DNA of 64,000 bases, from the NCBI RefSeq assembly GCF_001685415.1, contig NZ_CP014989.1:1922001-1986000 (forward strand), in the 5' to 3' direction. A program made the position numbers and the translations under genes. Positions 1 through 64,000 of the stretch are shown one piece after another. The DNA comes from Serinicoccus hydrothermalis (lineage in GTDB: Bacteria > Actinomycetota > Actinomycetes > Actinomycetales > Dermatophilaceae). How positions within the stretch are numbered: the stretch's first letter is position 1; every line of letters begins with the position of its first letter. The notes below the pieces were generated by a model that did no database searches, was not told where the DNA came from, and saw only the letters and a program-made list of their open reading frames with translations.

Positions 1-628
1 CCGGGCGCAGCTCCCCACGCACCACGCTCTCACCACCGTGCGTCGGATTCCCGTCCAGCTGTTCCCGCGAGATGTCGACGACGGGGTAGTCCGCCACGTC
101 GACCCCGTCGGGCAGGGTGAACTCTCCCTCGCTGCCGGAGATGACGCCCAGGGTGACCATGCCGCTGACGTCGGGGCGCAGCAGCCAGACCTCGAGGTAG
201 CCGTCCCCCGCGTCCGGCCGCTCGTCCAGCTGCACGCGGAGCCGCTGCACCCCGTCGACCGCGACGACCTCGGCGCCGCCCTCGACGGCACCGCCGGCGT
301 CCGGGAGGTCCTCGAGGGTGGTGTCCGCCACGACCACCCGGTCGTCGTCGGCACCGTCGCCGCCCAGCACCGCCGTGCCCAGCCAGGCCACGAGGGCACC
401 GACCGCCGCGGCGGCCAGCAGGGGCCAGCGGGCCGGTGCCGGGGTGTGTCGACGGCGAGAGGGCCACGGCGTGGCGCCGGGCGGGGGCTCCGCCTCCTCG
501 ACGTCGGCGCGGATCCGGTCCCACACGCCGGGCGAGGGCGTGCTCTCGACCGCGCCGGCGCGGCGCAGCAGCGCCTCCGCGCGGTCGTCGTCGGTATGCC
601 GGGGGTCGCGCGGCCGGTCAGCGTTCAT
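1..628 (-). CDS. Anti-sigma-K (RskA-like) factor, C-terminus beyond window
   Basis: This is probably the membrane anti-sigma factor that holds the neighbouring ECF sigma factor inactive. The visible 209 residues comprise a cytoplasmic N-terminal segment of about 70 residues, one hydrophobic helix near residues 72-90, and an extracytoplasmic domain with the RskA-type pattern (YLEVWLLRPD, then a LP-GVDVADYP stretch and a Ser-Val-Val-Arg-Gly-Glu-Leu end). The ATG lies inside an ATGA overlap with the sigma gene stop, so the two are translationally coupled. The reading frame is still open at base 1, so the stop codon is missing. No zinc-binding HxxxCxxC motif is visible, as is usual for the RskA type. 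Family assignment is good; the signal sensed is unknown. Confidence 0.85.
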   Translation of the reverse strand, partial: MNADRPRDPRHTDDDRAEALLRRAGAVESTPSPGVWDRIRADVEEAEPPPGATPWPSRRRHTPAPARWPLLAAAAVGALVAWLGTAVLGGDGADDDRVVVADTTLEDLPDAGGAVEGGAEVVAVDGVQRLRVQLDERPDAGDGYLEVWLLRPDVSGMVTLGVISGSEGEFTLPDGVDVADYPVVDISREQLDGNPTHGGESVVRGELRP

Positions 629-1164
629 CCTGCACCTCCGAGAAGAGTTCGGAGCCGGGCCAGGGTCCGGTTGGTATGGGTCTTGACGGTGCCGAGCGGC
701 AGCTCCAGCCGCTCGGCGATCTCCCGCTGGGTGAGGTCCTCCACGTAGGCGAGCAGGATGATCCGGCGCTGCGGGTCCCCGATGCGCTCCAGCTCCTCGT
801 AGATCGTGAGCAGGTCGGCGGTGTCCGCCTGGGACCAGCCGGCCCCGTCGGCCCCGTCGTGCGGGAGCCCCGTGGGGACCGGCTGCCTTCGCCGCACCCG
901 GAGGTGGTCGGCGATGCGTCGGCGGGTGATGCCGACGAGCCAGGCACCCAGGGAGCCGGCCTGCGGGTCGAAGGTGGTCCGGCCGCGCCAGGCCGACACG
1001 AAGACCGCCTGGGTGACGTCGTCCGCGTCGTCCGGGCCCACCGCACGTCGGGAGAGGCCGTGCACGAGGCCGGACCAGCGCCGGTAGGCCCGCTCGAGCG
1101 CGTCCTGCTCGCCCCGCACCCAGCCCGCGACGATCCCGTCGTCGTCACCGGCACCGGCACTCAT
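625..1164 (-). CDS. ECF RNA polymerase sigma factor (SigK-like)
   Basis: A 179-residue extracytoplasmic-function sigma factor that redirects RNA polymerase when its anti-sigma releases it. Region 2 spans about residues 20-85 (DDADDVTQAVFV followed by an aromatic-rich helix), and region 4 about residues 120-172 carries a helix-turn-helix with LTQREIAERL and GTVKTH. Length is typical. The stop overlaps the anti-sigma start. On the minus strand, TAGGGT (1171-1176) ends 6 nt before the ATG, so the transcript is probably leaderless. It is divergent from a cyclopropane-fatty-acid synthase; in mycobacteria sigK-rskA also lies near such a methyltransferase, which supports the SigK-like reading. Target promoters cannot be deduced here. 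Confidence 0.92.
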   Translation of the reverse strand: MSAGAGDDDGIVAGWVRGEQDALERAYRRWSGLVHGLSRRAVGPDDADDVTQAVFVSAWRGRTTFDPQAGSLGAWLVGITRRRIADHLRVRRRQPVPTGLPHDGADGAGWSQADTADLLTIYEELERIGDPQRRIILLAYVEDLTQREIAERLELPLGTVKTHTNRTLARLRTLLGGAG

Positions 1165-1223
1165 GCCGCAACCCTAGGCGACCCCGCGCGCCCGGGCAGC
1201 CCCGTGTCGTTAGGGTCGGCGGC
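1165..1223. promoter_or_regulatory. Divergent leaderless promoters, sigma and CFA genes
   Basis: Two TAGGGT hexamers face away from each other: minus strand 1171-1176, 6 nt before the sigma ATG, and plus strand 1211-1216, 7 nt before the CFA synthase ATG at 1224. Spacings of 6-7 nt place transcription starts at or next to the start codons. No Shine-Dalgarno precedes either start. Seen directly; promoter function is inferred. Confidence 0.65.
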
Positions 1224-2495
1224 ATGCCGACCCCCGTCGCCCCGCGCCTGCACGACCTGCTCCTGCCCCTCGCCGGAGGCCCGCTCCCGGTGCACCTCGT
1301 CGCCTGGGACGGCTCGTCCGCGGGCGCCGACCCCGCGACCGCCCCCACCGTGCGCCTCACCTCGCCGCAGGCGCTGCGCCGGCTGCTGTGGTCCCCGGGC
1401 GAGCTCGGGGCCGCGCAGGCCTTCGTCACCGGCGAGATCGAGGTCGAGGGTGATCTGGGCGACGCCCTCGGTCAGGTCCGGGACGAGCTGGTGCGACGCT
1501 CGCCGAGCCCCAGCGCGGCCGACCGGGCCAAGGCGGTGGCCGGGCTCGGCCTGCTCGCCAAGGACCTCGACCTGCTGGGGGCGCGGCCGGCCCCGCCGAC
1601 GTCCCAGGCCGTGGTCAAGGGACGCCTGCACAGCCTGGGCCGCGACCGCGCCGCGATCAGCCACCACTACGACCTGTCCAACGCCTTCTACGAGCTCATC
1701 CTCGACGAGCAGATGGCCTACTCCTGCGCCTACGTGACCGAGCCGGGGGCGGACCTCACCACCGGTCGGGAGAGCGCGGCATACACGCTGGAGCAGGCGC
1801 AGTTCGACAAGCTCGAGCTGGTCTGCACCAAGCTGGGCCTGGACGCCCGGCCGGACCAGCGCTTCGTCGACGTCGGCTGCGGCTGGGGGTCGCTGACCCT
1901 GCACGCCGCCCGGGAGCACGGCGCCCGGGTCGTCGCCGTCACCATCAGCCAGGAGCAGCAGGCCTTCGTGCAGCAGCGCGCACAGGAGCAGGGCGTCGCG
2001 GACCGCGTCGACGTGCGCCTGCAGGACTACCGCGAGGTGCCCGAGACCGGCTTCGACGCGGTCGCCTCGATCGAGATGGGCGAGCACGTCGGCGACAAGA
2101 ACTACCGCGCGTATGCCGCGACGCTGCACCGGCTGGCGGCCCCGGGCGCGCACGTGCTCGTCCAGCAGATGAGCCGGCCTGGGAAGAATCCGGGGGGCGG
2201 GCCCTTCATCGAGTCGTTCATCGCGCCCGACATGTCCATGCGGCCGGTCGGCGCCACCATCGCCCTGCTCGAGCGCGCCGGGCTGGAGCTGCGTGGCGTG
2301 CAGGCGCTGCGCGAGCACTACGCCTGGACGGTGCGGTCCTGGGAGGAGCGGCTGCGGCAGCGCCGCGCCGAGGTGGTGGACCTCGTGGGCGAGGAGGTCA
2401 CCCGGGTCTGGGAGCTCTACCTCGCGGGCGGCGCCTGGACCTTCGCCGCCGGGCGCATGGGCGTCGACCAGCTGCTGCTGCGCCGCCCCGGGTGA
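1224..2495 (+). CDS. cfa: Cyclopropane-fatty-acyl-phospholipid synthase family methyltransferase
   Basis: A 423-residue SAM-dependent enzyme expected to transfer a methylene or methyl group to unsaturated acyl chains of membrane phospholipids. The N-terminal third is a lipid-binding-type domain. From about residue 130 come HHYDLSNAFYEL and DEQMAYSCAY, then the SAM-binding FVDVGCGWG near residues 213-221 and IEMGEHVG near 285, all hallmarks of the CFA/mycolic-acid methyltransferase family. The length fits. The start is the ATG directly downstream of a leaderless-type -10. It is convergent with the sortase gene. Whether it makes a cyclopropane or a mid-chain methyl branch cannot be told from sequence alone. 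Confidence 0.93.
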   Translation: MPTPVAPRLHDLLLPLAGGPLPVHLVAWDGSSAGADPATAPTVRLTSPQALRRLLWSPGELGAAQAFVTGEIEVEGDLGDALGQVRDELVRRSPSPSAADRAKAVAGLGLLAKDLDLLGARPAPPTSQAVVKGRLHSLGRDRAAISHHYDLSNAFYELILDEQMAYSCAYVTEPGADLTTGRESAAYTLEQAQFDKLELVCTKLGLDARPDQRFVDVGCGWGSLTLHAAREHGARVVAVTISQEQQAFVQQRAQEQGVADRVDVRLQDYREVPETGFDAVASIEMGEHVGDKNYRAYAATLHRLAAPGAHVLVQQMSRPGKNPGGGPFIESFIAPDMSMRPVGATIALLERAGLELRGVQALREHYAWTVRSWEERLRQRRAEVVDLVGEEVTRVWELYLAGGAWTFAAGRMGVDQLLLRRPG

Positions 2496-2530
2496 GCGGA
2501 GCCGCGACGGCGAGGACCCGCTGGCCGACC

Positions 2531-3262
2531 TCACCCGACCGGGGAGGCGGTGACGACGAGGTTGTCGCGATAGCTCCCGGCCCGGTCCGACCAGGGGCCG
2601 GTGCAGGTGACGAGCCGCAGCAGGGGCGGGCCGTCGCGCTCGAAGAGGTCATCGACGGCCAGCTTCTTCTTCTCGGTCGTGCGTCGGCCGGTGACGGTGT
2701 AGGAGGTCCGTGAGCCGTCCTCGTGCTCGACGACGACGGGCATACCCTCTGCCACCTCGGTGAGCCGCAGGAAGGCACCCGGGCCGCCGAGGTCGTCGAC
2801 GTGCCCGGCGACCACCGCCGAGCCCGCGTCGGCGCCGGGCCGAGGCCCGAAGCGGTACCACCCGGCCCGGTCGGCGTCCTCGGGGATCTCCATGAGGCCG
2901 CCCCCGTCCACGCCGACCGCGTCGAGCGGCACGTCGAGGTCGAGGTCGGGGACGAGCAACCGCACCGGGCGCGCGCCCTCGTCTTCCGTGACGCCGGGCA
3001 CGGAGGCGTCCTGCGCCCGTGGCTGCTCGGCCACGGCGCGCGGGGACGCCGCGGTGGGGACAGGACCCACCGCGGCGCCGGCTGCCGGCGACGCACCCGA
3101 GGGTGAGCGGGCCGCAGGGCTGGACGACCCGAAGTCGGCGGCAGCGGGCAGCGGGTCGCGCTGCAGCCCCCAGAGGGCGAGCGCGACGACCGCGAGACTG
3201 CTGAGCAGGGCCGCCGCCGCGGCCGGCGAGAACCGGCCGCGGCGGGGCTGGGTCCGGGGCAA
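2531..3262 (-). CDS. Class F sortase (first copy)
   Basis: A 243-residue membrane-anchored transpeptidase that should attach surface proteins to the cell wall. An N-terminal hydrophobic helix (about residues 13-31) is followed by a low-complexity Ala/Pro/Ser linker and a sortase domain from about residue 100. The catalytic His lies in GHVDDLGG, the Cys in VTCTGPW and the Arg in SYRDNLVV. The gene begins 3 bp after the stop of the upstream DUF4397 gene, which ends in a wall-sorting-like tail, so that protein is the probable substrate. A second class F sortase lies at 13767-14552. The His/Cys/Arg set is intact here, unlike the second copy. Confidence 0.92.
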   Translation of the reverse strand: MPRTQPRRGRFSPAAAAALLSSLAVVALALWGLQRDPLPAAADFGSSSPAARSPSGASPAAGAAVGPVPTAASPRAVAEQPRAQDASVPGVTEDEGARPVRLLVPDLDLDVPLDAVGVDGGGLMEIPEDADRAGWYRFGPRPGADAGSAVVAGHVDDLGGPGAFLRLTEVAEGMPVVVEHEDGSRTSYTVTGRRTTEKKKLAVDDLFERDGPPLLRLVTCTGPWSDRAGSYRDNLVVTASPVG

Positions 3263-3265
3263 GGG

Positions 3266-4078
3266 TCAGGCAACCTCGCGACGGACCAGGCGGCTGCCGG
3301 CGAGCACCGCACCGGCAGCGCCGGCCATGAGCAGGACGGTGAGGACAGGCCCCGAGGTGGCCAGGCCGCCCTGGCCGGAGGGCACGCCGCCCGGGTCGCC
3401 GTGCAGGCCGTCGATCGTCTGCACCGCGAGGTCGAGGGTGTCGTCCTCGGCCGAGCCCCAGGCATACACGATGGTGTTGGTGCCCTCGGCGAGGTCGAGG
3501 TCGGCCGGGCCGATGACGACGTCCTCCGTGCCCGCGAGGACGACGTCGGCGGAGACCGTGGCGGCATCGAGGTCCAGCACCTGCTCGTCCGGGTTGGTCA
3601 GGCCCTCGACGACCGGGCTCCCGTCGGCGCGCACGTCGACGGAGGGGGCGGCCGCGGCGTGCCGCACCGTAAGCCGTGCCTGGCCGGCGTCGAGCATCGA
3701 GGTGTCGTTGGCGAAGGCGGACAGCATGGGGGTGCCGTCCTCGGCGAGGTGGGCCGCGAGCGTGACGTTCGCACCCCCGGGCACCTCGACGCCGTCTGCG
3801 GAGATCGCCGGCTCGGCGGACTCCGGGTCGTCGCCGTCGGCATACACCGCGATGTCGTAGCTGCCCTCCTCCAGCATCATCGGGTCGGTCAGCGTGCCCG
3901 GCTCGAAGTCGGGGATGAGCTCCTCGCCGTCGACGTAGACGTCCACGGTCAGGCCCGGGACGGCGTGCAGGACCGAGACGGTGGCCTCGTGCTCGTCGGC
4001 CGTCGCCGGGGCGGCGAGGGCGACGGTGCCGGCACCGGCCACGAGGGCGGCGGCGCTGGTCGCTGTGAACTTCCGCAT
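3266..4078 (-). CDS. DUF4397 surface protein with sortase-like tail
   Basis: A 270-residue exported protein. A signal peptide (MRKFTATSAAALVAGAG, cleavage likely after ATA) leads into two DUF4397 beta-rich repeats of about 100 residues each (VLHAVPGLTVDVYVDG and VRHAAAAPSVDVRADG). A Gly/Pro linker, LATSG, a hydrophobic helix and a final RRLEVA-like basic end follow (the end reads VRREVA). This looks like a degenerate LAxTG/LPxTG sorting signal, and a class F sortase is encoded 3 bp downstream. The start at 4078 is preferred over an in-frame ATG at 4132 because GAAGGAG lies at good spacing and the signal peptide begins there. DUF4397 has no established biochemical role; a surface or adhesion function is only plausible. 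Confidence 0.85.
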   Translation of the reverse strand: MRKFTATSAAALVAGAGTVALAAPATADEHEATVSVLHAVPGLTVDVYVDGEELIPDFEPGTLTDPMMLEEGSYDIAVYADGDDPESAEPAISADGVEVPGGANVTLAAHLAEDGTPMLSAFANDTSMLDAGQARLTVRHAAAAPSVDVRADGSPVVEGLTNPDEQVLDLDAATVSADVVLAGTEDVVIGPADLDLAEGTNTIVYAWGSAEDDTLDLAVQTIDGLHGDPGGVPSGQGGLATSGPVLTVLLMAGAAGAVLAGSRLVRREVA

Positions 4079-4302
4079 GAGGGGTGCTCCTTCATCGCAG
4101 GTGGGGCGGACCGGTTCCGCCCTCACCACCAACTACGGCCCGGGAGCACCCTGCGGATTCAGTCTTTGTCACACCTCCCTGTGGGGTATGTCTCACGCGG
4201 CTTCCGGTTGTCCGCTGCGGTTTCGCGGGGGACACTGGGCATACCTGAGACAAGGATTGGACAAACTCGAGTCCGGTCCGGACGAGCACCAGGAGGGTGA
4301 CG
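4079..4302. promoter_or_regulatory. Divergent intergenic region, DUF4397 / small hypothetical
   Basis: This 224-nt region separates divergent genes and is less GC-rich than its surroundings. It holds a separated inverted pair (TGTCTCA near 4193, TGAGACA near 4246), one GGCATACC octamer (4238-4245) and AGGAGG at 4291-4296 serving the gene at 4303. Possible -35-like TTGTCC and TTGGAC boxes are present but no convincing paired -10 was found. No gene seen. Confidence 0.4.
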
Positions 4303-4539
4303 ATGAGTGAGCACCAGGGACAGATGACCGGTACCGAGGGCCAGGAGGTGTCCTGGACCGACCTCGGCAAGGAGATGTGGAACTACCTCACCGGCCAGGG
4401 CGCGGCGATCAACTACACCTTCCAGGACATGGCGGTGGAGGTGCCGCGCGACACCGGCCCGGACGCCCCCCGCGCGACGTGGAAGCTGGACGGCACGCTG
4501 CGGATCACCACCGAGGACCGCGAGCACGGCGAGGGCTGA
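4303..4539 (+). CDS. Small acidic hypothetical protein
   Basis: A 78-residue soluble acidic protein of unknown function, not recognised as any family. It has no signal peptide or membrane helix. The centre carries WTDLGKEMWNYLTGQGAA, and the rest is predicted beta (ATWKLDGTLRI). The ATG at 4303 is chosen over a GTG at 4297 because AGGAGG (4291-4296) sits 6 nt before it. Its stop is 7 nt before the FHA-domain gene, so the two are almost certainly co-transcribed and may act together. Confidence 0.75.
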   Translation: MSEHQGQMTGTEGQEVSWTDLGKEMWNYLTGQGAAINYTFQDMAVEVPRDTGPDAPRATWKLDGTLRITTEDREHGEG

Positions 4540-4546
4540 GCACCCC

Positions 4547-5428
4547 GTGACGCCGCAGCTGCACATCGACGCCGACCTGCGCCTGAGCATCGCCGTGCCG
4601 GCCACCTCCGACGCTGCGGCCGAGGAGGTGACGGCGACCGTCCGCGGGACGGGCACCGAGCTCGAGGTCCACCTCGACCAGCTCGCGGCCATGCCGATCG
4701 GCCTGGGTCGTCGTGCCCTGGCCGACCTCGCGTCCGACGTGGGCGCGGCGGCCGCGGACGCGGGGCTGACGATCGTGGTCACCGGACCGGACGGGCCGGT
4801 CGTGGCGCTGGGTCAGGTCCGGTCCCGGTTGCTGGACCGTGCCGTCACCGGCTCGCGTCACGTCGAGGTCCGGGACCGACGCGGTGCCCTGCGCATGCTG
4901 CGCCGGTCCCGCTCGTCGGGTCCCTCGCTCGCCGACCTGGCCCCGCCGAGCACCCCGTGGCCCGTCCTCCCCACGGTGGCGCGGCTTCGCCCGCGGCGGG
5001 TCACCACGACGCACGACCCGCTCGGCGGCGGCGAGCCACGGCTGGTCTACTACCCGGCCCCGGGTCCGGAGCAGGGTGCCCCGCGGCTCGTCGCACGGCT
5101 CCGGCGCGGCACCACCACCCTCGGCTCGGACGAGGGGTGCGACGTCGTCGTCGCCGGGCTGGACCCGCTGCACGCGGAGATCCGGCGCGACCCCGCCGAC
5201 GACGAGTACCTCCTGCACGCCGCGGCGGGCTCCTCGGCCACCGTCGGCGGCGAGCCGGCGCACGACGGGATCGTGCTGCGCACCGGCGCGACCGTCACGT
5301 GCGGCGACCAGACCTTCGTCTACATGCGCGAGGAGTATGCCGACCACGGCCGCCCCTACGGCGGCCGGGAGGGCGGCGAGTTCAGCCGCCAGCGCCCGCA
5401 GCCCAACCCGCGCCGCTACGAGCGCTGA
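4547..5428 (+). CDS. FHA-domain protein
   Basis: A 293-residue cytoplasmic protein with a C-terminal forkhead-associated domain, a phosphothreonine-binding module that normally reads Ser/Thr kinase signals. The domain occupies about residues 185-265. The pattern LGSDEGCDVVV, then DPLHAEI and TVGGEPAHDGIVLRTGATV, matches the FHA core, although the usual GR-x-S/H reading is loosened (TTTLGSDEG). The N-terminal 110 residues are a separate alpha/beta domain I do not recognise, followed by a basic Arg/Ser linker. The start is GTG, 7 nt after the upstream small gene. No kinase gene is nearby, so the partner is unknown. Confidence 0.8.
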   Translation: MTPQLHIDADLRLSIAVPATSDAAAEEVTATVRGTGTELEVHLDQLAAMPIGLGRRALADLASDVGAAAADAGLTIVVTGPDGPVVALGQVRSRLLDRAVTGSRHVEVRDRRGALRMLRRSRSSGPSLADLAPPSTPWPVLPTVARLRPRRVTTTHDPLGGGEPRLVYYPAPGPEQGAPRLVARLRRGTTTLGSDEGCDVVVAGLDPLHAEIRRDPADDEYLLHAAAGSSATVGGEPAHDGIVLRTGATVTCGDQTFVYMREEYADHGRPYGGREGGEFSRQRPQPNPRRYER

Positions 5429-5474
5429 GCGGGCTGCTCCCTGCCGCCGGCACGGCGGCCCCCCAGCCCCAGCC

Positions 5475-5528
5475 CCACCGGGCGTCGCGGACCGTGAGCG
5501 CGGGGCTCGCGGTCCCGACGCCCGGTGG
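5475..5528. terminator. Bidirectional terminator hairpin
   Basis: A long stem of about 24 bp (CCACCGGGCGTCG... pairing with ...CGACGCCCGGTGG, one bulge and one mismatch) with a GC-rich loop near 5499-5504. It lies between the convergent FHA and GntR genes and ends exactly at the GntR stop codon. There is no T-run, which is common in high-GC actinobacteria. Confidence 0.75.
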
Positions 5529-6230
5529 TCAGACCGAGAAGCCGCGCAGGAGTGCCGCGGTGCCCTCGAGGTGGTCCCGCATCGCCTCCCGTGCCGCCTC
5601 GGGGCGGCCGGCCAGCACGGCGGTGACGACGGCCTCGTGCTGCCGGGTGGAGTGCGCGAGGTTCGGCGGGAGGAGCGGGATGCGGTCCAGCAGCGCGTTC
5701 GTCCGGTCCCGCACGTCGGCGACGACCCCGGCGAGGCTGGGCGATCCGCTCAGTTCGGCGAGCGTCAGGTGCAGCCTCGCGTCGAACGGGCGGTACTGCT
5801 CCACCCCGGCCCGCGCGCAGTCCCGCGCCGCCGCCCGCAGCGCCTCCCGCTGCTCGTCGGTCAGCGTGCGGGAAGCGGCGAGCGCCGCGGCGGCCGGCTC
5901 CACGATGGCGCGCAGGGTCAGCAGGTCCTCCACCTCCGCCGCGTCGAGCCCGCGGCCGACCCCGGGGGTCGGCACCGACCCCGAGACGTAGGTCCCGCCG
6001 TAGCGGCCGCGGCGCACGCTGACGTAGCCCGCCGCCCGCAGCTCGCCGATGACCTCCCGCAGCGTGGTCCGCGAGACCTGCAGCGAGGCCGCGAGCTCGC
6101 GCTCGGCCGGCAGCTTGGACCCGGGAGGGAAGGTCCCGAGGCGCAGCAGCCGGAGCACCCGCTCCATCGTCTCCTCGAAGGCGTTGCCGCGGCGGACCGG
6201 CACCACCCGTGGATCGCGACCGTGCTGCAT
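5529..6230 (-). CDS. GntR/FadR-family transcriptional regulator
   Basis: A 233-residue regulator with an N-terminal winged helix-turn-helix (about residues 12-78: PPGSKLPAERELAASLQVSRTT is the helix-turn-helix region) and a C-terminal all-helical FCD effector domain (Asp and His ligand positions in ARLHLTLAELS and HSTRQHEAVV). The divergent operon beginning at 6341 is the expected target, and an 8-bp inverted repeat in its promoter (6301-6326) is a candidate operator. The ATG at 6230 is chosen over a GTG at 6239 because the minus-strand -10 TACGGT ends 7 nt upstream, implying a leaderless mRNA. The likely effector is the substrate or a gamma-glutamyl intermediate of the adjacent pathway (inference). 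Confidence 0.9.
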   Translation of the reverse strand: MQHGRDPRVVPVRRGNAFEETMERVLRLLRLGTFPPGSKLPAERELAASLQVSRTTLREVIGELRAAGYVSVRRGRYGGTYVSGSVPTPGVGRGLDAAEVEDLLTLRAIVEPAAAALAASRTLTDEQREALRAAARDCARAGVEQYRPFDARLHLTLAELSGSPSLAGVVADVRDRTNALLDRIPLLPPNLAHSTRQHEAVVTAVLAGRPEAAREAMRDHLEGTAALLRGFSV

Positions 6231-6259
6231 ACCCGACACCGTAGGCCCTCCCCGGACCC

Positions 6260-6326
6260 TTGACGGGGCGCGGCAACCGCGCCAGACTCGGTCCGGATGC
6301 TCAATGGACTACTACTGATCCATTGA
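6260..6326 (+). promoter_or_regulatory. Promoter and candidate GntR operator
   Basis: TTGACG (6260-6265) is a -35 candidate, with a weak -10 (CAGACT, about 17 nt on). Immediately downstream is a perfect inverted repeat TCAATGGA (6301-6308), 10-nt spacer, TCCATTGA (6319-6326), just before the RBS GAGGAAGGA of the permease gene. An operator at this site would block transcription. The repeat is seen directly; binding by the adjacent GntR protein is inferred. Confidence 0.6.
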
Positions 6327-6340
6327 CGAGGAAGGACGAC

Positions 6341-7771
6341 ATGGCGCGCAGGGTCGACTACCAGAACGTCGCGGACGACTACCACCAGCACCGGCAGCTC
6401 AAGAAGGGCGCGGCGGGCTGGGTGCTGCTCGCCGGGCTCGGCGTCAGCTACGTCATCTCCGGCGACTTCGCGGGCTGGAACTTCGGCCTTGACGAGGGCG
6501 GCTGGGGCGGCCTGCTCATCGCCACCGTGCTCATGGCCGTGATGTACACCTGCATGGTCCTCGGCCTGGCCGAGATGTCCTCGACCCTGCCGACCGCCGG
6601 CGCCGGCTACGGCTTCGCCCGGCGCGCGCTGGGTCCGCTCGGCGGCTACGCGACCGGCGTCGCGGTGCTCATCGAGTATGCCGTCGCCCCGGCCGCGATC
6701 GCGGTCTTCATCGGCGGCTACGTCGAGGCGCTCGGCCTGTTCGGTCTGACGAACTCCTGGCCGGTCTACCTCGTGGCCTACCTCATCTTCATCGGGCTGC
6801 ACATCTGGGGCGTCGGCGAGGCCCTGAAGGTGATGTTCGCCATCACCGCGGTCGCCGTGGTCGCGCTCCTCGCCACCGTCGTGGGGCTGCTGCCGCACTT
6901 CCGGGTCGACAACCTCTTCGACATCGCCGCCACCGACGCCGCGGGCGCCAGCGGCTTCCTCCCCTTCGGCTTCGCCGGCGCGCTCGCCGCCCTCGTCTAC
7001 GGCATCTGGTTCTTCCTCGCCGTCGAGGGCGTGCCCCTGGCCGCCGAGGAGACGGCCGATCCCAAGCGCGACATGCCCCGCGGGATCATCGTCGCGATGG
7101 GCGTGCTGCTCGTCTTCGCCGCCTTCATGCTGCTGCTCGTCCCCGGCTCGGCCGGGGCCGAGACGGTGCGGGTCTCGGACAACCCGCTCCCACTGGCGCT
7201 GCGGACGGCGCTGGGCGAGGCCTCCTGGATCGCGGGCTTCGTCAACTACGCGGGCCTGGCCGGGCTGGTCGCGAGCTTCTTCTCGATCATCTACGCCTAC
7301 TCGCGCCAGCTCTTCGCCCTCTCCCGGGCGGGCTACCTGCCGCGGGTGCTCTCGCTCACCGGCAGCCGGAAGACGCCGTGGGTGGCGCTCGTCGTGCCGG
7401 GCACCATCGGCTTCCTGCTCGCGGCGCTCACGCAGAACGGCGCCCTGCTCATCAACATCGCCGTCTTCGGCGCGACCGTCTCCTACGTCCTGCTCAACCT
7501 GTCGCACATCGCGCTGCGGCGCCGCGAGCCCGACCTGGAGCGCGGCTACCGCACCCCCGGTGGCGTGGTGACGACCGGCATCGCCCTGACGCTGAGCGTG
7601 GTCGCCGTGATCGCCACCTTCTTCGTCGACCGCACGGCCGCGGGCATCACCGCCGCGGTCTTCGTGGCCTTCGTCGCCTACTTCTGGTTCTACAGCCGCC
7701 ACCACCTCGTCTCCTCCGCCCCGGAGGAGGAGTTCGACCAGATCACCGAGGCCGAAGGGGGCCTGCGATGA
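6341..7771 (+). CDS. eat: Ethanolamine-type APC permease
   Basis: A 476-residue inner-membrane transporter of the amino acid-polyamine-organocation superfamily with about 12 hydrophobic segments. It most resembles the ethanolamine permease group: near its N-terminus it has LKKGAAGWVLLAGLGVSYVIS, GDFAGWNFGL and EGGWGGLL, and later WFFLAVEGVPLAAEE with DPKRDMPRG. It probably imports ethanolamine or a related small amine. ATG 6341 has an AGGAAGGA RBS, and an in-frame upstream extension lacks one. The stop overlaps the next start (ATGA). It is the first gene of a five-gene operon opposite a GntR regulator. Substrate assignment by homology is moderate; a polyamine or amino acid is the alternative. 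Confidence 0.85.
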   Translation: MARRVDYQNVADDYHQHRQLKKGAAGWVLLAGLGVSYVISGDFAGWNFGLDEGGWGGLLIATVLMAVMYTCMVLGLAEMSSTLPTAGAGYGFARRALGPLGGYATGVAVLIEYAVAPAAIAVFIGGYVEALGLFGLTNSWPVYLVAYLIFIGLHIWGVGEALKVMFAITAVAVVALLATVVGLLPHFRVDNLFDIAATDAAGASGFLPFGFAGALAALVYGIWFFLAVEGVPLAAEETADPKRDMPRGIIVAMGVLLVFAAFMLLLVPGSAGAETVRVSDNPLPLALRTALGEASWIAGFVNYAGLAGLVASFFSIIYAYSRQLFALSRAGYLPRVLSLTGSRKTPWVALVVPGTIGFLLAALTQNGALLINIAVFGATVSYVLLNLSHIALRRREPDLERGYRTPGGVVTTGIALTLSVVAVIATFFVDRTAAGITAAVFVAFVAYFWFYSRHHLVSSAPEEEFDQITEAEGGLR

Positions 7772-9132
7772 CCCACCCGCGCAGCGAGCGGATGCTCACC
7801 GTCGACCAGCTCCGGGCGGGGGTGGCCGACGAGAGCATCGAGACCGTCGTCGTCGCCTTCACCGACATGCAGGGCCGGCTCCAGGGCAAGTACCTCCACG
7901 CCGCCTACTTCGTCGAGCACGCGCTCGGGCACGGCGTCGAGGGGTGCAACTACCTGCTCGCCGTCGACACCGAGATGAACACCGTCGACGGCTACGCCAT
8001 CTCCTCCTGGGAGGCCGGCTACGGCGACATGGAGTTCACCCTCGACCTCGACACCATCCGCTGGGTCCCGTGGCTCGAGCGCACGGTGATGATCCAGTGC
8101 GACCTCGCCCTCACCGACGGCTCGCCGGTGCCCATGTCGCCGCGCTCGATGCTCGCCGCGCAGGTCGAGCGGGCCGCCGGCCACGGGTGGTCGGCGGTCG
8201 CCGGGACCGAGCTGGAGTTCGTCGTCTACCGCGACTCCTTCGAGGAGGCCTGGACCAAGGGGTATACCGGTCTCACCCCCGCGAACCAGTACAACGTCGA
8301 CTACTCGATCGTCGGCTCCGGCCGGGTCGAGCCGCTGCTGCGCCGGATCCGCGCGGACATGTGGCGGGCCGGCATGACGGTCGAGTCGGCCAAGGGCGAG
8401 TGCAACTTCGGCCAGCACGAGATCGGCTTCCTCTTCGACGACGTCGTCACCACCTGCGACAACCACAGCGTCTACAAGACCGGCGCCAAGATGATCGCCG
8501 CGGACCTGGGCCAGTCGCTGACCTTCATGGCCAAGCCCAACGAGCGGGAGGGCAACTCCTGCCACATCCACCTCTCGCTGCGCGGCCTGGACGGGTCGAC
8601 GGTCTTCTGGGCGGACGGCGAGCGCACGCCCCTCTACGACCACTTCATCGCCGGGGTGCTCGCGACGATGCGCGAGTTCACCCTCTTCTACGCGCCCAAC
8701 ATCAACTCCTACAAGCGCTTCGCGCAGGGCTCCTTCGCCCCGACCGCGGTCGCCTGGGGCCAGGACAACCGGACCTGCTCGGTGCGCACCGTCGGCGAGG
8801 GCTCGTCGGCGCGGATGGAGAACCGGGTGCCCGGCGGCGACTGCAACCCCTACCTCGCGGTGGCCGCGATGATGGCCGGCGGCCTGCACGGGATCGAGAA
8901 CGAGCTCGAGCTGGAGCCGATGATGACCGGCAACGCCTACGAGTCCGACGCCCCGCTCGTGCCGCACACGCTGCGGGAGGCGCGCGACCTCTTCGCCGCC
9001 TCCGAGGTGGCGCGGGAGGCCTTCGGGCAGGACGTCGTCGACCACTACGTCAACATGGCCGACGTCGAGATCACCGCCTTCGACGCGGCGGTGACCGACT
9101 GGGAGCTGCGGCGGGGGTTCGAGCGTCTGTGA
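7768..9132 (+). CDS. Glutamine-synthetase-like gamma-glutamyl ligase
   Basis: A 454-residue member of the glutamine synthetase superfamily, of the GlnA3/GlnA4/PuuA type rather than housekeeping GlnA. It should ligate glutamate to an amine using ATP. Catalytic elements are visible: TELEFVVYR, AKGECNFGQHEIGF, GNSCHIHLSL and VRTVGEGSSARMENRVPGGD. The adenylylation-tyrosine region of GlnA I is absent. It starts in an ATGA overlap with the permease stop and its own stop overlaps the next GTG. With an ethanolamine-type permease and an alcohol-dehydrogenase-like SDR in the operon, gamma-glutamylethanolamide synthesis is the best inference; a polyamine is the main alternative. Confidence 0.88.
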   Translation: MTHPRSERMLTVDQLRAGVADESIETVVVAFTDMQGRLQGKYLHAAYFVEHALGHGVEGCNYLLAVDTEMNTVDGYAISSWEAGYGDMEFTLDLDTIRWVPWLERTVMIQCDLALTDGSPVPMSPRSMLAAQVERAAGHGWSAVAGTELEFVVYRDSFEEAWTKGYTGLTPANQYNVDYSIVGSGRVEPLLRRIRADMWRAGMTVESAKGECNFGQHEIGFLFDDVVTTCDNHSVYKTGAKMIAADLGQSLTFMAKPNEREGNSCHIHLSLRGLDGSTVFWADGERTPLYDHFIAGVLATMREFTLFYAPNINSYKRFAQGSFAPTAVAWGQDNRTCSVRTVGEGSSARMENRVPGGDCNPYLAVAAMMAGGLHGIENELELEPMMTGNAYESDAPLVPHTLREARDLFAASEVAREAFGQDVVDHYVNMADVEITAFDAAVTDWELRRGFERL

Positions 9133-9848
9133 GCCGACCACGGATCGGGCTGACCACCTACTACAAGGAGGCCGCCTGGGGTGTCTGGCGACGCCCGGCG
9201 GCGATCGTCCCCGCCGCCTACGTCGAGGGGGTCGCCTCGGCCGGGGGCACGCCCGTGCTGCTTCCGCCGGTCGGGTCCGACCCCTCGGTGCTGGACGTCC
9301 TCGACGCGCTGGTGCTCGTCGGCGGGGCGGACGTCGACGCGGCGCAGTATGCCGCCGCCCCCCACCCGAGCACCGCGCCCGAGCCGGTGCGCGACGCCCC
9401 CGAGCTGGCGCTGGCGCGGGCCGCGCTGGAGCGGGGCCTGCCGCTGCTCGCGATCTGCCGCGGGGTGCAGGTGCTCAACGTCGCGCTCGGGGGGACGCTC
9501 GAGCAGCACCTGCCCGAGCGGCTGGGGCACACGGCATACCAGCCGAGCCCGGGGGTCTTCGGCGAGGTGACCTTCCGCACCGAGCCGGGCTCGCGGATCG
9601 CCGCGGTGCTCGGCGAGGAGGCGGTCTCGCCGTGCTACCACCACCAGGGCGTCGGTGGGGTCGCCGACGGGCTCGTCGTCACCGCCCGCTCCGCCGACGG
9701 GGTGATCCAGGCGCTGGAGCCCGCCGACGGCCCCGGCTGGGCGATCGGCGTGCAGTTCCACCCCGAGGAGAACCCTGCCGACCGCCGGCTCTTCCACGCC
9801 CTCGTGGCCCAGGCCACCGATCCCGCACGCGACCCGAGGAGATCCTGA
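9129..9848 (+). CDS. Class I glutamine-amidotransferase-like gamma-glutamyl hydrolase (PuuD type)
   Basis: A 239-residue enzyme expected to release glutamate from a gamma-glutamyl amide, the last step of a gamma-glutamylation pathway. The nucleophile is the Cys in AICRGVQVLNVALGG, and the His-x-Glu pair is in GVQFHPEE. LVGGADVDAAQY is typical of the PuuD/gamma-Glu-GABA hydrolase group. GTG is the start, overlapping the ligase stop (GTGA), so translation is coupled. Its presence shows that the glutamyl group is a temporary tag that is recycled. Confidence 0.88.
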   Translation: MSRPRIGLTTYYKEAAWGVWRRPAAIVPAAYVEGVASAGGTPVLLPPVGSDPSVLDVLDALVLVGGADVDAAQYAAAPHPSTAPEPVRDAPELALARAALERGLPLLAICRGVQVLNVALGGTLEQHLPERLGHTAYQPSPGVFGEVTFRTEPGSRIAAVLGEEAVSPCYHHQGVGGVADGLVVTARSADGVIQALEPADGPGWAIGVQFHPEENPADRRLFHALVAQATDPARDPRRS

Positions 9849-9852
9849 GCAG

Positions 9853-11214
9853 ATGAGCACGACCGACGTCATCGACCCGGCGACCGAGGAGGTCATCACC
9901 TCCCTCGAGCTCGCCGACGTGGACGAGACCGACCGGGCGGTCGAGACCGCCCACCGCGCGTTCGCGACCTGGCGCACGGTCTCCCCCGCCGACCGGGCCC
10001 GGCTGCTGCGCCGCTTCGCCGCCGTGGTCGACGAGCACGTCGAGGAGCTGGCGCGGCTGGAGGTGCGCAACGCCGGGCATACCCTCGGCAACGCACGGTG
10101 GGAGGCCGGCAACGTCCGGGACGTGCTCAACTACTACTCCGGCGCGCCCGAGCGCCCGGCCGGCGACACCATCCCCGTGGACGGCGGCGTCGCCATGACG
10201 TATGCCGAGCCGCTGGGCGTCGTCGCGGTGATCGTGCCGTGGAACTTCCCCATGCCCATCGCCGGCTGGGCGATCGGCCCGGCGCTGGCCGCCGGCAACA
10301 CCGTGGTCCTCAAGCCCGCCGAGCTCACCCCGCTCACCGCGCTGCGGCTGGCCGAGCTGGCCCTGGAGGCGGGCCTACCGGAGGGCGTCCTGCAGGTGCT
10401 GCCGGGGCGGGGGTCGGTCGTCGGCGCGCGCTTCGTCACGCACCCGCTCGTCCGCAAGGTCGTCTTCACCGGGTCCACGGCCGTCGGCAAGCAGGTCATG
10501 GCCGGCTGCGCCGAGCAGGTGAAGCGGGTGACGCTGGAGCTGGGCGGCAAGAACGCCAGCATCGTCTTCGCCGACGCCGACCTGGACGTCGCGGCCGCGG
10601 CGGCACCCGGCGGCGCCTTCGACAACGCGGGGCAGGACTGCTGCGCCCGCTCCCGGCTGCTCGTCCAGGAGGACGTGCTCGACGACTTCCTCGGGCGGCT
10701 GGAGCCGGCGGTGCGCGGCTTCGTCTGCGGGGACCCCGGCGACGAGGGCAGCGGGATGGGCCCGCTCATCTCCGCCGGTCAGCGCGAGGTCGTGGCCGGC
10801 TACGTCGGCGACGCGGAGGTGCTCATCCAGGGCGAGGCGCCGCAGGGGCCGGGCTTCTGGCACCCCCCGACCGTGCTCCGCACCCGGTCCGAGAGCGACC
10901 CGGCCTTCACCGAGGAGATCTTCGGGCCGGTGATCTCGGTGCTGCCCTTCCGGGACGAGGCGGACGCGCTGCGCATCGCCAACGACACGGCATACGGGCT
11001 GTCCGGCTCGATCTGGACCCGCGACGTGGGGCGGGCGCTGCGCGTGGCGCGCGGGCTGGAGGCCGGCAACCTCGCCGTCAACAGCCACAGCTCGGTGCGC
11101 TACAACACCCCGTTCGGCGGCGTCAAGGCCTCCGGGCTCGGGCGTGAGCTGGGCCCGCACGCGCTGGACGCCTTCACCGACACCAAGACCATCTTCATCG
11201 CCACCACCGACTGA
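9853..11214 (+). CDS. NAD(P)-dependent aldehyde dehydrogenase
   Basis: A 453-residue aldehyde dehydrogenase that should oxidise the gamma-glutamyl aldehyde to its acid. Visible motifs are the PWNFPMPIAGW cofactor region, FTGSTAVGKQVM, the general-base Glu in LELGGKNASIVF (about residue 235), and the catalytic Cys in NAGQDCCARSRLLV (about 270). GPVISVLPF and NTPFGGVKASGLGRE complete the fold. GAGGAGA lies upstream of ATG 9853, 4 nt after the hydrolase stop. It is close to the PuuC/betaine-aldehyde dehydrogenase group. The substrate is inferred from operon context. Confidence 0.93.
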   Translation: MSTTDVIDPATEEVITSLELADVDETDRAVETAHRAFATWRTVSPADRARLLRRFAAVVDEHVEELARLEVRNAGHTLGNARWEAGNVRDVLNYYSGAPERPAGDTIPVDGGVAMTYAEPLGVVAVIVPWNFPMPIAGWAIGPALAAGNTVVLKPAELTPLTALRLAELALEAGLPEGVLQVLPGRGSVVGARFVTHPLVRKVVFTGSTAVGKQVMAGCAEQVKRVTLELGGKNASIVFADADLDVAAAAAPGGAFDNAGQDCCARSRLLVQEDVLDDFLGRLEPAVRGFVCGDPGDEGSGMGPLISAGQREVVAGYVGDAEVLIQGEAPQGPGFWHPPTVLRTRSESDPAFTEEIFGPVISVLPFRDEADALRIANDTAYGLSGSIWTRDVGRALRVARGLEAGNLAVNSHSSVRYNTPFGGVKASGLGRELGPHALDAFTDTKTIFIATTD

Positions 11215-11229
11215 GACGAGAGGACCGCC

Positions 11230-12030
11230 ATGAGCCACCCCGGAAAGATCGACCTGACCCAGCGGCTCGCCGGCCGCGTCGCCGTGGTGACCGGCGGCGC
11301 CAGCGGCATCGGCCTGGCCAGCGCCCGCCGCCTCGCCGCCGAGGGCGCCACCGTGGTGCTCGCCGACATCTGCGAGCAGAGCGCGGGCGAGGCCTTGGCG
11401 CAGGAGCTCGGCGGCCTCTTCGTCCGCACCGATGTCACCGACCCCGACGAGGTCGAGCGCCTCTTCGCCACGGCCAAGCAGGCCTACGGCAGCGTGGACG
11501 TCGCCTTCAACAACGCCGGGATCTCCCCGCCGGAGGACGACTCCATCCTCGAGACCGGGCTGGAGGCCTGGCGCCGGGTGCAGGAGGTCAACCTCACCAG
11601 CGTCTACCTGTGCTGCAAGGCGGCGCTGCCCTACATGCTCGAGCAGCGGCGTGGGTCGATCATCAACACCGCCTCCTTCGTGGCGGTGATGGGCGCGGCG
11701 ACCTCGCAGATCAGCTACTCGGCCTCCAAGGGCGGCGTGCTGTCCATGACGCGGGAGCTGGGGGTCCAGTTCGCCCGGTCGGGCGTGCGGGTCAACGCGC
11801 TTTGCCCCGGCCCGGTCAACACCCCGCTGCTGCAGGAGCTCTTCGCCTCCGACCCGGAGCGGGCCCAGCGCCGGCTGGTCCACGTGCCGATGGGCCGCTT
11901 CGGCGAGCCCGCGGAGATGGCCGCCGCGGTGGCCTTCCTGGCCAGCGACGACAGCTCGTTCATGACCGCGGCGGAGTTCCTCGTCGACGGTGGCATCAGC
12001 TCGGCCTACGTGACCCCCCTGGACGCCTGA
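11230..12030 (+). CDS. Short-chain dehydrogenase/reductase
   Basis: A 266-residue classical SDR. The NAD(P) site is VVTGGASGIGLASARRLA, followed by FNNAGIS and the catalytic Ser/Tyr/Lys in SQISYSASKGG. Asp in VLADI after the second strand suggests NAD preference. It lies 15 nt after the aldehyde dehydrogenase with a GAGAGGA RBS. Automated labels often call such genes 3-oxoacyl-ACP reductase, but here no fatty-acid genes are near. The operon needs an alcohol dehydrogenase if the substrate is an amino alcohol, so oxidation of gamma-glutamylethanolamide to the aldehyde is the favoured role (inference). Its last 28 nt are duplicated downstream. Confidence 0.88.
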   Translation: MSHPGKIDLTQRLAGRVAVVTGGASGIGLASARRLAAEGATVVLADICEQSAGEALAQELGGLFVRTDVTDPDEVERLFATAKQAYGSVDVAFNNAGISPPEDDSILETGLEAWRRVQEVNLTSVYLCCKAALPYMLEQRRGSIINTASFVAVMGAATSQISYSASKGGVLSMTRELGVQFARSGVRVNALCPGPVNTPLLQELFASDPERAQRRLVHVPMGRFGEPAEMAAAVAFLASDDSSFMTAAEFLVDGGISSAYVTPLDA

Positions 12031-12060
12031 CCCCGGCCTACGTGACCCCTGGACGTCTGA
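12003..12060 (+). repeat. Tandem duplication of the SDR gene end
   Basis: The last 28 nt of the SDR gene (12003-12030, encoding AYVTPLDA and stop) are followed by a near copy at 12033-12060 that has lost two bases and carries one substitution. The copy is non-coding. It lies 12 nt before a palindromic repeat and may be a footprint of local slippage or of the repeat inserting. Confidence 0.8.
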
Positions 12061-12072
12061 GCCCACTCTCCC

Positions 12073-12128
12073 CCGAATTCGACCTCTGGAAACGTCGCCA
12101 TGGCGAACATTTCAGAGGTCGAATTCGG
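12073..12128. repeat. Palindromic interspersed repeat, copy A
   Basis: Perfect 16-bp arms (CCGAATTCGACCTCTG at 12073-12088; reverse complement at 12113-12128) flank a partly palindromic centre containing CGCCATGGCGAAC. It lies between the convergent SDR and CopD-type genes. Related copies are at 42423-42479, 50291-50344 and 50361-50421. It could fold as a bidirectional terminator or be a REP/MITE-like element. Confidence 0.85.
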
Positions 12129-12129
12129 A

Positions 12130-12227
12130 CAGAAACTGGCGGAGAGCTGGCCCGTTCCGGCAGAAACTGGCGGAGGAGCTGGCCCGCTGGGCTCAGGAGC
12201 CGGGCCGTGCCCCGAGCTGGGCTCAGG
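12130..12227. repeat. Nested direct repeats next to palindrome A
   Basis: A roughly 25-nt unit starting CAGAAACTGGCGGAG occurs at 12130-12154 and 12161-12186. GCTGGGCTCAGG occurs at 12186-12197 and 12216-12227, the second copy including the stop codon of the following minus-strand gene. The arrangement suggests repeated slippage or rearrangement at this gene junction. No gene is present. Confidence 0.75.
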
Positions 12228-13763
12228 GGTCGGCGCGCACCCGGAGGGTGTCGGCGAAGCCGTCGACGGCCTGTCCCTCGGCCTGGCTGACGAAGCCGTA
12301 GTCGCCTTCCGCCGAGGGCGCCGGGAAGGTGATGAAGGTCCGCGGTGGGACGTCGACGTCGAAGTCGGGCGAGGTGATGGTCGCGGCGGTGTCGCTGCTG
12401 TTGTAGACCGTCACCGCCTGCCCCGGACGCACCGTGCCGGGCACGTGGAAGCGCTCGTCGTCGATGAGGATGCTGACCGAGAGCTCGCCGTGGTCGTGCC
12501 CGATCATCTCGGCGGCCGAGGAGTCGGCTGTGGGCGGCTCCGCTGCCGGGCGGTCCTCCGTCCGCGGTATGTCGTCGGTCTGGGCGGTCGAGGATCCCTG
12601 CTCGGTGGGCCCCTCCACCTCTGCGGGCGGGACGGCACTCACCGGTGCGCCGGTGGCCGGTGCGGGTGCCGGCGAGGCGGCCAGCGCCACGGACACCGTG
12701 AGGGTCAGGGCCATCAGCGCGACCTCGACGACCCCCAGGCGGACGAAGGTCCACGGACGACCGGCCTCGAGCGCCGGGATGGTAGCCCGCCGGTGCTGCC
12801 ACCCGATGAGGCCGAGGACCACCACCAGCGCGACCTTCACGGCCAGCAGATGGACCCAGCCCTCGCCCAGCCACGACCACGACAGGGCACCGGCCACGAC
12901 GAGGGCCGCGACCACCCCCGACAGCAGGAGCAGGGCGAGGCAGGCCAGGGCCAGACCGCTGAACCGGCGCACGGCGTGGGCGCTCTCGCCCCCCCCCCCG
13001 GCCCTTACAGCAGCAGCGCCGCCAGGCCCCCCACCCAGAGGGTCGCCGAGACGACGTGCGCCGAGAGCGTGATCACGGCGGCGACATGGCTGCCGGCTGC
13101 CGCGGAGTGGCCGGCCAGGACGCCCGGGACGACCACGGCGCACAGCGCCAGCACCAGCAGAAGGGAGGACGCGGTCCGGAGCCCCGCGACCGGTCGTCGG
13201 GCCAGCACGCTGCTGCCGGCGGCCACGACGACCAGCGGGACAGCGACCCAGAGGGTGGCCCTGCCCACCGGCAGCTCGAGGGCCAGCCCGACCACCCCCG
13301 CCACCGACAGCTGCGACACCGGGACGCCCAGGATGGTGCTCGCGGTCAGCACCAGGCCGGCCAGCTCGGCGACCAGCCACACCGCAGCGGTCCAGGCGGT
13401 GCCGCGCAGGGCCCGGACCGTCCCTGCGGAGGAGGGCGGCGCGAGCAGCGCCGCGAAGACCAGCTGGCCCACCGTCAGGACGGCCAGCAGGCGCGCGGCC
13501 AGACTCGCCGGCAGGCCCCAGCCGGTGACGGGCCCCGCGTCGGGCAGACCCCCCGGCGACGGGACGGGGGCGCCGCCACCCACGAGCAACGCCGCGACCA
13601 GCACGGCGGTCAGCACGCCGCAGGCGGCGACGACGGTGACGGGAAGGCGCGCGGAGGAGGGCCGACCTAGCGCGGCCGAGGAGAATGCTGCCTCCTCGGT
13701 GCCCTCAGAAATGCCCCCGTCCCTCTCGGAGGTGTCTTTCTGCTCCGGGGGCGAGATGCCCAC
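12223..13763 (-). pseudogene. CopD-domain/cupredoxin membrane protein, frame disrupted
   Basis: Two adjacent frames make one recognisable gene. The 5' part (13763 to stop at 13005, 252 residues) carries a hydrophilic N-terminus and most of a CopD-like multi-helix copper-resistance domain, ending ATLWVGGLAALLL then TAA. The 3' part (about 13004 to 12223) continues in a -1 frame with the last CopD helices (FSGLALACLALLLLSG), an acidic linker and a C-terminal cupredoxin-like domain that lacks a Cys copper ligand. Adding one G just before the TAA would join them, giving about 510 residues. An 11-C run (12989-12999) follows immediately, so a sequencing slip is as likely as a mutation. The start is 3 nt after the sortase stop, as in an operon. 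Confidence 0.75.
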
Positions 13764-13766
13764 CGG

Positions 13767-14552
13767 TCAGGCCTCACGGGCGAAGACGATGACGTTGTCG
13801 TTGTAGTGGCCGGTGCTCTCCGAGATCGTGCCGGCGCAGGTGATGACCCGCAGCTCAGGTCCGGGGGTGTTCCCGTAGACCTGCGCGGTGGGAAAGGCGT
13901 TCTTGGGGAACTGCTGCAGGTCGTAGACCTCGAAGGTGGCCTCGCTGCCGTCGGCCCGGGTGACCTCGACGGTGTCGCCGACGCTGAGCGCGGCGAGGTC
14001 GAAGAAGACGGAGGGCCCACGCCCGATGCTGCTGACGTGGCCGAGGATGACGGCCGGGCCGTCCTCGCCGGGTCGGGGAGAACCGTCGTACCACGCGGCG
14101 GTGTCGAAGTCGTCGCCCTCCGGGACGGCCAGGGCCCCCTCGTCGTCCAGGCCGAGGTGCAGCAGGTCGGAGGTCACGCCGATCGCGGGGATGTTCACCG
14201 AGACCGGCTCCTCCACCGGTGCGGGCTCCTCGACCGGGATCGCCTCGTCGTCGGCGGTCTCCTCCGTGGAAGATCCCGCCGAGTCCTCGCTGTCGCCGTC
14301 CTCGGGAGCCTGCGTCTCCGCAGCTGCGGACGGGACCGGTGCCGGCAGGGCCGTGCTCTCCCCGACGTCGCGGCTCGCCGTCGCGCTGTCGGCCAGGGTG
14401 GGCGGGGTGGGGGTGGCCTCCGGTCCGGACAGGCCCACTGCCATGGCGGTGCCGCCACCCAGGACCAGCGCCAGCCCGAGGGCCGTGCGCAGGACGGGAC
14501 CGCGACGTCGGGCAGCACGAGGCGTGCTCGGCTGCCCGACGTCCTCGGTCAT
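13767..14552 (-). CDS. Class F sortase (second copy), catalytic Arg replaced
   Basis: A 261-residue membrane-anchored sortase. The N-terminal helix is about residues 21-41, then a long acidic Pro/Glu/Ser linker, and the sortase domain from about residue 118. His is in ILGHVSSIG and Cys in VITCAGTI. The position of the Arg in the first sortase (Cys+12, SYRDN) is Asn here (HYNDN). It lies between the CHRD-type substrate candidate (14566-15332) and the CopD gene, all on one strand with 3-13 nt gaps. The upstream protein ends in a LAATG tail, a plausible sorting signal. Fold assignment is firm; activity is less so. Confidence 0.9.
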   Translation of the reverse strand: MTEDVGQPSTPRAARRRGPVLRTALGLALVLGGGTAMAVGLSGPEATPTPPTLADSATASRDVGESTALPAPVPSAAAETQAPEDGDSEDSAGSSTEETADDEAIPVEEPAPVEEPVSVNIPAIGVTSDLLHLGLDDEGALAVPEGDDFDTAAWYDGSPRPGEDGPAVILGHVSSIGRGPSVFFDLAALSVGDTVEVTRADGSEATFEVYDLQQFPKNAFPTAQVYGNTPGPELRVITCAGTISESTGHYNDNVIVFAREA

Positions 14553-14565
14553 CGAGAGAGCTCGA

Positions 14566-15332
14566 TCAGCTCTGCTCGGCGCTGCGGCGACGCATGAGGA
14601 TCAGCGCGCCACCCACCAGGACGACACCGCCGGTCGCGGCGAGCGCCAGGTTCTGACCGCCGAGGCTCGCCTCACCGGTGCCGACACCGCCTCCGGGGGT
14701 CTCGCCCATCTGGGAGACCTGGGCCACGCCGCACAGGGCCGGGTCGGTCGCCTCACCGGGCAGCGACGGGTCCAGGTCGGACGCGCCACGGTCACCCTCG
14801 TCGTAGGCACCGCTGCCGTCGTAGTCGACACCGTGCACGACCACCACGGCCTCGCCGTCCGCGAGCGCGTCGGCCGTCTCCTGGTCGACCTCCACGTCGG
14901 CGCGGGAGTAGCTGACGTCGTCACCCACACCGAAGCGGTCGACGGCCAGGCCGGAGTCCGGGCTGGTGTCACCCTCGGTGGTCAGCGACACCTTGATGCC
15001 ACCGTAGGCGGGGACACCCTCGGTGGTGGTGAGGAAGCCGCTGCCGTCGGCGTCGTCCTCCGCGGTCGGGCACATGTTGCGGGCGTCCTCGGCGTCGTGG
15101 ATGTGCGCGGCGTGCGGCGCATCCGCCAGCAGGCCCTGGTAGGCCAGCGTGAAGTGCAGGGTGGTGCCGTCCATCTCGATCATGGCCGAGCCGGAGCCGG
15201 GGGCACCGTTCAGCGGGACCGGCTGGAGGTCGGCCATCGACTCACCGGTGGCCGCCAGCGCGGGGGCGCCGGCCAGCATCAGCGCTGCCACGCCAGCGGC
15301 GGGGCAGCGAGGTACTTGCGAGAAATTCTCAT
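14566..15332 (-). pseudogene. CHRD-like surface protein with LAATG tail, signal peptide frameshifted
   Basis: This encodes about 255 residues: an export signal, a CHRD-like beta domain (LHFTLAYQGLL, PHAAHIHDAED, VVVVHGVDYDGSG), a Gly-rich linker, LAATG, a hydrophobic helix and an RRRSAEQS tail. It is therefore a probable wall-anchored substrate of the adjacent sortase. The natural start is ATG 15332 (AGAAGGG upstream) encoding MRISRKYLAAP, but that frame hits TGA after 17 codons. One extra C in the GCCCC run near 15300 restores a perfect signal peptide (LAAPAAGVAALMLAGAPALA). The downstream frame stays open for over 240 codons without damage, which points to a recent mutation or a sequencing error. 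Confidence 0.75.
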
Positions 15333-15623
15333 GGAGAAAGCCCTTCTGATCGGACCTGCAGCACGCAATCCCAATACGCCTCGACAGGCAGGTATCCCAG
15401 GGACCTGGGACGACGAGCAAGTTAACCGCTCGCGAGCAGGAATGCACACCGAAACGCCCCCGAAACACGGGAGGACCGGAATTCTCCGCGCCAACACTCA
15501 GGATTCAGCACAGAATTTCACCTCCCGCGACGTTACACAACTCGCGAGTAACAGGAAATCTCGGGACGACTTTCCCTTCACGTCAGGGGCGGCCACGGAA
15601 TGCTGCACCAGCGGGGTCCTCCG
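15333..15623. promoter_or_regulatory. AT-richer divergent intergenic region
   Basis: This region of about 290 nt lies between the CHRD gene and the Fpg/Nei gene and is clearly less GC-rich than its surroundings. It contains CTCGCGAG at 15428 and again near 15541, the latter framed by GTTAC...GTAAC (15532-15552). No coding frame with RBS support was found. It probably holds the CHRD operon promoter, but I could not pin a -35/-10 pair. Confidence 0.4.
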
Positions 15624-15635
15624 TAGGATCACCCC

Positions 15636-16487
15636 ATGGCCGAGGGGCACGCCGTCCACGGGATGGCCGGGCGCGTGCGCCGGCTCGTGGGGCAACCCGG
15701 CCGGTCCAGCGGGCCGGTCAGCGACGTCTTCGACCCCGGCCTGCTCGACGGCCTCGCGGTCGCGGACGCGGAGGCGCACGGCAAGCACCTCCTCGTCCAC
15801 CTCGACGGCACCTCGCGCTCGGGCCACTTCCATCTCGGTATGCACGGCCGCGTCTCGGTACGACACCACCGCCGGGCGCTGGGGGCCGACGGGCTGCCCC
15901 GCTCGCACCCGCCGGTGCCCGACGGGCTGGCATGGCGCCTGCTCACCGGGTCCTTCCTGCTCGAGGTCACCCGCCCGACCATCTGCGAGCTGCTGGACCC
16001 GGAGGGCGTGGCGAGGCTGCACGCACGGCTCGGTCCGGACCCGCTCCGCGAGGACGCCGACCCCGAGACCGCCGTAGCGCGACTGCACCGCTCGCGCCGC
16101 CCGATCGGGCTGCTGCTGCTCGACCAGTCCGTCGTGTCGGGCATCGGCAACGTCTACCGTGCCGAGCTGCTCTGGCGGGCGCGGATCGACCCGCACTCGC
16201 CAGGGAACGCTGTGCCCGTCGAGGCGCTGCGGGCGCTGTGGCAGGACGCCATCGACCTCATGGGCATCGGCCTGGGTGCCGGGTGGATCGTCACCCACCC
16301 CGACCAGTTCCGCTCCGCCCGGGACCTGCTGGTGCGGGGCGAGGTGGTCCCCCGCTGGCCCAAGAGGTATGCCGTCTACCTCCGCCGCGGCCGCCCGTGC
16401 CCACGGTGCGGGCTGACCGTGGTCGTCGAGCGGATGGGGCTGCAGACCGCCTACTGGTGCCCCGGGTGCCAGGTGCTCCACGCCTGA
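15636..16487 (+). CDS. Fpg/Nei-family DNA glycosylase with Ala at position 2
   Basis: A 283-residue base-excision-repair enzyme of the endonuclease VIII-like type. Family features are the Glu at position 3, a Lys in AHGKHLLVHL, the H2TH region (LLLLDQSVVSGIGNVYRAELLW) and a C-terminal zinc finger with C-x2-C...C-x2-C (CPRCG and CPGCQ). The protein begins MAEGHA, so the residue that is normally the catalytic N-terminal Pro is Ala (GCC). The start is fixed by TAGGAT (15624-15629), which ends 6 nt before the ATG, a leaderless arrangement. It is monocistronic. It may have altered chemistry or be a variant subfamily. Confidence 0.88.
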   Translation: MAEGHAVHGMAGRVRRLVGQPGRSSGPVSDVFDPGLLDGLAVADAEAHGKHLLVHLDGTSRSGHFHLGMHGRVSVRHHRRALGADGLPRSHPPVPDGLAWRLLTGSFLLEVTRPTICELLDPEGVARLHARLGPDPLREDADPETAVARLHRSRRPIGLLLLDQSVVSGIGNVYRAELLWRARIDPHSPGNAVPVEALRALWQDAIDLMGIGLGAGWIVTHPDQFRSARDLLVRGEVVPRWPKRYAVYLRRGRPCPRCGLTVVVERMGLQTAYWCPGCQVLHA

Positions 16488-16595
16488 GACCGCCGGACGC
16501 GACCCGGATGGCCGGTCCCGCGGCGGCAGGTGTACGAATGCAGGGACGGTGCTCCGCGCCGCCGCGCGATCGACGATCGACCTCTGGAGGCACCT

Positions 16596-17951
16596 GTGCA
16601 CCGTGACGCCGTCTCGACCGCGGAAGGCTACGCCGACGGCACCCTCACCCCGCCCGAGGTCGTCGCCGAGATCCAGGCGGTCATCGACGAGCGCGAGCCC
16701 GAGCTCAACGCGCTGTGGGTCCGTGACGACGTCGGCGGGACCCTGGAGCAGGCCCGGGCCTCCGCGCGACGGTGGGAGGAGAGGCGCCCGCTCAGCCCGC
16801 TCGACGGCGTGACGGTGACCCTCAAGGAGAACGTCGCCCGCGCCGGTGTCCCCATGTCGATGGGATGCGCCGGGGTCGAGCCGGTCGTGCCGCAGACCGA
16901 CTCGCCGGTCGCCCGCCGCTGCCGCGAGGCCGGCCTCGTCGTGCTCGGCTCCACCGTCATGCCGGACTGGGGCATGCTCTCCTCCGGCGTCTCCAGCCGC
17001 CACGGCATCACCCGTTCGCCGTTGAACCCGGCCTGGACGACCGGGGGCTCGAGCTCCGGCGCGGGGGCCGCGGCGGCCGGCGGCTACGGGCCGCTGCACG
17101 TCGGCACCGACATCGGCGGGTCGATCCGGCTGCCGGGCACCTGGCTGGGGCTGGCGACGCTCAAGCCGAGCGCGGGCCGCATACCCCTGCATGCGCCGTA
17201 TCTCGGTCGGGCCGCGGGACCGATGGCGCGCACCGCACGCGACTGCGCGCTCCTTATGGGCGTCCTCGCCGGGCCGGACCCGGTGGACTGGACCTCGCTG
17301 CCGGCGCAGGAGGTCGCCTGGGACGACCTCGACCTCGAGGTCGAGGGGCTGCGGGTCGCCCTGTGGACCGAGGCGGGATACGGCGTGGAGCCCGAGCCCG
17401 AGATCGTCGCGACGGTCGAGGACGCGGCGCTGCGGCTGGAGCGCGCGGGTGCGCGGGTCGAGCGGATCGGCCCATGGCTCACCCAGGACCAGCTCGACGG
17501 CGTCGACCGCTTCTGGCAGGCCCGCTCCTGGGCCGACTACGCCCGGCTCGCTCCGGAGCAGCAGGCGCGGGTGCTGCCCTACATCGTGGAGTGGGTGTCG
17601 CGGGCCAGGGACCTGTCGGGCACCGAGGTCATGGACGCCTACCACGCCTTCGCGCAGGTCCAGTCGCGGACGACGGCGTCCTGGGCCGCCGCCGGCGACC
17701 CCGACGTGCTCCTGTCCCCCGTGGCGCCCGGCGTGGCCTTCCCGGCCGAGCAGCCGATGCCCTACCCGGAGGACGGCAGGGGTCTGTGGCACATCAACTT
17801 CGCCATGCCGTGGAACATGACCGGCCAGCCCGCCGGGACCGCCGACGCGGGTCGCACCGCCGACGGCCGGCCGATCGGGGTCCAGGTCGTCGGCCGCCCG
17901 TTCGACGACCTCGGGACGCTGCGGGTGATGCATGCGCTCGCGGCGTCCTGA
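16596..17951 (+). CDS. Amidase signature family hydrolase
   Basis: A 451-residue amidase hydrolysing an unidentified amide. The Ser-cisSer-Lys triad is visible: Lys in VTLKENVARAG (about residue 78), cis-Ser in the Gly/Ser-rich TTGGSSSGAGAAAA (about 150-160) and the nucleophile Ser in DIGGSIRLPG (about 177). The length is typical. GTG 16596 is preferred because GGAGG precedes it at good spacing; a longer frame from 16530 has no RBS. It does not resemble GatA in context (no gatB/C nearby). It sits alone between a DNA glycosylase and an oxidoreductase, so the substrate is open. Confidence 0.9.
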   Translation: MHRDAVSTAEGYADGTLTPPEVVAEIQAVIDEREPELNALWVRDDVGGTLEQARASARRWEERRPLSPLDGVTVTLKENVARAGVPMSMGCAGVEPVVPQTDSPVARRCREAGLVVLGSTVMPDWGMLSSGVSSRHGITRSPLNPAWTTGGSSSGAGAAAAGGYGPLHVGTDIGGSIRLPGTWLGLATLKPSAGRIPLHAPYLGRAAGPMARTARDCALLMGVLAGPDPVDWTSLPAQEVAWDDLDLEVEGLRVALWTEAGYGVEPEPEIVATVEDAALRLERAGARVERIGPWLTQDQLDGVDRFWQARSWADYARLAPEQQARVLPYIVEWVSRARDLSGTEVMDAYHAFAQVQSRTTASWAAAGDPDVLLSPVAPGVAFPAEQPMPYPEDGRGLWHINFAMPWNMTGQPAGTADAGRTADGRPIGVQVVGRPFDDLGTLRVMHALAAS

Positions 17952-18014
17952 CGCGACGTCACCGGCCTCCCCCACAACAGGACGGGACGTGCTGCTGGTC
18001 CTAGGGTGAGGAGC

Positions 18015-19259
18015 ATGTCCACGTCTCCCGATGTCGTCGTCGTCGGGGCCGGGCTGGCCGGCCTCACGTGTGCCCGCACGCTGCAGGAGGCCGGGGTCGA
18101 GGTGCGGGTGCTCGAGGCCGCCGACGCCGTGGGTGGCCGGGTGCGCACCGACGAGGTCGACGGCTTCCTGCTCGACCGCGGCTTCCAGCTGCTCAACCCG
18201 GCCTACCCGATGCTCCAGGCGCACGTCGACCTCGCGTCACTGCGGCTGCAGCCGTTCCGGGCGGGCCTGGCCGCCAAGTCCGACCGCTCCGACACCCTCC
18301 TCGTCATGGCCGACCCCCGGCGCGAGCCGCAGCTCATCGGCCAGACCATGCGCTCGGGCAAGCTGCACCCCTCGAGCCTGGCCCTGCTGGCCCGGTGGGC
18401 CGCCCCCGCCCTCCGCGCCGACTGGGCCATGCCGAGCGGGCGCCGGGACGTCTCGCGCCGGCAGTCGATGGACGCCGCCGGCCTGCACGGCCCCTTGCGC
18501 CGGGTGGTCGACACCTTCCTCAGCGGCGTGCTCCTCGAGGACGACGGCAGCACCTCGACCGCCTTCACCCTCATGCTCACCCGCATGTTCGCGCTGGGCC
18601 GGCCGGCGCTGCCCGAGAAGGGCATGCAGGCGCTCCCGGAGCAGCTCGCGGCGGGCCTGCACACCCCCGTCGAGCTCGGCACCGAGGTCACCTCGGTCGG
18701 GCCGGGCAGCGTCCGCACCGCCGGGGGCGAGGAGATCATCCCGGAGCTGGTCGTGGTCGCCACCGGCGCCGAGGCCGCCGCGGGGCTCACCGGCCACGAG
18801 GCACCGGCCGGCAAGGGCGTGACCACCCACTGGTTCGCGGTGCCCGAGGCGCCCATGGACCAGGCCCTGCTCGTCATCGACCAGCGCGAGACCCGCGGGC
18901 CGGTGGTCAACACCGCCGTCATGAGCAACGCCGCACCCTCCTACGCCCCGCCCGGCCGGCACCTGGTGCAGGCCAGCAGCCTGCTCCGGGCAGGCCGGGA
19001 GCCGGTCGAGGACCGCACGGTGCTGAGCCAGCTCAGCGGGATCTACGGCGTGCCGACCCGCGACTGGGAGCTGCTGCGCCGCGACGACATCCCGTATGCC
19101 CTGCCCGCCCAGCCGGCGCCGTTCCAGGAGCGCACCGCGCTCGAGGTCGAGCCCGGTCTCATCCTCGCCGGCGACCACCTGGACACCGGCTCCATCCAGG
19201 GGGCGATGGTCAGCGGGCAGCGGGCCGCCGAGGGCTACCTGCGGCGCCGCTCCGTCTGA
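18015..19259 (+). CDS. FAD-dependent amine-oxidase-like oxidoreductase
   Basis: A 414-residue flavoprotein. The Rossmann FAD site VVVVGAGLAGLTCARTL is near the N-terminus, followed by LEAADAVGGRVRTDEVDGFLLDRGFQLLNPAYP, the glycine-arginine motif shared by phytoene desaturases, protoporphyrinogen oxidases and amine oxidases (quoted here only as a region near residues 37-70). The C-terminus has LILAGDHLDTGSIQGAM, the usual second FAD contact. It is not in the carotenoid cluster and its substrate is unknown. TAGGGT (18002-18007) ends 7 nt before ATG 18015, indicating a leaderless transcript and excluding the GTG at 18006. Confidence 0.85.
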   Translation: MSTSPDVVVVGAGLAGLTCARTLQEAGVEVRVLEAADAVGGRVRTDEVDGFLLDRGFQLLNPAYPMLQAHVDLASLRLQPFRAGLAAKSDRSDTLLVMADPRREPQLIGQTMRSGKLHPSSLALLARWAAPALRADWAMPSGRRDVSRRQSMDAAGLHGPLRRVVDTFLSGVLLEDDGSTSTAFTLMLTRMFALGRPALPEKGMQALPEQLAAGLHTPVELGTEVTSVGPGSVRTAGGEEIIPELVVVATGAEAAAGLTGHEAPAGKGVTTHWFAVPEAPMDQALLVIDQRETRGPVVNTAVMSNAAPSYAPPGRHLVQASSLLRAGREPVEDRTVLSQLSGIYGVPTRDWELLRRDDIPYALPAQPAPFQERTALEVEPGLILAGDHLDTGSIQGAMVSGQRAAEGYLRRRSV

Positions 19260-19292
19260 CCCAGGGCCTGGAGGGACGGCCGGGGCGTCCGG

Positions 19293-21140
19293 TCAGGACC
19301 TGCCGGCCCCCACCCCAAGCGGTATGCCGTGGCCGCGCGGCAGCAGCGGGTCGTCGAACCCCGGCTGGTCCGGGTGGTGGGCGCGCACGTCGGCCATGGA
19401 GCGCGGCAGGTCGAAGGGCAGCCGGCCCCGCGCCTCGCCCTGCAGCGCCCGGGCCAGCGCGGGGCCGCCGGAGCCGAAGCTCGCGACGACCACGTCGGCC
19501 GCGTCGAGGACCGGCCCGAGCACCGCGGGGCGGTCGAGGGTGACGTCCACGACGAGGGGGCAGTGCTCCCGCAGGCGGGCCAGCCGCACCGGGAGGCCCG
19601 GCGGGAAGTCCAGCGAGCCCTGGTGGAACCACGCCTCGAGGAAGAGGTCCGAGCGGGGTTCGTGCGGCGCCGCGAGCCGGACCACGGCCAGGTCCGCGTC
19701 CTCGGGCCGGTCCACGACGGTGCCGAGGGCCTCAGCGGCCTCGCGCGACATGCCCTCGACGTAGACCCGGCGGTCGGCGCCGGAGAGCGGGAGCAGCCCG
19801 CCCTCGTCGGCGAGCACGGTCACCGAGGCCGCCTGCGCGTCCAGCCCGGCCGCGACGACCTCCGCCCGGCCCACGGTCCGCTCGGCGGCGTCCTCGTCGA
19901 CGAAGGGGTCGTCGAAGAGCCCGAGCCGCATCTTCACGAGCAGCAGCCGCCGGGCCGAGGCGTCGATCCGCTCCTCGCTCACCCGTCCCGACCGGACCAG
20001 CCCGGCCAGGACCTCGACGCACTCCTCGCCGCCGAACTGGTCGCACCCGGCCGCCAGCAGCAGCTCCATCCGACCGGCGGGGTCGAGGTGCTCCACGCCC
20101 CACGCCCGCGCCGGGAGCACCTGGTCGCCCACGTGGTTGTCGTTGACCAGCTCCCAGTCGGTGAGCACGACCCCGTCGTAGCCCAGCTCCTCGCGCAGCA
20201 GCCCGGTGACGATGCGCTCGTTGAAGCCGAAGCCCACCTCCGGCACCGTCTCGCCGTCGAGGTCGAGCCCGACGGGCATGCCGTAGTAGGGCATGATCGC
20301 CGCCGTGCCCGCCGCGACCGCCGCCCGAAAGGGCGCGAGGTGCTCGGCGAACCGCCCGCCGGGGTAGACCTGCTCCCGGCCGTAGGGGAAGTGGGCGTCC
20401 TCGCCGTCGGCCTGCGGCCCGCCGCCGGGGAAGTGCTTGGCCGTCCCGGCCACGCTCGCCGGCCCGAGCCGCTCCCCCTGCAGCCCGCGCAGGAACTCCA
20501 CGCCGAACTCGGTGACCAGCTGCGGGTCCGCCCCGAAGGTATGCATCTGGCGGGCCCACCGCGGCTCGCTCGCGAGGTCCAGGGTCGGGTGCAGCGCCGC
20601 GCGGATGCCGACCGCGACGTACTCCGAGCGGACCGCCTCGGCATACCCCCGCAGCACCTCGAGGTCACCGAGCGCCGCGATGCCGAGCGGCTCGGGCCAC
20701 TGGGAGAAGTAGCCGGCGGCGAAGCTCGCGCCGGCGTTCTCGCTGAAGCCGTGCCGGGGGTCGGTCGAGATCGTCACCGGTATGCCGTGCGGCGTCGTCT
20801 CCGCGAGCTCCTGGACGGCGTTCTGCCACCGGGCCGCCTCCCGGGCGCTGCCGAGGGCGTGCACGTTGAAGTGGTTGACCCGGCTGCCCACGACGACGTG
20901 GGGGGTGCCGGACTTGCTGATCGCCCCGGGACCCTCGAGCACGGTCCCGCCGGGGCCGGACTCGATGACGGTGTGGAAGAGCAGGCCGATCTTCTCGTCC
21001 AGGCCGAGGCGGCCGAGCAGGTCCTCGGTCCGTTCCTCCGGCCCCAGCCGGGTGTCCTCGTAGGGATCGAGCACGCCGTTGCCGTTGAGGTCGCGGTAGC
21101 CGAACCCGTCGGGGGTCGTGCTGGTCGGGATCCGGCTCAT
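19293..21140 (-). CDS. Glycoside hydrolase family 3 beta-glycosidase
   Basis: A 615-residue cytoplasmic GH3 enzyme with no signal peptide. It opens with YRDLNGNGVLDPYEDTRL and LLGRLGLDEKIG as many beta-glucosidase/xylosidase-type GH3 proteins do. Substrate and nucleophile regions are visible: TISTDPRHGFSENAG, VAGTAKHFPGGG and the nucleophile Asp in GVVLTDWELVND. A C-terminal alpha/beta sandwich follows. ATG 21140 overlaps the stop of the upstream glucoamylase-like gene (ATGA). It probably splits oligosaccharides brought in by the ABC importer encoded upstream in the same operon. Confidence 0.9.
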   Translation of the reverse strand: MSRIPTSTTPDGFGYRDLNGNGVLDPYEDTRLGPEERTEDLLGRLGLDEKIGLLFHTVIESGPGGTVLEGPGAISKSGTPHVVVGSRVNHFNVHALGSAREAARWQNAVQELAETTPHGIPVTISTDPRHGFSENAGASFAAGYFSQWPEPLGIAALGDLEVLRGYAEAVRSEYVAVGIRAALHPTLDLASEPRWARQMHTFGADPQLVTEFGVEFLRGLQGERLGPASVAGTAKHFPGGGPQADGEDAHFPYGREQVYPGGRFAEHLAPFRAAVAAGTAAIMPYYGMPVGLDLDGETVPEVGFGFNERIVTGLLREELGYDGVVLTDWELVNDNHVGDQVLPARAWGVEHLDPAGRMELLLAAGCDQFGGEECVEVLAGLVRSGRVSEERIDASARRLLLVKMRLGLFDDPFVDEDAAERTVGRAEVVAAGLDAQAASVTVLADEGGLLPLSGADRRVYVEGMSREAAEALGTVVDRPEDADLAVVRLAAPHEPRSDLFLEAWFHQGSLDFPPGLPVRLARLREHCPLVVDVTLDRPAVLGPVLDAADVVVASFGSGGPALARALQGEARGRLPFDLPRSMADVRAHHPDQPGFDDPLLPRGHGIPLGVGAGRS

Positions 21141-22687
21141 GCGGAGGCCCCGAACTGCTCGGGCGCGATGACCGGCCGCAGCCGCTCCTCGACCTCGCCC
21201 CGGACGAAGTAGCGCTGCAGCATCCCGTGGCCGAGCACGTCGCCCAGGGCGCCCATGATCATCGCCTGGTCCAGGGACAGGTAGCGCTGCGCCACCTGCC
21301 CGGACTGCGTGGCGACGGCGTCGTAGAACCCGCCGGGCCCGTAGCTGTCGAAGTCGTCCTCGATGCGGGCCAGGTTGTCGTAGGCCTCGCGCGGCTCGTG
21401 CATCATCGCGAGGAAGGCGGCGTGCGGGGTGACGACCCCGTCGCCGTAGTCGGGCTCGGGCTCGCCGTGCACCCGGTCGGTGCGCTCGACGTCGGAGAAG
21501 TAGCCCTCGGGGTTGAGACCGAGCGCGTCCACGCCCCACTCGGAGTAACCGCCCGCCGGGTGGCTGGCCGGCGAGAAGCCCCAGTAGCCGTACTCCTCCA
21601 TGCCGTGCAGACGCTGCACGGCGACGTGGTTGGGGTGGTTGCGGCCCCAGGACCGCGGCGCCCACCGCTCCTCGGGCACGAAGACGTCGGGCATGAGCTC
21701 CTCGAACATCGAGCCGCCCCAGCCCGGCACGGTGGCGCGGCCGAGGTAGTCGTGGGCGCCCTCGAAGACGTCGACGCCCAGGTAGGTCCGCCACTGCCCC
21801 ACCGGCGGCATCTCCGGCCAGGTCCAGTCCGGGGGGAAGGTCCGCCAGGCCTGGTAGTAGGCCTGCGGCGGCACCTGGTCCTTGGCGATCGCGAGGTAGG
21901 TGGTGATCCGCGTCTCCGAGACGATGGTGTCGTAGTGGTGGTCGGCGGTGTACCAGACCGGCTCACCGGCGTCGATGAGGTCGCGCGGCTCGGTCGGCGG
22001 GGGGTCGAGCAGCCGGGTCGGCTCCTCGAGGTAGAAGCCGCCGTAGTTGAGGTAGGGCTTGTCGAAGGTCGGGTCGGCGAAGACGTCGAAGCGCATCCGG
22101 CCGAACATGCGCGCGGCCTGACGTCGGTTGGCCCGGTCGGCGTTGCGCACCACGAGCAGCGCGCACCCGAGCCAGGCGGCGTCGACGCTGGAGACGAAGG
22201 GCACGACCGGGTCGCCGCTCTCGGGCCACTCGGTGATGACCGAGGCGTCGCGGGGGTCGTACCAGTTGAAGTACATCCCGCTGGCGTCGTGGTGCTCCAT
22301 CTCCTCCAGCGTGCAGAGGGTCTGCCGGATCCGCCGGGACGCCTCGCGGTGGCTGATGAGGTGCAGGTCGCGCGCCACGACCGTGGACCAGAGGTAGCCG
22401 CCGATGTTGGTGGGCGAGGTGTAGAGCCCGGGCGTGCCCAGGTCGCCGCTGATGTTGTCCGCCACCAGCCCGGTGCGCCGGTCGGTCATCGCGACCATCG
22501 AGGCCCAGGTGTCCTGGGTCCACCGCCGCAGCCGGCGGCCGTGGTGCCGCGGCGGCCGCGGCCGGCGACGCTCGCCGGCGAGCGCGGGTGCCGTCGGCGC
22601 GAGGGCGGCGGTGGTGCCGACGGTGAGGCCGCCGGCCAGCACGGCGCGGCGCGACAACGGGGTATGGCGCGGGTCGGGGTGAGGCAT
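21137..22687 (-). CDS. Tat-exported glucoamylase-like (PF10091/GH144-type) enzyme
   Basis: A 516-residue secreted enzyme. The twin-arginine signal is SRRAVLAGGLTVGTTAAL, with cleavage likely after ALA. The mature part has the glucoamylase-like signature: YTSPTNIGGYLWSTVVARDL, MYFNWYDPRD, FVSSVDAAWLGCALL, GWGGSMFEELMP, WGFSPA and, near the end, YLSLDQAMIMGALG. Relatives include endo-beta-1,2-glucanases (GH144). GAAGGAG precedes ATG 22687. Position between importer genes and a GH3 glycosidase suggests it cuts the polymer outside and supplies the importer; beta-1,2-glucan is a guess from the family, not proof. Confidence 0.82.
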   Translation of the reverse strand: MPHPDPRHTPLSRRAVLAGGLTVGTTAALAPTAPALAGERRRPRPPRHHGRRLRRWTQDTWASMVAMTDRRTGLVADNISGDLGTPGLYTSPTNIGGYLWSTVVARDLHLISHREASRRIRQTLCTLEEMEHHDASGMYFNWYDPRDASVITEWPESGDPVVPFVSSVDAAWLGCALLVVRNADRANRRQAARMFGRMRFDVFADPTFDKPYLNYGGFYLEEPTRLLDPPPTEPRDLIDAGEPVWYTADHHYDTIVSETRITTYLAIAKDQVPPQAYYQAWRTFPPDWTWPEMPPVGQWRTYLGVDVFEGAHDYLGRATVPGWGGSMFEELMPDVFVPEERWAPRSWGRNHPNHVAVQRLHGMEEYGYWGFSPASHPAGGYSEWGVDALGLNPEGYFSDVERTDRVHGEPEPDYGDGVVTPHAAFLAMMHEPREAYDNLARIEDDFDSYGPGGFYDAVATQSGQVAQRYLSLDQAMIMGALGDVLGHGMLQRYFVRGEVEERLRPVIAPEQFGASA

Positions 22688-22704
22688 GGAGCTGCTCCTT
22701 CGGG

Positions 22705-22734
22705 GTGGGTCGGCGTGGGTCGGCGTGGGTCGGC
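22705..22734. repeat. Three perfect 10-nt tandem repeats
   Basis: GTGGGTCGGC is repeated three times without change at 22705-22714, 22715-22724 and 22725-22734, in the 53-nt gap between the second permease and the glucoamylase-like gene, upstream of its RBS. It is a slippage-prone spacer; an effect on downstream expression is possible but not shown. Confidence 0.85.
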
Positions 22735-22740
22735 CCTGGG

Positions 22741-23568
22741 TCACTTGATCCCGGTGGTGGCGATCCCCTGGATGAACCGCCGCTGGAAGATGAGGAAGAC
22801 GACGAGGACGGGCAGCACGACGATCGTGGCGCCCGCCATGAGCAGGCCGTACTGCTGCTCGTTCTGCCCGGTGGAGTAGAGCGCGAGCGCCACCGGGAGG
22901 GTGTAGGTGTCGTTGGTCTGCGCGACGACCAGCGGCCAGAGGAAGTTGTTCCAGCTGCCGAGGAAGGTGAGGATGCCGAGCGTCGCGAGCGCGGGGGTCA
23001 GCAGCGGCAGGATGACCTGGAAGAAGATCCGGAACTCGCCGGCCCCGTCGATGCGGGCCGCCTCGACGAGGTCCTTGGGCAGCCCGAGGACGAACTGCCG
23101 CATGAGGAAGACGCCGAACGGTCCGACGAGGAAGGGCAGGAACAGCCCGGGCAGGGTGTCGACCAGGCCGAGGTTGGCGACGAGCACGAAGAGCGGCACG
23201 AAGGTGACCACGCCGGGGATCATCAGGGTCCCGAGGATGAGCGCGAAGATGAGCCTCTTGCCGCGGAAGCGCAGCATGGCGAGGGCATACCCGACCATCG
23301 AGCAGAAGAGCAGGTTGCCCACCGTGACGACGACTGCCACGACCGTGGAGTTGCGGAAGTAGGTGCCGAAGGAGAGCCGGCTGAAGAGCTGGCCGAAGTT
23401 CTCCAGCGTCGGGTTCTCCGGCCACCAGGTCGGCGGCACCTGGCGCAGCTCGGCGTTGGACTTGAACGAGCCGAGCACCATCCAGATGAACGGCGTGACG
23501 ACCACGAGCAGGGCCACGGTCAGCAGCAGGTAGAGCCACCACCGGGAGCGGTTGCCGGCACCGGTCAT
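22741..23568 (-). CDS. Sugar ABC transporter permease (MalG/CUT1 type)
   Basis: A 275-residue inner-membrane permease with six predicted helices. It has the EAA loop that contacts the ATPase (EAARIDGAGEFRIFFQVILP, about residues 158-177) and ends in the typical QRRFIQGIATTGIK. It pairs with the permease at 23572-24525 to form the channel for the substrate delivered by the lipoprotein at 24536-25825. The gap to the upstream permease is 3 nt. No ATPase is encoded in the operon; CUT1 systems of actinobacteria commonly share an MsiK-type ATPase encoded elsewhere. Confidence 0.94.
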   Translation of the reverse strand: MTGAGNRSRWWLYLLLTVALLVVVTPFIWMVLGSFKSNAELRQVPPTWWPENPTLENFGQLFSRLSFGTYFRNSTVVAVVVTVGNLLFCSMVGYALAMLRFRGKRLIFALILGTLMIPGVVTFVPLFVLVANLGLVDTLPGLFLPFLVGPFGVFLMRQFVLGLPKDLVEAARIDGAGEFRIFFQVILPLLTPALATLGILTFLGSWNNFLWPLVVAQTNDTYTLPVALALYSTGQNEQQYGLLMAGATIVVLPVLVVFLIFQRRFIQGIATTGIK

Positions 23569-23571
23569 GGC

Positions 23572-24525
23572 TCAGTCCTCCTTCTCGGACAGGAAGCGGA
23601 ACTGCAGCGCGGTGACGATCGCGATGACGACGAAGATGAGGTAGCTCAGCGCAGCGGCATACCCGTAGTTGCCGAAGCTGAACTGCTGGTAGGTGTACAT
23701 CGAGGCGGAGATCGTGCTGTTGAGCGGCCCGCCCTGGGTCATGACGAAGGGCTCCTCGAAGAACTGCAGGTAGCCGATCGCGGTGGTGACCGAGACGAAG
23801 AGGATGGTCGGGCGCAGGATCGGCACGGTGACGTTGCGGAAGCGCTGCCAGGCGTTGGCGCCGTCGATGGCGGCCGCCTCGTGCAGCTGCTGCGGGACGG
23901 ACTGCAGGCCGGCGAGGAAGATGATCATCGCGGTGCCGAAGTTGCGCCAGACCGCCATCGCGATGAGCGAGGGCATCGCCCAGGTCGTCGACCCGAGCCA
24001 GTTCGGGCCGTCGATCCCGACCCAGCCGAGGACGGTGTTGACCAGGCCGCTGTCCGGGTGCAGCAGGAAGCGCCACACGACGGCCACCGCGACGATCGAG
24101 GTGATGACCGGGGTGTAGAACCCCAGCCGGTAGACCGACCGGAAGCGGGTGATCCCGGTGTTGAGGGCGACCGCCGCCGCGAGCGCCACGGTCATCGTCA
24201 GCGGGACGCCGACGAGCACGAAGTAGGCGGTGTTGAGCGCGGCCTGCCGGAAGACCGGGTCGCCGAAGGCCTTGGCGTACTGCTCGAAGGCGACGAAGTT
24301 GACCTGGAACGGCGTCCGCAGGTCGCGGTTGGTGATGTCGGTGACCGAGAAGAAGACGGACTGGATCACCGGCCAGGCGGTGAAGATGCCGAAGAGCAGG
24401 AGGAAGGGCAGCGTGAGCAGCCATCCGGCCCGCTCCTCGCGCGCCGCACCGGGCGGGCGCGAGGAACGGGACCGGCGGGCGTCACGGGAGCCGGTGCCCT
24501 GCCGGGGAGAGGTGGCGGTGGTCAT
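23572..24525 (-). CDS. Sugar ABC transporter permease (MalF/CUT1 type)
   Basis: A 317-residue permease with six helices after a basic N-terminal tail. The EAA loop reads HEAAAIDGANAWQRFRNVT-IP and the ending is LQFRFLSEKED. It is the partner of the MalG-type subunit. It begins 10 nt after the binding-protein stop and ends 3 nt before the next permease, so the importer genes form one transcription unit driven from the promoter at 25928-25956. Confidence 0.94.
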   Translation of the reverse strand: MTTATSPRQGTGSRDARRSRSSRPPGAAREERAGWLLTLPFLLLFGIFTAWPVIQSVFFSVTDITNRDLRTPFQVNFVAFEQYAKAFGDPVFRQAALNTAYFVLVGVPLTMTVALAAAVALNTGITRFRSVYRLGFYTPVITSIVAVAVVWRFLLHPDSGLVNTVLGWVGIDGPNWLGSTTWAMPSLIAMAVWRNFGTAMIIFLAGLQSVPQQLHEAAAIDGANAWQRFRNVTVPILRPTILFVSVTTAIGYLQFFEEPFVMTQGGPLNSTISASMYTYQQFSFGNYGYAAALSYLIFVVIAIVTALQFRFLSEKED

Positions 24526-24535
24526 CGCCGGCGGC

Positions 24536-25825
24536 TCACTGCCCGGTGCCGATCGAGTCGGCCTGGGACTGCGCCGCCTGCAGCGCCTCCTCGCCGGACA
24601 GGCCCTGCTTGGCGACCTTCTCCATCTCCGCGTCGAAGGCCGCGGCGACCTGCTCCCACGTCGGGAAGGAGGGCGGGGCCTGGGCCGTGGTCAGCGCGTC
24701 GCCGAACTTGGCGAGCTTCTCGTCCTGGGTGAGCGCCTCGTCGTCCCACGCGGACTGGACCGAGGGCAGCGCGCTGGTCATGTCGTACCACTCGACCTGC
24801 GTCTCGGGCTGGGTCAGCCAGTCCACGAGGGCCCAGGCGGCGTCGCGGTTCTCGGTGTCCGCGAAGACGCCCAGGTTGGAGCCGCCGATGAACGAGCTGG
24901 ACTCCGCGCCGTCGGCGGCGGGGACCGGGGCGACGTCGTACATCTCGCCGAAGGCGTCCTCGCCGCCCTCGGCGGCGAAGTCCTCGACGAGGCTCATCAT
25001 CCACGGCCCGGAGATGAACATCGGGACGCTGCCGTCGGTGAAGGTCGCCTCGGTCTGCCCCTCGGGCGGGTTGGCGTCGGCGATCTCGTCGGTGAAGAAG
25101 CTGCCGAAGTAGTCCACGGCGGAGACCATCTGGGGGGTGTCGAGGGTGTAGGCGTCCTGCGTCGCCAGCTCGGCGCCGCCGGACCAGCCGAAGGGCACCA
25201 CGGTCTGCCAGGAGCCGGTCTGGCCCGGCTGCAGGCTGATGCCCCAGTCCACGCCCTCCTGCTCCTGCATCGCGGCGGCCATCTCGTGGAAGCCCGCCTG
25301 GTCGGTCGGCACCTCGTCGTAGCCGGCGGCCTCGGCGATGTCGGTGCGGTAGTAGACCATGCGGGTCTCGACGTACCAGGGGACGCCGTAGGAGGTGCCG
25401 TCCACCTCGGTGGTCCCCTGCGCGCCCTCGAAGAAGGCCGAGGAGTCGATCGAGCCGGGGGTCGGGTCCAGGGCGTCCATGCCCGCGAACTCGCCCATCC
25501 AGGTGGTGCCGATCATCGCGACGTCCGGGGTGGTGCCGGCGGTGATGGAGTTGACGAACTTCTCGTGGGCGGAGTCCCACGGCACCGGGGTGACGTTGAC
25601 GCTCACCTCGGGGTATGCCTCTTCGAAGCCCGCGACGAGGTCCGGCAGGGCCTCGCCCTCGGCCCCCATCGCCCAGACCTCGAGCTCGCCGGAGAGGTCC
25701 TCGGTCGAGACCGCCTCCCCGGTCTCCGGCGCGGCGTCGGCGCCGGACCCGCCCTCGTCGCGCCCGCAGGCGGACAGGGCCAGGGCGGTGGTCGTCAGGG
25801 CGATCAGCAGGGTGGGACGTCGCAC
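24536..25825 (-). CDS. Sugar ABC transporter substrate-binding lipoprotein
   Basis: A 429-residue extracellular family-1 solute-binding protein. The signal peptide ends in a lipobox LSAC (LLIALTTTALALSAC), so it is tethered to the membrane by a lipidated Cys. The mature protein has the two-lobe pattern (ELEVWAMGAEGEALPDLVAGF near the start). GTG 25825 is chosen for its GAGGAGA RBS and because the lipoprotein signal begins there. As first gene of the glycan operon it sets importer specificity, but the ligand cannot be read from sequence; an oligosaccharide released by the co-encoded enzymes is likely. Confidence 0.93.
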   Translation of the reverse strand: MRRPTLLIALTTTALALSACGRDEGGSGADAAPETGEAVSTEDLSGELEVWAMGAEGEALPDLVAGFEEAYPEVSVNVTPVPWDSAHEKFVNSITAGTTPDVAMIGTTWMGEFAGMDALDPTPGSIDSSAFFEGAQGTTEVDGTSYGVPWYVETRMVYYRTDIAEAAGYDEVPTDQAGFHEMAAAMQEQEGVDWGISLQPGQTGSWQTVVPFGWSGGAELATQDAYTLDTPQMVSAVDYFGSFFTDEIADANPPEGQTEATFTDGSVPMFISGPWMMSLVEDFAAEGGEDAFGEMYDVAPVPAADGAESSSFIGGSNLGVFADTENRDAAWALVDWLTQPETQVEWYDMTSALPSVQSAWDDEALTQDEKLAKFGDALTTAQAPPSFPTWEQVAAAFDAEMEKVAKQGLSGEEALQAAQSQADSIGTGQ

Positions 25826-25903
25826 GGAGGTCTCCTCATCTCTCGTGGTCGAGGCGATGAGGTGGCGGGCCGAGGTCGGCCACCGAAGATCACTCACCGC
25901 GTC

Positions 25904-25956
25904 GTAAGCGCTTACATCTCTCCAGTGAAGATACACGGGTCCCCACCGGGGCACAA
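25904..25956 (-). promoter_or_regulatory. Glycan operon promoter with LacI-type operator
   Basis: On the minus strand a -35 TTGTGC (25951-25956) and a -10 TATCTT (25928-25933) are separated by exactly 17 nt. Twelve nt downstream of the -10 is the perfect palindrome GTAAGCGCTTAC (25904-25915), of the shape bound by LacI-family repressors (central CpG, GTAAGCG half-site). Repression by the adjacent LacI protein is inferred from position. Confidence 0.8.
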
Positions 25957-25981
25957 GGGGTCGACGAGATCTCGTCCCGGT

Positions 25982-26992
25982 TCAGGGGCAGCCGCAGGAC
26001 TGCCGGATCACCGGGCTGGTGGGCAGCACGTGCTGCTCCGGCGCCGACGACCGGTCCTCGAGCAGCGCCCGCATGCGCACCGCCACCTGGCGGCCGAGCT
26101 CGCGGACCGGCTGGCTCACGGTCGTGAGCCCGGGGGTGACGTAGCGCGCGGCCATGACGTCGTCCCAGCCGGTGATGCTGACCTCCCCGGGCACGTCCAC
26201 GCCGGCCGCGAGCAGGTGCCGCATCACCGCGAGCGCCAGCTCGTCGTTGGCGCAGACCAGCCCGTCGGCCTCCAGCCCGCCCTCCAGCAGCAGGGAGGCG
26301 ACCCGCGGGCCCTCCTCCTCCCGGAAGATGGCCGCGACCGGCGGGGCGGCCTCGAGACCGGCGGCCTCGTGCGCGGCGACGAAACCGGCATACCGGTCCT
26401 CGACGTCGTCGGCGGTGTCCGGCGAGCCGACGAAGCGGAGCCGGCGTCGCCCGTGCACGTCCAGCAGGTGCGTCGTCAGCTCCTGGGCGCTGCGCACGTT
26501 CTCGGTCGCGAAGCTCTCGACCGACTCCTCGTGGCTGTTGGCCAGGGCCAGGACCGGCAGCTTGCCCCTGACCGAGGAGACGGTCGCGGAGGAGACCTGC
26601 ACCGCCCCCATGAGCACGATCCCGTCGACCCGCCCGGCGAGGCGCCGCACGAGCAGGTCCACGTCCTCCTTGCCGTCGGTGAGCAGGACCACCACGCTCG
26701 CCCCGCCCTCGGCGGCGCCCTGCTCGTAGCCGGTGAGGAGGTCGGCGTAGTAGGGCCCGCCCAGCTCGGGCAGCACGAGACCGTGCGCCTCGTGCGACTT
26801 CACGGCCAGCGAGCGGGCCGCGCCGTCCGGGACGTAGCCGAGCTCCTCGACGACCTGGAGGACCTTGTCGCGCGTCGCCGGCCGCACCTCGCCGGGGCGG
26901 CGGAGCACCCGGGAGACGGTGGCGATCGACACCTGTGCCCGGTCGGCGACCGAGTAGATGGTCGGGCGTCGCGTCCTGCCGTCCGAGCTCAT
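25982..26992 (-). CDS. LacI-family transcriptional regulator
   Basis: A 336-residue repressor. The N-terminal helix-turn-helix (TIYSVADRAQVSIATVSRVL, residues 11-30) and hinge (YVPDGAARSLA) are followed by a periplasmic-binding-type sugar sensor. Start ATG 26992 fits the family. It lies directly upstream of the binding-protein gene on the same strand, and a perfect operator-like palindrome is in that promoter. It therefore most likely represses glycan import and degradation until an inducer sugar binds. It ends in CGCP, an unusual Cys-containing tail of no known meaning. Confidence 0.93.
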   Translation of the reverse strand: MSSDGRTRRPTIYSVADRAQVSIATVSRVLRRPGEVRPATRDKVLQVVEELGYVPDGAARSLAVKSHEAHGLVLPELGGPYYADLLTGYEQGAAEGGASVVVLLTDGKEDVDLLVRRLAGRVDGIVLMGAVQVSSATVSSVRGKLPVLALANSHEESVESFATENVRSAQELTTHLLDVHGRRRLRFVGSPDTADDVEDRYAGFVAAHEAAGLEAAPPVAAIFREEEGPRVASLLLEGGLEADGLVCANDELALAVMRHLLAAGVDVPGEVSITGWDDVMAARYVTPGLTTVSQPVRELGRQVAVRMRALLEDRSSAPEQHVLPTSPVIRQSCGCP

Positions 26993-27035
26993 GACGGCCC
27001 TCCCCCTTCGTCGGTGATCACGGGAGAGGGGCACA

Positions 27036-28475
27036 CTACCGCGCCCCGTCAGGCTGCCGGACCAGCCGCGGCACGGGCTGGCTCGGGTGCGGCTCGTCCC
27101 CCAGCTCGGCCTGGGCACGCCACATCCTGGCCTCGAGGTCCTCGCGCACCGAGGCGTAGGACGGGTCGTCCGCGACGTTGCGCAGCTCCGCCGGGTCGGC
27201 GCGCAGGTCGTAGAGCTCCCACTCCGGGGGCCAGGGCTCCCCCGTGGTCCCGGGCAGGCCCAGCGGGTCGTTGTAGTAGTAGACGATCTTGTGCGTGGTG
27301 GTCCGGTAGCCGTAGTGCGCCGGGGCGTGGTGGCTGCCGTCCGCGTGCTCCCAGTAGCGGTAGTAGAGCCCCGGCGCCGGTGGCGGAGCCTCGCCGCCGG
27401 TGAGGTCGCGCCAGAAGCTGCGCCCCTGCATCCTCGGGTGCGCGGGCACCCCGCACGCCTCGAGCAGCGTCGGGGCCAGGTCGACGTTGGACACCAGGCC
27501 GTCGTGCACCGCGCCGGCCGGCACCGCGCGCGGGTAGGCGAGCAGCAGCGGCATACGGATCGACTCCTCGAACATGAGGCGCTTGTCGAACCACCCGTGG
27601 TCGCCGAGGAAGAAGCCCTGGTCCGAGCTGTAGACGACCACCGTGTCGTCCAGCTCGCCCCGGGCGGTGAGCGCCTCGGTCACGGTGCCGACGCTCTCGT
27701 CGACCGCCTGCACGCAGCGCAGGTAGTCCTCCATCCACCGCTGGTACCTCCACCGGGTGAGCTCCGCCCCGGTGAGACCCGCCGGCGGCTCCTCCTTGAG
27801 GTCCTCGGCGGTCAGGTGCTCGGCGACGCTCATCCACACCCGCTGCACCGCCTCGGAGCGGCCGACGTGCTCGTCCTCGAAGGTGTCCGGGAGCGGGACG
27901 GGGTCGGTGAAGAGGTCGGTATGCCTCGGCGCCGGGATCCACGGGCGGTGCGGCGCCTTGTGCCACAGCAGCAGGCACCAGGGGTCCTCGCCCTCGAGCG
28001 AGTCCAGCCAGCGCAGCGCCAGGTCGGTGAGGACGTCCGTGGCGTAGCCCGGCTCGGTCCGCGTGCCGTCCGCGCTGACGATCGTCGGGTCGACGTACTC
28101 CCCCTGGTCCACGAGGATCTCCCAGTGGTCGAAGCCGCGGGGCTGGTGCTCCGGCCCCTCGCCCAGGTGCCACTTCCCGACGATGCCGGTGCGGTAGCCC
28201 GCCTCCTGGAGCATCGAGACGAAGGTGGGCTGCCGGGGGTCGATGGGAGTCGAGAGCGTCCGCACTTCGTTGACGTGGCTGTGGGTGCCGGTGAGGATGC
28301 TCGCCCGGCTCGGGGTGCACAGCGAGTTGGTGACGAAGCAGCGGTCGAGGCGCGCCCCCCGCCCGGCGATCGCGTCGAGGTGCGGGGTGGTGTTGATGCG
28401 TGAGCCGTAGGCGCCGACCGCGTGCGCCGCGTGGTCGTCGCTGAGGACGAGCAGGATGTTGGGTCGCCGGGTCAT
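27036..28475 (-). CDS. Sulfatase, Cys-type (formylglycine)
   Basis: A 479-residue sulfatase releasing sulfate from an organic ester. The maturation motif C-T-P-S-R lies in SLCTPSRASILTG (Cys about residue 53), requiring a formylglycine-generating enzyme not seen here. Metal-binding residues appear in VLSDDHAAHAVG and YSSDQGFFLGDHGW. The C-terminus (WELYDLRADPAELRNVADD) matches iduronate/heparan-type sulfatases. No signal peptide is present, so it is probably cytoplasmic. It is encoded 17 nt downstream of fadD and just upstream of lacI. Proximity to glycoside hydrolases suggests desulfation of an imported sugar, but co-regulation is not demonstrated. Confidence 0.9.
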   Translation of the reverse strand: MTRRPNILLVLSDDHAAHAVGAYGSRINTTPHLDAIAGRGARLDRCFVTNSLCTPSRASILTGTHSHVNEVRTLSTPIDPRQPTFVSMLQEAGYRTGIVGKWHLGEGPEHQPRGFDHWEILVDQGEYVDPTIVSADGTRTEPGYATDVLTDLALRWLDSLEGEDPWCLLLWHKAPHRPWIPAPRHTDLFTDPVPLPDTFEDEHVGRSEAVQRVWMSVAEHLTAEDLKEEPPAGLTGAELTRWRYQRWMEDYLRCVQAVDESVGTVTEALTARGELDDTVVVYSSDQGFFLGDHGWFDKRLMFEESIRMPLLLAYPRAVPAGAVHDGLVSNVDLAPTLLEACGVPAHPRMQGRSFWRDLTGGEAPPPAPGLYYRYWEHADGSHHAPAHYGYRTTTHKIVYYYNDPLGLPGTTGEPWPPEWELYDLRADPAELRNVADDPSYASVREDLEARMWRAQAELGDEPHPSQPVPRLVRQPDGAR

Positions 28476-28492
28476 CGGGCTCCCTGCGCGGG

Positions 28493-30007
28493 TCAGCCCT
28501 CGCGCAGCTCCCGCTTGAGGATCTTGCCGGTGGCCCCCTTGGGCAGCTCCTCGATCATCGTCACGGTGCGGGGGTACTTGTAGGGCGCCACCTGGCTCTT
28601 GACGTGCTCGACCAGCTCGGCCTCGGTGGCCTCCGCGTCCGGCGCGAGCACGACGTAGGCCGCGACCTCCTCGCCGAGCTCGTCGTGCGGGACGCCGATG
28701 ACGGCGGCCTCGGCGACGGCCGGGTGCTCGTAGAGCAGCTCCTCGATCTCGCGCGGGTAGATGTTGAGCCCGCCGCGGATGATCATGTCCTTCTTGCGGT
28801 CGACGATGAAGTAGTAGCCGTCCTCGTCGACCCGCGCCAGGTCGCCGGAGTGGAACCAGCCGTCGTCGTCGATCGCCTCGGAGGTCGCGTCCGGGCGGTT
28901 CCAGTAGCCCTTCATGATGTTCTCGCCGCGGATGCAGATCTCCCCCACCGCGTCGGGGTCGCTCGCGTCGACGTCCGTTCCGTCTGGTCCGGCGAGCTTC
29001 ATCTCCACCCCCCGGATCGGTATGCCGATGGAGCCGGCCTTGCGCTCGGCGTCCGGGTGGTTGAAGGAGGCGACCGGCGAGGTCTCGGAGAGGCCGTAGC
29101 CCTCCAGGATGGTCGCCCCGAAGGTGTCCTCGAACTTCTTCATCACCTCCAGCGGCAGGCTCGCGCCGCCGGAGACCGCGGTGCGCAGCGTCGAGAGGTC
29201 CGGCGGGGTGTCGGCCAACGCGGCGGCGGCGAGCATGGCGCCGTACATCGTCGGGACGCCCTCGAAGACGGTGACGGCGTCGCGCTCGATGACCTGCAGC
29301 GCCTTGGCCGGGTCGAAGCGCGGGATCATCGTCAGGGCGGCGCCGGTCGCGAAGGCGGTGTTCATGCCGCAGGTCATGCCGAAGACGTGGAAGAGCGGCA
29401 GGCAGCCCATGACCACGTCCTCCTCGTCCAGGTGGAGCAGGGTCTCGGTCGTCGCGAGCTGGTTGGTCTGCAGGTTGTCGCAGGTCAGCTCGGCCTCCTT
29501 GGGGCGGCCGGTCGTCCCGGAGGTGTAGAGGATGACCGCGGTGTCACCGCCGTCGCGGGCGACGATCTCCTCGACCGGGTCGACCGCCTCCTCGCCGTGG
29601 ACGTAGGAGCTCAGCCCCTCGGGGCCGACGGTGAGCAGCTGCGTCCCCGTCGCCTCGGCGGCCGCCTGCGCGTCGTCCCCGGGCATCGCGACGAGCAGCT
29701 TGGCTCCCGAGTCCTCGAGGTAGAACTGGATCTCCCGCTTCTTGAAGAGCGGGTTCATCGGCACCACGACCGCCCCCAGCCGCAGCGTCGCGTAGTAGAG
29801 GACGGGGAAGGCCGGGACGTTGGGGAGCATCAGCGCGACCCGGTCACCCTCGTCGATCCCCTGGGCGCGCAACCAGCCGGCCAGGCGCGCGACCGACTCC
29901 TCGACGTCGGCATACGTGAGGACCATGTCGTCGAGAATCACCGCCCGCGCGTCGGGGTGGGCCTGCGCCGTGGCGGCGAGGTTGTGGGCGAGGTTGGCGC
30001 TGGTCAT
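28493..30007 (-). CDS. Long-chain fatty-acid--CoA ligase family protein
   Basis: A 504-residue AMP-forming acyl-CoA ligase. Visible motifs are the P-loop-like YTSGTTGRPKEAELT (about residue 160), GYGLSETSP, GWFHSGDLARVDEDGYY and the C-terminal catalytic Lys in LPKGATGKILKREL. In the P-loop the usual PKG is PKE, an uncommon change. The start is ATG 30007 with GGGAGG upstream; a much longer in-frame extension is non-coding. It probably activates fatty acids in the cytoplasm. The divergent neighbour is the WXG-like gene; there is no functional link to it. Confidence 0.9.
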   Translation of the reverse strand: MTSANLAHNLAATAQAHPDARAVILDDMVLTYADVEESVARLAGWLRAQGIDEGDRVALMLPNVPAFPVLYYATLRLGAVVVPMNPLFKKREIQFYLEDSGAKLLVAMPGDDAQAAAEATGTQLLTVGPEGLSSYVHGEEAVDPVEEIVARDGGDTAVILYTSGTTGRPKEAELTCDNLQTNQLATTETLLHLDEEDVVMGCLPLFHVFGMTCGMNTAFATGAALTMIPRFDPAKALQVIERDAVTVFEGVPTMYGAMLAAAALADTPPDLSTLRTAVSGGASLPLEVMKKFEDTFGATILEGYGLSETSPVASFNHPDAERKAGSIGIPIRGVEMKLAGPDGTDVDASDPDAVGEICIRGENIMKGYWNRPDATSEAIDDDGWFHSGDLARVDEDGYYFIVDRKKDMIIRGGLNIYPREIEELLYEHPAVAEAAVIGVPHDELGEEVAAYVVLAPDAEATEAELVEHVKSQVAPYKYPRTVTMIEELPKGATGKILKRELREG

Positions 30008-30095
30008 CGGTGACCTCCCTGCGAGCGGATGGGTGCCCCGATCCTGCCAAAGCTCGGGACGCCTCGCTACGCTGGCCGTCGCGGGTGGGAGGACC

Positions 30096-30359
30096 GTGCC
30101 CCAGATCGACATCGAGGCGACCCGCGCCGCGGCGCGCGCTCTGCGCGACGGCGGCGCGGCGCTGGAGGGTGCCACCGACGACGTCGCGGTCGCCGGGCTC
30201 GCGGGGGCGCTGCGCGGGTCGGCCACCGAGAGCGCGTTGGCGGACCTGCAGAGCACGGGCCGGCTGCGCCTGTCGGACGCCGGGCGGGAGCTCTCGACCC
30301 TGGCGGAGGGCATGGTGACCCTGGCCGACCACACCGCCGAGGCGACGGGCGAGCGATGA
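30096..30359 (+). CDS. Small WXG100-like helical protein
   Basis: An 87-residue protein predicted to be a helical hairpin with no signal peptide (EATRAAARALRDGGAAL, a Gly break, then SDAGRELSTLAEGMVTL). It has the size and shape of ESX/WXG100 or YbaB-like partner proteins but no WxG triplet itself. The start is GTG with GGGAGGA 3-9 nt upstream; TACGCT (30067-30072) may be its -10. It ends in an ATGA overlap with the large hydrolase whose N-terminus does carry a WxG. It is probably a co-secreted or chaperone-like partner, by analogy with type VII effectors. Confidence 0.78.
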   Translation: MPQIDIEATRAAARALRDGGAALEGATDDVAVAGLAGALRGSATESALADLQSTGRLRLSDAGRELSTLAEGMVTLADHTAEATGER

Positions 30360-32608
30360 GCCTGGACATCCCCGGCTGGATGACCGGTGACGCCGGCCCG
30401 GTGCGGACCGCCGCCCGGGGCCTGCGCTCCGCAGCAGGCGTCGTCGACGACGAGCGGGCGGGCCTGCGTCGCACGCTCGGGCAGGCGGCGACCGCCCTGG
30501 GATGGGAGGGCCAGATCACCGACCGGGCCGACGAGGCCGCGAACCCGGCGCAGGACGGCCTGCGGATCATGCAGGAGGACCTGCACGCCGCCGGCGGGGC
30601 CCTGGACGACCTGGCGGGCGCGCTGGAGGACCACGGTCCGACGCTGCGCGAGATCCAGAGCGACTGGGACGCCCTGCACGCCGACAAGCCGCGCACCGAG
30701 GTGACGTACTACACCGGCGAGGAGATCGGTACGGTCGACTGGGCGGAGGTGCGACGCCGGGAGGACGCGCTGCGCGACCGCGCCGAGCACCCGAAGGAGA
30801 TGCTGCGGACGGCCGACCGCGGTTGTCGCGACACCCTCGCCCAGGTCCGCTCCTCCCTGGCCGCCCTGGAGCCCGGCTCCTCCACCGCGAGCTTCACCCG
30901 TTCCCAGGCGCCCCAGGGGACCTGGCAGGTCTTCCGGGACCAGGGTCTGGTCAACACCGCCGCCGACGAGGCCCTGCTCGTCCGCATCGCCCGGGCGCAG
31001 GACCCGAACGCCGTGCGCGCCCTGCTCGACGAGCTCGACCAGCAACGGCTGGCCGGCTTCCTGCAGCGCAACCCGTACGTCATGGCGGCTCTGGCGACGG
31101 ACGACGAGCCGCGCAACGCCGACGACCCGGTGCTGTCGGGCCTGTGGGAGGCGATCGGCGAGCTCGAGGACGGCCAGATCACCGATCCCCGGTCGATCGA
31201 GGGCATCCGCGACTACTGGGCCGGGCTGAGCCCGCAGGAGCAGCAGCGGCTGCGGCTGCTCTACCCGACCCTGGTCGGGACCCTGGACGGCATACCGGTG
31301 GAGCACCGTGCCGCCGCCAACCGGCTGCTCGTGGAGAGCGCGATCGACGTCGAGCAGCAGCGGCTGGCGGTCCTGCAGTCGATGCCGGACAACGCGGCGA
31401 CCCGCGAGCAGGCTCTCGACGACCTGCCCGGGTGGTACCCCGACTGGCTGGGCGAGAAGATCCTCGAGGGTCTCATGCACGACGAGGCGCAGACACTGCT
31501 CCACGACTTCCGGCTGCGGGACCAGGAGGTGGAGCGCTCGCTGGCCAGGCTGGAGTTCTACGAGGGGCTGATGGAGCCTTTGGAGCGGCCCCGCTTCGCC
31601 GACGTGGAGGACGCCACTGGCACGGTGCTGCCCGCCGATGCGCGGGCGGTCCTGCTCTTCGACCCTCGTGGGGACGGCCGGTATGCCGAGTGGCACGGCG
31701 AGTTCGACAGTGACAACGTCGGCATCTTCGTGCCGGGCACGACGACCGACATGTCGAACATCGGGGGCTATGCGCAGCGGGTCGAACGTTGGGCGCGCGA
31801 GCCGAACACCAGTGGCGTGACCTGGATGGGGGTCGACCTGCCGAACTCCGTCGCCTCCGACGCCACCCAGACGCGGTACTCCGAGGACGGCGGTCAGGCG
31901 CTGCTGCGCTTCGTCGAGGGGCTGGGCATGTCGGAGCGGACCGTGACGGCGGTCGGCCACTCCGCCGGTGGCGGCATCGTCGGCTTCGCCGACGTCTACG
32001 GCCTCGATGTCGACCGGACGATGCTCGTCGCCCCGTCGGGCTCTGGCCTGGGTCTGCACCGGCCGCTTCCCTGGCCGCTGGCTCCCTGGGGCGCGCAACC
32101 CTCCACCCCCAACGAGTACCCGCCCCAGACGTGGGACGGCCACGACCGACAGGTCCAGCGCTTCACCCAGACCGCACCGGGCGACAGCATCGGGGTCGCC
32201 CAGGCCTCGGAGGACGTGCGGTGGTGGGTGGGCCTGCCCGAGGACTGGGGGCACGGCGACAACCCGAACACCTCGGACCAGTTCGTCCGGTTGGAGACCG
32301 GCCGCTGGACCGAGGGCGAGCACGCGGGGCAGCGGCTGGAGGGCTTCGACTCGCACGGCCAGGTGGTGACCCCCGGCACAGACGCGTGGGCGAACATCGT
32401 CGGCGTCATCACCGGCGGCGACGTCATCCCGTACCGCGAGGACGGCGACTGGATCGGACCGGACAACGTCTACGACGACCCGGACTACCCTGGCACCGAC
32501 CCCGTGCCCATCGATGATCTGGAGTCTCCGTGGCAGCAGTCCCAGCCCGAGATCATGGCACCCGGACCGCTGGACGGCAGTTTCGAGGACCGCGGGGAGC
32601 CGGCGTGA
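30356..32608 (+). CDS. WXG-headed DUF1023 alpha/beta hydrolase
   Basis: A 750-residue multidomain protein. Residues 1-110 are helical with a WEG triplet (ALGWEGQI) as in type VII secretion substrates. A long helical middle (about 120-430) follows. From about 440 comes a DUF1023 alpha/beta hydrolase: a GIFVPGTTTDMS oxyanion strand, the nucleophile Ser in AVGHSAGGGIVG and a candidate catalytic His in FDSHGQVVTPG. There is no Sec signal. The start overlaps the small upstream gene and the stop overlaps the lipoprotein gene, so all are coupled. It is best read as a secreted lipase/esterase effector; a housekeeping surface hydrolase is the alternative. Confidence 0.85.
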   Translation: MSLDIPGWMTGDAGPVRTAARGLRSAAGVVDDERAGLRRTLGQAATALGWEGQITDRADEAANPAQDGLRIMQEDLHAAGGALDDLAGALEDHGPTLREIQSDWDALHADKPRTEVTYYTGEEIGTVDWAEVRRREDALRDRAEHPKEMLRTADRGCRDTLAQVRSSLAALEPGSSTASFTRSQAPQGTWQVFRDQGLVNTAADEALLVRIARAQDPNAVRALLDELDQQRLAGFLQRNPYVMAALATDDEPRNADDPVLSGLWEAIGELEDGQITDPRSIEGIRDYWAGLSPQEQQRLRLLYPTLVGTLDGIPVEHRAAANRLLVESAIDVEQQRLAVLQSMPDNAATREQALDDLPGWYPDWLGEKILEGLMHDEAQTLLHDFRLRDQEVERSLARLEFYEGLMEPLERPRFADVEDATGTVLPADARAVLLFDPRGDGRYAEWHGEFDSDNVGIFVPGTTTDMSNIGGYAQRVERWAREPNTSGVTWMGVDLPNSVASDATQTRYSEDGGQALLRFVEGLGMSERTVTAVGHSAGGGIVGFADVYGLDVDRTMLVAPSGSGLGLHRPLPWPLAPWGAQPSTPNEYPPQTWDGHDRQVQRFTQTAPGDSIGVAQASEDVRWWVGLPEDWGHGDNPNTSDQFVRLETGRWTEGEHAGQRLEGFDSHGQVVTPGTDAWANIVGVITGGDVIPYREDGDWIGPDNVYDDPDYPGTDPVPIDDLESPWQQSQPEIMAPGPLDGSFEDRGEPA

Positions 32609-33150
32609 AGCCACTGCTCCCCGTGCTCGTGATCCTCACGGTGACTTTGCTCGGCTGTCAGGACGCCGAGCACGGGACCACCACGCCGAGCAGTGGACCC
32701 ACGACGGAGGGAACCAACGTGACCGGACGCGCCGACGAAGCAGCAGCACGCGAGCAGCAGCCCCGCGTGCGGGAGATCCTGCAGGACCTGTGGGACCAGT
32801 TCGACCTCGAGGACAAGCCACCGTTGGAGGACAAGCCCGGGGAGGGAGACCTCGTGGCCTGTTCCCTCGACACGACGGCTCAGATCACCTCATGGGCCGA
32901 GGGCGCACAGCTGCGGGTCTCGGAGGAGGAGAATCCCGAGCTGGAGGCCGAGCAGGCGGAGCTCGTGCGCGCCTGGCTGGACGACAACGGCTGGGAGCGC
33001 ATCGACAACCCCGCCCCCGAGACGAGCCCGGTGACCTATCACCGGAACGACGACGGGTTCAAGGTCACCGTCGCACCCCAGCTCGACGCCCGCGTCGACC
33101 TCGACGTCGAGTCGCCGTGCTTCGACGACCAGGGGCGCCAGGTGGGATGA
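32605..33150 (+). CDS. Lipoprotein, tandem copy 1 (candidate immunity protein)
   Basis: A 181-residue lipoprotein with signal peptide MKPLLPVLVILTVTLLGC (lipobox LLGC, read from a GTG start). The mature part is acidic, with the block AAAREQQPRVREILQDLWDQ shared almost unchanged with copy 2 and the ending DARVDLDVESPCFDDQGRQV. One conserved Cys pair remains (in the ACSLDT region and SPCFDD), able to form a disulfide. The GTGA overlap with the hydrolase gene shows coupling. I do not recognise the family. A cell-envelope lipoprotein fused into the operon of a secreted lipase suggests self-protection, by analogy with lipase-lipoprotein pairs of type VII systems. Confidence 0.85.
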   Translation: MKPLLPVLVILTVTLLGCQDAEHGTTTPSSGPTTEGTNVTGRADEAAAREQQPRVREILQDLWDQFDLEDKPPLEDKPGEGDLVACSLDTTAQITSWAEGAQLRVSEEENPELEAEQAELVRAWLDDNGWERIDNPAPETSPVTYHRNDDGFKVTVAPQLDARVDLDVESPCFDDQGRQVG

Positions 33151-33734
33151 GGCCGCCCGGAAGGTCGCGCCATGGGAGGAGGCACGTACATCGGTCCCGC
33201 CGTGGTGCCGCGCTGGTCGGTGCTGTGGCGCTCACCGCGCTCGGTGGCTGCTCCCTGCTCGGCGAGGATGACACCCGCGTCACCACCTCCGGTGGCTCCG
33301 TCGTCACGGCCCGCGCCGACCAGGCCGCGGCGCGCGAGCAGCAGCCCCGCGTGCGGGAGATCCTGCAGGACCTGTGGGACCAGTTCGACCTCGAGGACAA
33401 GCCACCGTTGGAGGACAAGCCGGGCGAGGGCGACCTTCGATCTTGCACGCTGGGCGGCACGGACCGAATCACCGCTTGGGCCGAGGGAACGCAACTCCGC
33501 GTTTCACAGGAGCCGAACCCAGAGCTGGAGGCCGAGCAGGCGGAGCTCGTACGTGCCTGGCTGGACGACAACGGCTGGGAGCGCATCGACAACCCCGCCC
33601 CTGAGGGCGATCCGGTGACCTATCACCGCAACGACGGGGGGTTCACGGTCACCGTGGCACCCCAGCTCGATGCCCGGGTGAACCTCGACGAGGAGTCGCC
33701 GTGCTTCGACGACCAGGGTCGTCAGGTGGGATGA
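33147..33734 (+). CDS. Lipoprotein, tandem copy 2 (candidate immunity protein)
   Basis: A 195-residue paralogue of the preceding lipoprotein, beginning in its stop codon (ATGA). Its N-terminus is different: a long basic stretch, then LVGAVALTALGGC (lipobox LGGC). From RADQAAAREQQPRV onward the two proteins are nearly identical, and so is the DNA, indicating recent tandem duplication. The differences concentrate in two short segments (CTLGGTDRITAW versus CSLDTTAQITSW, and around the last 30 residues). Such duplication and local divergence is typical of immunity families. The function is unproven. Confidence 0.85.
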   Translation: MRPPGRSRHGRRHVHRSRRGAALVGAVALTALGGCSLLGEDDTRVTTSGGSVVTARADQAAAREQQPRVREILQDLWDQFDLEDKPPLEDKPGEGDLRSCTLGGTDRITAWAEGTQLRVSQEPNPELEAEQAELVRAWLDDNGWERIDNPAPEGDPVTYHRNDGGFTVTVAPQLDARVNLDEESPCFDDQGRQVG

Positions 33735-33818
33735 GCCTGCCCCAAAAGTCACACTCCGCGTGGCGACCCTCCACGCATCGGTCACGCCCGGCTGCCGCCG
33801 CGCTCGGTGCGCGGGCGA

Positions 33819-34231
33819 TCAGCCGGCCACCGGTCCGGCGTCGACCCGGATACCCTGCACGAGCTCTTGGAACTCGGACGACACGATGCTGACCTGCTCC
33901 GCGAGGCTGGTGCAGCTGACGATAAGGACAGCACGACCTGACTGCACGCCGGGTTCTGCTCGCCGCCGGACGACCGACGGTCGAGCAGCTGCGCCTCGCC
34001 GGTCTGGTCTCGCAGGGCGGCCACGGCCTCGTCGGCGATCTCCTCCAACGTCGCGTCATCTGTTCGCCACCCGCCGCTGAAGACGATGGTCGGCTCGTAG
34101 CCCTCACCCGGGGTGCCTCTGCGCACCGCCAGGAACAGCGCGTTGTCGACCCCGAGGGACGCCGGTGGCACCGGCTGCCAGGAGTCACCGGGCAGTTCGA
34201 AGCGGATCGGGACGGGGAAGGGGGTCGTCAC
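33819..34231 (-). pseudogene. LpqN-like small protein, frameshifted
   Basis: From ATG 34231 the frame encodes PFPVPIRFELPGDSWQPV, GYEPTIVFSGGW and LEEIADEAVAALRDQ, matching the LpqN/DUF1795-type fold (inference). After about 96 codons, near 33940, a one-base shift is needed to follow the sensible sequence AVLIVSCTSLAEQVSIVSSE and FQELVQGIRVDAG, which ends at a TGA at 33819-33821. In the uninterrupted frame the sequence turns into low-quality Ser/Arg text to 33782. So the gene is broken or carries a sequencing indel. It lacks a signal peptide. It sits on the opposite strand inside the lipoprotein array, bracketed by copy 2 and a remnant of a third copy. Confidence 0.65.
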
Positions 34232-34255
34232 CGGCAGTCACCTCCTGTTCGATCT

Positions 34256-34320
34256 CCTCGACGCCCGCGTCGACCTCGACGTGGAGCACCGTGCTTCGAC
34301 GACCAAGGGAGCCAGGTGAG
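34256..34320 (+). pseudogene. Remnant tail of a third lipoprotein copy
   Basis: About 65 nt match the last codons of lipoprotein copy 1 (CTCGACGCCCGCGTCGACCT, then the stretch for SPCFDDQG with small changes). The frame is damaged and there is no start or signal peptide. It marks a former third repeat unit, so the array once extended to the DNA ligase gene and was interrupted by the opposite-strand LpqN-like gene. Confidence 0.75.
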
Positions 34321-34337
34321 CTGACCGCCCGCACTGC

Positions 34338-35867
34338 TCAGCGCAACGACTCGACCGTGTCGATCTCCTCGACGCCCTTGTCGTCGCGGTAGCGCAGCAC
34401 CCGGGCGAAACGCAGGGCAACGCCGCCGGCATACCGCCGGGAGGTCTGCACCGCGTCGTAGGCGACCTCCACGACCTGCTCGGGACGTACCTGCACGACG
34501 TGCCCCTCGCGCGAGGTCTCCAGGCCCAGGAACCGCTCGGTCTGCCAGGTCAGCAGCTCGTCGGTCATGCCCTTGAAGGTCTTGCCGACCATGACCAGCT
34601 CGCCGTCCGCGCCGCGCGCCGCGAGATGGATGTTGGACAGCCAGCCCTGGCGACGGCCGCTGCCCCACTCCACGCCGGTGACGACCAGATCGGCCGTGCG
34701 CCGTGGCTTCACCTTGACCCAGCCCGCGCCGCGACGCCCCGCGGCGTAGGGAGCCTGCGGGTCCTTGACGACCACGCCTTCGTGCCCCTGCCCGACCACC
34801 CGGTCGAAGAAGGCCTGCGCGGCACCCGGGTCGTCGGTCGTCAGCCGCTCGACGACGAGCTCCGGCGCGAGCTCGCCCAGCACGCGCCATCGCTCGTGCG
34901 CGGGCTCGTCGACGAGGTCGCGACCGTCGAGGTGCAGCACGTCGAAGAGGTATGTCGTCACCGGGGTCGTGCGCGCGAGCTCGACCGGGTCGGTGCGCGA
35001 GGCGGTGCGGGCGCCGGTGACCTGGAACGGCTCCGGGCGGCCCTCGGCGTCGAGCGCGATGACCTCGCCGTCGAGCACCGCCGTCCGGGCGGGCAGCGCC
35101 GCGACGGCGGCGACGACCTCGGGCAGCCGGTCGGTGATCTCCTCCAGGCTGCGGGTGAAGAGCCGGACGGGATCGGCGGGGTCGGCGTCACGGTCCAGGT
35201 GCGCCTGCAGTCGGATGCCGTCGAGCTTGAGGTCGAGGGCCACCTCGCGGGTGCCGTCCACCGCCGAGGCGACGTCGGGCTCGGAGCCGGCGAGCATCGG
35301 CCGCAGCGGTCGCCCGACCTCCAGCCGCACCTGCTCCAGCGCCGGCGCGCCATCGCCGAGCGCGGCCCGGGCCACCGGACCCGGGAAGCCGGCGAGCATG
35401 ACGGCCCGACGGACCAGCGCCTCCGGCACCTGCGCGGCCTGCGCGACCGCGGGCAGCAGCACCCCGTCGCCGGCGCCCTGCCGCAGCTCCCCGGTGAGCA
35501 GCCCCACCAACCAGTCCTGCTCCTGGGCGGTGGCCCGACCGAGCAGGTCGGACAGGGCCCGCGCCCGCGCGGCGGTCGACCCGGCACCCGAGAGCGCCTT
35601 GAGCTCGGACAGGGCGGCGTCCACCTCGAGCACGGACAGCGTGGCCTCGCCCGCCGGCCCGGGACGCTCGCGCAGGCTGCGCCAGCCGACCCCGACCGTG
35701 CGCTGCGGCAGCGTCCCGGCGAGGTAGTCGGCCACGACCTCGACCTCGCGGTCGTCGCCACCACGGGCGGCCAGCTCCAGCGCCTCGGCGAGCAGCCCGG
35801 TCTTCGCCGTCCGGGAGCGGGTGCCCGCCACCGCCGCGGACGTCTCGGTGACCTGGGCCAGCTGCAT
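34338..35867 (-). CDS. ATP-dependent DNA ligase (LigB-type)
   Basis: A 509-residue DNA ligase. An N-terminal helical DNA-binding domain covers about residues 1-200. The nucleotidyltransferase motif KLDGIR has the adenylated Lys near residue 213 (LDLKLDGIRLQ). Further motifs are LDGEVIAL, FDVLHLDG, HEGVVVKDP and VKVKPRR, and an OB-fold follows to the end. This layout matches the stand-alone actinobacterial LigB family rather than LigD, as polymerase and nuclease domains are absent. ATG 35867 is chosen; the longer upstream frame has no coding signal. Its role is nick sealing in repair; it is not the essential NAD-dependent ligase. Confidence 0.92.
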   Translation of the reverse strand: MQLAQVTETSAAVAGTRSRTAKTGLLAEALELAARGGDDREVEVVADYLAGTLPQRTVGVGWRSLRERPGPAGEATLSVLEVDAALSELKALSGAGSTAARARALSDLLGRATAQEQDWLVGLLTGELRQGAGDGVLLPAVAQAAQVPEALVRRAVMLAGFPGPVARAALGDGAPALEQVRLEVGRPLRPMLAGSEPDVASAVDGTREVALDLKLDGIRLQAHLDRDADPADPVRLFTRSLEEITDRLPEVVAAVAALPARTAVLDGEVIALDAEGRPEPFQVTGARTASRTDPVELARTTPVTTYLFDVLHLDGRDLVDEPAHERWRVLGELAPELVVERLTTDDPGAAQAFFDRVVGQGHEGVVVKDPQAPYAAGRRGAGWVKVKPRRTADLVVTGVEWGSGRRQGWLSNIHLAARGADGELVMVGKTFKGMTDELLTWQTERFLGLETSREGHVVQVRPEQVVEVAYDAVQTSRRYAGGVALRFARVLRYRDDKGVEEIDTVESLR

Positions 35868-36267
35868 ACCGGCAGTGTGGCGCACCCCGGTGACAGACGT
35901 CCGGTCGAGCGTCCTCGCCCCCGGACCAAACTTGACCAACTTCTTACCGTCGGCATACCCACCCTTTGCCGACCCGCGTCTAGCGTGGGACACGTCGATC
36001 GAGGCGGGGCCGTTGCTCACCCTTCGAGCCTGTCGCGGTCGGCCGGACACGTCCACGGCGATGTGGGCCGGATGCGGGCTTCACCCCCTGCGCGTCCGCC
36101 CCGTCCCGATTCGCCGGGGGTGGGAGAGGTGTCCGTCGAGGAGGGCGCGTCGGCTGTCACGGGACCGACGCGCCCTCCCTCACGTCCGGCCCCGGTCGGG
36201 ACCACGCGGGGGCTAACCCCCCGGTCGCTCGGGGGAGCACACCCTGCACCGCGGGTCGCGGGCTGAC
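35868..36267. other. Long divergent gap with strong orphan hairpin
   Basis: This 400-nt gap between the DNA ligase and the histidine kinase has no supported gene. It contains TTGACC (35932-35937) with a weak -10 about 17 nt on, TAGCGT (35981-35986), and a perfect 14-bp stem GGAGGGCGCGTCGG (36140-36153) pairing with 36165-36178 around an 11-nt loop, then smaller G/C hairpins to 36240. The kinase promoter lies after it (TACGTT, 36268-36273), so the stem is not part of the kinase mRNA. It may be the 3' end of a small RNA. Confidence 0.5.
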
Positions 36268-36280
36268 TACGTTGGGTCGT

Positions 36281-37717
36281 ATGAGCGGAGAGACGGCGCG
36301 CGCCGACGGCCCCCGCGACCTCGAGCCGGTCGCCATGGCCCGACTGGTGCGCGACCCCACCGGGCCGGTCGGTCCCCCCGTCGAGGACCCGCTCCCGCAG
36401 ACCTCGCCGCCGGCCTCGGTGCCCGTCCGGCTCCAGGACGGGCTCCTCGGCTGGCTCGCGGACGCCTGGTGGACCGTCTGCTACGTCGTCACCGGTCTCT
36501 TCACCGCCGTCGTCGCCCTCACCCTCGCCGGCGTCGCCGTCGGCGGGGTGACCGCGCTGCTCGGGCTGGGGGCAGGGGTGCTCATCCTCGTCCCGGCCAT
36601 CTGGGGCTCGTTCCTGCTGTCCCGGGTCGAGCGGCACCGCATCGCCGCCTTCCTCGGTGTCGACATCGGCGAGCGCCCGCCCTCGACCGCCCCCACCTGG
36701 CGACGCGTGCTGGGCCTGGACGAGGTCCGGCTCAGGGCGCTGGGGTGGGCCGGGCTCCACGGCCTGTGGGGGCTGATCTCCGGCGCGCTCGGCCTCGCGC
36801 TGCTCGTCAACGGGGTGCTGCTCGCGACCTCGCCCCTGTGGGCGTGGGTCGGGGACGGCGTCTCGGTCCTGGGCCTGTTCCGCGTCGGCTCGACGCTGGG
36901 GATGACGGTGGCCTGGCTCATCGGGGTCGCGGTGGTCCTCGGTATGCCGTGGATCGCGCGCGGCCTCGCCAGCGTCGACGTCGTCCTGGCCCGGTGGCTC
37001 ATCGGCGAGGACGCGCAGGCGCAGCTGCGCCGGATGAGTGAGCGGGTCGACACCCTGACGACCACCCGCGAGGACACCCTGGACTCCGTGGAGGCCGAGC
37101 GTCGACGGATCGAGCGGGACCTGCACGACGGACCCCAGCAGCGGCTGGTCTCGATCGCCATGAGCCTGGGCCTGGCCCGGGACGCGCTCGACCGGGATCC
37201 CGACGACCCCGAGGCCGCCCGCCGGGTGCGCCAGCTGCTCGACGAGGCGCACTCCTCGAGCAAGGAGGCGATCACCGAGATGCGCCAGGTCGCGCGCGGC
37301 ATCGTGCCCCCGATCCTCACCGACCGCGGTCTCGACGCCGCCGTGTCCGCGCTCGCGGCCCGGAGCCCGGTGCCGGTCACGGTGACCGACCGGCTGCCCC
37401 CGGGCCGGCTGGACCCGACGATCGAGGCGATCGCCTACTTCTCGGTCTCCGAGGCGCTGACCAACATCGCCAAGCACGCCCGGGCCGGCCGCGCGGGCGT
37501 CGAGCTCGGCACGGCCCGTGGCCTGACCGGTGACCTGCTCGCGGTCACGGTCACCGACGACGGGCAGGGCGGTGCGGTCATCGGTGGTGGCAGCGGGCTC
37601 ACCGGCCTGCGGCAGAGGGTCGGCGCGGTCGACGGCCAGCTGCACGTCCACTCACCCGTGGGCTCGGGCACCACGGTCGCGATCACCCTGCCCCTGCGCG
37701 AGAGGACCACCCGATGA
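36281..37717 (+). CDS. Sensor histidine kinase (NarL/DesK type)
   Basis: A 478-residue membrane sensor. A Pro-rich N-terminus leads to four or more helices (about residues 50-240) in a 'putative sensor' layout, then a HisKA_3 dimerisation helix with the phospho-His in RRRIERDLHDGPQQR (about residue 281), and an HATPase domain (SEALTNIAKHA, DDGQGGA, GSGLTGLRQRV). TACGTT ends 7 nt before the ATG, so it is probably leaderless. It ends in an ATGA overlap with the response regulator, its evident partner. The DUF4097 gene that follows suggests a cell-envelope stress circuit, as in Lia-type systems (inference). Confidence 0.93.
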   Translation: MSGETARADGPRDLEPVAMARLVRDPTGPVGPPVEDPLPQTSPPASVPVRLQDGLLGWLADAWWTVCYVVTGLFTAVVALTLAGVAVGGVTALLGLGAGVLILVPAIWGSFLLSRVERHRIAAFLGVDIGERPPSTAPTWRRVLGLDEVRLRALGWAGLHGLWGLISGALGLALLVNGVLLATSPLWAWVGDGVSVLGLFRVGSTLGMTVAWLIGVAVVLGMPWIARGLASVDVVLARWLIGEDAQAQLRRMSERVDTLTTTREDTLDSVEAERRRIERDLHDGPQQRLVSIAMSLGLARDALDRDPDDPEAARRVRQLLDEAHSSSKEAITEMRQVARGIVPPILTDRGLDAAVSALAARSPVPVTVTDRLPPGRLDPTIEAIAYFSVSEALTNIAKHARAGRAGVELGTARGLTGDLLAVTVTDDGQGGAVIGGGSGLTGLRQRVGAVDGQLHVHSPVGSGTTVAITLPLRERTTR

Positions 37718-38409
37718 GCGTGCATACGGGACGTGCCCCCGAGACCCCCCTGCGGGTCATCCTCGCCGAGGACTCGGTGCTGCTCCGGGACGGCATCGTC
37801 CGGCTCCTGGCCGCCACCGGCTTCGAGGTCGTCGACGCCTGCCCTGATGCCCAGACCTTCCTCGCCTCGGTGCGGGAGCACCGGCCCGACCTCGTCGTCG
37901 TCGACGTCCGTATGCCCCCCACCTTCACCGCCGAGGGCCTCATGGCCGCGCTGGAGGTGCGCTCCGAGCTGCCCGACGTGGCCGTGGTGGTGCTGAGCCA
38001 GTACGTCGAGGAGCGCTACGCCACCGAGCTGCTCGCCGGACGGCCGCGCGGCGTCGGCTACCTGCTCAAGGACCGCGTCGCCGACACGAGCGACTTCGTC
38101 GCGGCCCTGCATACCGTGGCCGCGGGCGGGACCGCCCTGGACCCCGAGGTCGTCTCCCAGCTCATGTCCCGCGCCCGCAACATCGACCCGCTGGAGCGCC
38201 TCACCGCGCGCGAGCGCGACGTCATGCGCCTCATGGCGCAGGGGCGCACCAACAGCGCGATCAGCCGCGAGCTGTTCATCGGCGAGGGCGCGGTGGAGAA
38301 GAACGTCTCCTCGATCTTCAGCAAGCTCGACCTGCCGCCCACGGACGACGACCACCGGCGCGTCCTCGCCGTCCTGCAGTGGCTCGAGCACGGGCAGGGC
38401 GCGGGATGA
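37714..38409 (+). CDS. LuxR-family (NarL-type) response regulator
   Basis: A 231-residue DNA-binding response regulator. The receiver domain has the acidic pocket ILAEDS, the phospho-acceptor Asp in LVVVDVRMPP (about residue 62) and the Lys in GYLLKDRV. A LuxR helix-turn-helix follows at about residues 160-225 (LTARERDVMRLMAQGRTNSA and KNVSSIFSKLDL). Translation is coupled at both ends (ATGA with the kinase, ATGA with the DUF4097 gene). Its targets probably include its own operon. Confidence 0.95.
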   Translation: MSVHTGRAPETPLRVILAEDSVLLRDGIVRLLAATGFEVVDACPDAQTFLASVREHRPDLVVVDVRMPPTFTAEGLMAALEVRSELPDVAVVVLSQYVEERYATELLAGRPRGVGYLLKDRVADTSDFVAALHTVAAGGTALDPEVVSQLMSRARNIDPLERLTARERDVMRLMAQGRTNSAISRELFIGEGAVEKNVSSIFSKLDLPPTDDDHRRVLAVLQWLEHGQGAG

Positions 38410-39200
38410 CCGGGACTACCACCAGGTCGCTGCCACCGGTCCGCGAGCAGGCCCGGGCGGTCCGGCGCCGTCACGGCGGCTACGCCGGGCTGCGCGTCGC
38501 GGGCGGCGTCGTCACCGCGGTGCTCGTCGCGGGCGCGGCGGTCGGCTCGGTCCCCGGGATGCTCCGGCAGTCCGCCACGCAGCTGCTGGACCTGCCCGAC
38601 GACCTCGACCGGGTGGTCGTGCAGGCGCCGATCGGCGACGTCGAGGTGCGCGAGCTGCGCGCCGGCGAGCGGGCGCAGGTCGAGGCACAGGTGTCCTGGG
38701 CGCTGGACCAGCCCGAGCTGGAGCTGCTCGACGGACCGGACGACGGCTCGGTGCTCGTCCAGGCACCCTGCGGCGACAACCTCGGCCAGTGCTCGGCGGA
38801 CTTCTCGCTGGCCGTGCCGCCCGGGACCGACGTCGAGGTGGCCGGCGGCTTCGGCGACGTCGACGTCAGCACGACCGGCGCCGTCGAGGCGAGCGCCACG
38901 GGTGGAGACCTCACCATCGGCGGCAGCCCCGAGCGGGTCGAGCTGGACTCCACGATGGGGGACGTCACCGTCGAGAGCCGGGGCGAGACCCCGCCCGAGC
39001 TGGTGCGGGTGGACAGCACGATGGGAGACGTCAGGGTCGTCCTGCCCCGGGGCTTCTCCTACGCCGTCACCACGGACGCCGACCTCGGCGACGCGGAGGT
39101 CACCGTCGACCGGGTCGCCGACTCCCCCTACGTCGTGGACGTCGGGACCACGATGGGCGACGTCGCGGTGACCTCCGCGGCACCCTCCGGCGATGGCTGA
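38406..39200 (+). CDS. DUF4097-type beta-helix membrane protein
   Basis: A 264-residue protein with an N-terminal basic segment, one hydrophobic helix (about residues 32-52) and an exterior repetitive beta domain. The repeats are short GDV/GDL turns: APIGDVEV, GFGDVDVS, GGDLTIG, STMGDVTV, STMGDVRV, DLGDAEV and TTMGDVAV. This is the DUF4097/LiaF-like repeat. Third gene of the kinase-regulator operon, it may sense or report envelope stress to the kinase (inference from arrangement). Its length is typical. Confidence 0.82.
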   Translation: MTGTTTRSLPPVREQARAVRRRHGGYAGLRVAGGVVTAVLVAGAAVGSVPGMLRQSATQLLDLPDDLDRVVVQAPIGDVEVRELRAGERAQVEAQVSWALDQPELELLDGPDDGSVLVQAPCGDNLGQCSADFSLAVPPGTDVEVAGGFGDVDVSTTGAVEASATGGDLTIGGSPERVELDSTMGDVTVESRGETPPELVRVDSTMGDVRVVLPRGFSYAVTTDADLGDAEVTVDRVADSPYVVDVGTTMGDVAVTSAAPSGDG

Positions 39201-39336
39201 CGCCCGCTCCGACGCGTGGCGCGCGCTGCGGGCATACCCCGGATGTGACGCCTGAGCCTGGTGTGACTTTGCGCAAAGGGTTACGCTGGGGCAGCCGCAC
39301 CCTGCCGTCCAGGGCTCATCGTCAACGGAGACTGCC

Positions 39337-41082
39337 ATGAACTCGCTCGTGCTCGCCCTCATCGGGGTCGTGATGATCCTCGCGGGCTACGCCCTCTACT
39401 CCCGCTTCCTCGCGACGAAGATCTACGCGCTGGACGACTCGCGGCCCACCCCCGCGCACCAGCTCGAGGACGGCGTCGACTACGTCCCGACCAACAAGTA
39501 CGTCCTCTGGGGGCACCACTTCACCTCGGTGGCGGGAGCCGCCCCGATCGTCGGTCCGGCCATCGCCGTCATCTGGGGCTGGCTGCCGGCCTTCCTCTGG
39601 GTGACCATCGGCACCGTCTTCTTCGCCGGCATGCACGACCTGGGGTCGCTGTGGGCCTCGGTGCGCAACAAGGGCCAGTCCATGGGGGCGCTGTCCGGCC
39701 GCTACATCGGCGGCCGCGGCCGCAACCTCTTCCTCGTCGTCATCTTCCTGCTCCTGCTCATGGTCAACGCCGCCTTCGCGGTCGTCATCGCCGGGCTGCT
39801 CGTCTCGACCCCGACCGCGGTCATCCCGACCTGGGGCGCGCTGCTCGTCGCGCTGGGCGTCGGTCAGGCGATCTACCGGCTGCGCTGGAGCCTGCCCCTC
39901 GTGTCGGTCGTCGGCGTCGTGGCGCTCTACGCGCTCATCTGGGTCGGCGACCAGGTGCCGCTCGCGCTCCCGGAGACCGTCGCGGGGATCCCGGACGACG
40001 GCGTCTGGATCGTCCTGCTCTTCGTGTATGCCGGTATCGCCTCGATGCTGCCGGTCTGGGTGCTGCTGCAGCCGCGCGACTACATCAACGGGCTGCAGCT
40101 GTTCATCGCGCTCGGCATCCTCTACGGCTCGGTCCTGCTGGCCCGTCCCGAGATCGTCGCCCCCGCGGTCAACGGCAACGTCCCCGAGGGCACGCCCTCG
40201 ATCGTCCCGCTGCTCTTCGTCACCATCGCCTGCGGCGCGATCTCGGGCTTCCACGGGATGGTGAGCTCGGGCACCAGCTCCAAGCAGCTGGACAAGGAGA
40301 GCGACGCCCGGTTCGTGGGCTACTTCGGCGCGGTCGGCGAGGGCCTGCTCGCCCTCGGCGCGATCATCGCCGCGACGGCCGGCTTCCAGACGCTCGCGGC
40401 CTGGGAGGAGGTCTACGCGGCCTTCGGTGACGGCAGCGTCGGGGCCTTCGTCGCCGGCGGCGGCGCCATCGTCGAGAGCGGGCTGGGCCTGCCGCAGTCG
40501 CTGTCCGCCACCATCCTGGCCACCACCGCGATCCTCTTCGCCGCCACCACGATGGACACCGGCGTCCGGCTGCAGCGCTTCGTCGTCCAGGAGATCGGCG
40601 AGATCGGCGGCGTCCGGCTCGGCAAGGGCGTGGCCACGGTCATCGCCGTCGGGGTGGCCCTCGCGCTGACCTTCGGGTCCGGCGCCGACGGCTCGGGCGG
40701 ACTGCTCATCTGGCCGCTCTTCGGCACCACCAACCAGCTGCTGGCGGCGCTCACGCTGTCGATCATCGCGATCATGCTGCTGCGTCGCGGGCGCACCGCC
40801 CTCCCGGCGCTCATCCCGCTCGTCTTCGTCGGCGTGATGACGCTCTACGCGCTCTTCATCCAGCTCGGCACCTTCTGGGACACGCGGAACTGGCTGCTGC
40901 TCGTGCTCGACCTCGTCATCCTCGTCGCCGCCCTGTGGGTCTTCGTCGAGGCGATCGGCGCGATGCGCAAGGCGAAGGACTACCAGGGCGACGACGACGC
41001 GGAGCTCGCGGAGATGTCCGCCGCCGAGGTCGCCGGGAAGCCCTCCGGTGGCGAGCGCGGGTCGGCCTCGAGCGAGGACTGA
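39337..41082 (+). CDS. cstA: CstA-family carbon starvation/pyruvate transporter
   Basis: A 581-residue inner-membrane transporter with about 14-16 helices. CstA signatures are LAGYALYSRFLATKIYALDD, PTNKYVLWGHHFTSVAGAAP, VGPAIAVIWGW, FAGMHDLGSLWASVR and FHGMVSSGTSSKQLDKE. CstA/BtsT proteins import peptides or pyruvate under carbon limitation. It is somewhat shorter than the enterobacterial proteins (about 700) but within the Gram-positive range. The 136-nt upstream gap contains TACGCT (39282-39287) as a -10 candidate and GTGTGAC (39261-39267). A small Cys-Cys-ended protein follows 42 nt downstream. Confidence 0.94.
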   Translation: MNSLVLALIGVVMILAGYALYSRFLATKIYALDDSRPTPAHQLEDGVDYVPTNKYVLWGHHFTSVAGAAPIVGPAIAVIWGWLPAFLWVTIGTVFFAGMHDLGSLWASVRNKGQSMGALSGRYIGGRGRNLFLVVIFLLLLMVNAAFAVVIAGLLVSTPTAVIPTWGALLVALGVGQAIYRLRWSLPLVSVVGVVALYALIWVGDQVPLALPETVAGIPDDGVWIVLLFVYAGIASMLPVWVLLQPRDYINGLQLFIALGILYGSVLLARPEIVAPAVNGNVPEGTPSIVPLLFVTIACGAISGFHGMVSSGTSSKQLDKESDARFVGYFGAVGEGLLALGAIIAATAGFQTLAAWEEVYAAFGDGSVGAFVAGGGAIVESGLGLPQSLSATILATTAILFAATTMDTGVRLQRFVVQEIGEIGGVRLGKGVATVIAVGVALALTFGSGADGSGGLLIWPLFGTTNQLLAALTLSIIAIMLLRRGRTALPALIPLVFVGVMTLYALFIQLGTFWDTRNWLLLVLDLVILVAALWVFVEAIGAMRKAKDYQGDDDAELAEMSAAEVAGKPSGGERGSASSED

Positions 41083-41124
41083 GGAAGGGGCATGCCGTGG
41101 TGCGCCACGGCATACCCTGGAGCC

Positions 41125-41400
41125 ATGACGGACACCTCGCCAGCGCGTCGGCGGCTGCGCTCCGCCGCCGGCGTGGTGCGCGACGTCCTCGCGGGCCCGT
41201 ACGCCCGCACCTTCGCCCGGGCGCGCCGGGACGAGGACGACCTCTTCATGGTCATCGTCATGGCCGAGGCACTCGGGGTGCCCAACCCGGCGAGCTACTA
41301 CACGGTCGAGCTGCTGCCCGTGGTCTACGACCAGGTGCACGACTGGCACCGGCGCATGGGGCTGGACCGCAGCCCGCTCGAGCACGTCTCGTGCTGCTGA
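41125..41400 (+). CDS. Small protein ending in Cys-Cys
   Basis: A 91-residue soluble protein: a basic N-terminus (ARRRLRSAAGVVRDVLAG), an acidic centre (RRDEDDLFMVIVMAEALGVP) and a last stretch HVSCC ending with two cysteines. It resembles the uncharacterised group NCBI has named cory-CC-star, recalled from memory and not searched. It is not the CstA-linked YbdD protein, which is shorter and differs in sequence although it also ends in cysteines. ATG 41125 has CTGGAG upstream. The stop is 13 nt before an ArsA-type ATPase, so a joint role, perhaps client or metal delivery, is possible. Confidence 0.75.
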   Translation: MTDTSPARRRLRSAAGVVRDVLAGPYARTFARARRDEDDLFMVIVMAEALGVPNPASYYTVELLPVVYDQVHDWHRRMGLDRSPLEHVSCC

Positions 41401-41413
41401 TGCCGGGCCCGGG

Positions 41414-42421
41414 GTGCTGAGCGGGCTCGCCGCCGGCCGTGAGGTGCTCTTCGTCGGCGGCAAGGGCGGGGTCGGCAAGACCGCGGTCGCCTCCGCGCTC
41501 GGGCTGTCCCTGGCGCGGGCCGGGCGGCGCGTGCTCCTCGTCTCGACCGACCCCGCGCACAACCTCGGCCACCTGTGGGACCAGCGGGTGGGCGACGAGA
41601 TCACCGAGCTCGCGCCCCTGCTGCGCGGCCTCGAGATCGACCCGGCGCGGACCACCGCGCAGCACCTGGCCGCCGTGCGCTCGACCATGGAGCGGCTCAT
41701 GCCAGATCACCTCCAGGGCGGGGTCCGCCGTCACCTGGAGCTGGCCCGCGACGCGCCGGGGACGCACGAGGCCGCGGTGCTCGAGCGCATCGCGGAGGTG
41801 GTCGAGCAGCGGCACCCGGACGAGCTGGTCGTCTTCGACACGGCGCCGTCGGGGCATACCGCGCGGCTGGTGGCGCTGCCCGAGCTCATGCAGGCCTGGA
41901 CGGGCGGGCTGATGCGCCGGCAGGAGCGCTCGGCCCGATTCGGGGCGGCGCTGCGGGGACTGCAGGGGCAGGGTCGCAGGGACGCTGACGCGGGTGACCG
42001 GGCGGCCGCGGACATCGTCGGCAGCTCGCGGCCGGTCGACCAGCGCGGGCGGCGCGACGCCGAGATCCGGCAGATCCTGGACCGCCGACAGGCCCGCTTC
42101 ACCGGGCTCCGCTCGCTGCTGCAGGACGACGCGCGCAGCTCCTTCGTCATCGTGCTCGCCGCCGAGCGGCTGCCGGTGCTGGAGTCGGTCGAGCTGCACG
42201 AGCAGCTCACCCGGGCGGGGATGGGCGTCGGCGCGCTGGTGGTCAACAAGCGCTCCCCGGCGGACGCCGGCGAGCTGCTGGCCGACCGGCGCGCCGTCGA
42301 GCAGCGCTACGTCGCCCAGCTCGGCGCCGCCCTGCCCGACCTGCCGCTGCACGAGGTCCCGCTGCTGCCGGGCGACCTCGTCGGCGAGGACGCCCTCCTC
42401 CGCCTCGCCTCGTTCCTCTGA
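41414..42421 (+). CDS. ArsA/GET3-family ATPase
   Basis: A 335-residue cytoplasmic ATPase. The deviant Walker A GGKGGVGKTAVAS (residues 15-27), switch I VSTDPAHNLG and switch II DTAPSGHTARL identify the ArsA/Get3 fold, single-unit form. Middle residues (about 180-215) are a charged helical insert. Members either drive arsenite efflux or handle membrane proteins; no arsB, arsC or arsR is nearby, and there are no CxxC metal-binding cysteines, so arsenic export is unlikely. GTG start 13 nt after the CC-ended protein. A palindromic repeat begins right after the stop. Confidence 0.85.
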   Translation: MLSGLAAGREVLFVGGKGGVGKTAVASALGLSLARAGRRVLLVSTDPAHNLGHLWDQRVGDEITELAPLLRGLEIDPARTTAQHLAAVRSTMERLMPDHLQGGVRRHLELARDAPGTHEAAVLERIAEVVEQRHPDELVVFDTAPSGHTARLVALPELMQAWTGGLMRRQERSARFGAALRGLQGQGRRDADAGDRAAADIVGSSRPVDQRGRRDAEIRQILDRRQARFTGLRSLLQDDARSSFVIVLAAERLPVLESVELHEQLTRAGMGVGALVVNKRSPADAGELLADRRAVEQRYVAQLGAALPDLPLHEVPLLPGDLVGEDALLRLASFL

Positions 42422-42422
42422 C

Positions 42423-42479
42423 CCGAATTCGACCTCTGCTTTGTTCGCCATGGCGAGGTTTCCAGAGGTCGAAATCCGG
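42423..42479. repeat. Palindromic interspersed repeat, copy B
   Basis: Left arm CCGAATTCGACCTCTG (42423-42438), centre with TTCGCCATGGCGAG, right arm CAGAGGTCGAAATCCGG (42463-42479, one extra base). It lies between the convergent ArsA and subtilase genes and is related to copies at 12073, 50291 and 50361. Its right arm has expanded into the adjoining tandem array. Confidence 0.85.
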
Positions 42480-42521
42480 CGGGGAGGTCGACATCCGGCG
42501 GGGAGGTCGACATCCGGCGGG
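42465..42521. repeat. Three 19-nt tandem repeats from palindrome arm
   Basis: GAGGTCGAAATCCGGCGGG (42465-42483) is followed by two copies of GAGGTCGACATCCGGCGGG (42484-42502 and 42503-42521). The array grows out of the right arm of palindrome B, so the arm has been amplified in situ. Two copies are identical, pointing to recent expansion. Confidence 0.88.
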
Positions 42522-42528
42522 TATGACG

Positions 42529-42568
42529 AGGCCCCCGGGGCGCGCTGCCTGGCGCGTCCCGGGGGCCT
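42529..42568. terminator. Strong bidirectional terminator hairpin
   Basis: AGGCCCCCGGGGCGCG (42529-42544) pairs with CGCGTCCCGGGGGCCT (42553-42568) around an 8-nt loop; one of 16 pairs is G-U type. It lies between the ArsA gene and the convergent subtilase gene, 30 nt from the latter's stop. No T-run follows. Confidence 0.85.
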
Positions 42569-42597
42569 GTCGGTGTCACTCCGTCAGGTCGGTGACC

Positions 42598-45500
42598 TCA
42601 CGGGTAGACGACGGCCTCCAGGGTCTCCTGGACCTCGAGGCTCACCGCGCCGTAGCCGCCGACGATGTGCACGAGCTGGGCGCGCATCTGCGTCATGGCC
42701 TCGACCGTGTCGGCGGGCAGCATCTCCGGCTTGGTGAGCAGGACCGCCATGTTGTTCATCGCCGCCACCGGGGCCGCCGCGAGGGCGTCCGGGAACTCCG
42801 TACCGGTCGCCAGGAAGGCGCCCGGTCCCGGGGTCGGGAAGAACTCGCCGGCGACCGCGGCCGCCGTGCCGTAGCGGTTGGTGCCGCCGAGGCGGACGAC
42901 CTCACCGGCGCTGGCACCGGCGGCGCCCGCGACGTCGTCGGAGACCGCCGCGTCGCCACCGATGACGTAGACCGTCTCCGGCGAGAGGCGGGCCAGCTCC
43001 TCGGAGGTGGCACCCGGCAGCAGGTCGGGCCGCGTGAGCAGGACCGAGGCGTCCTCCATGCCGGCCGCCGCGGCCGCCGCGAGGGCGTCCGGGTAGTCCC
43101 TGCCGCTGGCGAGGAAGACGACGTCGGCGTTCTCCGCGTGCGACTGGCTGACCTGGACCGCGGTCTCGTACCGGTTCGACCCGGCGAGCCGCTCCGTCTC
43201 GGCATACTCGCCCAGCGCGGTCACGACGTCGTCGTCGACCGCACCGTCGCCACCGAGGACGACGATGCTGTCCGGGCCGAGCTGCTGCAGCGCCATACGG
43301 GTCGCGTCCGGCAGCGCGTCCGGCTGGGTGAGCAGGACCGGAGCCTCCACCGAGCCCGCCAGCGCACCGCCGGCGAGCGCGTCGGGGAAGGCCTGACCGC
43401 TGGCGACGTAGACCGTCTCGGCACCCTGCGGGAAGGCCTCGACGGCCAGCTCGGACGCGGTGGAGTACCGGTCCTGACCCAGGGTGCGCTCGACGCTCGC
43501 GCGGTCCTCGTTGCCGTAGTCGGACCCCTCGAAGGCGATCCCGAAGACCGGGCTGTCCCAGGTCTCGGTCTGCGCCTCGCGGTCGTCGTTCCACGCCTTC
43601 GCCTTGGTGACGGTCAGCTCGAGGATGTAGTCGCCGTCCGGCACCCGCACCTTCGCGCCGTTCTCGTCCAGCATCATGCCGTCCCAGGGGTAGGCGCTGA
43701 AGCCGTTGCGGGTGGCCGAGCGGGCGAGGTAGTCGAGCTCGGCGACGGTGCCCACGGACTCACCCTTGCTGCCGTCGTCCGCGGCCGCGAAGACCTCCCA
43801 CTCCATCCGACGGGCCTGGTGCTCGAAGTGGACGAGGACCTGCGGGGCGTCGTCCTGCTCCATCGAGTAGACGTAGCCCTCGTCGACGTAGGAGTAGGTG
43901 CCGCCCTCCTCCACGCACTCGTAGCCGAGGAACAGGCCGCACTCGGCGACGACGCCCATGGCGGGCATCTCCTGGGTGACGTTGCCGTCCGCGTCGATCT
44001 GGTCGGCCAGCACCTCGGTCTCCTGCAGGTCGGCCGCCTGGCCGCCGTAGGCCACCGTGTAGGTGTCGGCCTCCTCGCCCTCACCGCTGGTGAAGGTGAC
44101 GTAGCCGCCGAAGATCGGGCCCATCTCGCCCTCGACCGCCGGCGAGGTGATGGTCATGGGGACCTCCACGCTGCCGCCCGCGGGCACGGTGACGCTGGAC
44201 GCGACCTCGACCTCGGCCGGCGCCAGGTAGTAGCCGAACACATTCGCCGTGCCGGACGTGGCCACGGCCGGGATGTGCTCGACGGCGTAGACCTGCTCGG
44301 TGTCGCTGGTGTTGGTCACTGTCACCGACTGGGTGCTGCTCTCACCGGAGAGCTGCTGGCCGAGCTGCACCAGACCGGGTTCGATCGTGGTCTGCGCCAG
44401 GATCGAGTCGTCGATCTGGATCATGCCCGTGCCCTGTCGGTGCACGATCTCCAGGCCGACGTCCGGCGCGCCGTTGAAGGGCAGCTGGATCGAGCTGTTC
44501 TGCAGCCTGAGCTTGGCCTCCTCGACGCCCAGGTCGGGGTCCGCCTCGAGCATGAGGGCGGCGGCGCCCGCGACGTGCGGGGCGGCCATCGACGTGCCCG
44601 AGAGCGTGGCGTAGGGCTGGGTCTCCAGCGGGTAGGTGGAGTAGATCAGACCACCCGGCGCTGTCAGGTCCGGCTTGAAGGTCGTGTCGGCCATCGTGCC
44701 GATGGAGCTGAACGAGCTGATGAGCCCACCGTTGGGGTTGGGGACCGAAGCCTCCTCGCCGGTCCAGGTCACCGTGTGGCCGTCGGTCGCCAGCGCGTCC
44801 GCCGCCAGCCGCTCACCGTCGGCCTGACCGACCATGACGACGGGGACCTCGATGGGCGGGTCCCCTGCCACGCTGGGGTTGATGGTGCCCGCGACGTTGT
44901 TGTAGAGCATGACACCGGCCGCTCCGGCGGCCTGGCCGTTACGGGCCTTCTCGTAGAAGCTGCAGGTGCCGCGCTGGATCAACACCCAGTTGCCCTCGAT
45001 GACGGCCTGCTCCTCCGCGGTGAAGGGGTCGGCGCCGCAGGCCTGCGCCTCGGTGGTCCCGGGCTCGTGGACGGCCACCAGGGTGTCCTCGCCGGAGGTC
45101 GGCGGCACGGGGGCCGGGGATCCGACGGAGAAGGGGACGTCGTTGCCCTCCTCGTCGACGAAGACAATGGCGTCGTAGAACGTGTTGTCGACCGAGCCGA
45201 CACCGATGGTGTCCTCGCCGACGCCGGGGGCGCCGACGGAGTGCAGGCCGTTGGCACCGGAGTTGCCGATCGAGGCGACGACGATGACGCCCTCGCGGGC
45301 GAGCGCGTCGGTGGCCTGCGCGGTCGGGTACTCCTTCCACGCCGAGAAGGCCGAGCCGATGGAGAGGTTCACCACGTCCATGTCGTCGGCCAGGGTCTGC
45401 TCCATGGCGTGGAGCATGATGTCGCTGTCGGTCGACCCCTCGCAGCCGAAGACGCGGTATGCGCCCAGCGTCACGCCGGGCGCCACGCCCGTCACCTCGC

Positions 45501-46281
45501 CGCTGGCGCCGGTGATGCCGGCGACGTGCGTGCCGTGGCCCTGGCAGTCGTCCGGGTCCTCGTCGGGGAACGGCTTGGGCTGGTATGCCTCGCCCGCCGA
45601 CGGGTCCGCGTTGTAGTCGTCACCGACGAAGTCGTAGCCGAAGGCCACCCGCTCCGTCGGGAAGGTCGTGCTGTCCGGGCTGCCGTTGCCCCCGAAGTCG
45701 GGGTGGTCGTAGTCGATACCGGTGTCGATGATGCCGACCTTGACGCCGGTGCCGTCGTAGCCGAGCTCGCTCTGGACGATGTCGGCCCCGGTCATGCTGA
45801 TGGCGGTGAACAGCTCCGGGTCGACCTGGGTGCCCTCCGGCTCCTCCGGCGCGTCCACGACGCCGACGGGGAAGATGGCCTCGACCGCGTCCGAGGAGGC
45901 CAGCTGGGGCAGCGAGTCCTCCTCGGCGCTCACGGACAGGCCGTTCCACAGGCTGCCGAACTCCGAGCGCACCTCCAGCTCGACCCCGGCGTCGGCGACG
46001 TCGGCGAGGAAGCGGTCACGCTGGGACTCGATGGAGTCCATCGACCCGCCCAGGACCGTGCTCGGGCCGGCGAGCTGGACGAAGTAGGCACCGGGGACGA
46101 CCTGCGTCCCGGAGCCCTGGACGGTCTGGATCTTGCTCTCCGGAGCCGGTGAACCCGGCGCGACGAGGGCGTCGTCGTCCGCGGCCGCCGACAGCGGTGC
46201 CAGCACGGCACCGGTCAGCGACAGGACGGCGATCGCGGAGAGGGTGCGGCGGGGACGTCCCCCGGGCCATGCACTGCTCAC
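42598..46281 (-). CDS. Secreted S8 subtilisin-like protease with cell-wall-binding repeats
   Basis: A 1227-residue extracellular protease. It has a signal peptide (cleavage near SAAA), an inhibitor-like prodomain, and a catalytic domain with Asp in GIIDTGIDYDHPDFG (about residue 187), His in CQGHGTHVAGI and Ser in LSGTSMAAPHVAG. A PA insert (ARNGQAAGAAGVMLYNN) lies between His and Ser. Fibronectin-like regions follow, then three CW_binding_2 repeats of about 95 residues at the C-terminus (YVASGQAFPDALAGG, FLASGRDYPDALAAA, FLATGTEFPDALAAA), each preceded by an RLxGxNRY-type motif. GTG start with GAAGGAGA upstream. It is probably held at the cell wall. Confidence 0.94.
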   Translation of the reverse strand: MSSAWPGGRPRRTLSAIAVLSLTGAVLAPLSAAADDDALVAPGSPAPESKIQTVQGSGTQVVPGAYFVQLAGPSTVLGGSMDSIESQRDRFLADVADAGVELEVRSEFGSLWNGLSVSAEEDSLPQLASSDAVEAIFPVGVVDAPEEPEGTQVDPELFTAISMTGADIVQSELGYDGTGVKVGIIDTGIDYDHPDFGGNGSPDSTTFPTERVAFGYDFVGDDYNADPSAGEAYQPKPFPDEDPDDCQGHGTHVAGITGASGEVTGVAPGVTLGAYRVFGCEGSTDSDIMLHAMEQTLADDMDVVNLSIGSAFSAWKEYPTAQATDALAREGVIVVASIGNSGANGLHSVGAPGVGEDTIGVGSVDNTFYDAIVFVDEEGNDVPFSVGSPAPVPPTSGEDTLVAVHEPGTTEAQACGADPFTAEEQAVIEGNWVLIQRGTCSFYEKARNGQAAGAAGVMLYNNVAGTINPSVAGDPPIEVPVVMVGQADGERLAADALATDGHTVTWTGEEASVPNPNGGLISSFSSIGTMADTTFKPDLTAPGGLIYSTYPLETQPYATLSGTSMAAPHVAGAAALMLEADPDLGVEEAKLRLQNSSIQLPFNGAPDVGLEIVHRQGTGMIQIDDSILAQTTIEPGLVQLGQQLSGESSTQSVTVTNTSDTEQVYAVEHIPAVATSGTANVFGYYLAPAEVEVASSVTVPAGGSVEVPMTITSPAVEGEMGPIFGGYVTFTSGEGEEADTYTVAYGGQAADLQETEVLADQIDADGNVTQEMPAMGVVAECGLFLGYECVEEGGTYSYVDEGYVYSMEQDDAPQVLVHFEHQARRMEWEVFAAADDGSKGESVGTVAELDYLARSATRNGFSAYPWDGMMLDENGAKVRVPDGDYILELTVTKAKAWNDDREAQTETWDSPVFGIAFEGSDYGNEDRASVERTLGQDRYSTASELAVEAFPQGAETVYVASGQAFPDALAGGALAGSVEAPVLLTQPDALPDATRMALQQLGPDSIVVLGGDGAVDDDVVTALGEYAETERLAGSNRYETAVQVSQSHAENADVVFLASGRDYPDALAAAAAAGMEDASVLLTRPDLLPGATSEELARLSPETVYVIGGDAAVSDDVAGAAGASAGEVVRLGGTNRYGTAAAVAGEFFPTPGPGAFLATGTEFPDALAAAPVAAMNNMAVLLTKPEMLPADTVEAMTQMRAQLVHIVGGYGAVSLEVQETLEAVVYP

Positions 46282-46335
46282 GAATGATCTCCTTCGATGG
46301 TGGCGGCCGCACAGGGGTGTCGTGGACCACTCTCG

Positions 46336-46410
46336 ACCCTAGGCTCGATGGCGCCGTCTGCACCCGGGATCGCGTCACGATCGGGTCACGATCAGGTCAC
46401 GGCGTAGGGT
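46336..46410. promoter_or_regulatory. Divergent promoters around three 11-bp-spaced direct repeats
   Basis: GTCACG occurs at 46374-46379, 46385-46390 and 46396-46401, exactly 11 bp apart (one helical turn), within longer GTCACGATC units. A plus-strand -10 TAGGGT follows at 46405-46410 and a minus-strand TAGGGT lies at 46336-46341 toward the protease gene. Such phased direct repeats are typical of OmpR/PhoP-type response-regulator sites. Seen directly; the regulator is unknown. Confidence 0.65.
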
Positions 46411-46517
46411 TACCTGCCCTCGCGTCAACCGCCTCTGAACTGCAGCGATGCTCCTTACCATTCCTGAGACGTCCGCGATCTGGAGCCTCTCCCTGCGTGA
46501 GGGTGCACAATCAAGAG

Positions 46518-48251
46518 GTGCTCGTCCGACTCCTGCGGCGCCAGCTGCGTCCCTACCTGCCCCTGGTCGTCGCGGTCATGCTCCTCCAGCTCCTCGCGAC
46601 GGCCGCCAGCCTCTACCTGCCGGCCCTCAACGCGGACATCATCGACCAGGGGATCGTGCAGACCGACCTGCCCTACATCTGGCGGGTCGGGGCGATCATG
46701 CTCGGCGTCAGCGCGGTGCAGGCGCTCGCGCAGATCGGGGCGACCTGGGCCGCCGCGCGCACCGCGATGGGCGTCGGGCGGGACACCCGGGCCGGGCTCT
46801 TCGAGCACGTCCTGAGCTTCTCCTCGCGCGAGCTCGGCGAGTTCGGCGCCCCGTCCCTCATCACGCGCAGCACCAACGACGTGCAGCAGGTCCAGCAGGT
46901 GACGTTCATGTCCCTGGTCATGCTCGTCGCGGCACCGATCACCGCCGTCGGTGGTGTCGTCATGGCCGTCCGGCAGGACGTCGGCCTCTCCCCGCTCATC
47001 GCCGTCGCGGTCACGGTCCTGCTCCTCGGGATGGGCCTCATCATCCGTCGCATGGTGCCGCTCTTCCGCGCCAACCAGCGCCAGCTCGACGCGGTCAACC
47101 GGGTCATGCGCGAGCAGATCACCGGCATACGCGTCATCCGCGCCTTCACCCGCGAGCCGCAGGAGCGCGACCGTTTCGCCGCCACCAACACCGAGCTGAC
47201 CGGCATCGGGCTGCGCCTGGGCGACCTCATGGCGCTGATGTTCCCCTTCGTCATGCTGTTGATGAACCTGTCCACCGTCGGCGTCATCTGGTTCGGCGCC
47301 CACCGCGTCGACACCGGCGACATGGAGGTCGGGGCGCTCACCGCATACATCAGCTATCTCATCCAGATCCTCATGTCGATCATGATGGCGACGATGGTGG
47401 CGACGATGATCCCGCGCGCCACCGTCTCGGCCGAGCGCATCGAGGCGGTGCTCGGGACCGGCACGACGCTCGTCACCCCGGACGAGCCCCGCTCACCCTC
47501 CGGCCGGGCGCCCGGCGAGGTCACGATGCGGGACGTCAGGTATGCCTACCCCGGCGCCGACGCGCCCGTCCTGTGCGACATCGACCTCGTGGCCCGGCCC
47601 GGCACCACCACCGCGATCGTCGGTGCCACCGGCTCGGGCAAGACCACCCTGCTGCGCCTCGTGCCGCGACTCGCGGACGTCACGGGCGGGGCCGTCCTGC
47701 TCGACGGCGTCGACGTGCGCGACCTCGCGCCGGAGGAGCTGTGGTCGATGGTCGGCCTCGTCCCGCAGCGGCCCTACCTCTTCTCCGGCACGGTCGCCAG
47801 CAACCTGCGCTTCGGGCGCCCCGACGCCACCGACGACGAGCTGTGGGAGGCCCTGCGGGTGGCGCAGGCCGACGACTTCGTGGGCGCGACCGAGCTGGGG
47901 CTCGAGCACCCCATCGCGCAGGGGGGCGGCAACGTCTCCGGGGGGCAGCGGCAGCGGCTGTGCATCGCCCGGGCGCTCGTGGCCCGGCCCCGGGTCTACC
48001 TCTTCGACGACTCCTTCTCGGCCCTCGACGTCGCCACCGACGCCCGGCTGCGGCGCGCCCTGCGCCCGCACATCCGCGACGCGACGGTCATCGTCGTGGC
48101 GCAGCGGGTCTCCACAATCGTCGACGCCGACCAGATCGTCGTGCTCGACCAGGGTCGGATCGTGGGCGTGGGCAGGCATACCGAGCTCCTCGAGGACTGC
48201 TCGACGTATGCCGAGATCGCCCGCTCGCAGGAGCAGGGGGCGGCGGTATGA
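46518..48251 (+). CDS. ABC exporter half-transporter, degenerate ATP site
   Basis: A 577-residue type I ABC exporter: six transmembrane helices (about residues 1-310) and a nucleotide-binding domain with Walker A GATGSGKTT, signature NVSGGQRQR and Walker B YLFDDS. The catalytic Glu after Walker B is Asp here, the mark of the degenerate site in heterodimeric exporters. The start is uncertain: GTG 46518 gives the family-typical LVRLLRRQLRPYLP opening, GTG 46503 adds five residues, and neither has a strong RBS. ATGA overlap with the partner gene. Substrate (drug, lipid or peptide) unknown. Confidence 0.9.
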   Translation: MLVRLLRRQLRPYLPLVVAVMLLQLLATAASLYLPALNADIIDQGIVQTDLPYIWRVGAIMLGVSAVQALAQIGATWAAARTAMGVGRDTRAGLFEHVLSFSSRELGEFGAPSLITRSTNDVQQVQQVTFMSLVMLVAAPITAVGGVVMAVRQDVGLSPLIAVAVTVLLLGMGLIIRRMVPLFRANQRQLDAVNRVMREQITGIRVIRAFTREPQERDRFAATNTELTGIGLRLGDLMALMFPFVMLLMNLSTVGVIWFGAHRVDTGDMEVGALTAYISYLIQILMSIMMATMVATMIPRATVSAERIEAVLGTGTTLVTPDEPRSPSGRAPGEVTMRDVRYAYPGADAPVLCDIDLVARPGTTTAIVGATGSGKTTLLRLVPRLADVTGGAVLLDGVDVRDLAPEELWSMVGLVPQRPYLFSGTVASNLRFGRPDATDDELWEALRVAQADDFVGATELGLEHPIAQGGGNVSGGQRQRLCIARALVARPRVYLFDDSFSALDVATDARLRRALRPHIRDATVIVVAQRVSTIVDADQIVVLDQGRIVGVGRHTELLEDCSTYAEIARSQEQGAAV

Positions 48252-50242
48252 GCGAGCGCCAGGACGAACGTCCGTCGAGCTCGACGCCCCGGCGCGGACC
48301 GGCGGGAGGGCACGGCGCCGCGGTGCCCGTGGAGCGGGCCAGCAACTTCGGGGCCTCGGCGCGGCGACTGGTGGGCCGGCTCGCGCCCTACCGACTGCTC
48401 ATCGGGCTGGCGGTCCTGCTCACCCTGGTCGCCGTGATCCTCAGCGTCCTCGGACCGCGTGTGCTCGGCCGGGCGACCGACTACGTCTTCGCCGGCTTCC
48501 TCGGGTCACGCCTCCCCGAAGGCGCCGACGTGGACCAGATCGTCTCCGGCCTACGGGCGCAGGGGCAGGACACGCAGGCCGACCTCATCGAGGGCACCCC
48601 CTTCCTCGTGCCGGGGCAGGGGATCGACTTCGGCGCGGTCGGCCGCACGATCGCGGTCGTCATCGTGCTCTACGTCGCCTCGGGCGTCCTCATGTGGGTC
48701 TCCACCCGGCTCGTCAACCGGATCTCCATGCGCACCGTCCGGGACCTGCGCGCCGACGCCGAGGACCAGCTGCACGAGCTGCCGCTGGCCTACTTCGACG
48801 CCCAGCCGCGCGGCGAGATCCTCTCCCGGGTGACCAACGACCTCGACAACCTGCAGCAGACGCTGCAGCAGACCTTCGGCCAGCTGCTCAACGCCCTGGT
48901 GACCGTGGTGGCGATCCTCGCGATGATGCTGTGGATCTCGCCGATGCTGACCCTCATCGCGGTGCTCACGGTCCCGCTCTCCATCGTCGTCACGATCCTC
49001 ATCGCCCGGCGCAGCCAGCGGCTCTTCAAGGCCCAGTGGGCGCATACCGGGACGCTCAACGGGCAGATCGAGGAGGCCTACACCGGGCACGAGCTGGTGA
49101 CCGTCTTCGGACGCCGCGAGCAGGTCACCGAGCGCATGCGGGAGATCAACGACCAGCTCTACGACGTCACCTGGCGGGCGCAGTTCATGAGCGGCGTGAT
49201 CATGCCGGCGATGTTCCTCATCGGCAACCTCGGGTATGTCCTCGTCGCCGTCGTCGGTGCGCTGCGGGTCACGTCGGGCACCCTCTCGCTCGGCAGCGTG
49301 CAGGCCTTCATCCAGTACTCCCGCCAGTTCACCCAGCCGGTGACCCAGGTGGCCTCCATGGCCAACCTGCTCCAGTCCGGCGTCGCCTCGGCCGAGCGCA
49401 CCTTCGAGCTGCTGGACGCCGACCGGCAGGTGCCCGACCCGGAGGAGTCCGGCTCCCCGGCGCGCGACCACGGGGGCCGGATCGCCTTCGAGGACGTGAG
49501 CTTCTCCTACGGCAGCGAGCCGCTCATCGAGGACCTGTCGCTCGTCGCCGAGCCGGGCCAGACGGTGGCCATCGTCGGACCCACCGGCGCCGGCAAGACC
49601 ACGCTGGTCAACCTCATCCTGCGGTTCTACGAGCTGGACTCCGGCCGGATCACGCTCGACGGGCAGGACATCACGACGATGACCCGGGCCGACCTGCGCT
49701 CGCGGGTCGGGATGGTGCTGCAGGACACCTGGCTCTTCGAGGGCACCATCCGGGACAACATCGCCTACGGACGACCCGGCGCCACCGAGGAGGAGGTCCG
49801 CTCCGCCGCCGAGGCCGCCTTCGTGGACCGCTTCGTGCAGCACCTGCCCGAGGGCTACGACACCGTGCTCAACGACGACGCCGCGGCCGTCTCCGTCGGG
49901 GAGAAGCAGCTGCTCACCATCGCCCGCGCCGTCATCTCCCAGCCCTCGCTGCTCATCCTCGACGAGGCGACCAGCTCGGTCGACACCCGCACCGAGCTGC
50001 TCATCCAGGAGGCGATGGCCCGGCTGCGTGAGCACCGCACCAGCTTCGTCATCGCGCACCGGCTCTCCACGATCCGGGACGCCGACCTCATCCTCGTCAT
50101 GGAGGCGGGCCGGATCGTCGAGCAGGGCACCCACGAGGAGCTGCTCGACGCGGGCGGACCGTATGCCCGTCTGCACGCCGCGCAGTTCAGCGGGGCCGCG
50201 GTCTCGGGCGAGGACCTGGACCTCAGCCCGGCGAACCCCTGA
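48248..50242 (+). CDS. ABC exporter half-transporter, canonical Walker B
   Basis: A 664-residue type I ABC exporter and partner of the preceding gene. The first 45 residues are a polar extension. Walker A is GPTGAGKTTL and Walker B LLILDEATSSVD with the catalytic Glu intact, while its signature loop reads AVSVGEKQ rather than LSGGQ. With the Asp-for-Glu change in the first subunit, this is exactly the split of defects expected for one working and one degenerate ATP site (LmrCD/TM287-288 type). Residues 85-125 form a loop between the first two helices that is longer than usual. It ends 49 nt before a palindromic repeat cluster. Confidence 0.92.
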   Translation: MSERQDERPSSSTPRRGPAGGHGAAVPVERASNFGASARRLVGRLAPYRLLIGLAVLLTLVAVILSVLGPRVLGRATDYVFAGFLGSRLPEGADVDQIVSGLRAQGQDTQADLIEGTPFLVPGQGIDFGAVGRTIAVVIVLYVASGVLMWVSTRLVNRISMRTVRDLRADAEDQLHELPLAYFDAQPRGEILSRVTNDLDNLQQTLQQTFGQLLNALVTVVAILAMMLWISPMLTLIAVLTVPLSIVVTILIARRSQRLFKAQWAHTGTLNGQIEEAYTGHELVTVFGRREQVTERMREINDQLYDVTWRAQFMSGVIMPAMFLIGNLGYVLVAVVGALRVTSGTLSLGSVQAFIQYSRQFTQPVTQVASMANLLQSGVASAERTFELLDADRQVPDPEESGSPARDHGGRIAFEDVSFSYGSEPLIEDLSLVAEPGQTVAIVGPTGAGKTTLVNLILRFYELDSGRITLDGQDITTMTRADLRSRVGMVLQDTWLFEGTIRDNIAYGRPGATEEEVRSAAEAAFVDRFVQHLPEGYDTVLNDDAAAVSVGEKQLLTIARAVISQPSLLILDEATSSVDTRTELLIQEAMARLREHRTSFVIAHRLSTIRDADLILVMEAGRIVEQGTHEELLDAGGPYARLHAAQFSGAAVSGEDLDLSPANP

Positions 50243-50249
50243 CCTCCGC

Positions 50250-50289
50250 GGCCGGCCCGGCATACCCCTTGGCCGGCCCGGCATACCCC
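50250..50289. repeat. 19-nt direct repeat carrying GGCATACC
   Basis: GGCCGGCCCGGCATACCCC occurs at 50250-50268 and 50271-50289 without change. Each copy contains the window-wide octamer GGCATACC. The second copy abuts palindrome C1. Confidence 0.85.
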
Positions 50290-50290
50290 C

Positions 50291-50344
50291 GGAATTCGAC
50301 TGTTGGTTTGTTCGCCATGGCAGGCAAACGAGAGGTCGAATTCC
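50291..50344. repeat. Palindromic interspersed repeat, copy C1
   Basis: Arms GGAATTCGAC (50291-50300) and GTCGAATTCC (50335-50344) flank a centre with TTTGTTCGCCATGG. The most diverged copy of the family, 17 nt from copy C2, in the convergent gap between the ABC exporter and the lipoprotein gene. Confidence 0.8.
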
Positions 50345-50360
50345 TGCCGTCCCGCGCTCT

Positions 50361-50421
50361 GCCCGAATTCGACTACTGCTTTGCGCGCCATGGCGAACAA
50401 AGGAGAGGTCGAATTCCGGGC
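50361..50421. repeat. Palindromic interspersed repeat, copy C2
   Basis: Arms GCCCGAATTCGAC (50361-50373) and GTCGAATTCCGGGC (50408-50421) flank TGCGCGCCATGGCGAACAAA. It is tandem with C1 in one orientation, a BIME-like pair. Downstream to 50541 there is no gene; that stretch holds two more octamer-like sites and the palindrome CCCTGACGTCAGGG (50508-50521), possibly a weak terminator of the minus-strand lipoprotein gene. Confidence 0.83.
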
Positions 50422-50541
50422 AAGGGGCGAGAGGTGAGCAGGCAGGAAGGTATGCCGTGGCCCGGGCCGGGAGGTATGTCGGGGGCCCGGACGTTTGCCC
50501 TGCGAGACCCTGACGTCAGGGCCGGGAGTGACCCGTGGGCC

Positions 50542-51381
50542 TCAGCCCTCGGAGCCGCCCATGACCTCCTCGATCGGCACGGCGTCCTCGGGGGCCTCGA
50601 CCTGCGGGGCGTCGTTCCAGTCGGTGATGTTCATCTCGAGGTCGTCGTCCTCGCCGGACTCACCCGGGATGAGGACGCGGAGCAGGTTGTCCTCGCCGTC
50701 GGCGGAGACCCAGACCTCGGCGTTCTCGTCCTCGATGACGTAGTGGTAGGCCTCGGTGCCGTCGACGTCGCCCATCTCGGCGGTCGAGGTCTGCATGTCC
50801 GAGGCGTCGGTGGGAACCTCGGCGAAGAACTCCTCCCACAGGCTGGACAGCGAGAAGGTCTCGCCGATGCCCATCTCCGGCGGCACCTCGATGTACTGCC
50901 CGGCGAGGGTGCCCGCCTGGGCCTCGCCGCCCGCCATCGTCCAGAAGGCCTCGTCGCCGTTGAGGTAGTAGGTCTCGTCGACCGCGATGATCGAGACGGT
51001 GCCGTCGTCGATCGTGGCGTCCACCTGGAAGTTGGAGTCGTCGAGCTGGCCGGTGAGGGTGGCGTCGATCGTCATCTCGCCGTCGGAGCCGACGATGGTC
51101 GCGGTCATCGACTCGGCGTTGCTGGCGTTGTCGATGACGGTGGGCCACAGCTCCTCGAAGGCCGGCACGCCCGAGGCGTCCCCGGAGTCCTCGGAGGTCT
51201 CCTCCTCGGTCATCTCCTCCGTGGTCTCCTCCGGGGCAGAGGTATCTTCGGCCGAGGTCTCCTCCGGGGCGCTCTCGGTCTCCGTCGCCGCGGGCTCGTC
51301 CTCGCCGCCGCAGGCGGCAAGACCGCCCAGCAGCAGGCCCGAGAGCGCGATCGTGGTGATGTGGCGGTGCCTGGTGGACAT
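50542..51381 (-). CDS. LppX/LprG-like lipoprotein
   Basis: A 279-residue lipoprotein: signal MSTRHRHITTIALSGLLLGG with lipobox LAAC, then a long Glu/Thr-rich linker (about residues 27-68), then a folded domain with alternating strands (MTATIVGSDGEMTIDATLTG, FQVDATIDDGTVSIIAVDE). The pattern suits the LppX_LprAFG/LolA-like half-barrel that carries lipids or glycolipids; this is inference from shape, not a search. ATG 51381 lies after GAGAGGGACC. TAGGGT about 90 nt upstream on the minus strand may be its -10. It is not coupled to the ABC-2 genes upstream. Confidence 0.72.
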   Translation of the reverse strand: MSTRHRHITTIALSGLLLGGLAACGGEDEPAATETESAPEETSAEDTSAPEETTEEMTEEETSEDSGDASGVPAFEELWPTVIDNASNAESMTATIVGSDGEMTIDATLTGQLDDSNFQVDATIDDGTVSIIAVDETYYLNGDEAFWTMAGGEAQAGTLAGQYIEVPPEMGIGETFSLSSLWEEFFAEVPTDASDMQTSTAEMGDVDGTEAYHYVIEDENAEVWVSADGEDNLLRVLIPGESGEDDDLEMNITDWNDAPQVEAPEDAVPIEEVMGGSEG

Positions 51382-51512
51382 GGTGGTCCCTCTCGTCGAT
51401 GATCAGCGCCTTTGCCCCACACGGCCGCTGCCCGGCGGACGGACCCCTCACGATCGTCCGTGGCGCAGGCTCACCCTACAGTGCGGCACCCGCACCGCGC
51501 AGCGGTATGCGC

Positions 51513-52682
51513 TCACATGGCCCGGGCGAGGCTGCGCCGCAGGAGCAGCCCGGCCACGCCGAGCATGGCGATCGCCATCGCGAGCAGCACCCCGAGCTCG
51601 GGGAGCACGTCGAGCACCCCTGCCCCGCGCCGCTGGATGTCGGCGAGCGCGTCGTAGGCCCAGGCGTGCGGCGTGAGGTGGGCGACGGCGCGCAGGCGGT
51701 CCGGGTAGAGCTCCAGGGGCACCATGCACCCCCCGATGGCGCCGATGACCAGGCCGGCCCCGACCGACAGACCGCTCGCCGCCCCCTCGGCGTCGACGAG
51801 CACGCCGATGATGATCGCCGCTCCCGCCGCGACCACGGCGAAGACCAGCAGGACGAGCAGCGTCGACCACAGGTTCCCCCAGTCGACCCCGAAGAGCAGC
51901 GAGCTGGCCACGATGATGTAGCCACCCTGCGCCAGAGCGATCGCCACCCGTCCGGCGGCCAGGCCGGTGACCACCTCGAGCCGGGTGACGGGGGCGCTCA
52001 GCGTCCGGCGGATGACACCGTCGCGGCGGGCCTTGATGAGGGTGGCCGAGGCGCTGAGCGAGCTGAGGAAGACGAAGAGCAGCAGCTGGGCGGTCGCGCC
52101 GGTCCCGAAGCGCCCGGCGCCCGCGAAGGCCTGCGCCACCGGGTCGTCCGGCTCCTGCACCAGCAGCCGTGGACCGGGCAGGTCACGGGTCGCGGCCTGC
52201 AGGGCGTCCTGCGCCTCCGCGCGGTCCGCGAACCGGGAGACGAGCGCGACCTGCGCTGCCTCGACGGCCACGGTCTCCGCCTGCGCCCGCACCACCTCGG
52301 CGACGGCCGGGCTGCTCGAGGAGGTTCCCTGGACGATCTCCAGCCCGAGCGGGTCGCCGGCGTCGTAGGCGCTCGCCGCGGCGGCGGGGACGAGCACGCC
52401 GACCTCGACGTCACCGGCCGCCACCTGCGTGCGCACCTCGTCCGCGTCGTCGAGCAGCGTCACCTCCAGGTCGGCGTCCTGCCAGCCGTCGACGAGCGCG
52501 GTCCGCAGCGGGCTCTCGTCGGCGTGCACCGCGACCGCGCCGCTGCGGCTCTCGCCGCCGCCGAACTGCCACCCGATGACGGCCACCATGGCCAGCGGGA
52601 AGATGAAGACGAAGAAGAGGTTGGAGCGGTCGGCGAAGAAGCGGCGCAGCTCCACCGCGGGGATCGTGAGCACCCGGGTCAT
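51513..52682 (-). CDS. ABC-2 type permease (second subunit)
   Basis: A 389-residue ABC-2 membrane protein. One N-terminal helix (RSNLFFVFIFPLAMVAVIGW), a large extracellular domain (about residues 50-195) and five C-terminal helices (LLLFVFLSSLSASATLIKAR, LVVLLVFAVVAAGAA region). This is the layout of drug or polyketide exporters of the ABC-2/NatB type. ATG 52682 overlaps the stop of the first permease. Third gene of an operon with an ATPase and a similar permease, together a likely heteromeric export pump. Confidence 0.9.
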   Translation of the reverse strand: MTRVLTIPAVELRRFFADRSNLFFVFIFPLAMVAVIGWQFGGGESRSGAVAVHADESPLRTALVDGWQDADLEVTLLDDADEVRTQVAAGDVEVGVLVPAAAASAYDAGDPLGLEIVQGTSSSSPAVAEVVRAQAETVAVEAAQVALVSRFADRAEAQDALQAATRDLPGPRLLVQEPDDPVAQAFAGAGRFGTGATAQLLLFVFLSSLSASATLIKARRDGVIRRTLSAPVTRLEVVTGLAAGRVAIALAQGGYIIVASSLLFGVDWGNLWSTLLVLLVFAVVAAGAAIIIGVLVDAEGAASGLSVGAGLVIGAIGGCMVPLELYPDRLRAVAHLTPHAWAYDALADIQRRGAGVLDVLPELGVLLAMAIAMLGVAGLLLRRSLARAM

Positions 52683-53845
52683 ACCAGCTCCCTCCGACCG
52701 GGCAGGAAGCGTGCGAGCAGGAGCATGACCAGGGTGAAGGCCAGCAGCGTGAGCAGGGTCGGGCCGAGTGCGGCCACCCCGCCGCCACCCGCGGTGATGC
52801 CGAGGCCGCGCCCCAGCGCCGCGACCGGGTTGAGCTGGAGCACCTGCCCCAGGGTGCCGGTGGAGGGCACCCGGAAGAAGGCCCCGCCGCTCATCCCGAG
52901 GGTGATCGCGACGATCGTCTGCGCGATGCCGGCCTGCTCCGCGGTGCGGGCCAGCCCGACGATGACGAAGCTGATCGAGGTGGCCGCGGCGACCACGGCG
53001 AGGACGAGCACCGCCACGGGGCCGGGGCGGCCGAGGTCGACGTCGTCGAGCAGCACGGAGCCAGCGGTCAGCAGGGCCAGCGTGGCCACCACGCCGAGGA
53101 CCCAGCTCGACACCCCCTTCGACAGGGGCACCCACCAGGCGGGGATCGGCGTCGACAGCACGCGCGCGAGGGTGCCCCACTCCCGTTCCACGACGATCCC
53201 GAGCACCCCGAACCCCACGGTGAAGAGGAGGAAGAAGCCGGCCTGCCCGGCGACGATCGACCCGCCCGGGCTGAGCTGCTCGTCCGCCGTGCGGCCGGGG
53301 GTCCAGGCCACCGCGGGGCCGCTCGTCTCCTGCAGCTCCTGCTGCAGCTGCTGCGGGTCACCACCCAGGGCGTCCACCGCCCGCGCCGACCGCGTGCTGG
53401 CGGTCAGCTGGTCCAGCACCCCGCCGACGACGCTGGTGACGACGTCGGCCTCCAGCCCCGAGCCGGAGGGGCGGTGCACCACGACCTCGGGCCGTCGCCC
53501 CTCCTGGAGGTCCTGCGCGAAACCGTCCGGCAGCACCACGGCCGCGCCGACCTCGCCGTCCGCCACCAGCCGGGGCGCCGCCGCAGGGTCCACGTCCCGC
53601 ACGGTCACGTCGAGCTGGGCGGGGTCGATCTCCGCGAGGGTGGACGGCACGACCGCCGCGAGGTCGTCCCCGTCCGGGGCGCTCACGGCGACCGTGATCG
53701 GCTCCAGCTCCTCGGCCAGCGGGGTGAAGATGAGGGAGAAGACCCACATGAGGGCCAGCGGGACCGCGAGGCCGAAGATGAAGAAGGACTTGTCGAGGAC
53801 CTGCTGGCGCAGGTCCCCCGCGACCATGACGAGGAGCCGGCCCAT
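52679..53845 (-). CDS. ABC-2 type permease (first subunit)
   Basis: A 388-residue permease with the same layout as the next gene: an N-terminal helix (SFFIFGLAVPLALMWVFSLIF), an external domain with acidic patches, then five helices, including FFLLFTVGFGVLGIVVEREW. It begins 2 nt after the ATPase stop and ends in an ATGA overlap. The two permeases share low sequence identity, so this is an old duplication. Substrate unknown. Confidence 0.9.
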   Translation of the reverse strand: MGRLLVMVAGDLRQQVLDKSFFIFGLAVPLALMWVFSLIFTPLAEELEPITVAVSAPDGDDLAAVVPSTLAEIDPAQLDVTVRDVDPAAAPRLVADGEVGAAVVLPDGFAQDLQEGRRPEVVVHRPSGSGLEADVVTSVVGGVLDQLTASTRSARAVDALGGDPQQLQQELQETSGPAVAWTPGRTADEQLSPGGSIVAGQAGFFLLFTVGFGVLGIVVEREWGTLARVLSTPIPAWWVPLSKGVSSWVLGVVATLALLTAGSVLLDDVDLGRPGPVAVLVLAVVAAATSISFVIVGLARTAEQAGIAQTIVAITLGMSGGAFFRVPSTGTLGQVLQLNPVAALGRGLGITAGGGGVAALGPTLLTLLAFTLVMLLLARFLPGRRELV

Positions 53846-53847
53846 CG

Positions 53848-54789
53848 TCAGTCCCTCAGGGCCTTGCCGGTGAGGTGCAGGAAGACCGACTCGAGGTCGG
53901 GCCGGGTGATCTCGATGTCGGACAGCACCATGCCCGCCTCGGCGCTCGCCGCGACGATCTCGCTGATGGCGCCCGGCTCGCGACGGACCACGAGCCGCAG
54001 CGCCGTCGGGCTCTCGTGCACCTGCTCGACGACGGGCAGCGCCCCCAGGGCACGGGCCGCGGCCGCGAGCTCGCCGCCGCCCGTCAGGGCGACGGTGTCG
54101 CTCCCCCCGACGAGGTCGACCAGCTGCTCCCGCGTGCCCTCGGCCCGGACCGCCCCGTCGTCGACGATCGCGATCCGGTCGCAGAGGCGCTCGGCCTCCT
54201 CCATGTAGTGCGTGGTGTAGAGCACGGCCATCCCCTCCGTCGACAGCTGCTCCACCGAGGTGAGGATCGCGTGCCGCGACTGCGGGTCAACCCCGACGGT
54301 CGGCTCGTCCAGCACGAGCAGCGCCGGCTCGTGCAGCAGCCCGATCGCGATGTTGAGCCGTCTCTTCATGCCGCCGGAGAAGGTCTTGCTCGCGCCCTTG
54401 GTCCGGTCGGTCAGACCGACGACCTCGAGCACCGTGGCCACCCGCTCCTTGAGGTGCGCCCCGGACAGCCCCTGCAGGCGCCCGAAGTACAGGAGGTTGT
54501 CGCGGGCGGACAGCTCGGGGTAGATGGCCAGGTCCTGGGGCACCAGCCCGATGCTCCGCTTCGCCCGGATCGGGTGCTCGGCCATGCTCACGCCCGCGAC
54601 GTGGACCGAGCCGGCGTCGGGGGCGAGCAGCCCGACGATCATCGAGATGGTCGTCGTCTTGCCCGCGCCGTTCGGCCCGAGGAGCCCCAGCGTCTCGCCG
54701 GGGGCGATCTGCAGGCTGACGTCGTCGACCGCGACGTGCGTGCCGAAGCAGCGTCGCAGTCCCTCCACACGGAGCACGGGATCGGTCAT
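53848..54789 (-). CDS. ABC transporter ATP-binding protein (DrrA/NatA type)
   Basis: A 313-residue cytoplasmic ATPase for the ABC-2 pump. Walker A GPNGAGKTTT, Q-loop VPQDLAIYPELSA, signature TFSGGMKRRLNIA, Walker B LLVLDEPTVGVD and the switch His in YTTHYMEEAE are all intact. The C-terminal 90 residues form the regulatory extension seen in drug exporters. The start is ATG 54789; an alternative GTG at 54798 overlaps the -10 TAGCGT (54797-54802), which ends 7 nt before the ATG, indicating a leaderless mRNA. Confidence 0.93.
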   Translation of the reverse strand: MTDPVLRVEGLRRCFGTHVAVDDVSLQIAPGETLGLLGPNGAGKTTTISMIVGLLAPDAGSVHVAGVSMAEHPIRAKRSIGLVPQDLAIYPELSARDNLLYFGRLQGLSGAHLKERVATVLEVVGLTDRTKGASKTFSGGMKRRLNIAIGLLHEPALLVLDEPTVGVDPQSRHAILTSVEQLSTEGMAVLYTTHYMEEAERLCDRIAIVDDGAVRAEGTREQLVDLVGGSDTVALTGGGELAAAARALGALPVVEQVHESPTALRLVVRREPGAISEIVAASAEAGMVLSDIEITRPDLESVFLHLTGKALRD

Positions 54790-54796
54790 GCCGGTC

Positions 54797-54869
54797 ACGC
54801 TAGGGCGCGCCGGCTCCGGCGCCCCATGACATCTGTCCCGTCCTGGCCGGGATGGTCCTCACCTACGCT
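54797..54869. promoter_or_regulatory. Divergent leaderless promoters, ABC-2 operon and crtT
   Basis: Minus-strand TAGCGT (54797-54802) ends 7 nt before the ATPase ATG; plus-strand TACGCT (54864-54869) ends 6 nt before GTG 54876 of the methyltransferase. The spacing implies leaderless transcripts in both directions. Confidence 0.6.
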
Positions 54870-54875
54870 GGTGCC

Positions 54876-55709
54876 GTGCACCGACGCGACGAGCTCTCCC
54901 CGCCGACCGGCCCCGACACCACCTCCCCCTCCGCCCGGACCACCGAGGCCGAGCAGCTCGACGAGGCCTTCGACAAGGCGGCCCCCCGCTACGACCTGCT
55001 GACCCGGCTCAACCCCGGCTACCACCGCGCCCTGCGGCGGGCCGCCTCCCAGCTGGTCTCCCGCCTCGAGGTCCCGGCGCACACGCCCACGGACGGGGCC
55101 GGGTCACCCCTCACGCTCTGGGACCTGGGCTGCGGCTCCGGGCTCTCGACCCGCGCGCTGCTCCGGGCCACCGGCCCGCAGGTCCGTCTCGTCGGCCTCG
55201 ACGCCTCGGCCGGGATGCTCGACCAGGCCCGGGCCAAGGACTGGCCCGGCGGGGTCGACTTCGTGCACGCGACCGCGCAGGACCTGCCCGAGGTCGCCGC
55301 GACGCAGCTCGGGCGCCCCGCGGACGGGGCCTTCGCGGCATACCTGCTGCGCAACGTGCCGCAGGAGCAGCGGGACGGCGTCCTGCGCGCGATCCACGAC
55401 CAGGTGCGCCCCGGCGGCTGGATCACGCTGCAGGACTACCACGTGGCGGGTGACGCCCGCGCGGAGCGGACCTGGACCGCGGTATGCCGCGGCGTCGTCA
55501 CCCCGCTGGCCACGGTCACCCGCGGTCACCCGGCCATCTACCGCTACCTGTGGCGCAGCGTCCTCGACAACGACAGCACGGACGTCCTGGAGGACCGGGT
55601 CCGGCGGGCCGGCTTCGTCGACGTCTCCTGGAGCAGCGCCGGCGGCTGGCAGCGCGGGATCCTGCACACCCTGCTGGCCCGGCGCCCGTCGCGGGAGGTC
55701 ACGGCGTGA
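54876..55709 (+). CDS. crtT: SAM-dependent methyltransferase of carotenoid cluster (CrtT-like)
   Basis: A 277-residue class I methyltransferase of UbiE/MenG shape. It has YDLLTRLNPGYHRALRR, SAM motif I LWDLGCGSGLSTRAL, LVGLDASAGMLDQAR and a Gly-rich post-motif. GTG 54876 is preferred over ATG 54852 because the latter overlaps the probable -10. It is coupled by GTGA to crtU; streptomycete isorenieratene clusters also carry a methyltransferase-like gene (crtT) next to crtU. The true substrate of CrtT is not established, so its role in the pathway is uncertain. Confidence 0.8.
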   Translation: MHRRDELSPPTGPDTTSPSARTTEAEQLDEAFDKAAPRYDLLTRLNPGYHRALRRAASQLVSRLEVPAHTPTDGAGSPLTLWDLGCGSGLSTRALLRATGPQVRLVGLDASAGMLDQARAKDWPGGVDFVHATAQDLPEVAATQLGRPADGAFAAYLLRNVPQEQRDGVLRAIHDQVRPGGWITLQDYHVAGDARAERTWTAVCRGVVTPLATVTRGHPAIYRYLWRSVLDNDSTDVLEDRVRRAGFVDVSWSSAGGWQRGILHTLLARRPSREVTA

Positions 55710-57280
55710 GCAGGGCGCGCCGCACCCTCGTGCCGGGGCGGGACCGCCGCGCCGTGCTGCACCCCGCCGCACCGGGGGCCGCGCGGCTGGACGGGGAGCG
55801 ACACGTGGTCGTCGTGGGAGGCGGGATCGCCGGGATCGCCGCCGCGGTCGTCCTCGCCGAACGCGGCACCCGGGTCACGCTGGTCGAGGCGCAGGACAGC
55901 CTCGGCGGCCGGGTCCGGTCCTGGCCGCTCGGCGACGGCAGGACCATGTCCCGCGGCTTCCACGCCTTCTTCCGGCAGTACTACACGCTGCGCGCGCTGC
56001 TGCGCCGGGTGGACCCTCGGGGCGAGCGGCTGGTGCCGGTCCCCGACTACCCGCTGCGCCGCGGGGACGGGCTCACCGACAGCTTCGCGGCGTTGCCGAC
56101 CTCGCCGCCGGCCAACCTGGCGGCCTTCGTGCTGCGCAGCCCGACCTTCCCGGTGACCGGGCTGGCCTCGGTGCACCTGCCGAGCGCCCTGGAGCTCATC
56201 AGCACCTCCTACCCCGAGAGCCACGAGCGCTACGACGGTGAGTCCGCGGCCGACTTCCTGGACCGGCTGCGCTTCCCCGAGGGCGCCCGACACCTCGCGC
56301 TGGAGGTCTTCGCGCGGTCCTTCTTCGCGCACCCCTCGGACTTCGGCGCCGGCGAGCTCGTCGGGATGTTCCACACCTACTTCACCGGCTCCTCCGAGGG
56401 CCTGCTCTTCGACGTCCCCGACGACGACTACGACACCGCGCTCTGGGCCCCCCTGGGCCGCTACCTCGAGCAGCACGGCGCGCAGGTGCGGACCGGGACC
56501 CGGGTCGACGCGCTGGAACCGCGACCGGAGGGCGGCTGGAGCATCGAGGTGGCGGGCGAGCGGCATACCGCCGACGCCGTCGTGCTCGCGACCGACCCGC
56601 GCGCGACCCGTGCCCTGGTGGAGTCGTGGGCGGCGGACGCGACGGACGGAGCGACCCGGTCCTGGCACGAGCGGGTCGCCGCCGGCCGCAACGCGCCGCC
56701 CTTCGCGGTGCTGCGGCTGTGGTTGGACCGCCGGGTCGAGGACGCCCGCGAGGCCTTCCTCGGGACGAGCGGCTACGACCTGCTCGACAACATCACGGTG
56801 CTGGAGCGCTTCGAGCGGGGCGCGGCGACCTGGGCGCGCGAGCACGCGGGCTCGGTCGTCGAGCTGCACGGGTATGCCGTCGACCCGGCCCGCGACGACA
56901 CCCTCGCCGGTGCGGGTCGCGGCGGGCTGGACGAGCAGCTCGTCCGGGACCGCCTGGTCGCCTCCCTGCACGAGGTCTACCCCGAGACCGCGGACGCGGC
57001 GGTGCTGCACGAGGAGCTGCTCGTCGAGGACGACTGCGGGCTGGTCGGCACCGGCCCCTGGCGGGACCGCCTCACCGTCGACACCCCCTACCCCGGGCTG
57101 GTCCTGGCCGGCGACGGGCTGCGCACCGAGTGGCCCATCGCGCTCATGGAGCGTGCGGCGGTGACCGGGGTGCTGGCCGCGGGCGAGCTGCTCTCCGGGT
57201 GGGGTGTCCGGGGCGAGGACGTCTGGACCGTGCCGCTGCAGGGGGTGCTGCGGCGCCGACCGGGGCGGACGGTGGCGTGA
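55706..57280 (+). CDS. crtU: Isorenieratene synthase-type carotene desaturase/methylase
   Basis: A 524-residue FAD protein that should convert beta-ionone rings to aromatic phi-rings by desaturation and methyl shift. An N-terminal extension of about 30 residues precedes the FAD site VVVVGGGIAGIAAAVVLAER and LVEAQDSLGGRVRSW. CrtU-like landmarks are SRGFHAFFRQYYTLRALLRR, ARSFFAHPSDFGAGE, FTGSSEGLLFDVPDDDYD and the C-terminal LAGDGLRTEWPIALMERA. The GTG start overlaps the crtT stop. Similarity to aromatic-carotenoid synthases is clear by eye, separating it from plain CrtI at 61026-62504. Confidence 0.88.
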   Translation: MSRARRTLVPGRDRRAVLHPAAPGAARLDGERHVVVVGGGIAGIAAAVVLAERGTRVTLVEAQDSLGGRVRSWPLGDGRTMSRGFHAFFRQYYTLRALLRRVDPRGERLVPVPDYPLRRGDGLTDSFAALPTSPPANLAAFVLRSPTFPVTGLASVHLPSALELISTSYPESHERYDGESAADFLDRLRFPEGARHLALEVFARSFFAHPSDFGAGELVGMFHTYFTGSSEGLLFDVPDDDYDTALWAPLGRYLEQHGAQVRTGTRVDALEPRPEGGWSIEVAGERHTADAVVLATDPRATRALVESWAADATDGATRSWHERVAAGRNAPPFAVLRLWLDRRVEDAREAFLGTSGYDLLDNITVLERFERGAATWAREHAGSVVELHGYAVDPARDDTLAGAGRGGLDEQLVRDRLVASLHEVYPETADAAVLHEELLVEDDCGLVGTGPWRDRLTVDTPYPGLVLAGDGLRTEWPIALMERAAVTGVLAAGELLSGWGVRGEDVWTVPLQGVLRRRPGRTVA

Positions 57281-58524
57281 GCGAGGGCCCCGGCGACCGG
57301 CGCGCGCACCGCCCCGACGAGGCGACCTGCCCGCGGGTCGAGCGGGTCGACTCCGGCGGCCGGACCGGGGTGAGCACCCTGTGGCGGCTGCGCGCCCTCG
57401 AGCCGGCCCGCGAGCTGCTGCGCGCCCGGCACCGCACGACCCAGGCCGGGTTCACCGCCGAGGCGATCCCGCAGGGCCGGCTCGAGCACCACCCGATCCT
57501 CGTCTCCGACGGCCCCCGGCACGACGACCAGCGCCGCAAGGTCGCGCGCTTCCTGGCGCCCGCGGTGGTCGCCGACCGCTACGGCGCGACGATGGAGGAC
57601 TGCGCCGACCGGCTGGTCGAGGACTTCCTGGACCGCGGCGAGGTCCGGCTGGACGACGCCGCGCTGCACTACACCGTGGAGGTGACGGCCCAGCTCGTCG
57701 GGCTGACCGAGTCGCCCGTCCCGGCGATGGCGCGGCGCCTGGTGAGCTTCTTCGACCAACCGCCCTTCGACATCACCCGGACCGACCTGGGGCGCTCGCG
57801 CCGCGACTGGGCCCGGGCCGCCCGCAACGGGCTGTGGCCGGTGCTGCGCTTCTGGTGGTCCGACGTGCGCCCCGCGATCCGGGCACGGCGACGTGCGCCG
57901 CGCACGGACATCGTCAGCCACCTGCTGGCCGAGGGCTACAGCCGGACGAGCATCCTCGTCGAGTGCGTCACCTACGGGACCGCCGGGATGGTGACCACCC
58001 GCGAGTTCATCGTCATGGCCGCGTGGCACCTGCTGGGGGATCCGGACCTGCTGGAGACCTACCTCGCCGCCGAGCAGCCCGAGCGGCTCGCGCTGCTCGA
58101 GGAGGTCATCCGGCTCGAGCCGGTGGTGGGCCACCTCTACCGGCGGGTGCAGGAGCCGGTCGAGATCCACGACGGCCAGGAGTCCTGGACGATCCCGGCG
58201 GGGGACCTCGTCGACGTCTGCGTCCGGGCCACCAACACCGACCCCGACGCCGTCGGCCCCGACCCCCTCGACCTGTGCCCCGGGCGGGAGATGCCCCGCG
58301 GCACGGGCGGCGCGGGGCTGGCCTTCGGCGACGGCGAGCACAAGTGCCCCGGCCAACCGCTCGCGCTGCTGGAGACGGACGCGCTGCTCGTGCGCCTGCT
58401 CGCGCACCGGCCGCGGGTCGTCCGGGAGCCCGAGCTGGGCTGGGACCACCTCATCGAGGGCTACTGGCTGCGCGGGCTCGTGCTGTCCGCCCCGCCCTCG
58501 GACGACGGCAGGACGTGCCGGTAG
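57277..58524 (+). CDS. Cytochrome P450 of carotenoid cluster
   Basis: A 415-residue bacterial class I P450. The heme Cys lies in LAFGDGEHKCPGQPLA (about residue 358), ExxR in LLEEVIRLEP and the I-helix in YGTAGMVTTREF, where the common acid-Thr pair is replaced by Thr-Thr. It needs electron partners not seen here. The GTG start overlaps the crtU stop, so it is translated with crtT-crtU. Phenolic carotenoids of Brevibacterium linens are attributed to a P450, so ring hydroxylation of the aromatic end group is a reasonable inference. Its end overlaps the convergent membrane-protein gene by 64 bp. Confidence 0.88.
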   Translation: MSEGPGDRRAHRPDEATCPRVERVDSGGRTGVSTLWRLRALEPARELLRARHRTTQAGFTAEAIPQGRLEHHPILVSDGPRHDDQRRKVARFLAPAVVADRYGATMEDCADRLVEDFLDRGEVRLDDAALHYTVEVTAQLVGLTESPVPAMARRLVSFFDQPPFDITRTDLGRSRRDWARAARNGLWPVLRFWWSDVRPAIRARRRAPRTDIVSHLLAEGYSRTSILVECVTYGTAGMVTTREFIVMAAWHLLGDPDLLETYLAAEQPERLALLEEVIRLEPVVGHLYRRVQEPVEIHDGQESWTIPAGDLVDVCVRATNTDPDAVGPDPLDLCPGREMPRGTGGAGLAFGDGEHKCPGQPLALLETDALLVRLLAHRPRVVREPELGWDHLIEGYWLRGLVLSAPPSDDGRTCR

Positions 58525-58892
58525 GTCCACGACGTCAGCGCGGTCGCCACCATGGCGATGAGCACCCCGAGGAAGACGTGCGCCGAGACCGCTCCCCCGC
58601 GCCCCAGGGTGACCTGCACGACCACGGCGACCGCCAGCACGAGGGCCAGCGCCACGTTGACCGGGCCGGCGGACCGGCGCAGCACGAGGTAGCCGACCGC
58701 CGTCCCGACCACGACGGCCGTGGTCACCCACGCTCCGACCCGGTGGTAGCCGAGGTACTGCCCCTGGCCGCCCAGGAAGGCCGCCGCCCACCCGGCCTGG
58801 GCGACGACGGCGCTCAGCGCCAGCGTCGCGAGCGAGCGCAGCACGACGAGGTGCGGGTGCGGCATACCGGAGGGAAGACGCATCGCGCTCAC
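58461..58892 (-). CDS. Small four-helix membrane protein
   Basis: A 143-residue integral membrane protein with four helices (ATLALSAVVAQAGWAAAF, VGAWVTTAVVVGTAVGYLVL, VALALVLAVAVVVQVTLG, AHVFLGVLIAMVATALTSW). Conserved-looking His and Gly-Gln-Tyr sites flank the helices (GGQGQYLGYHR). It resembles DUF6220-type proteins, without search support. GTG 58892 overlaps the crtB stop (GTGA); ATG 58883 is the alternative. It may assist carotenoid insertion or be a heme/redox helper; unknown. The last 64 nt overlap the P450 gene on the other strand. Confidence 0.75.
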   Translation of the reverse strand: MSAMRLPSGMPHPHLVVLRSLATLALSAVVAQAGWAAAFLGGQGQYLGYHRVGAWVTTAVVVGTAVGYLVLRRSAGPVNVALALVLAVAVVVQVTLGRGGAVSAHVFLGVLIAMVATALTSWTYRHVLPSSEGGADSTSPRSQ

Positions 58893-59812
58893 GCCCACAC
58901 CGGGCCGGGGAGCCGCCGCAGCGGCCCGCGCGCCAGCACATCCGCCACGATCGCCACCTTGGTATGCCGGCGCACCCGGCGGCGGGCGGTGAAGACGTCG
59001 TAGTCGGCCGCCTCGATCCGGTTCAGGATGAGCGAGTACATGCGCAGCGCCGTGGCCACGCACCGGGCGCCGGGCGGTGGCAGCATGGCCACCCCGCGCG
59101 AGGCGTCGGCGTAGAGCGCCCGGTTGCGCGCGACCTGCTCGGCCATCATCGCCCGCCACTGCGGGGTCACCCGCCGCTCGTGCGGGTCGGCGCCGTGCCG
59201 GTCCAGGTCCTCCTGGGGGAGGTAGACCCGGCCCCGGTCGAGGTCCTCGCCCACGTCGCGCAGGAAGTTGGTGAGCTGGAAGGCCAGCCCGAGGGAGCGC
59301 GCAGGGTCCTTCGCCGCCGGTGTGCTCGGCTCGAGGACCGGCAGCATCATCTCGCCGATGACCGCGGCCGAGCCCTCCATGTATCCGCCGCGCAGCTCCT
59401 CCCACGTCGCCCACGTCTCCCGGGTCAGGTCGAGCTCCATGGCGCGGAAGAAGCGGTCGAAGCACTCGGGGTCGGTGCCCCGGCGGCGCAGGCTGTCGAC
59501 CACGGCGGCCATGACCGGGTCCGACGAGCCGCCCTGCTCCAGCGCCCGGGTGAACAGCTCCTCGAACCCGCGCAGCCGCACCCCCGGGTCCGGGTCGGCG
59601 GGCACCGGGACCTGCACCGTCTCCGGCTCGTCGACGATGTCGTCGGCCAGGCGGCACAGGGCATACACGGCGTAGACGTCGACCCGCTGCTCCGGCGGCA
59701 GCAGACGGGCGCCCCAGTAGTAGGTCGTGCCGTGGCGCCGGGTCAGCGCCTCGCACTCCGCGTAGCCCTGCGCGAGCAGCGGGTCAGCAGCCGTCGTGCC
59801 CCGTCGCGCCAT
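58889..59812 (-). CDS. crtB: Phytoene synthase
   Basis: A 307-residue squalene/phytoene synthase joining two geranylgeranyl diphosphates to phytoene. The first Asp-rich motif is LADDIVDEPE (about residues 55-64), and the second lies in QLTNFLRDVGEDLDRGRVYLP (about 177-197). The final third is basic. TAGGCT ends 6 nt before the ATG on the minus strand, so it is probably leaderless. It is divergent from crtY with a compact shared promoter region. Length and motifs are typical. Confidence 0.95.
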   Translation of the reverse strand: MARRGTTAADPLLAQGYAECEALTRRHGTTYYWGARLLPPEQRVDVYAVYALCRLADDIVDEPETVQVPVPADPDPGVRLRGFEELFTRALEQGGSSDPVMAAVVDSLRRRGTDPECFDRFFRAMELDLTRETWATWEELRGGYMEGSAAVIGEMMLPVLEPSTPAAKDPARSLGLAFQLTNFLRDVGEDLDRGRVYLPQEDLDRHGADPHERRVTPQWRAMMAEQVARNRALYADASRGVAMLPPPGARCVATALRMYSLILNRIEAADYDVFTARRRVRRHTKVAIVADVLARGPLRRLPGPVWA

Positions 59813-59818
59813 GGCGGA

Positions 59819-59850
59819 AGCCTAGCCTGCGGCTAGGGTCGGGGCGGAGG
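59819..59850. promoter_or_regulatory. Shared crtB/crtY promoter with inverted repeat
   Basis: CCTAGCC (59821-59827), TGC, GGCTAGG (59831-59837) form a perfect inverted repeat made by two back-to-back -10 hexamers: TAGGCT on the minus strand (59819-59824, 6 nt before crtB) and TAGGGT on the plus strand (59834-59839). crtY also has GGAGG (59846-59850). A dimeric regulator could cover both promoters (inference). Confidence 0.6.
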
Positions 59851-59857
59851 TGAAGCG

Positions 59858-60997
59858 GTGCACGACGTGGCGATCGTCGGCCTGGGGCCGGCCGGGCGCG
59901 CGCTGGCGTCGCGCTGCGTGGCGACGGGGCTCGACGTGCTCGCCCTGGACCCCCGACCCGAGGCGGTCTGGCGGCCGACCTACGGCGTCTGGGAGGACGA
60001 GCTGACCGACCTCCCGCCGGAGGTCGTGCGCCACCGCGTCGCGCAGCCCGAGCTGTGGTCCCGGCACCGGCACCGGCTGCACCGGGCCTACGTCGTCCTG
60101 GACAACGCCGCGCTGCAGCGCGCCCTGCCCCTGGACGGGGTGGAGGTCGAGCGCGCGCGGCTCGACGACGGTGAGGTCGCCGCGCTGGGTGCCCGGGCGC
60201 GGGTCGTGGTCGACGCCCGCGGGGCCCGTCCCTCCGGCGCCGCCCCGGACGACCCGGCCGCCGCGCAGACCGCCTACGGCATCGTCGTCGACGCCGCGGT
60301 GGCCGCGCCCGCGCTCGGCGGGGCCGAGGGACTCCTCATGGACTGGCGCACCGACTGGTCGGCCGACCCAGACCCGACCGGGGCCCCGACCTTCCTCTAC
60401 GCCATCCCGCTCGGCGAGGGCCGGGTCCTGCTCGAGGAGACCTGCCTGGCCGCCGCCCCCGGTATGCCCGTGGACCAGCTCCGCGACCGGCTGCACCGCC
60501 GGCTGCGCGCCCGGGGCGTCGCCGGGTCCGACCTCGACGACGTCGAGGGGCGCGAGGTGGTGCGGATCCCGATGCGCGGCCGGGACGCCCCTGCACCGGA
60601 GGGCGCCCTGGCCCTCGGCGTGGCAGGGCGGGGTGGGCACCTGGTCACCGGCTACTCGGTGGCGCACTCCCTGTCCCGGGGCCGCTCGCTGGCCGAGCAG
60701 CTCGCACGGGGTGACGTGCCCCTCAAGGTGGACTCGGTCGGTGGGTCCGACCTGGTGCGCGAGCTCGGGCTGCGGGCCCTGCTGCGGCTGGACACGGGTG
60801 GGACGCTGGAGCTCTTCGAGGCCTTCGGGCAGCTGGAGCCGCAGCAGCAGCGCGCCTTCATGTCGCGCGACAGCGACGCCCTCGCGCTCGTGGGCGCGAT
60901 GTGGCAGATGTTCGCCCGGATGCCGGCCCGGGGGCGGGCCGAGCTGGTGCGGGCGACGCTGGGTGCCCCGTGGCAGGGACTGCGGCTCGGGCGCTGA
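59858..60997 (+). CDS. crtY: FAD-dependent lycopene beta-cyclase
   Basis: A 379-residue lycopene cyclase of the CrtY/CrtL flavoprotein type. The Rossmann motif VAIVGLGPAGRALASRC opens the protein, followed by TYGVWEDELTDLP, FLYAIPLGEGRVLLEETCLA and GVAGRGGHLVTGYSVA. It closes both lycopene ends to beta-rings, the substrate needed for aromatisation by CrtU. Use of this fused flavoenzyme differs from the heterodimeric CrtYc/CrtYd of many relatives. GTG 59858 is supported by GGAGG 7 nt upstream. It is convergent with crtI. Confidence 0.93.
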   Translation: MHDVAIVGLGPAGRALASRCVATGLDVLALDPRPEAVWRPTYGVWEDELTDLPPEVVRHRVAQPELWSRHRHRLHRAYVVLDNAALQRALPLDGVEVERARLDDGEVAALGARARVVVDARGARPSGAAPDDPAAAQTAYGIVVDAAVAAPALGGAEGLLMDWRTDWSADPDPTGAPTFLYAIPLGEGRVLLEETCLAAAPGMPVDQLRDRLHRRLRARGVAGSDLDDVEGREVVRIPMRGRDAPAPEGALALGVAGRGGHLVTGYSVAHSLSRGRSLAEQLARGDVPLKVDSVGGSDLVRELGLRALLRLDTGGTLELFEAFGQLEPQQQRAFMSRDSDALALVGAMWQMFARMPARGRAELVRATLGAPWQGLRLGR

Positions 60998-61025
60998 CCC
61001 GTCCCCGGACCCACCGCCGACGGCG

Positions 61026-62504
61026 TCAGCCGACGAGCTGGCGCACCCGCTCGGCGGCGAGCCGGCCGGAGGGCAGCACCATCGGCACCCCGACCCCCGG
61101 CACCGTGCCGGAGCCGGCGAAGACGAGCCCGGGCACGCGGCGGTCGACGTTGCCCGGGCGGAAGGGCCCGGTCTGGGGGAAGGTGTGGGCCAGCGCGAAG
61201 GGCGTGCCGGCGGCCATCCCCTGGGCCTGCCAGTCGTTCGGCGTGACGAGCTGCTCGGTGACGACGTCGGTGGGGTAGCCCGCAGCGTCGAGGAAGGTCA
61301 GGAGCCGCTCGCGCATCGGCCCGCGCTGCGCCTCCCAGTCCACCCGCCCCACCTCGAGGTTGGGCACCGGCTCCAGGACGTAGAGCGTGCTGTGCCCCTC
61401 GGGCGCGGCCTCCTCGTCGTCCAGCGAGTGGACGGTCACGAGCCGGGAGGGGTCGCCCATGAGGGTGCCCTTCTTCAGCAGGTCCTCGAAGGCCCCGGCC
61501 CACTCGTGCCCGAAGTGGATGTTGTGGTGCACCTTGCCCTCCGGGACCCCCTTGACGCCCAGGTGCCAGACGACGCAGGAGGGCGAGTAGCGCCCCCCGA
61601 GCAGGCCGCTCACGGCCCGCGGCGGTCGCACGTCGGGCAGCCACCAGCGGTAGGCGGTGGGCAGGTCCACCGTGGCCACGACCGCGTCGGCGGCGACGTG
61701 CTCGCCGTCGTCGGTGGCGACACCCCGCACCCGGCCGGAGAAGTCGCGCAGCAGGTCGGTCACCGAGGTGCCGTAGCGGAACTGCGCCCCGGCGTCGGCG
61801 GCCGCGCCCGCGAGCGCCTCCGGGACCGCACGCATACCCCCGCGCGGGAAGAAGACCCCCTCGATGGAGTCCATGTAGGTGATGACGGCGTAGATGGCGA
61901 GGGCGTCGTCCGGGGCGAGCCCGGCATACATCGCCTGGAAGGAGAAGAGCCGGTGCAGCCGCTCGTCGGTGAAGCGGCGCCGGATCATCGGCCCGAGCCG
62001 CCCGAAGCCGCCCATCCCCAGCAGCTGCGCCGCGGCGCGGGGCCGCGCGAGCAGGTCGGTGGGCCGGTCGAAGTTGCGGTCGATGAAGTGCGGCATCTCG
62101 GCGAGGTAGAGCCGCCGCAGCCAGCCCACGAACTCGTCGAAGGCGGCGGCGTCCACGCTGCCGCACTCGCGGTGGATCTCCTCGCGCATCGCCGCGTGCC
62201 CGTGGCGCACGTCGAGCGTGGAGCCGTCGGCGAAGAAGCCGCGGTATGCCGGGTCCAGCAGCTGCAGGTCGAGCCGCTGCGCGAGGCTGGACCCCGCGGC
62301 CCGCAGCGGCCGGTCGATGAGGTCCGGCATCGTCAGCACGGTCGGCCCGGTGTCGAAGGTGAAGCCGTCCTGGGTCAGCCTGCCGGCGCGGCCGCCCGGG
62401 ACCTGCTCGCGCTCGACGACGGTGACCCGGTGCCCGTCCCCGACGAGGTGGCAGGCCGCGGCGAGGCCGGCGAGGCCGGCGCCCACGACGACGACGTGGC
62501 TCAT
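61026..62504 (-). CDS. crtI: Phytoene desaturase
   Basis: A 492-residue flavoprotein converting phytoene to lycopene. The FAD site VVVVGAGLAGLAAACHL and GGRAGRLTQDGFTFDTGPTV mark its N-terminus, and the CrtI C-terminal motif appears as GLVFAGSGTVPGVGVPMVL. ATG 62504 lies in an ATGA overlap with the stop of the idi-crtE gene, so it is translated from the same mRNA. Length and motifs are those of four-step bacterial CrtI. Confidence 0.95.
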   Translation of the reverse strand: MSHVVVVGAGLAGLAAACHLVGDGHRVTVVEREQVPGGRAGRLTQDGFTFDTGPTVLTMPDLIDRPLRAAGSSLAQRLDLQLLDPAYRGFFADGSTLDVRHGHAAMREEIHRECGSVDAAAFDEFVGWLRRLYLAEMPHFIDRNFDRPTDLLARPRAAAQLLGMGGFGRLGPMIRRRFTDERLHRLFSFQAMYAGLAPDDALAIYAVITYMDSIEGVFFPRGGMRAVPEALAGAAADAGAQFRYGTSVTDLLRDFSGRVRGVATDDGEHVAADAVVATVDLPTAYRWWLPDVRPPRAVSGLLGGRYSPSCVVWHLGVKGVPEGKVHHNIHFGHEWAGAFEDLLKKGTLMGDPSRLVTVHSLDDEEAAPEGHSTLYVLEPVPNLEVGRVDWEAQRGPMRERLLTFLDAAGYPTDVVTEQLVTPNDWQAQGMAAGTPFALAHTFPQTGPFRPGNVDRRVPGLVFAGSGTVPGVGVPMVLPSGRLAAERVRQLVG

Positions 62505-64000
62505 GCGTCCCGCCAGGCGATCGCCCGCGCCTCGTCCCGGAGGCCGGCGATGCCCTCCTCGGTGAGCACCTCGGCCCGCAGCGCCGCCTCGGCGGCGTCG
62601 ACCTCCTCGCGGATACGGCGCTCGAGGTCCTCCCGGACCCCGGCCGCCTCCAGCGCCTCCTGGAGCACGCCGACGTCCTCCGGGCGGGCCTGCGGCGTGC
62701 CGACCCGGGCCATCGCGACGGCGGCCGGGCCGGTCAGCCGCTCGGCGCCGAGCACCCAGATGAGGGTGGTCTTGCCCTCGCGCAGGTCGTCGCCGCTGGG
62801 CTTGCCGGTGCGCTCCGGCTCGCCCCAGACCCCGAGGATGTCGTCGCGCCAGGCGAAGGCGCGCCCGAGGTGGGCGCCGTAGCGGGCGAGCGCCTCGCGC
62901 TGCTCGCCGTCGGCGATCGCGGCCAGCGAGCCCAGCTGCAGCGGCCGCTCGATCGTGTAGGCCCCCGACTTCAGGGCGGCCACCGCCTCGGCGTGCGCGA
63001 GGTCGCGCCGCCCGGCGGCCGAGCCGGTGAGGTCGCCCCGCTGGCCGGCGATGAGCTCGAGGTTGAGCTCGTACCAGTAGTCGCGCATCGTGCTCGGCAG
63101 CGGGTTGACCAGGCGGTCGGCGAGCGAGTGCGCCAGGTCACCCAGCAGGATCGCGATGTTCTCGCCGAAGCGCTCGGCGCGTCCCTGGCCGCCGCCCTCC
63201 CGGTGCCGGCGGGCCGCGACGACGTGCGCGGCGGGCGCACCCCGACGGGTGGACGACTGGTCCATGACGTCGTCGTGGATGAGCGCGAAGGCGTGCAACA
63301 TCTCCAGGGCCGCGGCGACGCGCACGAGGTCGTCGTGGCACTGCGAGCCGATCCGTCCCCCGGCGGCGACGAAGCCCCAGTGCCCCATGCGCGGTCGGAG
63401 CCGCTTGCCGCCGTTGGTCAGCACCGTCCGCAGCCAGCTGGGCAGGTCGCCCGGCTCGTCGGCGATGAGGTCGACCGGTCCGCTCGGGGCGAGGGTCGAC
63501 CACATCTGGTCGGTCCACGAGCACTCGGCCCCGATGAGCGACTCGACCCGGTCCAGCGTGGCCCGGGGCTCGGCACCACCCACCGCAGGCTCGGACGAGG
63601 GCTCCGGCCGCAGCGGGAGCCGCAGCCGCTCGGACTCCAGCAGCGTGACCTGCTCGACGGCCCAGGGGCTGTAGACACCCGGGACGGAGCGGACACCGGC
63701 GACGAGGTCGTCCCAGGGCACCCAGAGGTGCTCGGCCACCTCGGCCGGGTCGGGCGACAGCTCGCCGCTCACCCGACCGGCGAAGACGGGGCACACCTCG
63801 TTCTCGACGATCCCGCTCGCGTCGGTCGCGCGGTAGGCGAAGGTGGGCAGCGCCAGCTGCAGGTCGGTGACGTCGACGCCCAGCTCCTCCTGCAGCCGCC
63901 GGCGCACCGCGGCGCCGTCCGGCTCGTCCGGTCGGGGGTGGCCGCAGCAGGCGTTGGTCCACACGCCCGGCCAGGTCCGCTTGGACAGCGCCCGCCGGGT
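62501..64000 (-). CDS. Fused IPP isomerase / GGPP synthase, 5' end beyond window
   Basis: At least 499 residues in one frame, still open at base 64000. The N-terminal part is a Nudix IPP isomerase: WPGVWTNACCGHPRPDEPDG (active Cys) and the metal-binding Glu pair in VENEVCPVFAG. After a linker (about 40 residues, LRPEPSSEPAVGG) comes a trans-prenyl diphosphate synthase: GGKRLRPRM, first Asp-rich motif ALIHDDVMDQSSTRRG and second WRDDILGVWGEPERTGKP. So one polypeptide should isomerise IPP and build geranylgeranyl diphosphate. The missing start lies outside the window (a GTG at 63964 would cut the Nudix fold). It precedes crtI in an operon. Confidence 0.9.
   Translation of the reverse strand, partial: TRRALSKRTWPGVWTNACCGHPRPDEPDGAAVRRRLQEELGVDVTDLQLALPTFAYRATDASGIVENEVCPVFAGRVSGELSPDPAEVAEHLWVPWDDLVAGVRSVPGVYSPWAVEQVTLLESERLRLPLRPEPSSEPAVGGAEPRATLDRVESLIGAECSWTDQMWSTLAPSGPVDLIADEPGDLPSWLRTVLTNGGKRLRPRMGHWGFVAAGGRIGSQCHDDLVRVAAALEMLHAFALIHDDVMDQSSTRRGAPAAHVVAARRHREGGGQGRAERFGENIAILLGDLAHSLADRLVNPLPSTMRDYWYELNLELIAGQRGDLTGSAAGRRDLAHAEAVAALKSGAYTIERPLQLGSLAAIADGEQREALARYGAHLGRAFAWRDDILGVWGEPERTGKPSGDDLREGKTTLIWVLGAERLTGPAAVAMARVGTPQARPEDVGVLQEALEAAGVREDLERRIREEVDAAEAALRAEVLTEEGIAGLRDEARAIAWRDA

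Follow-up and report, generated by a model that had tools for sequence, protein, structure and literature searches.

The question raised by this locus of Serinicoccus hydrothermalis is which compound is broken down by a set of genes that resembles the E. coli Puu putrescine pathway in its glutamine synthetase (GS)-like, aldehyde dehydrogenase (ALDH) and PuuD-like parts, but differs from it in containing no PuuB-type oxidase and in a GS that falls below the PuuA cut-off. The cluster is very likely a GlnA4-type ethanolamine utilisation operon. In Streptomyces, such a cluster (SCO1610-SCO1615) and its route to glycine and glutamate were published in 2019 (PMC6529630). The window, by which the whole analysed stretch of 64,000 nucleotides is meant (positions 1922001-1986000 of a single 3.6-Mb contig), is a well-supported further example of a cluster and pathway already known since then. 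What the present analysis contributes is the correction of a probable misnaming of the short-chain dehydrogenase (SDR) and a testable operator.

Gene content and layout

Five open reading frames lie head to tail on the + strand at 6341-12030 (Table 1), with 4-bp overlaps at the permease/GS and GS/PuuD junctions, a 4-bp gap between PuuD and ALDH and a 15-bp gap between ALDH and SDR. This spacing by itself suggests that the five genes may be co-transcribed as one operon. Protein families were confirmed with Pfam and NCBIfam models. Together with the open reading frames, these bear out the permease, GS-like, PuuD-like, ALDH and SDR genes listed in the original prediction, which had, however, omitted the divergent FadR-type regulator. 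Gene order is the same in Serinicoccus sediminis (L054), the nearest named relative of the window GS (96% identical).

Table 1. Features of the probable ethanolamine-type locus, with positions in the window
Feature	Position	Strand	Evidence or remark
GntR/FadR-type (FCD) regulator, predicted EpuRI (SCO1614) orthologue	5529..6239	-	PF00392 and PF07729; start codon uncertain
Possible promoter, TTGACG - 17 nt - CAGACT	6260..6288	+	Identified by eye
Palindrome CAATGG-N12-CCATTG, proposed regulator operator	6302..6325		Between promoter and permease
APC permease, ethanolamine-permease type	6341..7771	+	TIGR00908
Predicted GlnA4-type gamma-glutamylethanolamide synthetase (GS-like)	7768..9132	+	PF00120, tree, residues
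Class-I glutamine-amidotransferase-like hydrolase (Peptidase_C26, PuuD-like), proposed gamma-glutamylglycine hydrolase	9129..9848	+	PF07722; GTG start
Aldehyde dehydrogenase, predicted SCO1612 orthologue	9853..11214	+	PF00171
SDR, predicted SCO1611 orthologue, proposed gamma-glutamylethanolamide dehydrogenase	11230..12030	+	NF004713

The permease scored 521.4 bits against TIGR00908, the "ethanolamine permease" model (cut-off 381.75), in agreement with its earlier assignment to the ethanolamine group, and is 58-62% identical to the cluster permease in most permease-bearing Streptomyces loci. The hydrolase matched PF07722 (183 bits) and contains AICRG and QFHPE, the ALDH matched PF00171 (530 bits) and contains ELGGK and GQ.C, and the SDR contains TGGASGIG and YSASK; we take these to be the expected motifs of the three proteins. 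Neither the ALDH nor the hydrolase passed a specific NCBIfam cut-off among the models listed.

Beyond the 3' end of the operon, a CopD-type protein (PF05425) is encoded on the opposite strand (12223-13380, -), and a sortase-domain protein (PF04203) adjoins a CHRD-domain protein (PF07452) at 13767-15468 (-). A DUF4397 protein is located at 3266-4132 (-).

Relationship of the ligase to GlnA4

The GS-like protein scored below the cut-offs of the GlnA model (211.7 against 429.15 bits), the type III GS model (221.2 against 469.6 bits) and the PuuA model NF045547 (180.2 against 650 bits). A true glutamine synthetase was rejected because both the GlnA and the type III GS scores lie under their cut-offs. 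BLAST identity to Streptomyces GlnA4 orthologues is 62-64%, and 14 of the 17 residues given in the GlnA4 paper for metal, glutamate, ATP and the enlarged pocket are kept at a constant offset of 8. The mismatched GlnA4 positions (189, 81 and 69) are model-dependent pocket positions, with Ile in place of Val at residue 189. The GS proteins of S. europaeiscabiei and S. torulosus keep 15 of the 17 residues (offset 17).

A tree of 30 proteins of the GS family was computed, into which the GS-family genes of six genomes were entered; it covered 23 loci, with frames chosen by phmmer. The window protein groups with cluster genes of Streptomyces, Arthrobacter, Nocardioides and G008 (11 rows, support 93/98), and the other two GS genes of the Serinicoccus genome are placed away from this GlnA4 group. 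The closest solved GS is PDB 5dm3, presumably a protein from C. salexigens, which is 43% identical to the window GS. Together with L157 it joins the group to give 13 rows (support 100/100), the exact position of these two being unsure because of long branches (L163, L159, L157 and 5dm3).

Twelve Streptomyces-type loci were searched with the primer sequences given in PMC6529630. For S. parvulus (L119), the glnA4 pair maps to the GS with 2 and 0 mismatches, the SCO1614 pair to the regulator with 1 and 0, and the SCO1612 pair to the ALDH with 4 and 0. Several of the remaining loci had single primers whose best match lay elsewhere, with at least 3 mismatches. Residues, primers, neighbourhood and tree support the reading that the window cluster is orthologous to the Streptomyces GlnA4 cluster.

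Proposed pathway and published systems

GlnA4 of S. coelicolor (SCO1613) has been assayed and makes gamma-glutamylethanolamide, which substantiates the earlier remark that such a synthetase is known in Streptomyces; the enzyme is reported to be ethanolamine-specific (PMC6529630). According to the same paper, a glnA4 mutant was defective in growth on ethanolamine and grew on putrescine, cadaverine and spermidine, and the divergent EpuRI (SCO1614) represses glnA4. For Serinicoccus, we infer the transfer of these functions, ethanolamine as the substrate, the three later steps and the operator. Judging by its family, the permease would import ethanolamine, which the GS-like ligase would join to glutamate using ATP, as shown for the S. 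coelicolor orthologue. The gamma-glutamyl conjugate may then be oxidised twice, at its alcohol by the SDR and at the resulting aldehyde by the ALDH, after which the PuuD-like hydrolase may cleave gamma-glutamylglycine to glutamate and glycine; the literature consulted infers the same three steps. The divergent EpuRI-type repressor, whose control was shown in S. coelicolor, would act on the operon via the proposed palindrome.

This order of steps, already set out in the original prediction, is the one proposed for SCO1610-SCO1615, where the discussion of the paper has the SDR, ALDH and hydrolase lead to glycine and glutamate (PMC6529630). The implied novelty of a complete pathway cluster does not stand, since the legend to Fig. 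2 there already names a short-chain dehydrogenase, an aldehyde dehydrogenase, GlnA4, a regulator, a putative ethanolamine transporter and a glutamine amidotransferase. As described there, the Streptomyces cluster shares with the window the GS, ALDH, SDR, FadR-type regulator and amidotransferase and, in several species, the permease, which the S. coelicolor cluster itself lacks (PMC6529630). The arrangement is different: permease-GS-PuuD-ALDH-SDR all run in one direction in Serinicoccus, whereas Streptomyces has GS-ALDH-SDR on one side and, divergently, regulator-permease-PuuD on the other.

The GlnA4 pathway is repeated in PMC9397018, where the C. salexigens counterparts are listed as PF00465 and PF05013, and a related operon with a TRAP transporter has been described in Phaeobacter, in which the proteins increase on phosphatidylethanolamine (PMC10132767). 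As presented in these two sources, the Chromohalobacter/Phaeobacter pathway follows the same logic of glutamylation, two oxidations and hydrolysis to glycine and glutamate. However, a PF00465 dehydrogenase and a PF05013 amidohydrolase in C. salexigens, and TRAP in Phaeobacter, stand where the window has an SDR, a Peptidase_C26 protein and an APC permease, so that three parts of the window operon come from families unrelated to these counterparts. No paper was found in the literature on Serinicoccus and ethanolamine.

Occurrence among relatives

A GlnA4-like match at E <= 1e-100 was present in 53 of 198 genomes sampled from the phylum, with identities of 41-66%, the window itself apart. The non-lyase, non-encapsulated ethanolamine route would thus be widespread in actinobacteria and not a peculiarity of Streptomyces. 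The two same-family genomes in this draw gave no GS match at that threshold, which makes its presence patchy near home. In 20 stretches around relatives, the GS was found in 20, the ALDH and PuuD in 19 each, the SDR in 18, the permease in 11 and the regulator in 8. The best 80 of 582 named loci, some of them on short contigs, contained the GS (80), SDR (77), ALDH (75), PuuD (71), regulator (67) and a permease of this type (27). Because the gene set recurs in relatives, the operon is not a chance assembly.

In a metagenome bin that bears the proteobacterial name Nitrococcus, a locus (L130) encodes a GS, ALDH and SDR that are 62%, 58% and 64% identical to those of the window, the explanation being lateral transfer or else faulty binning.

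Alternative routes and substrates

The canonical Eut ammonia-lyase pathway was rejected, as neither EutB nor the BMC shell was matched in the Serinicoccus genome by searches whose E. coli control was positive, in line with the earlier remark of a pathway with no ethanolamine ammonia-lyase. The GS, ALDH and PuuD-like parts would also suit a polyamine pathway of the Puu type with PuuB replaced by an unlinked oxidase, and 23 DAO-family (PuuB-type) matches do occur elsewhere in the genome. None of them lies inside the operon, as originally predicted, and the GS reaches 180 bits against a PuuA cut-off of 650 and groups with GlnA4 in the tree. The retention of the SDR in 77 of the best 80 named loci and the growth of the S. 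coelicolor mutant on polyamines (PMC6529630) also make this pathway extremely improbable. The same chemistry may instead be directed at another small amino alcohol, such as propanolamine or alaninol, with ethanolamine as a side substrate: the sequence tests applied here do not separate these substrates, permease models resolve the substrate poorly, and residue 189 carries the substitution described above. We regard this as quite unlikely, given a permease above the ethanolamine cut-off and the ethanolamine specificity reported for S. coelicolor GlnA4 (PMC6529630).

A further alternative concerns the SDR, which scored 493 bits against NF004713 (cut-off 404), a model bearing the name 3-oxoacyl-ACP reductase; it might accordingly be a fatty-acid enzyme and a mere neighbour of the other genes. 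A survey of 198 genomes of the phylum, in which up to 12 candidates were scored per genome, yielded at least 30 matches over this cut-off in 28 genomes, and for 25 of the 30 matches listed a GlnA4-type GS match is located no more than 10 kb away. The five exceptions are situated 18 kb away (G161:C2), on a contig other than that of the GS (G166, G184 and G013) or in a genome without a GS match (G119). This association renders the fatty-acid reading very improbable. The NF004713 family is probably the gamma-glutamylethanolamide dehydrogenase of such clusters, and the NCBI name is probably a misnomer for the SDR of the ethanolamine operon.

Regulator and candidate operator

The regulator shares 46-55% identity with its FadR counterpart in the Streptomyces loci, and the intergenic sequence between it and the permease reads TCAATGGACTACTACTGATCCATTGA. 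The TTGACG-17-CAGACT arrangement is repeated in L054; the promoter call is weak because a consensus scan of 6100-12400 for promoters and terminators found none at its threshold.

The palindrome follows the 24-bp pattern CAAWGG-N12-CCWTTG, which was fixed post hoc, after comparison with five relatives and a permissive scan across all loci. It is the sole match in the window (0 expected, none in 100 shuffles) and is unique in the Serinicoccus genome. In 81 cluster records, comprising the best 80 of 582 named loci and the window (1,393,341 bases), the pattern occurs in 34, once per record and never within a recognised cluster gene, and the exact site is absent from 47. For 30 of the 34 sites, a recognised match to the regulator, permease, GS or PuuD lies no more than 250 bases away, and first-order Markov simulations of the 81 records gave 0 matches in each of 10 runs.

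Among 296 genomes of the class, 71 contain the pattern, with many sites far from any known cluster among the matches listed; a backwards control pattern also has many matches among those listed. The pattern alone is not specific in all genomes, and chance matches occur in AT-richer ones. When 13 genomes were checked for both GS and pattern, 8 had the pattern and 5 bore the cluster without the exact site. Among the 7 pattern-bearing genomes with a listed position, the site is no more than 2 kb from the GS in 6, the exception being G150.

EpuRI binds 250-bp upstream fragments in EMSA, those of glnA4 and epuRI among them (PMC8998196). No EpuRI binding motif was found in the main texts searched, including PMC6529630 and PMC8998196. 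We propose that the EpuRI-type repressor uses the palindrome as its operator, which is possibly new. It is likely that one operator, CAAWGG-N12-CCWTTG, bound by EpuRI-type FadR proteins, marks gamma-glutamylethanolamide operons across much of Actinomycetota, even those with an APC permease of an unrelated subfamily. If true, it would serve as a sequence signature for a regulon for which the main texts searched gave no binding site.

Of the four palindrome sites distant from the recognised genes (L075, L078, L085 and L086), the one in Nocardioides (L075) was inspected. It is followed after 74 bases by a 514-aa APC permease of another subfamily, TIGR00907, with a score below cut-off; the same arrangement of palindrome and TIGR00907-like APC permease is seen in L098, a locus of Kitasatospora/Streptomyces type. 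Both read as cases in which the transporter may have been swapped and the regulatory site kept. The two TIGR00907-like permeases (L075:6594-8236 and L098:7321-9004) occupy the slot held by the TIGR00908 type in Serinicoccus and in most permease-bearing Streptomyces loci.
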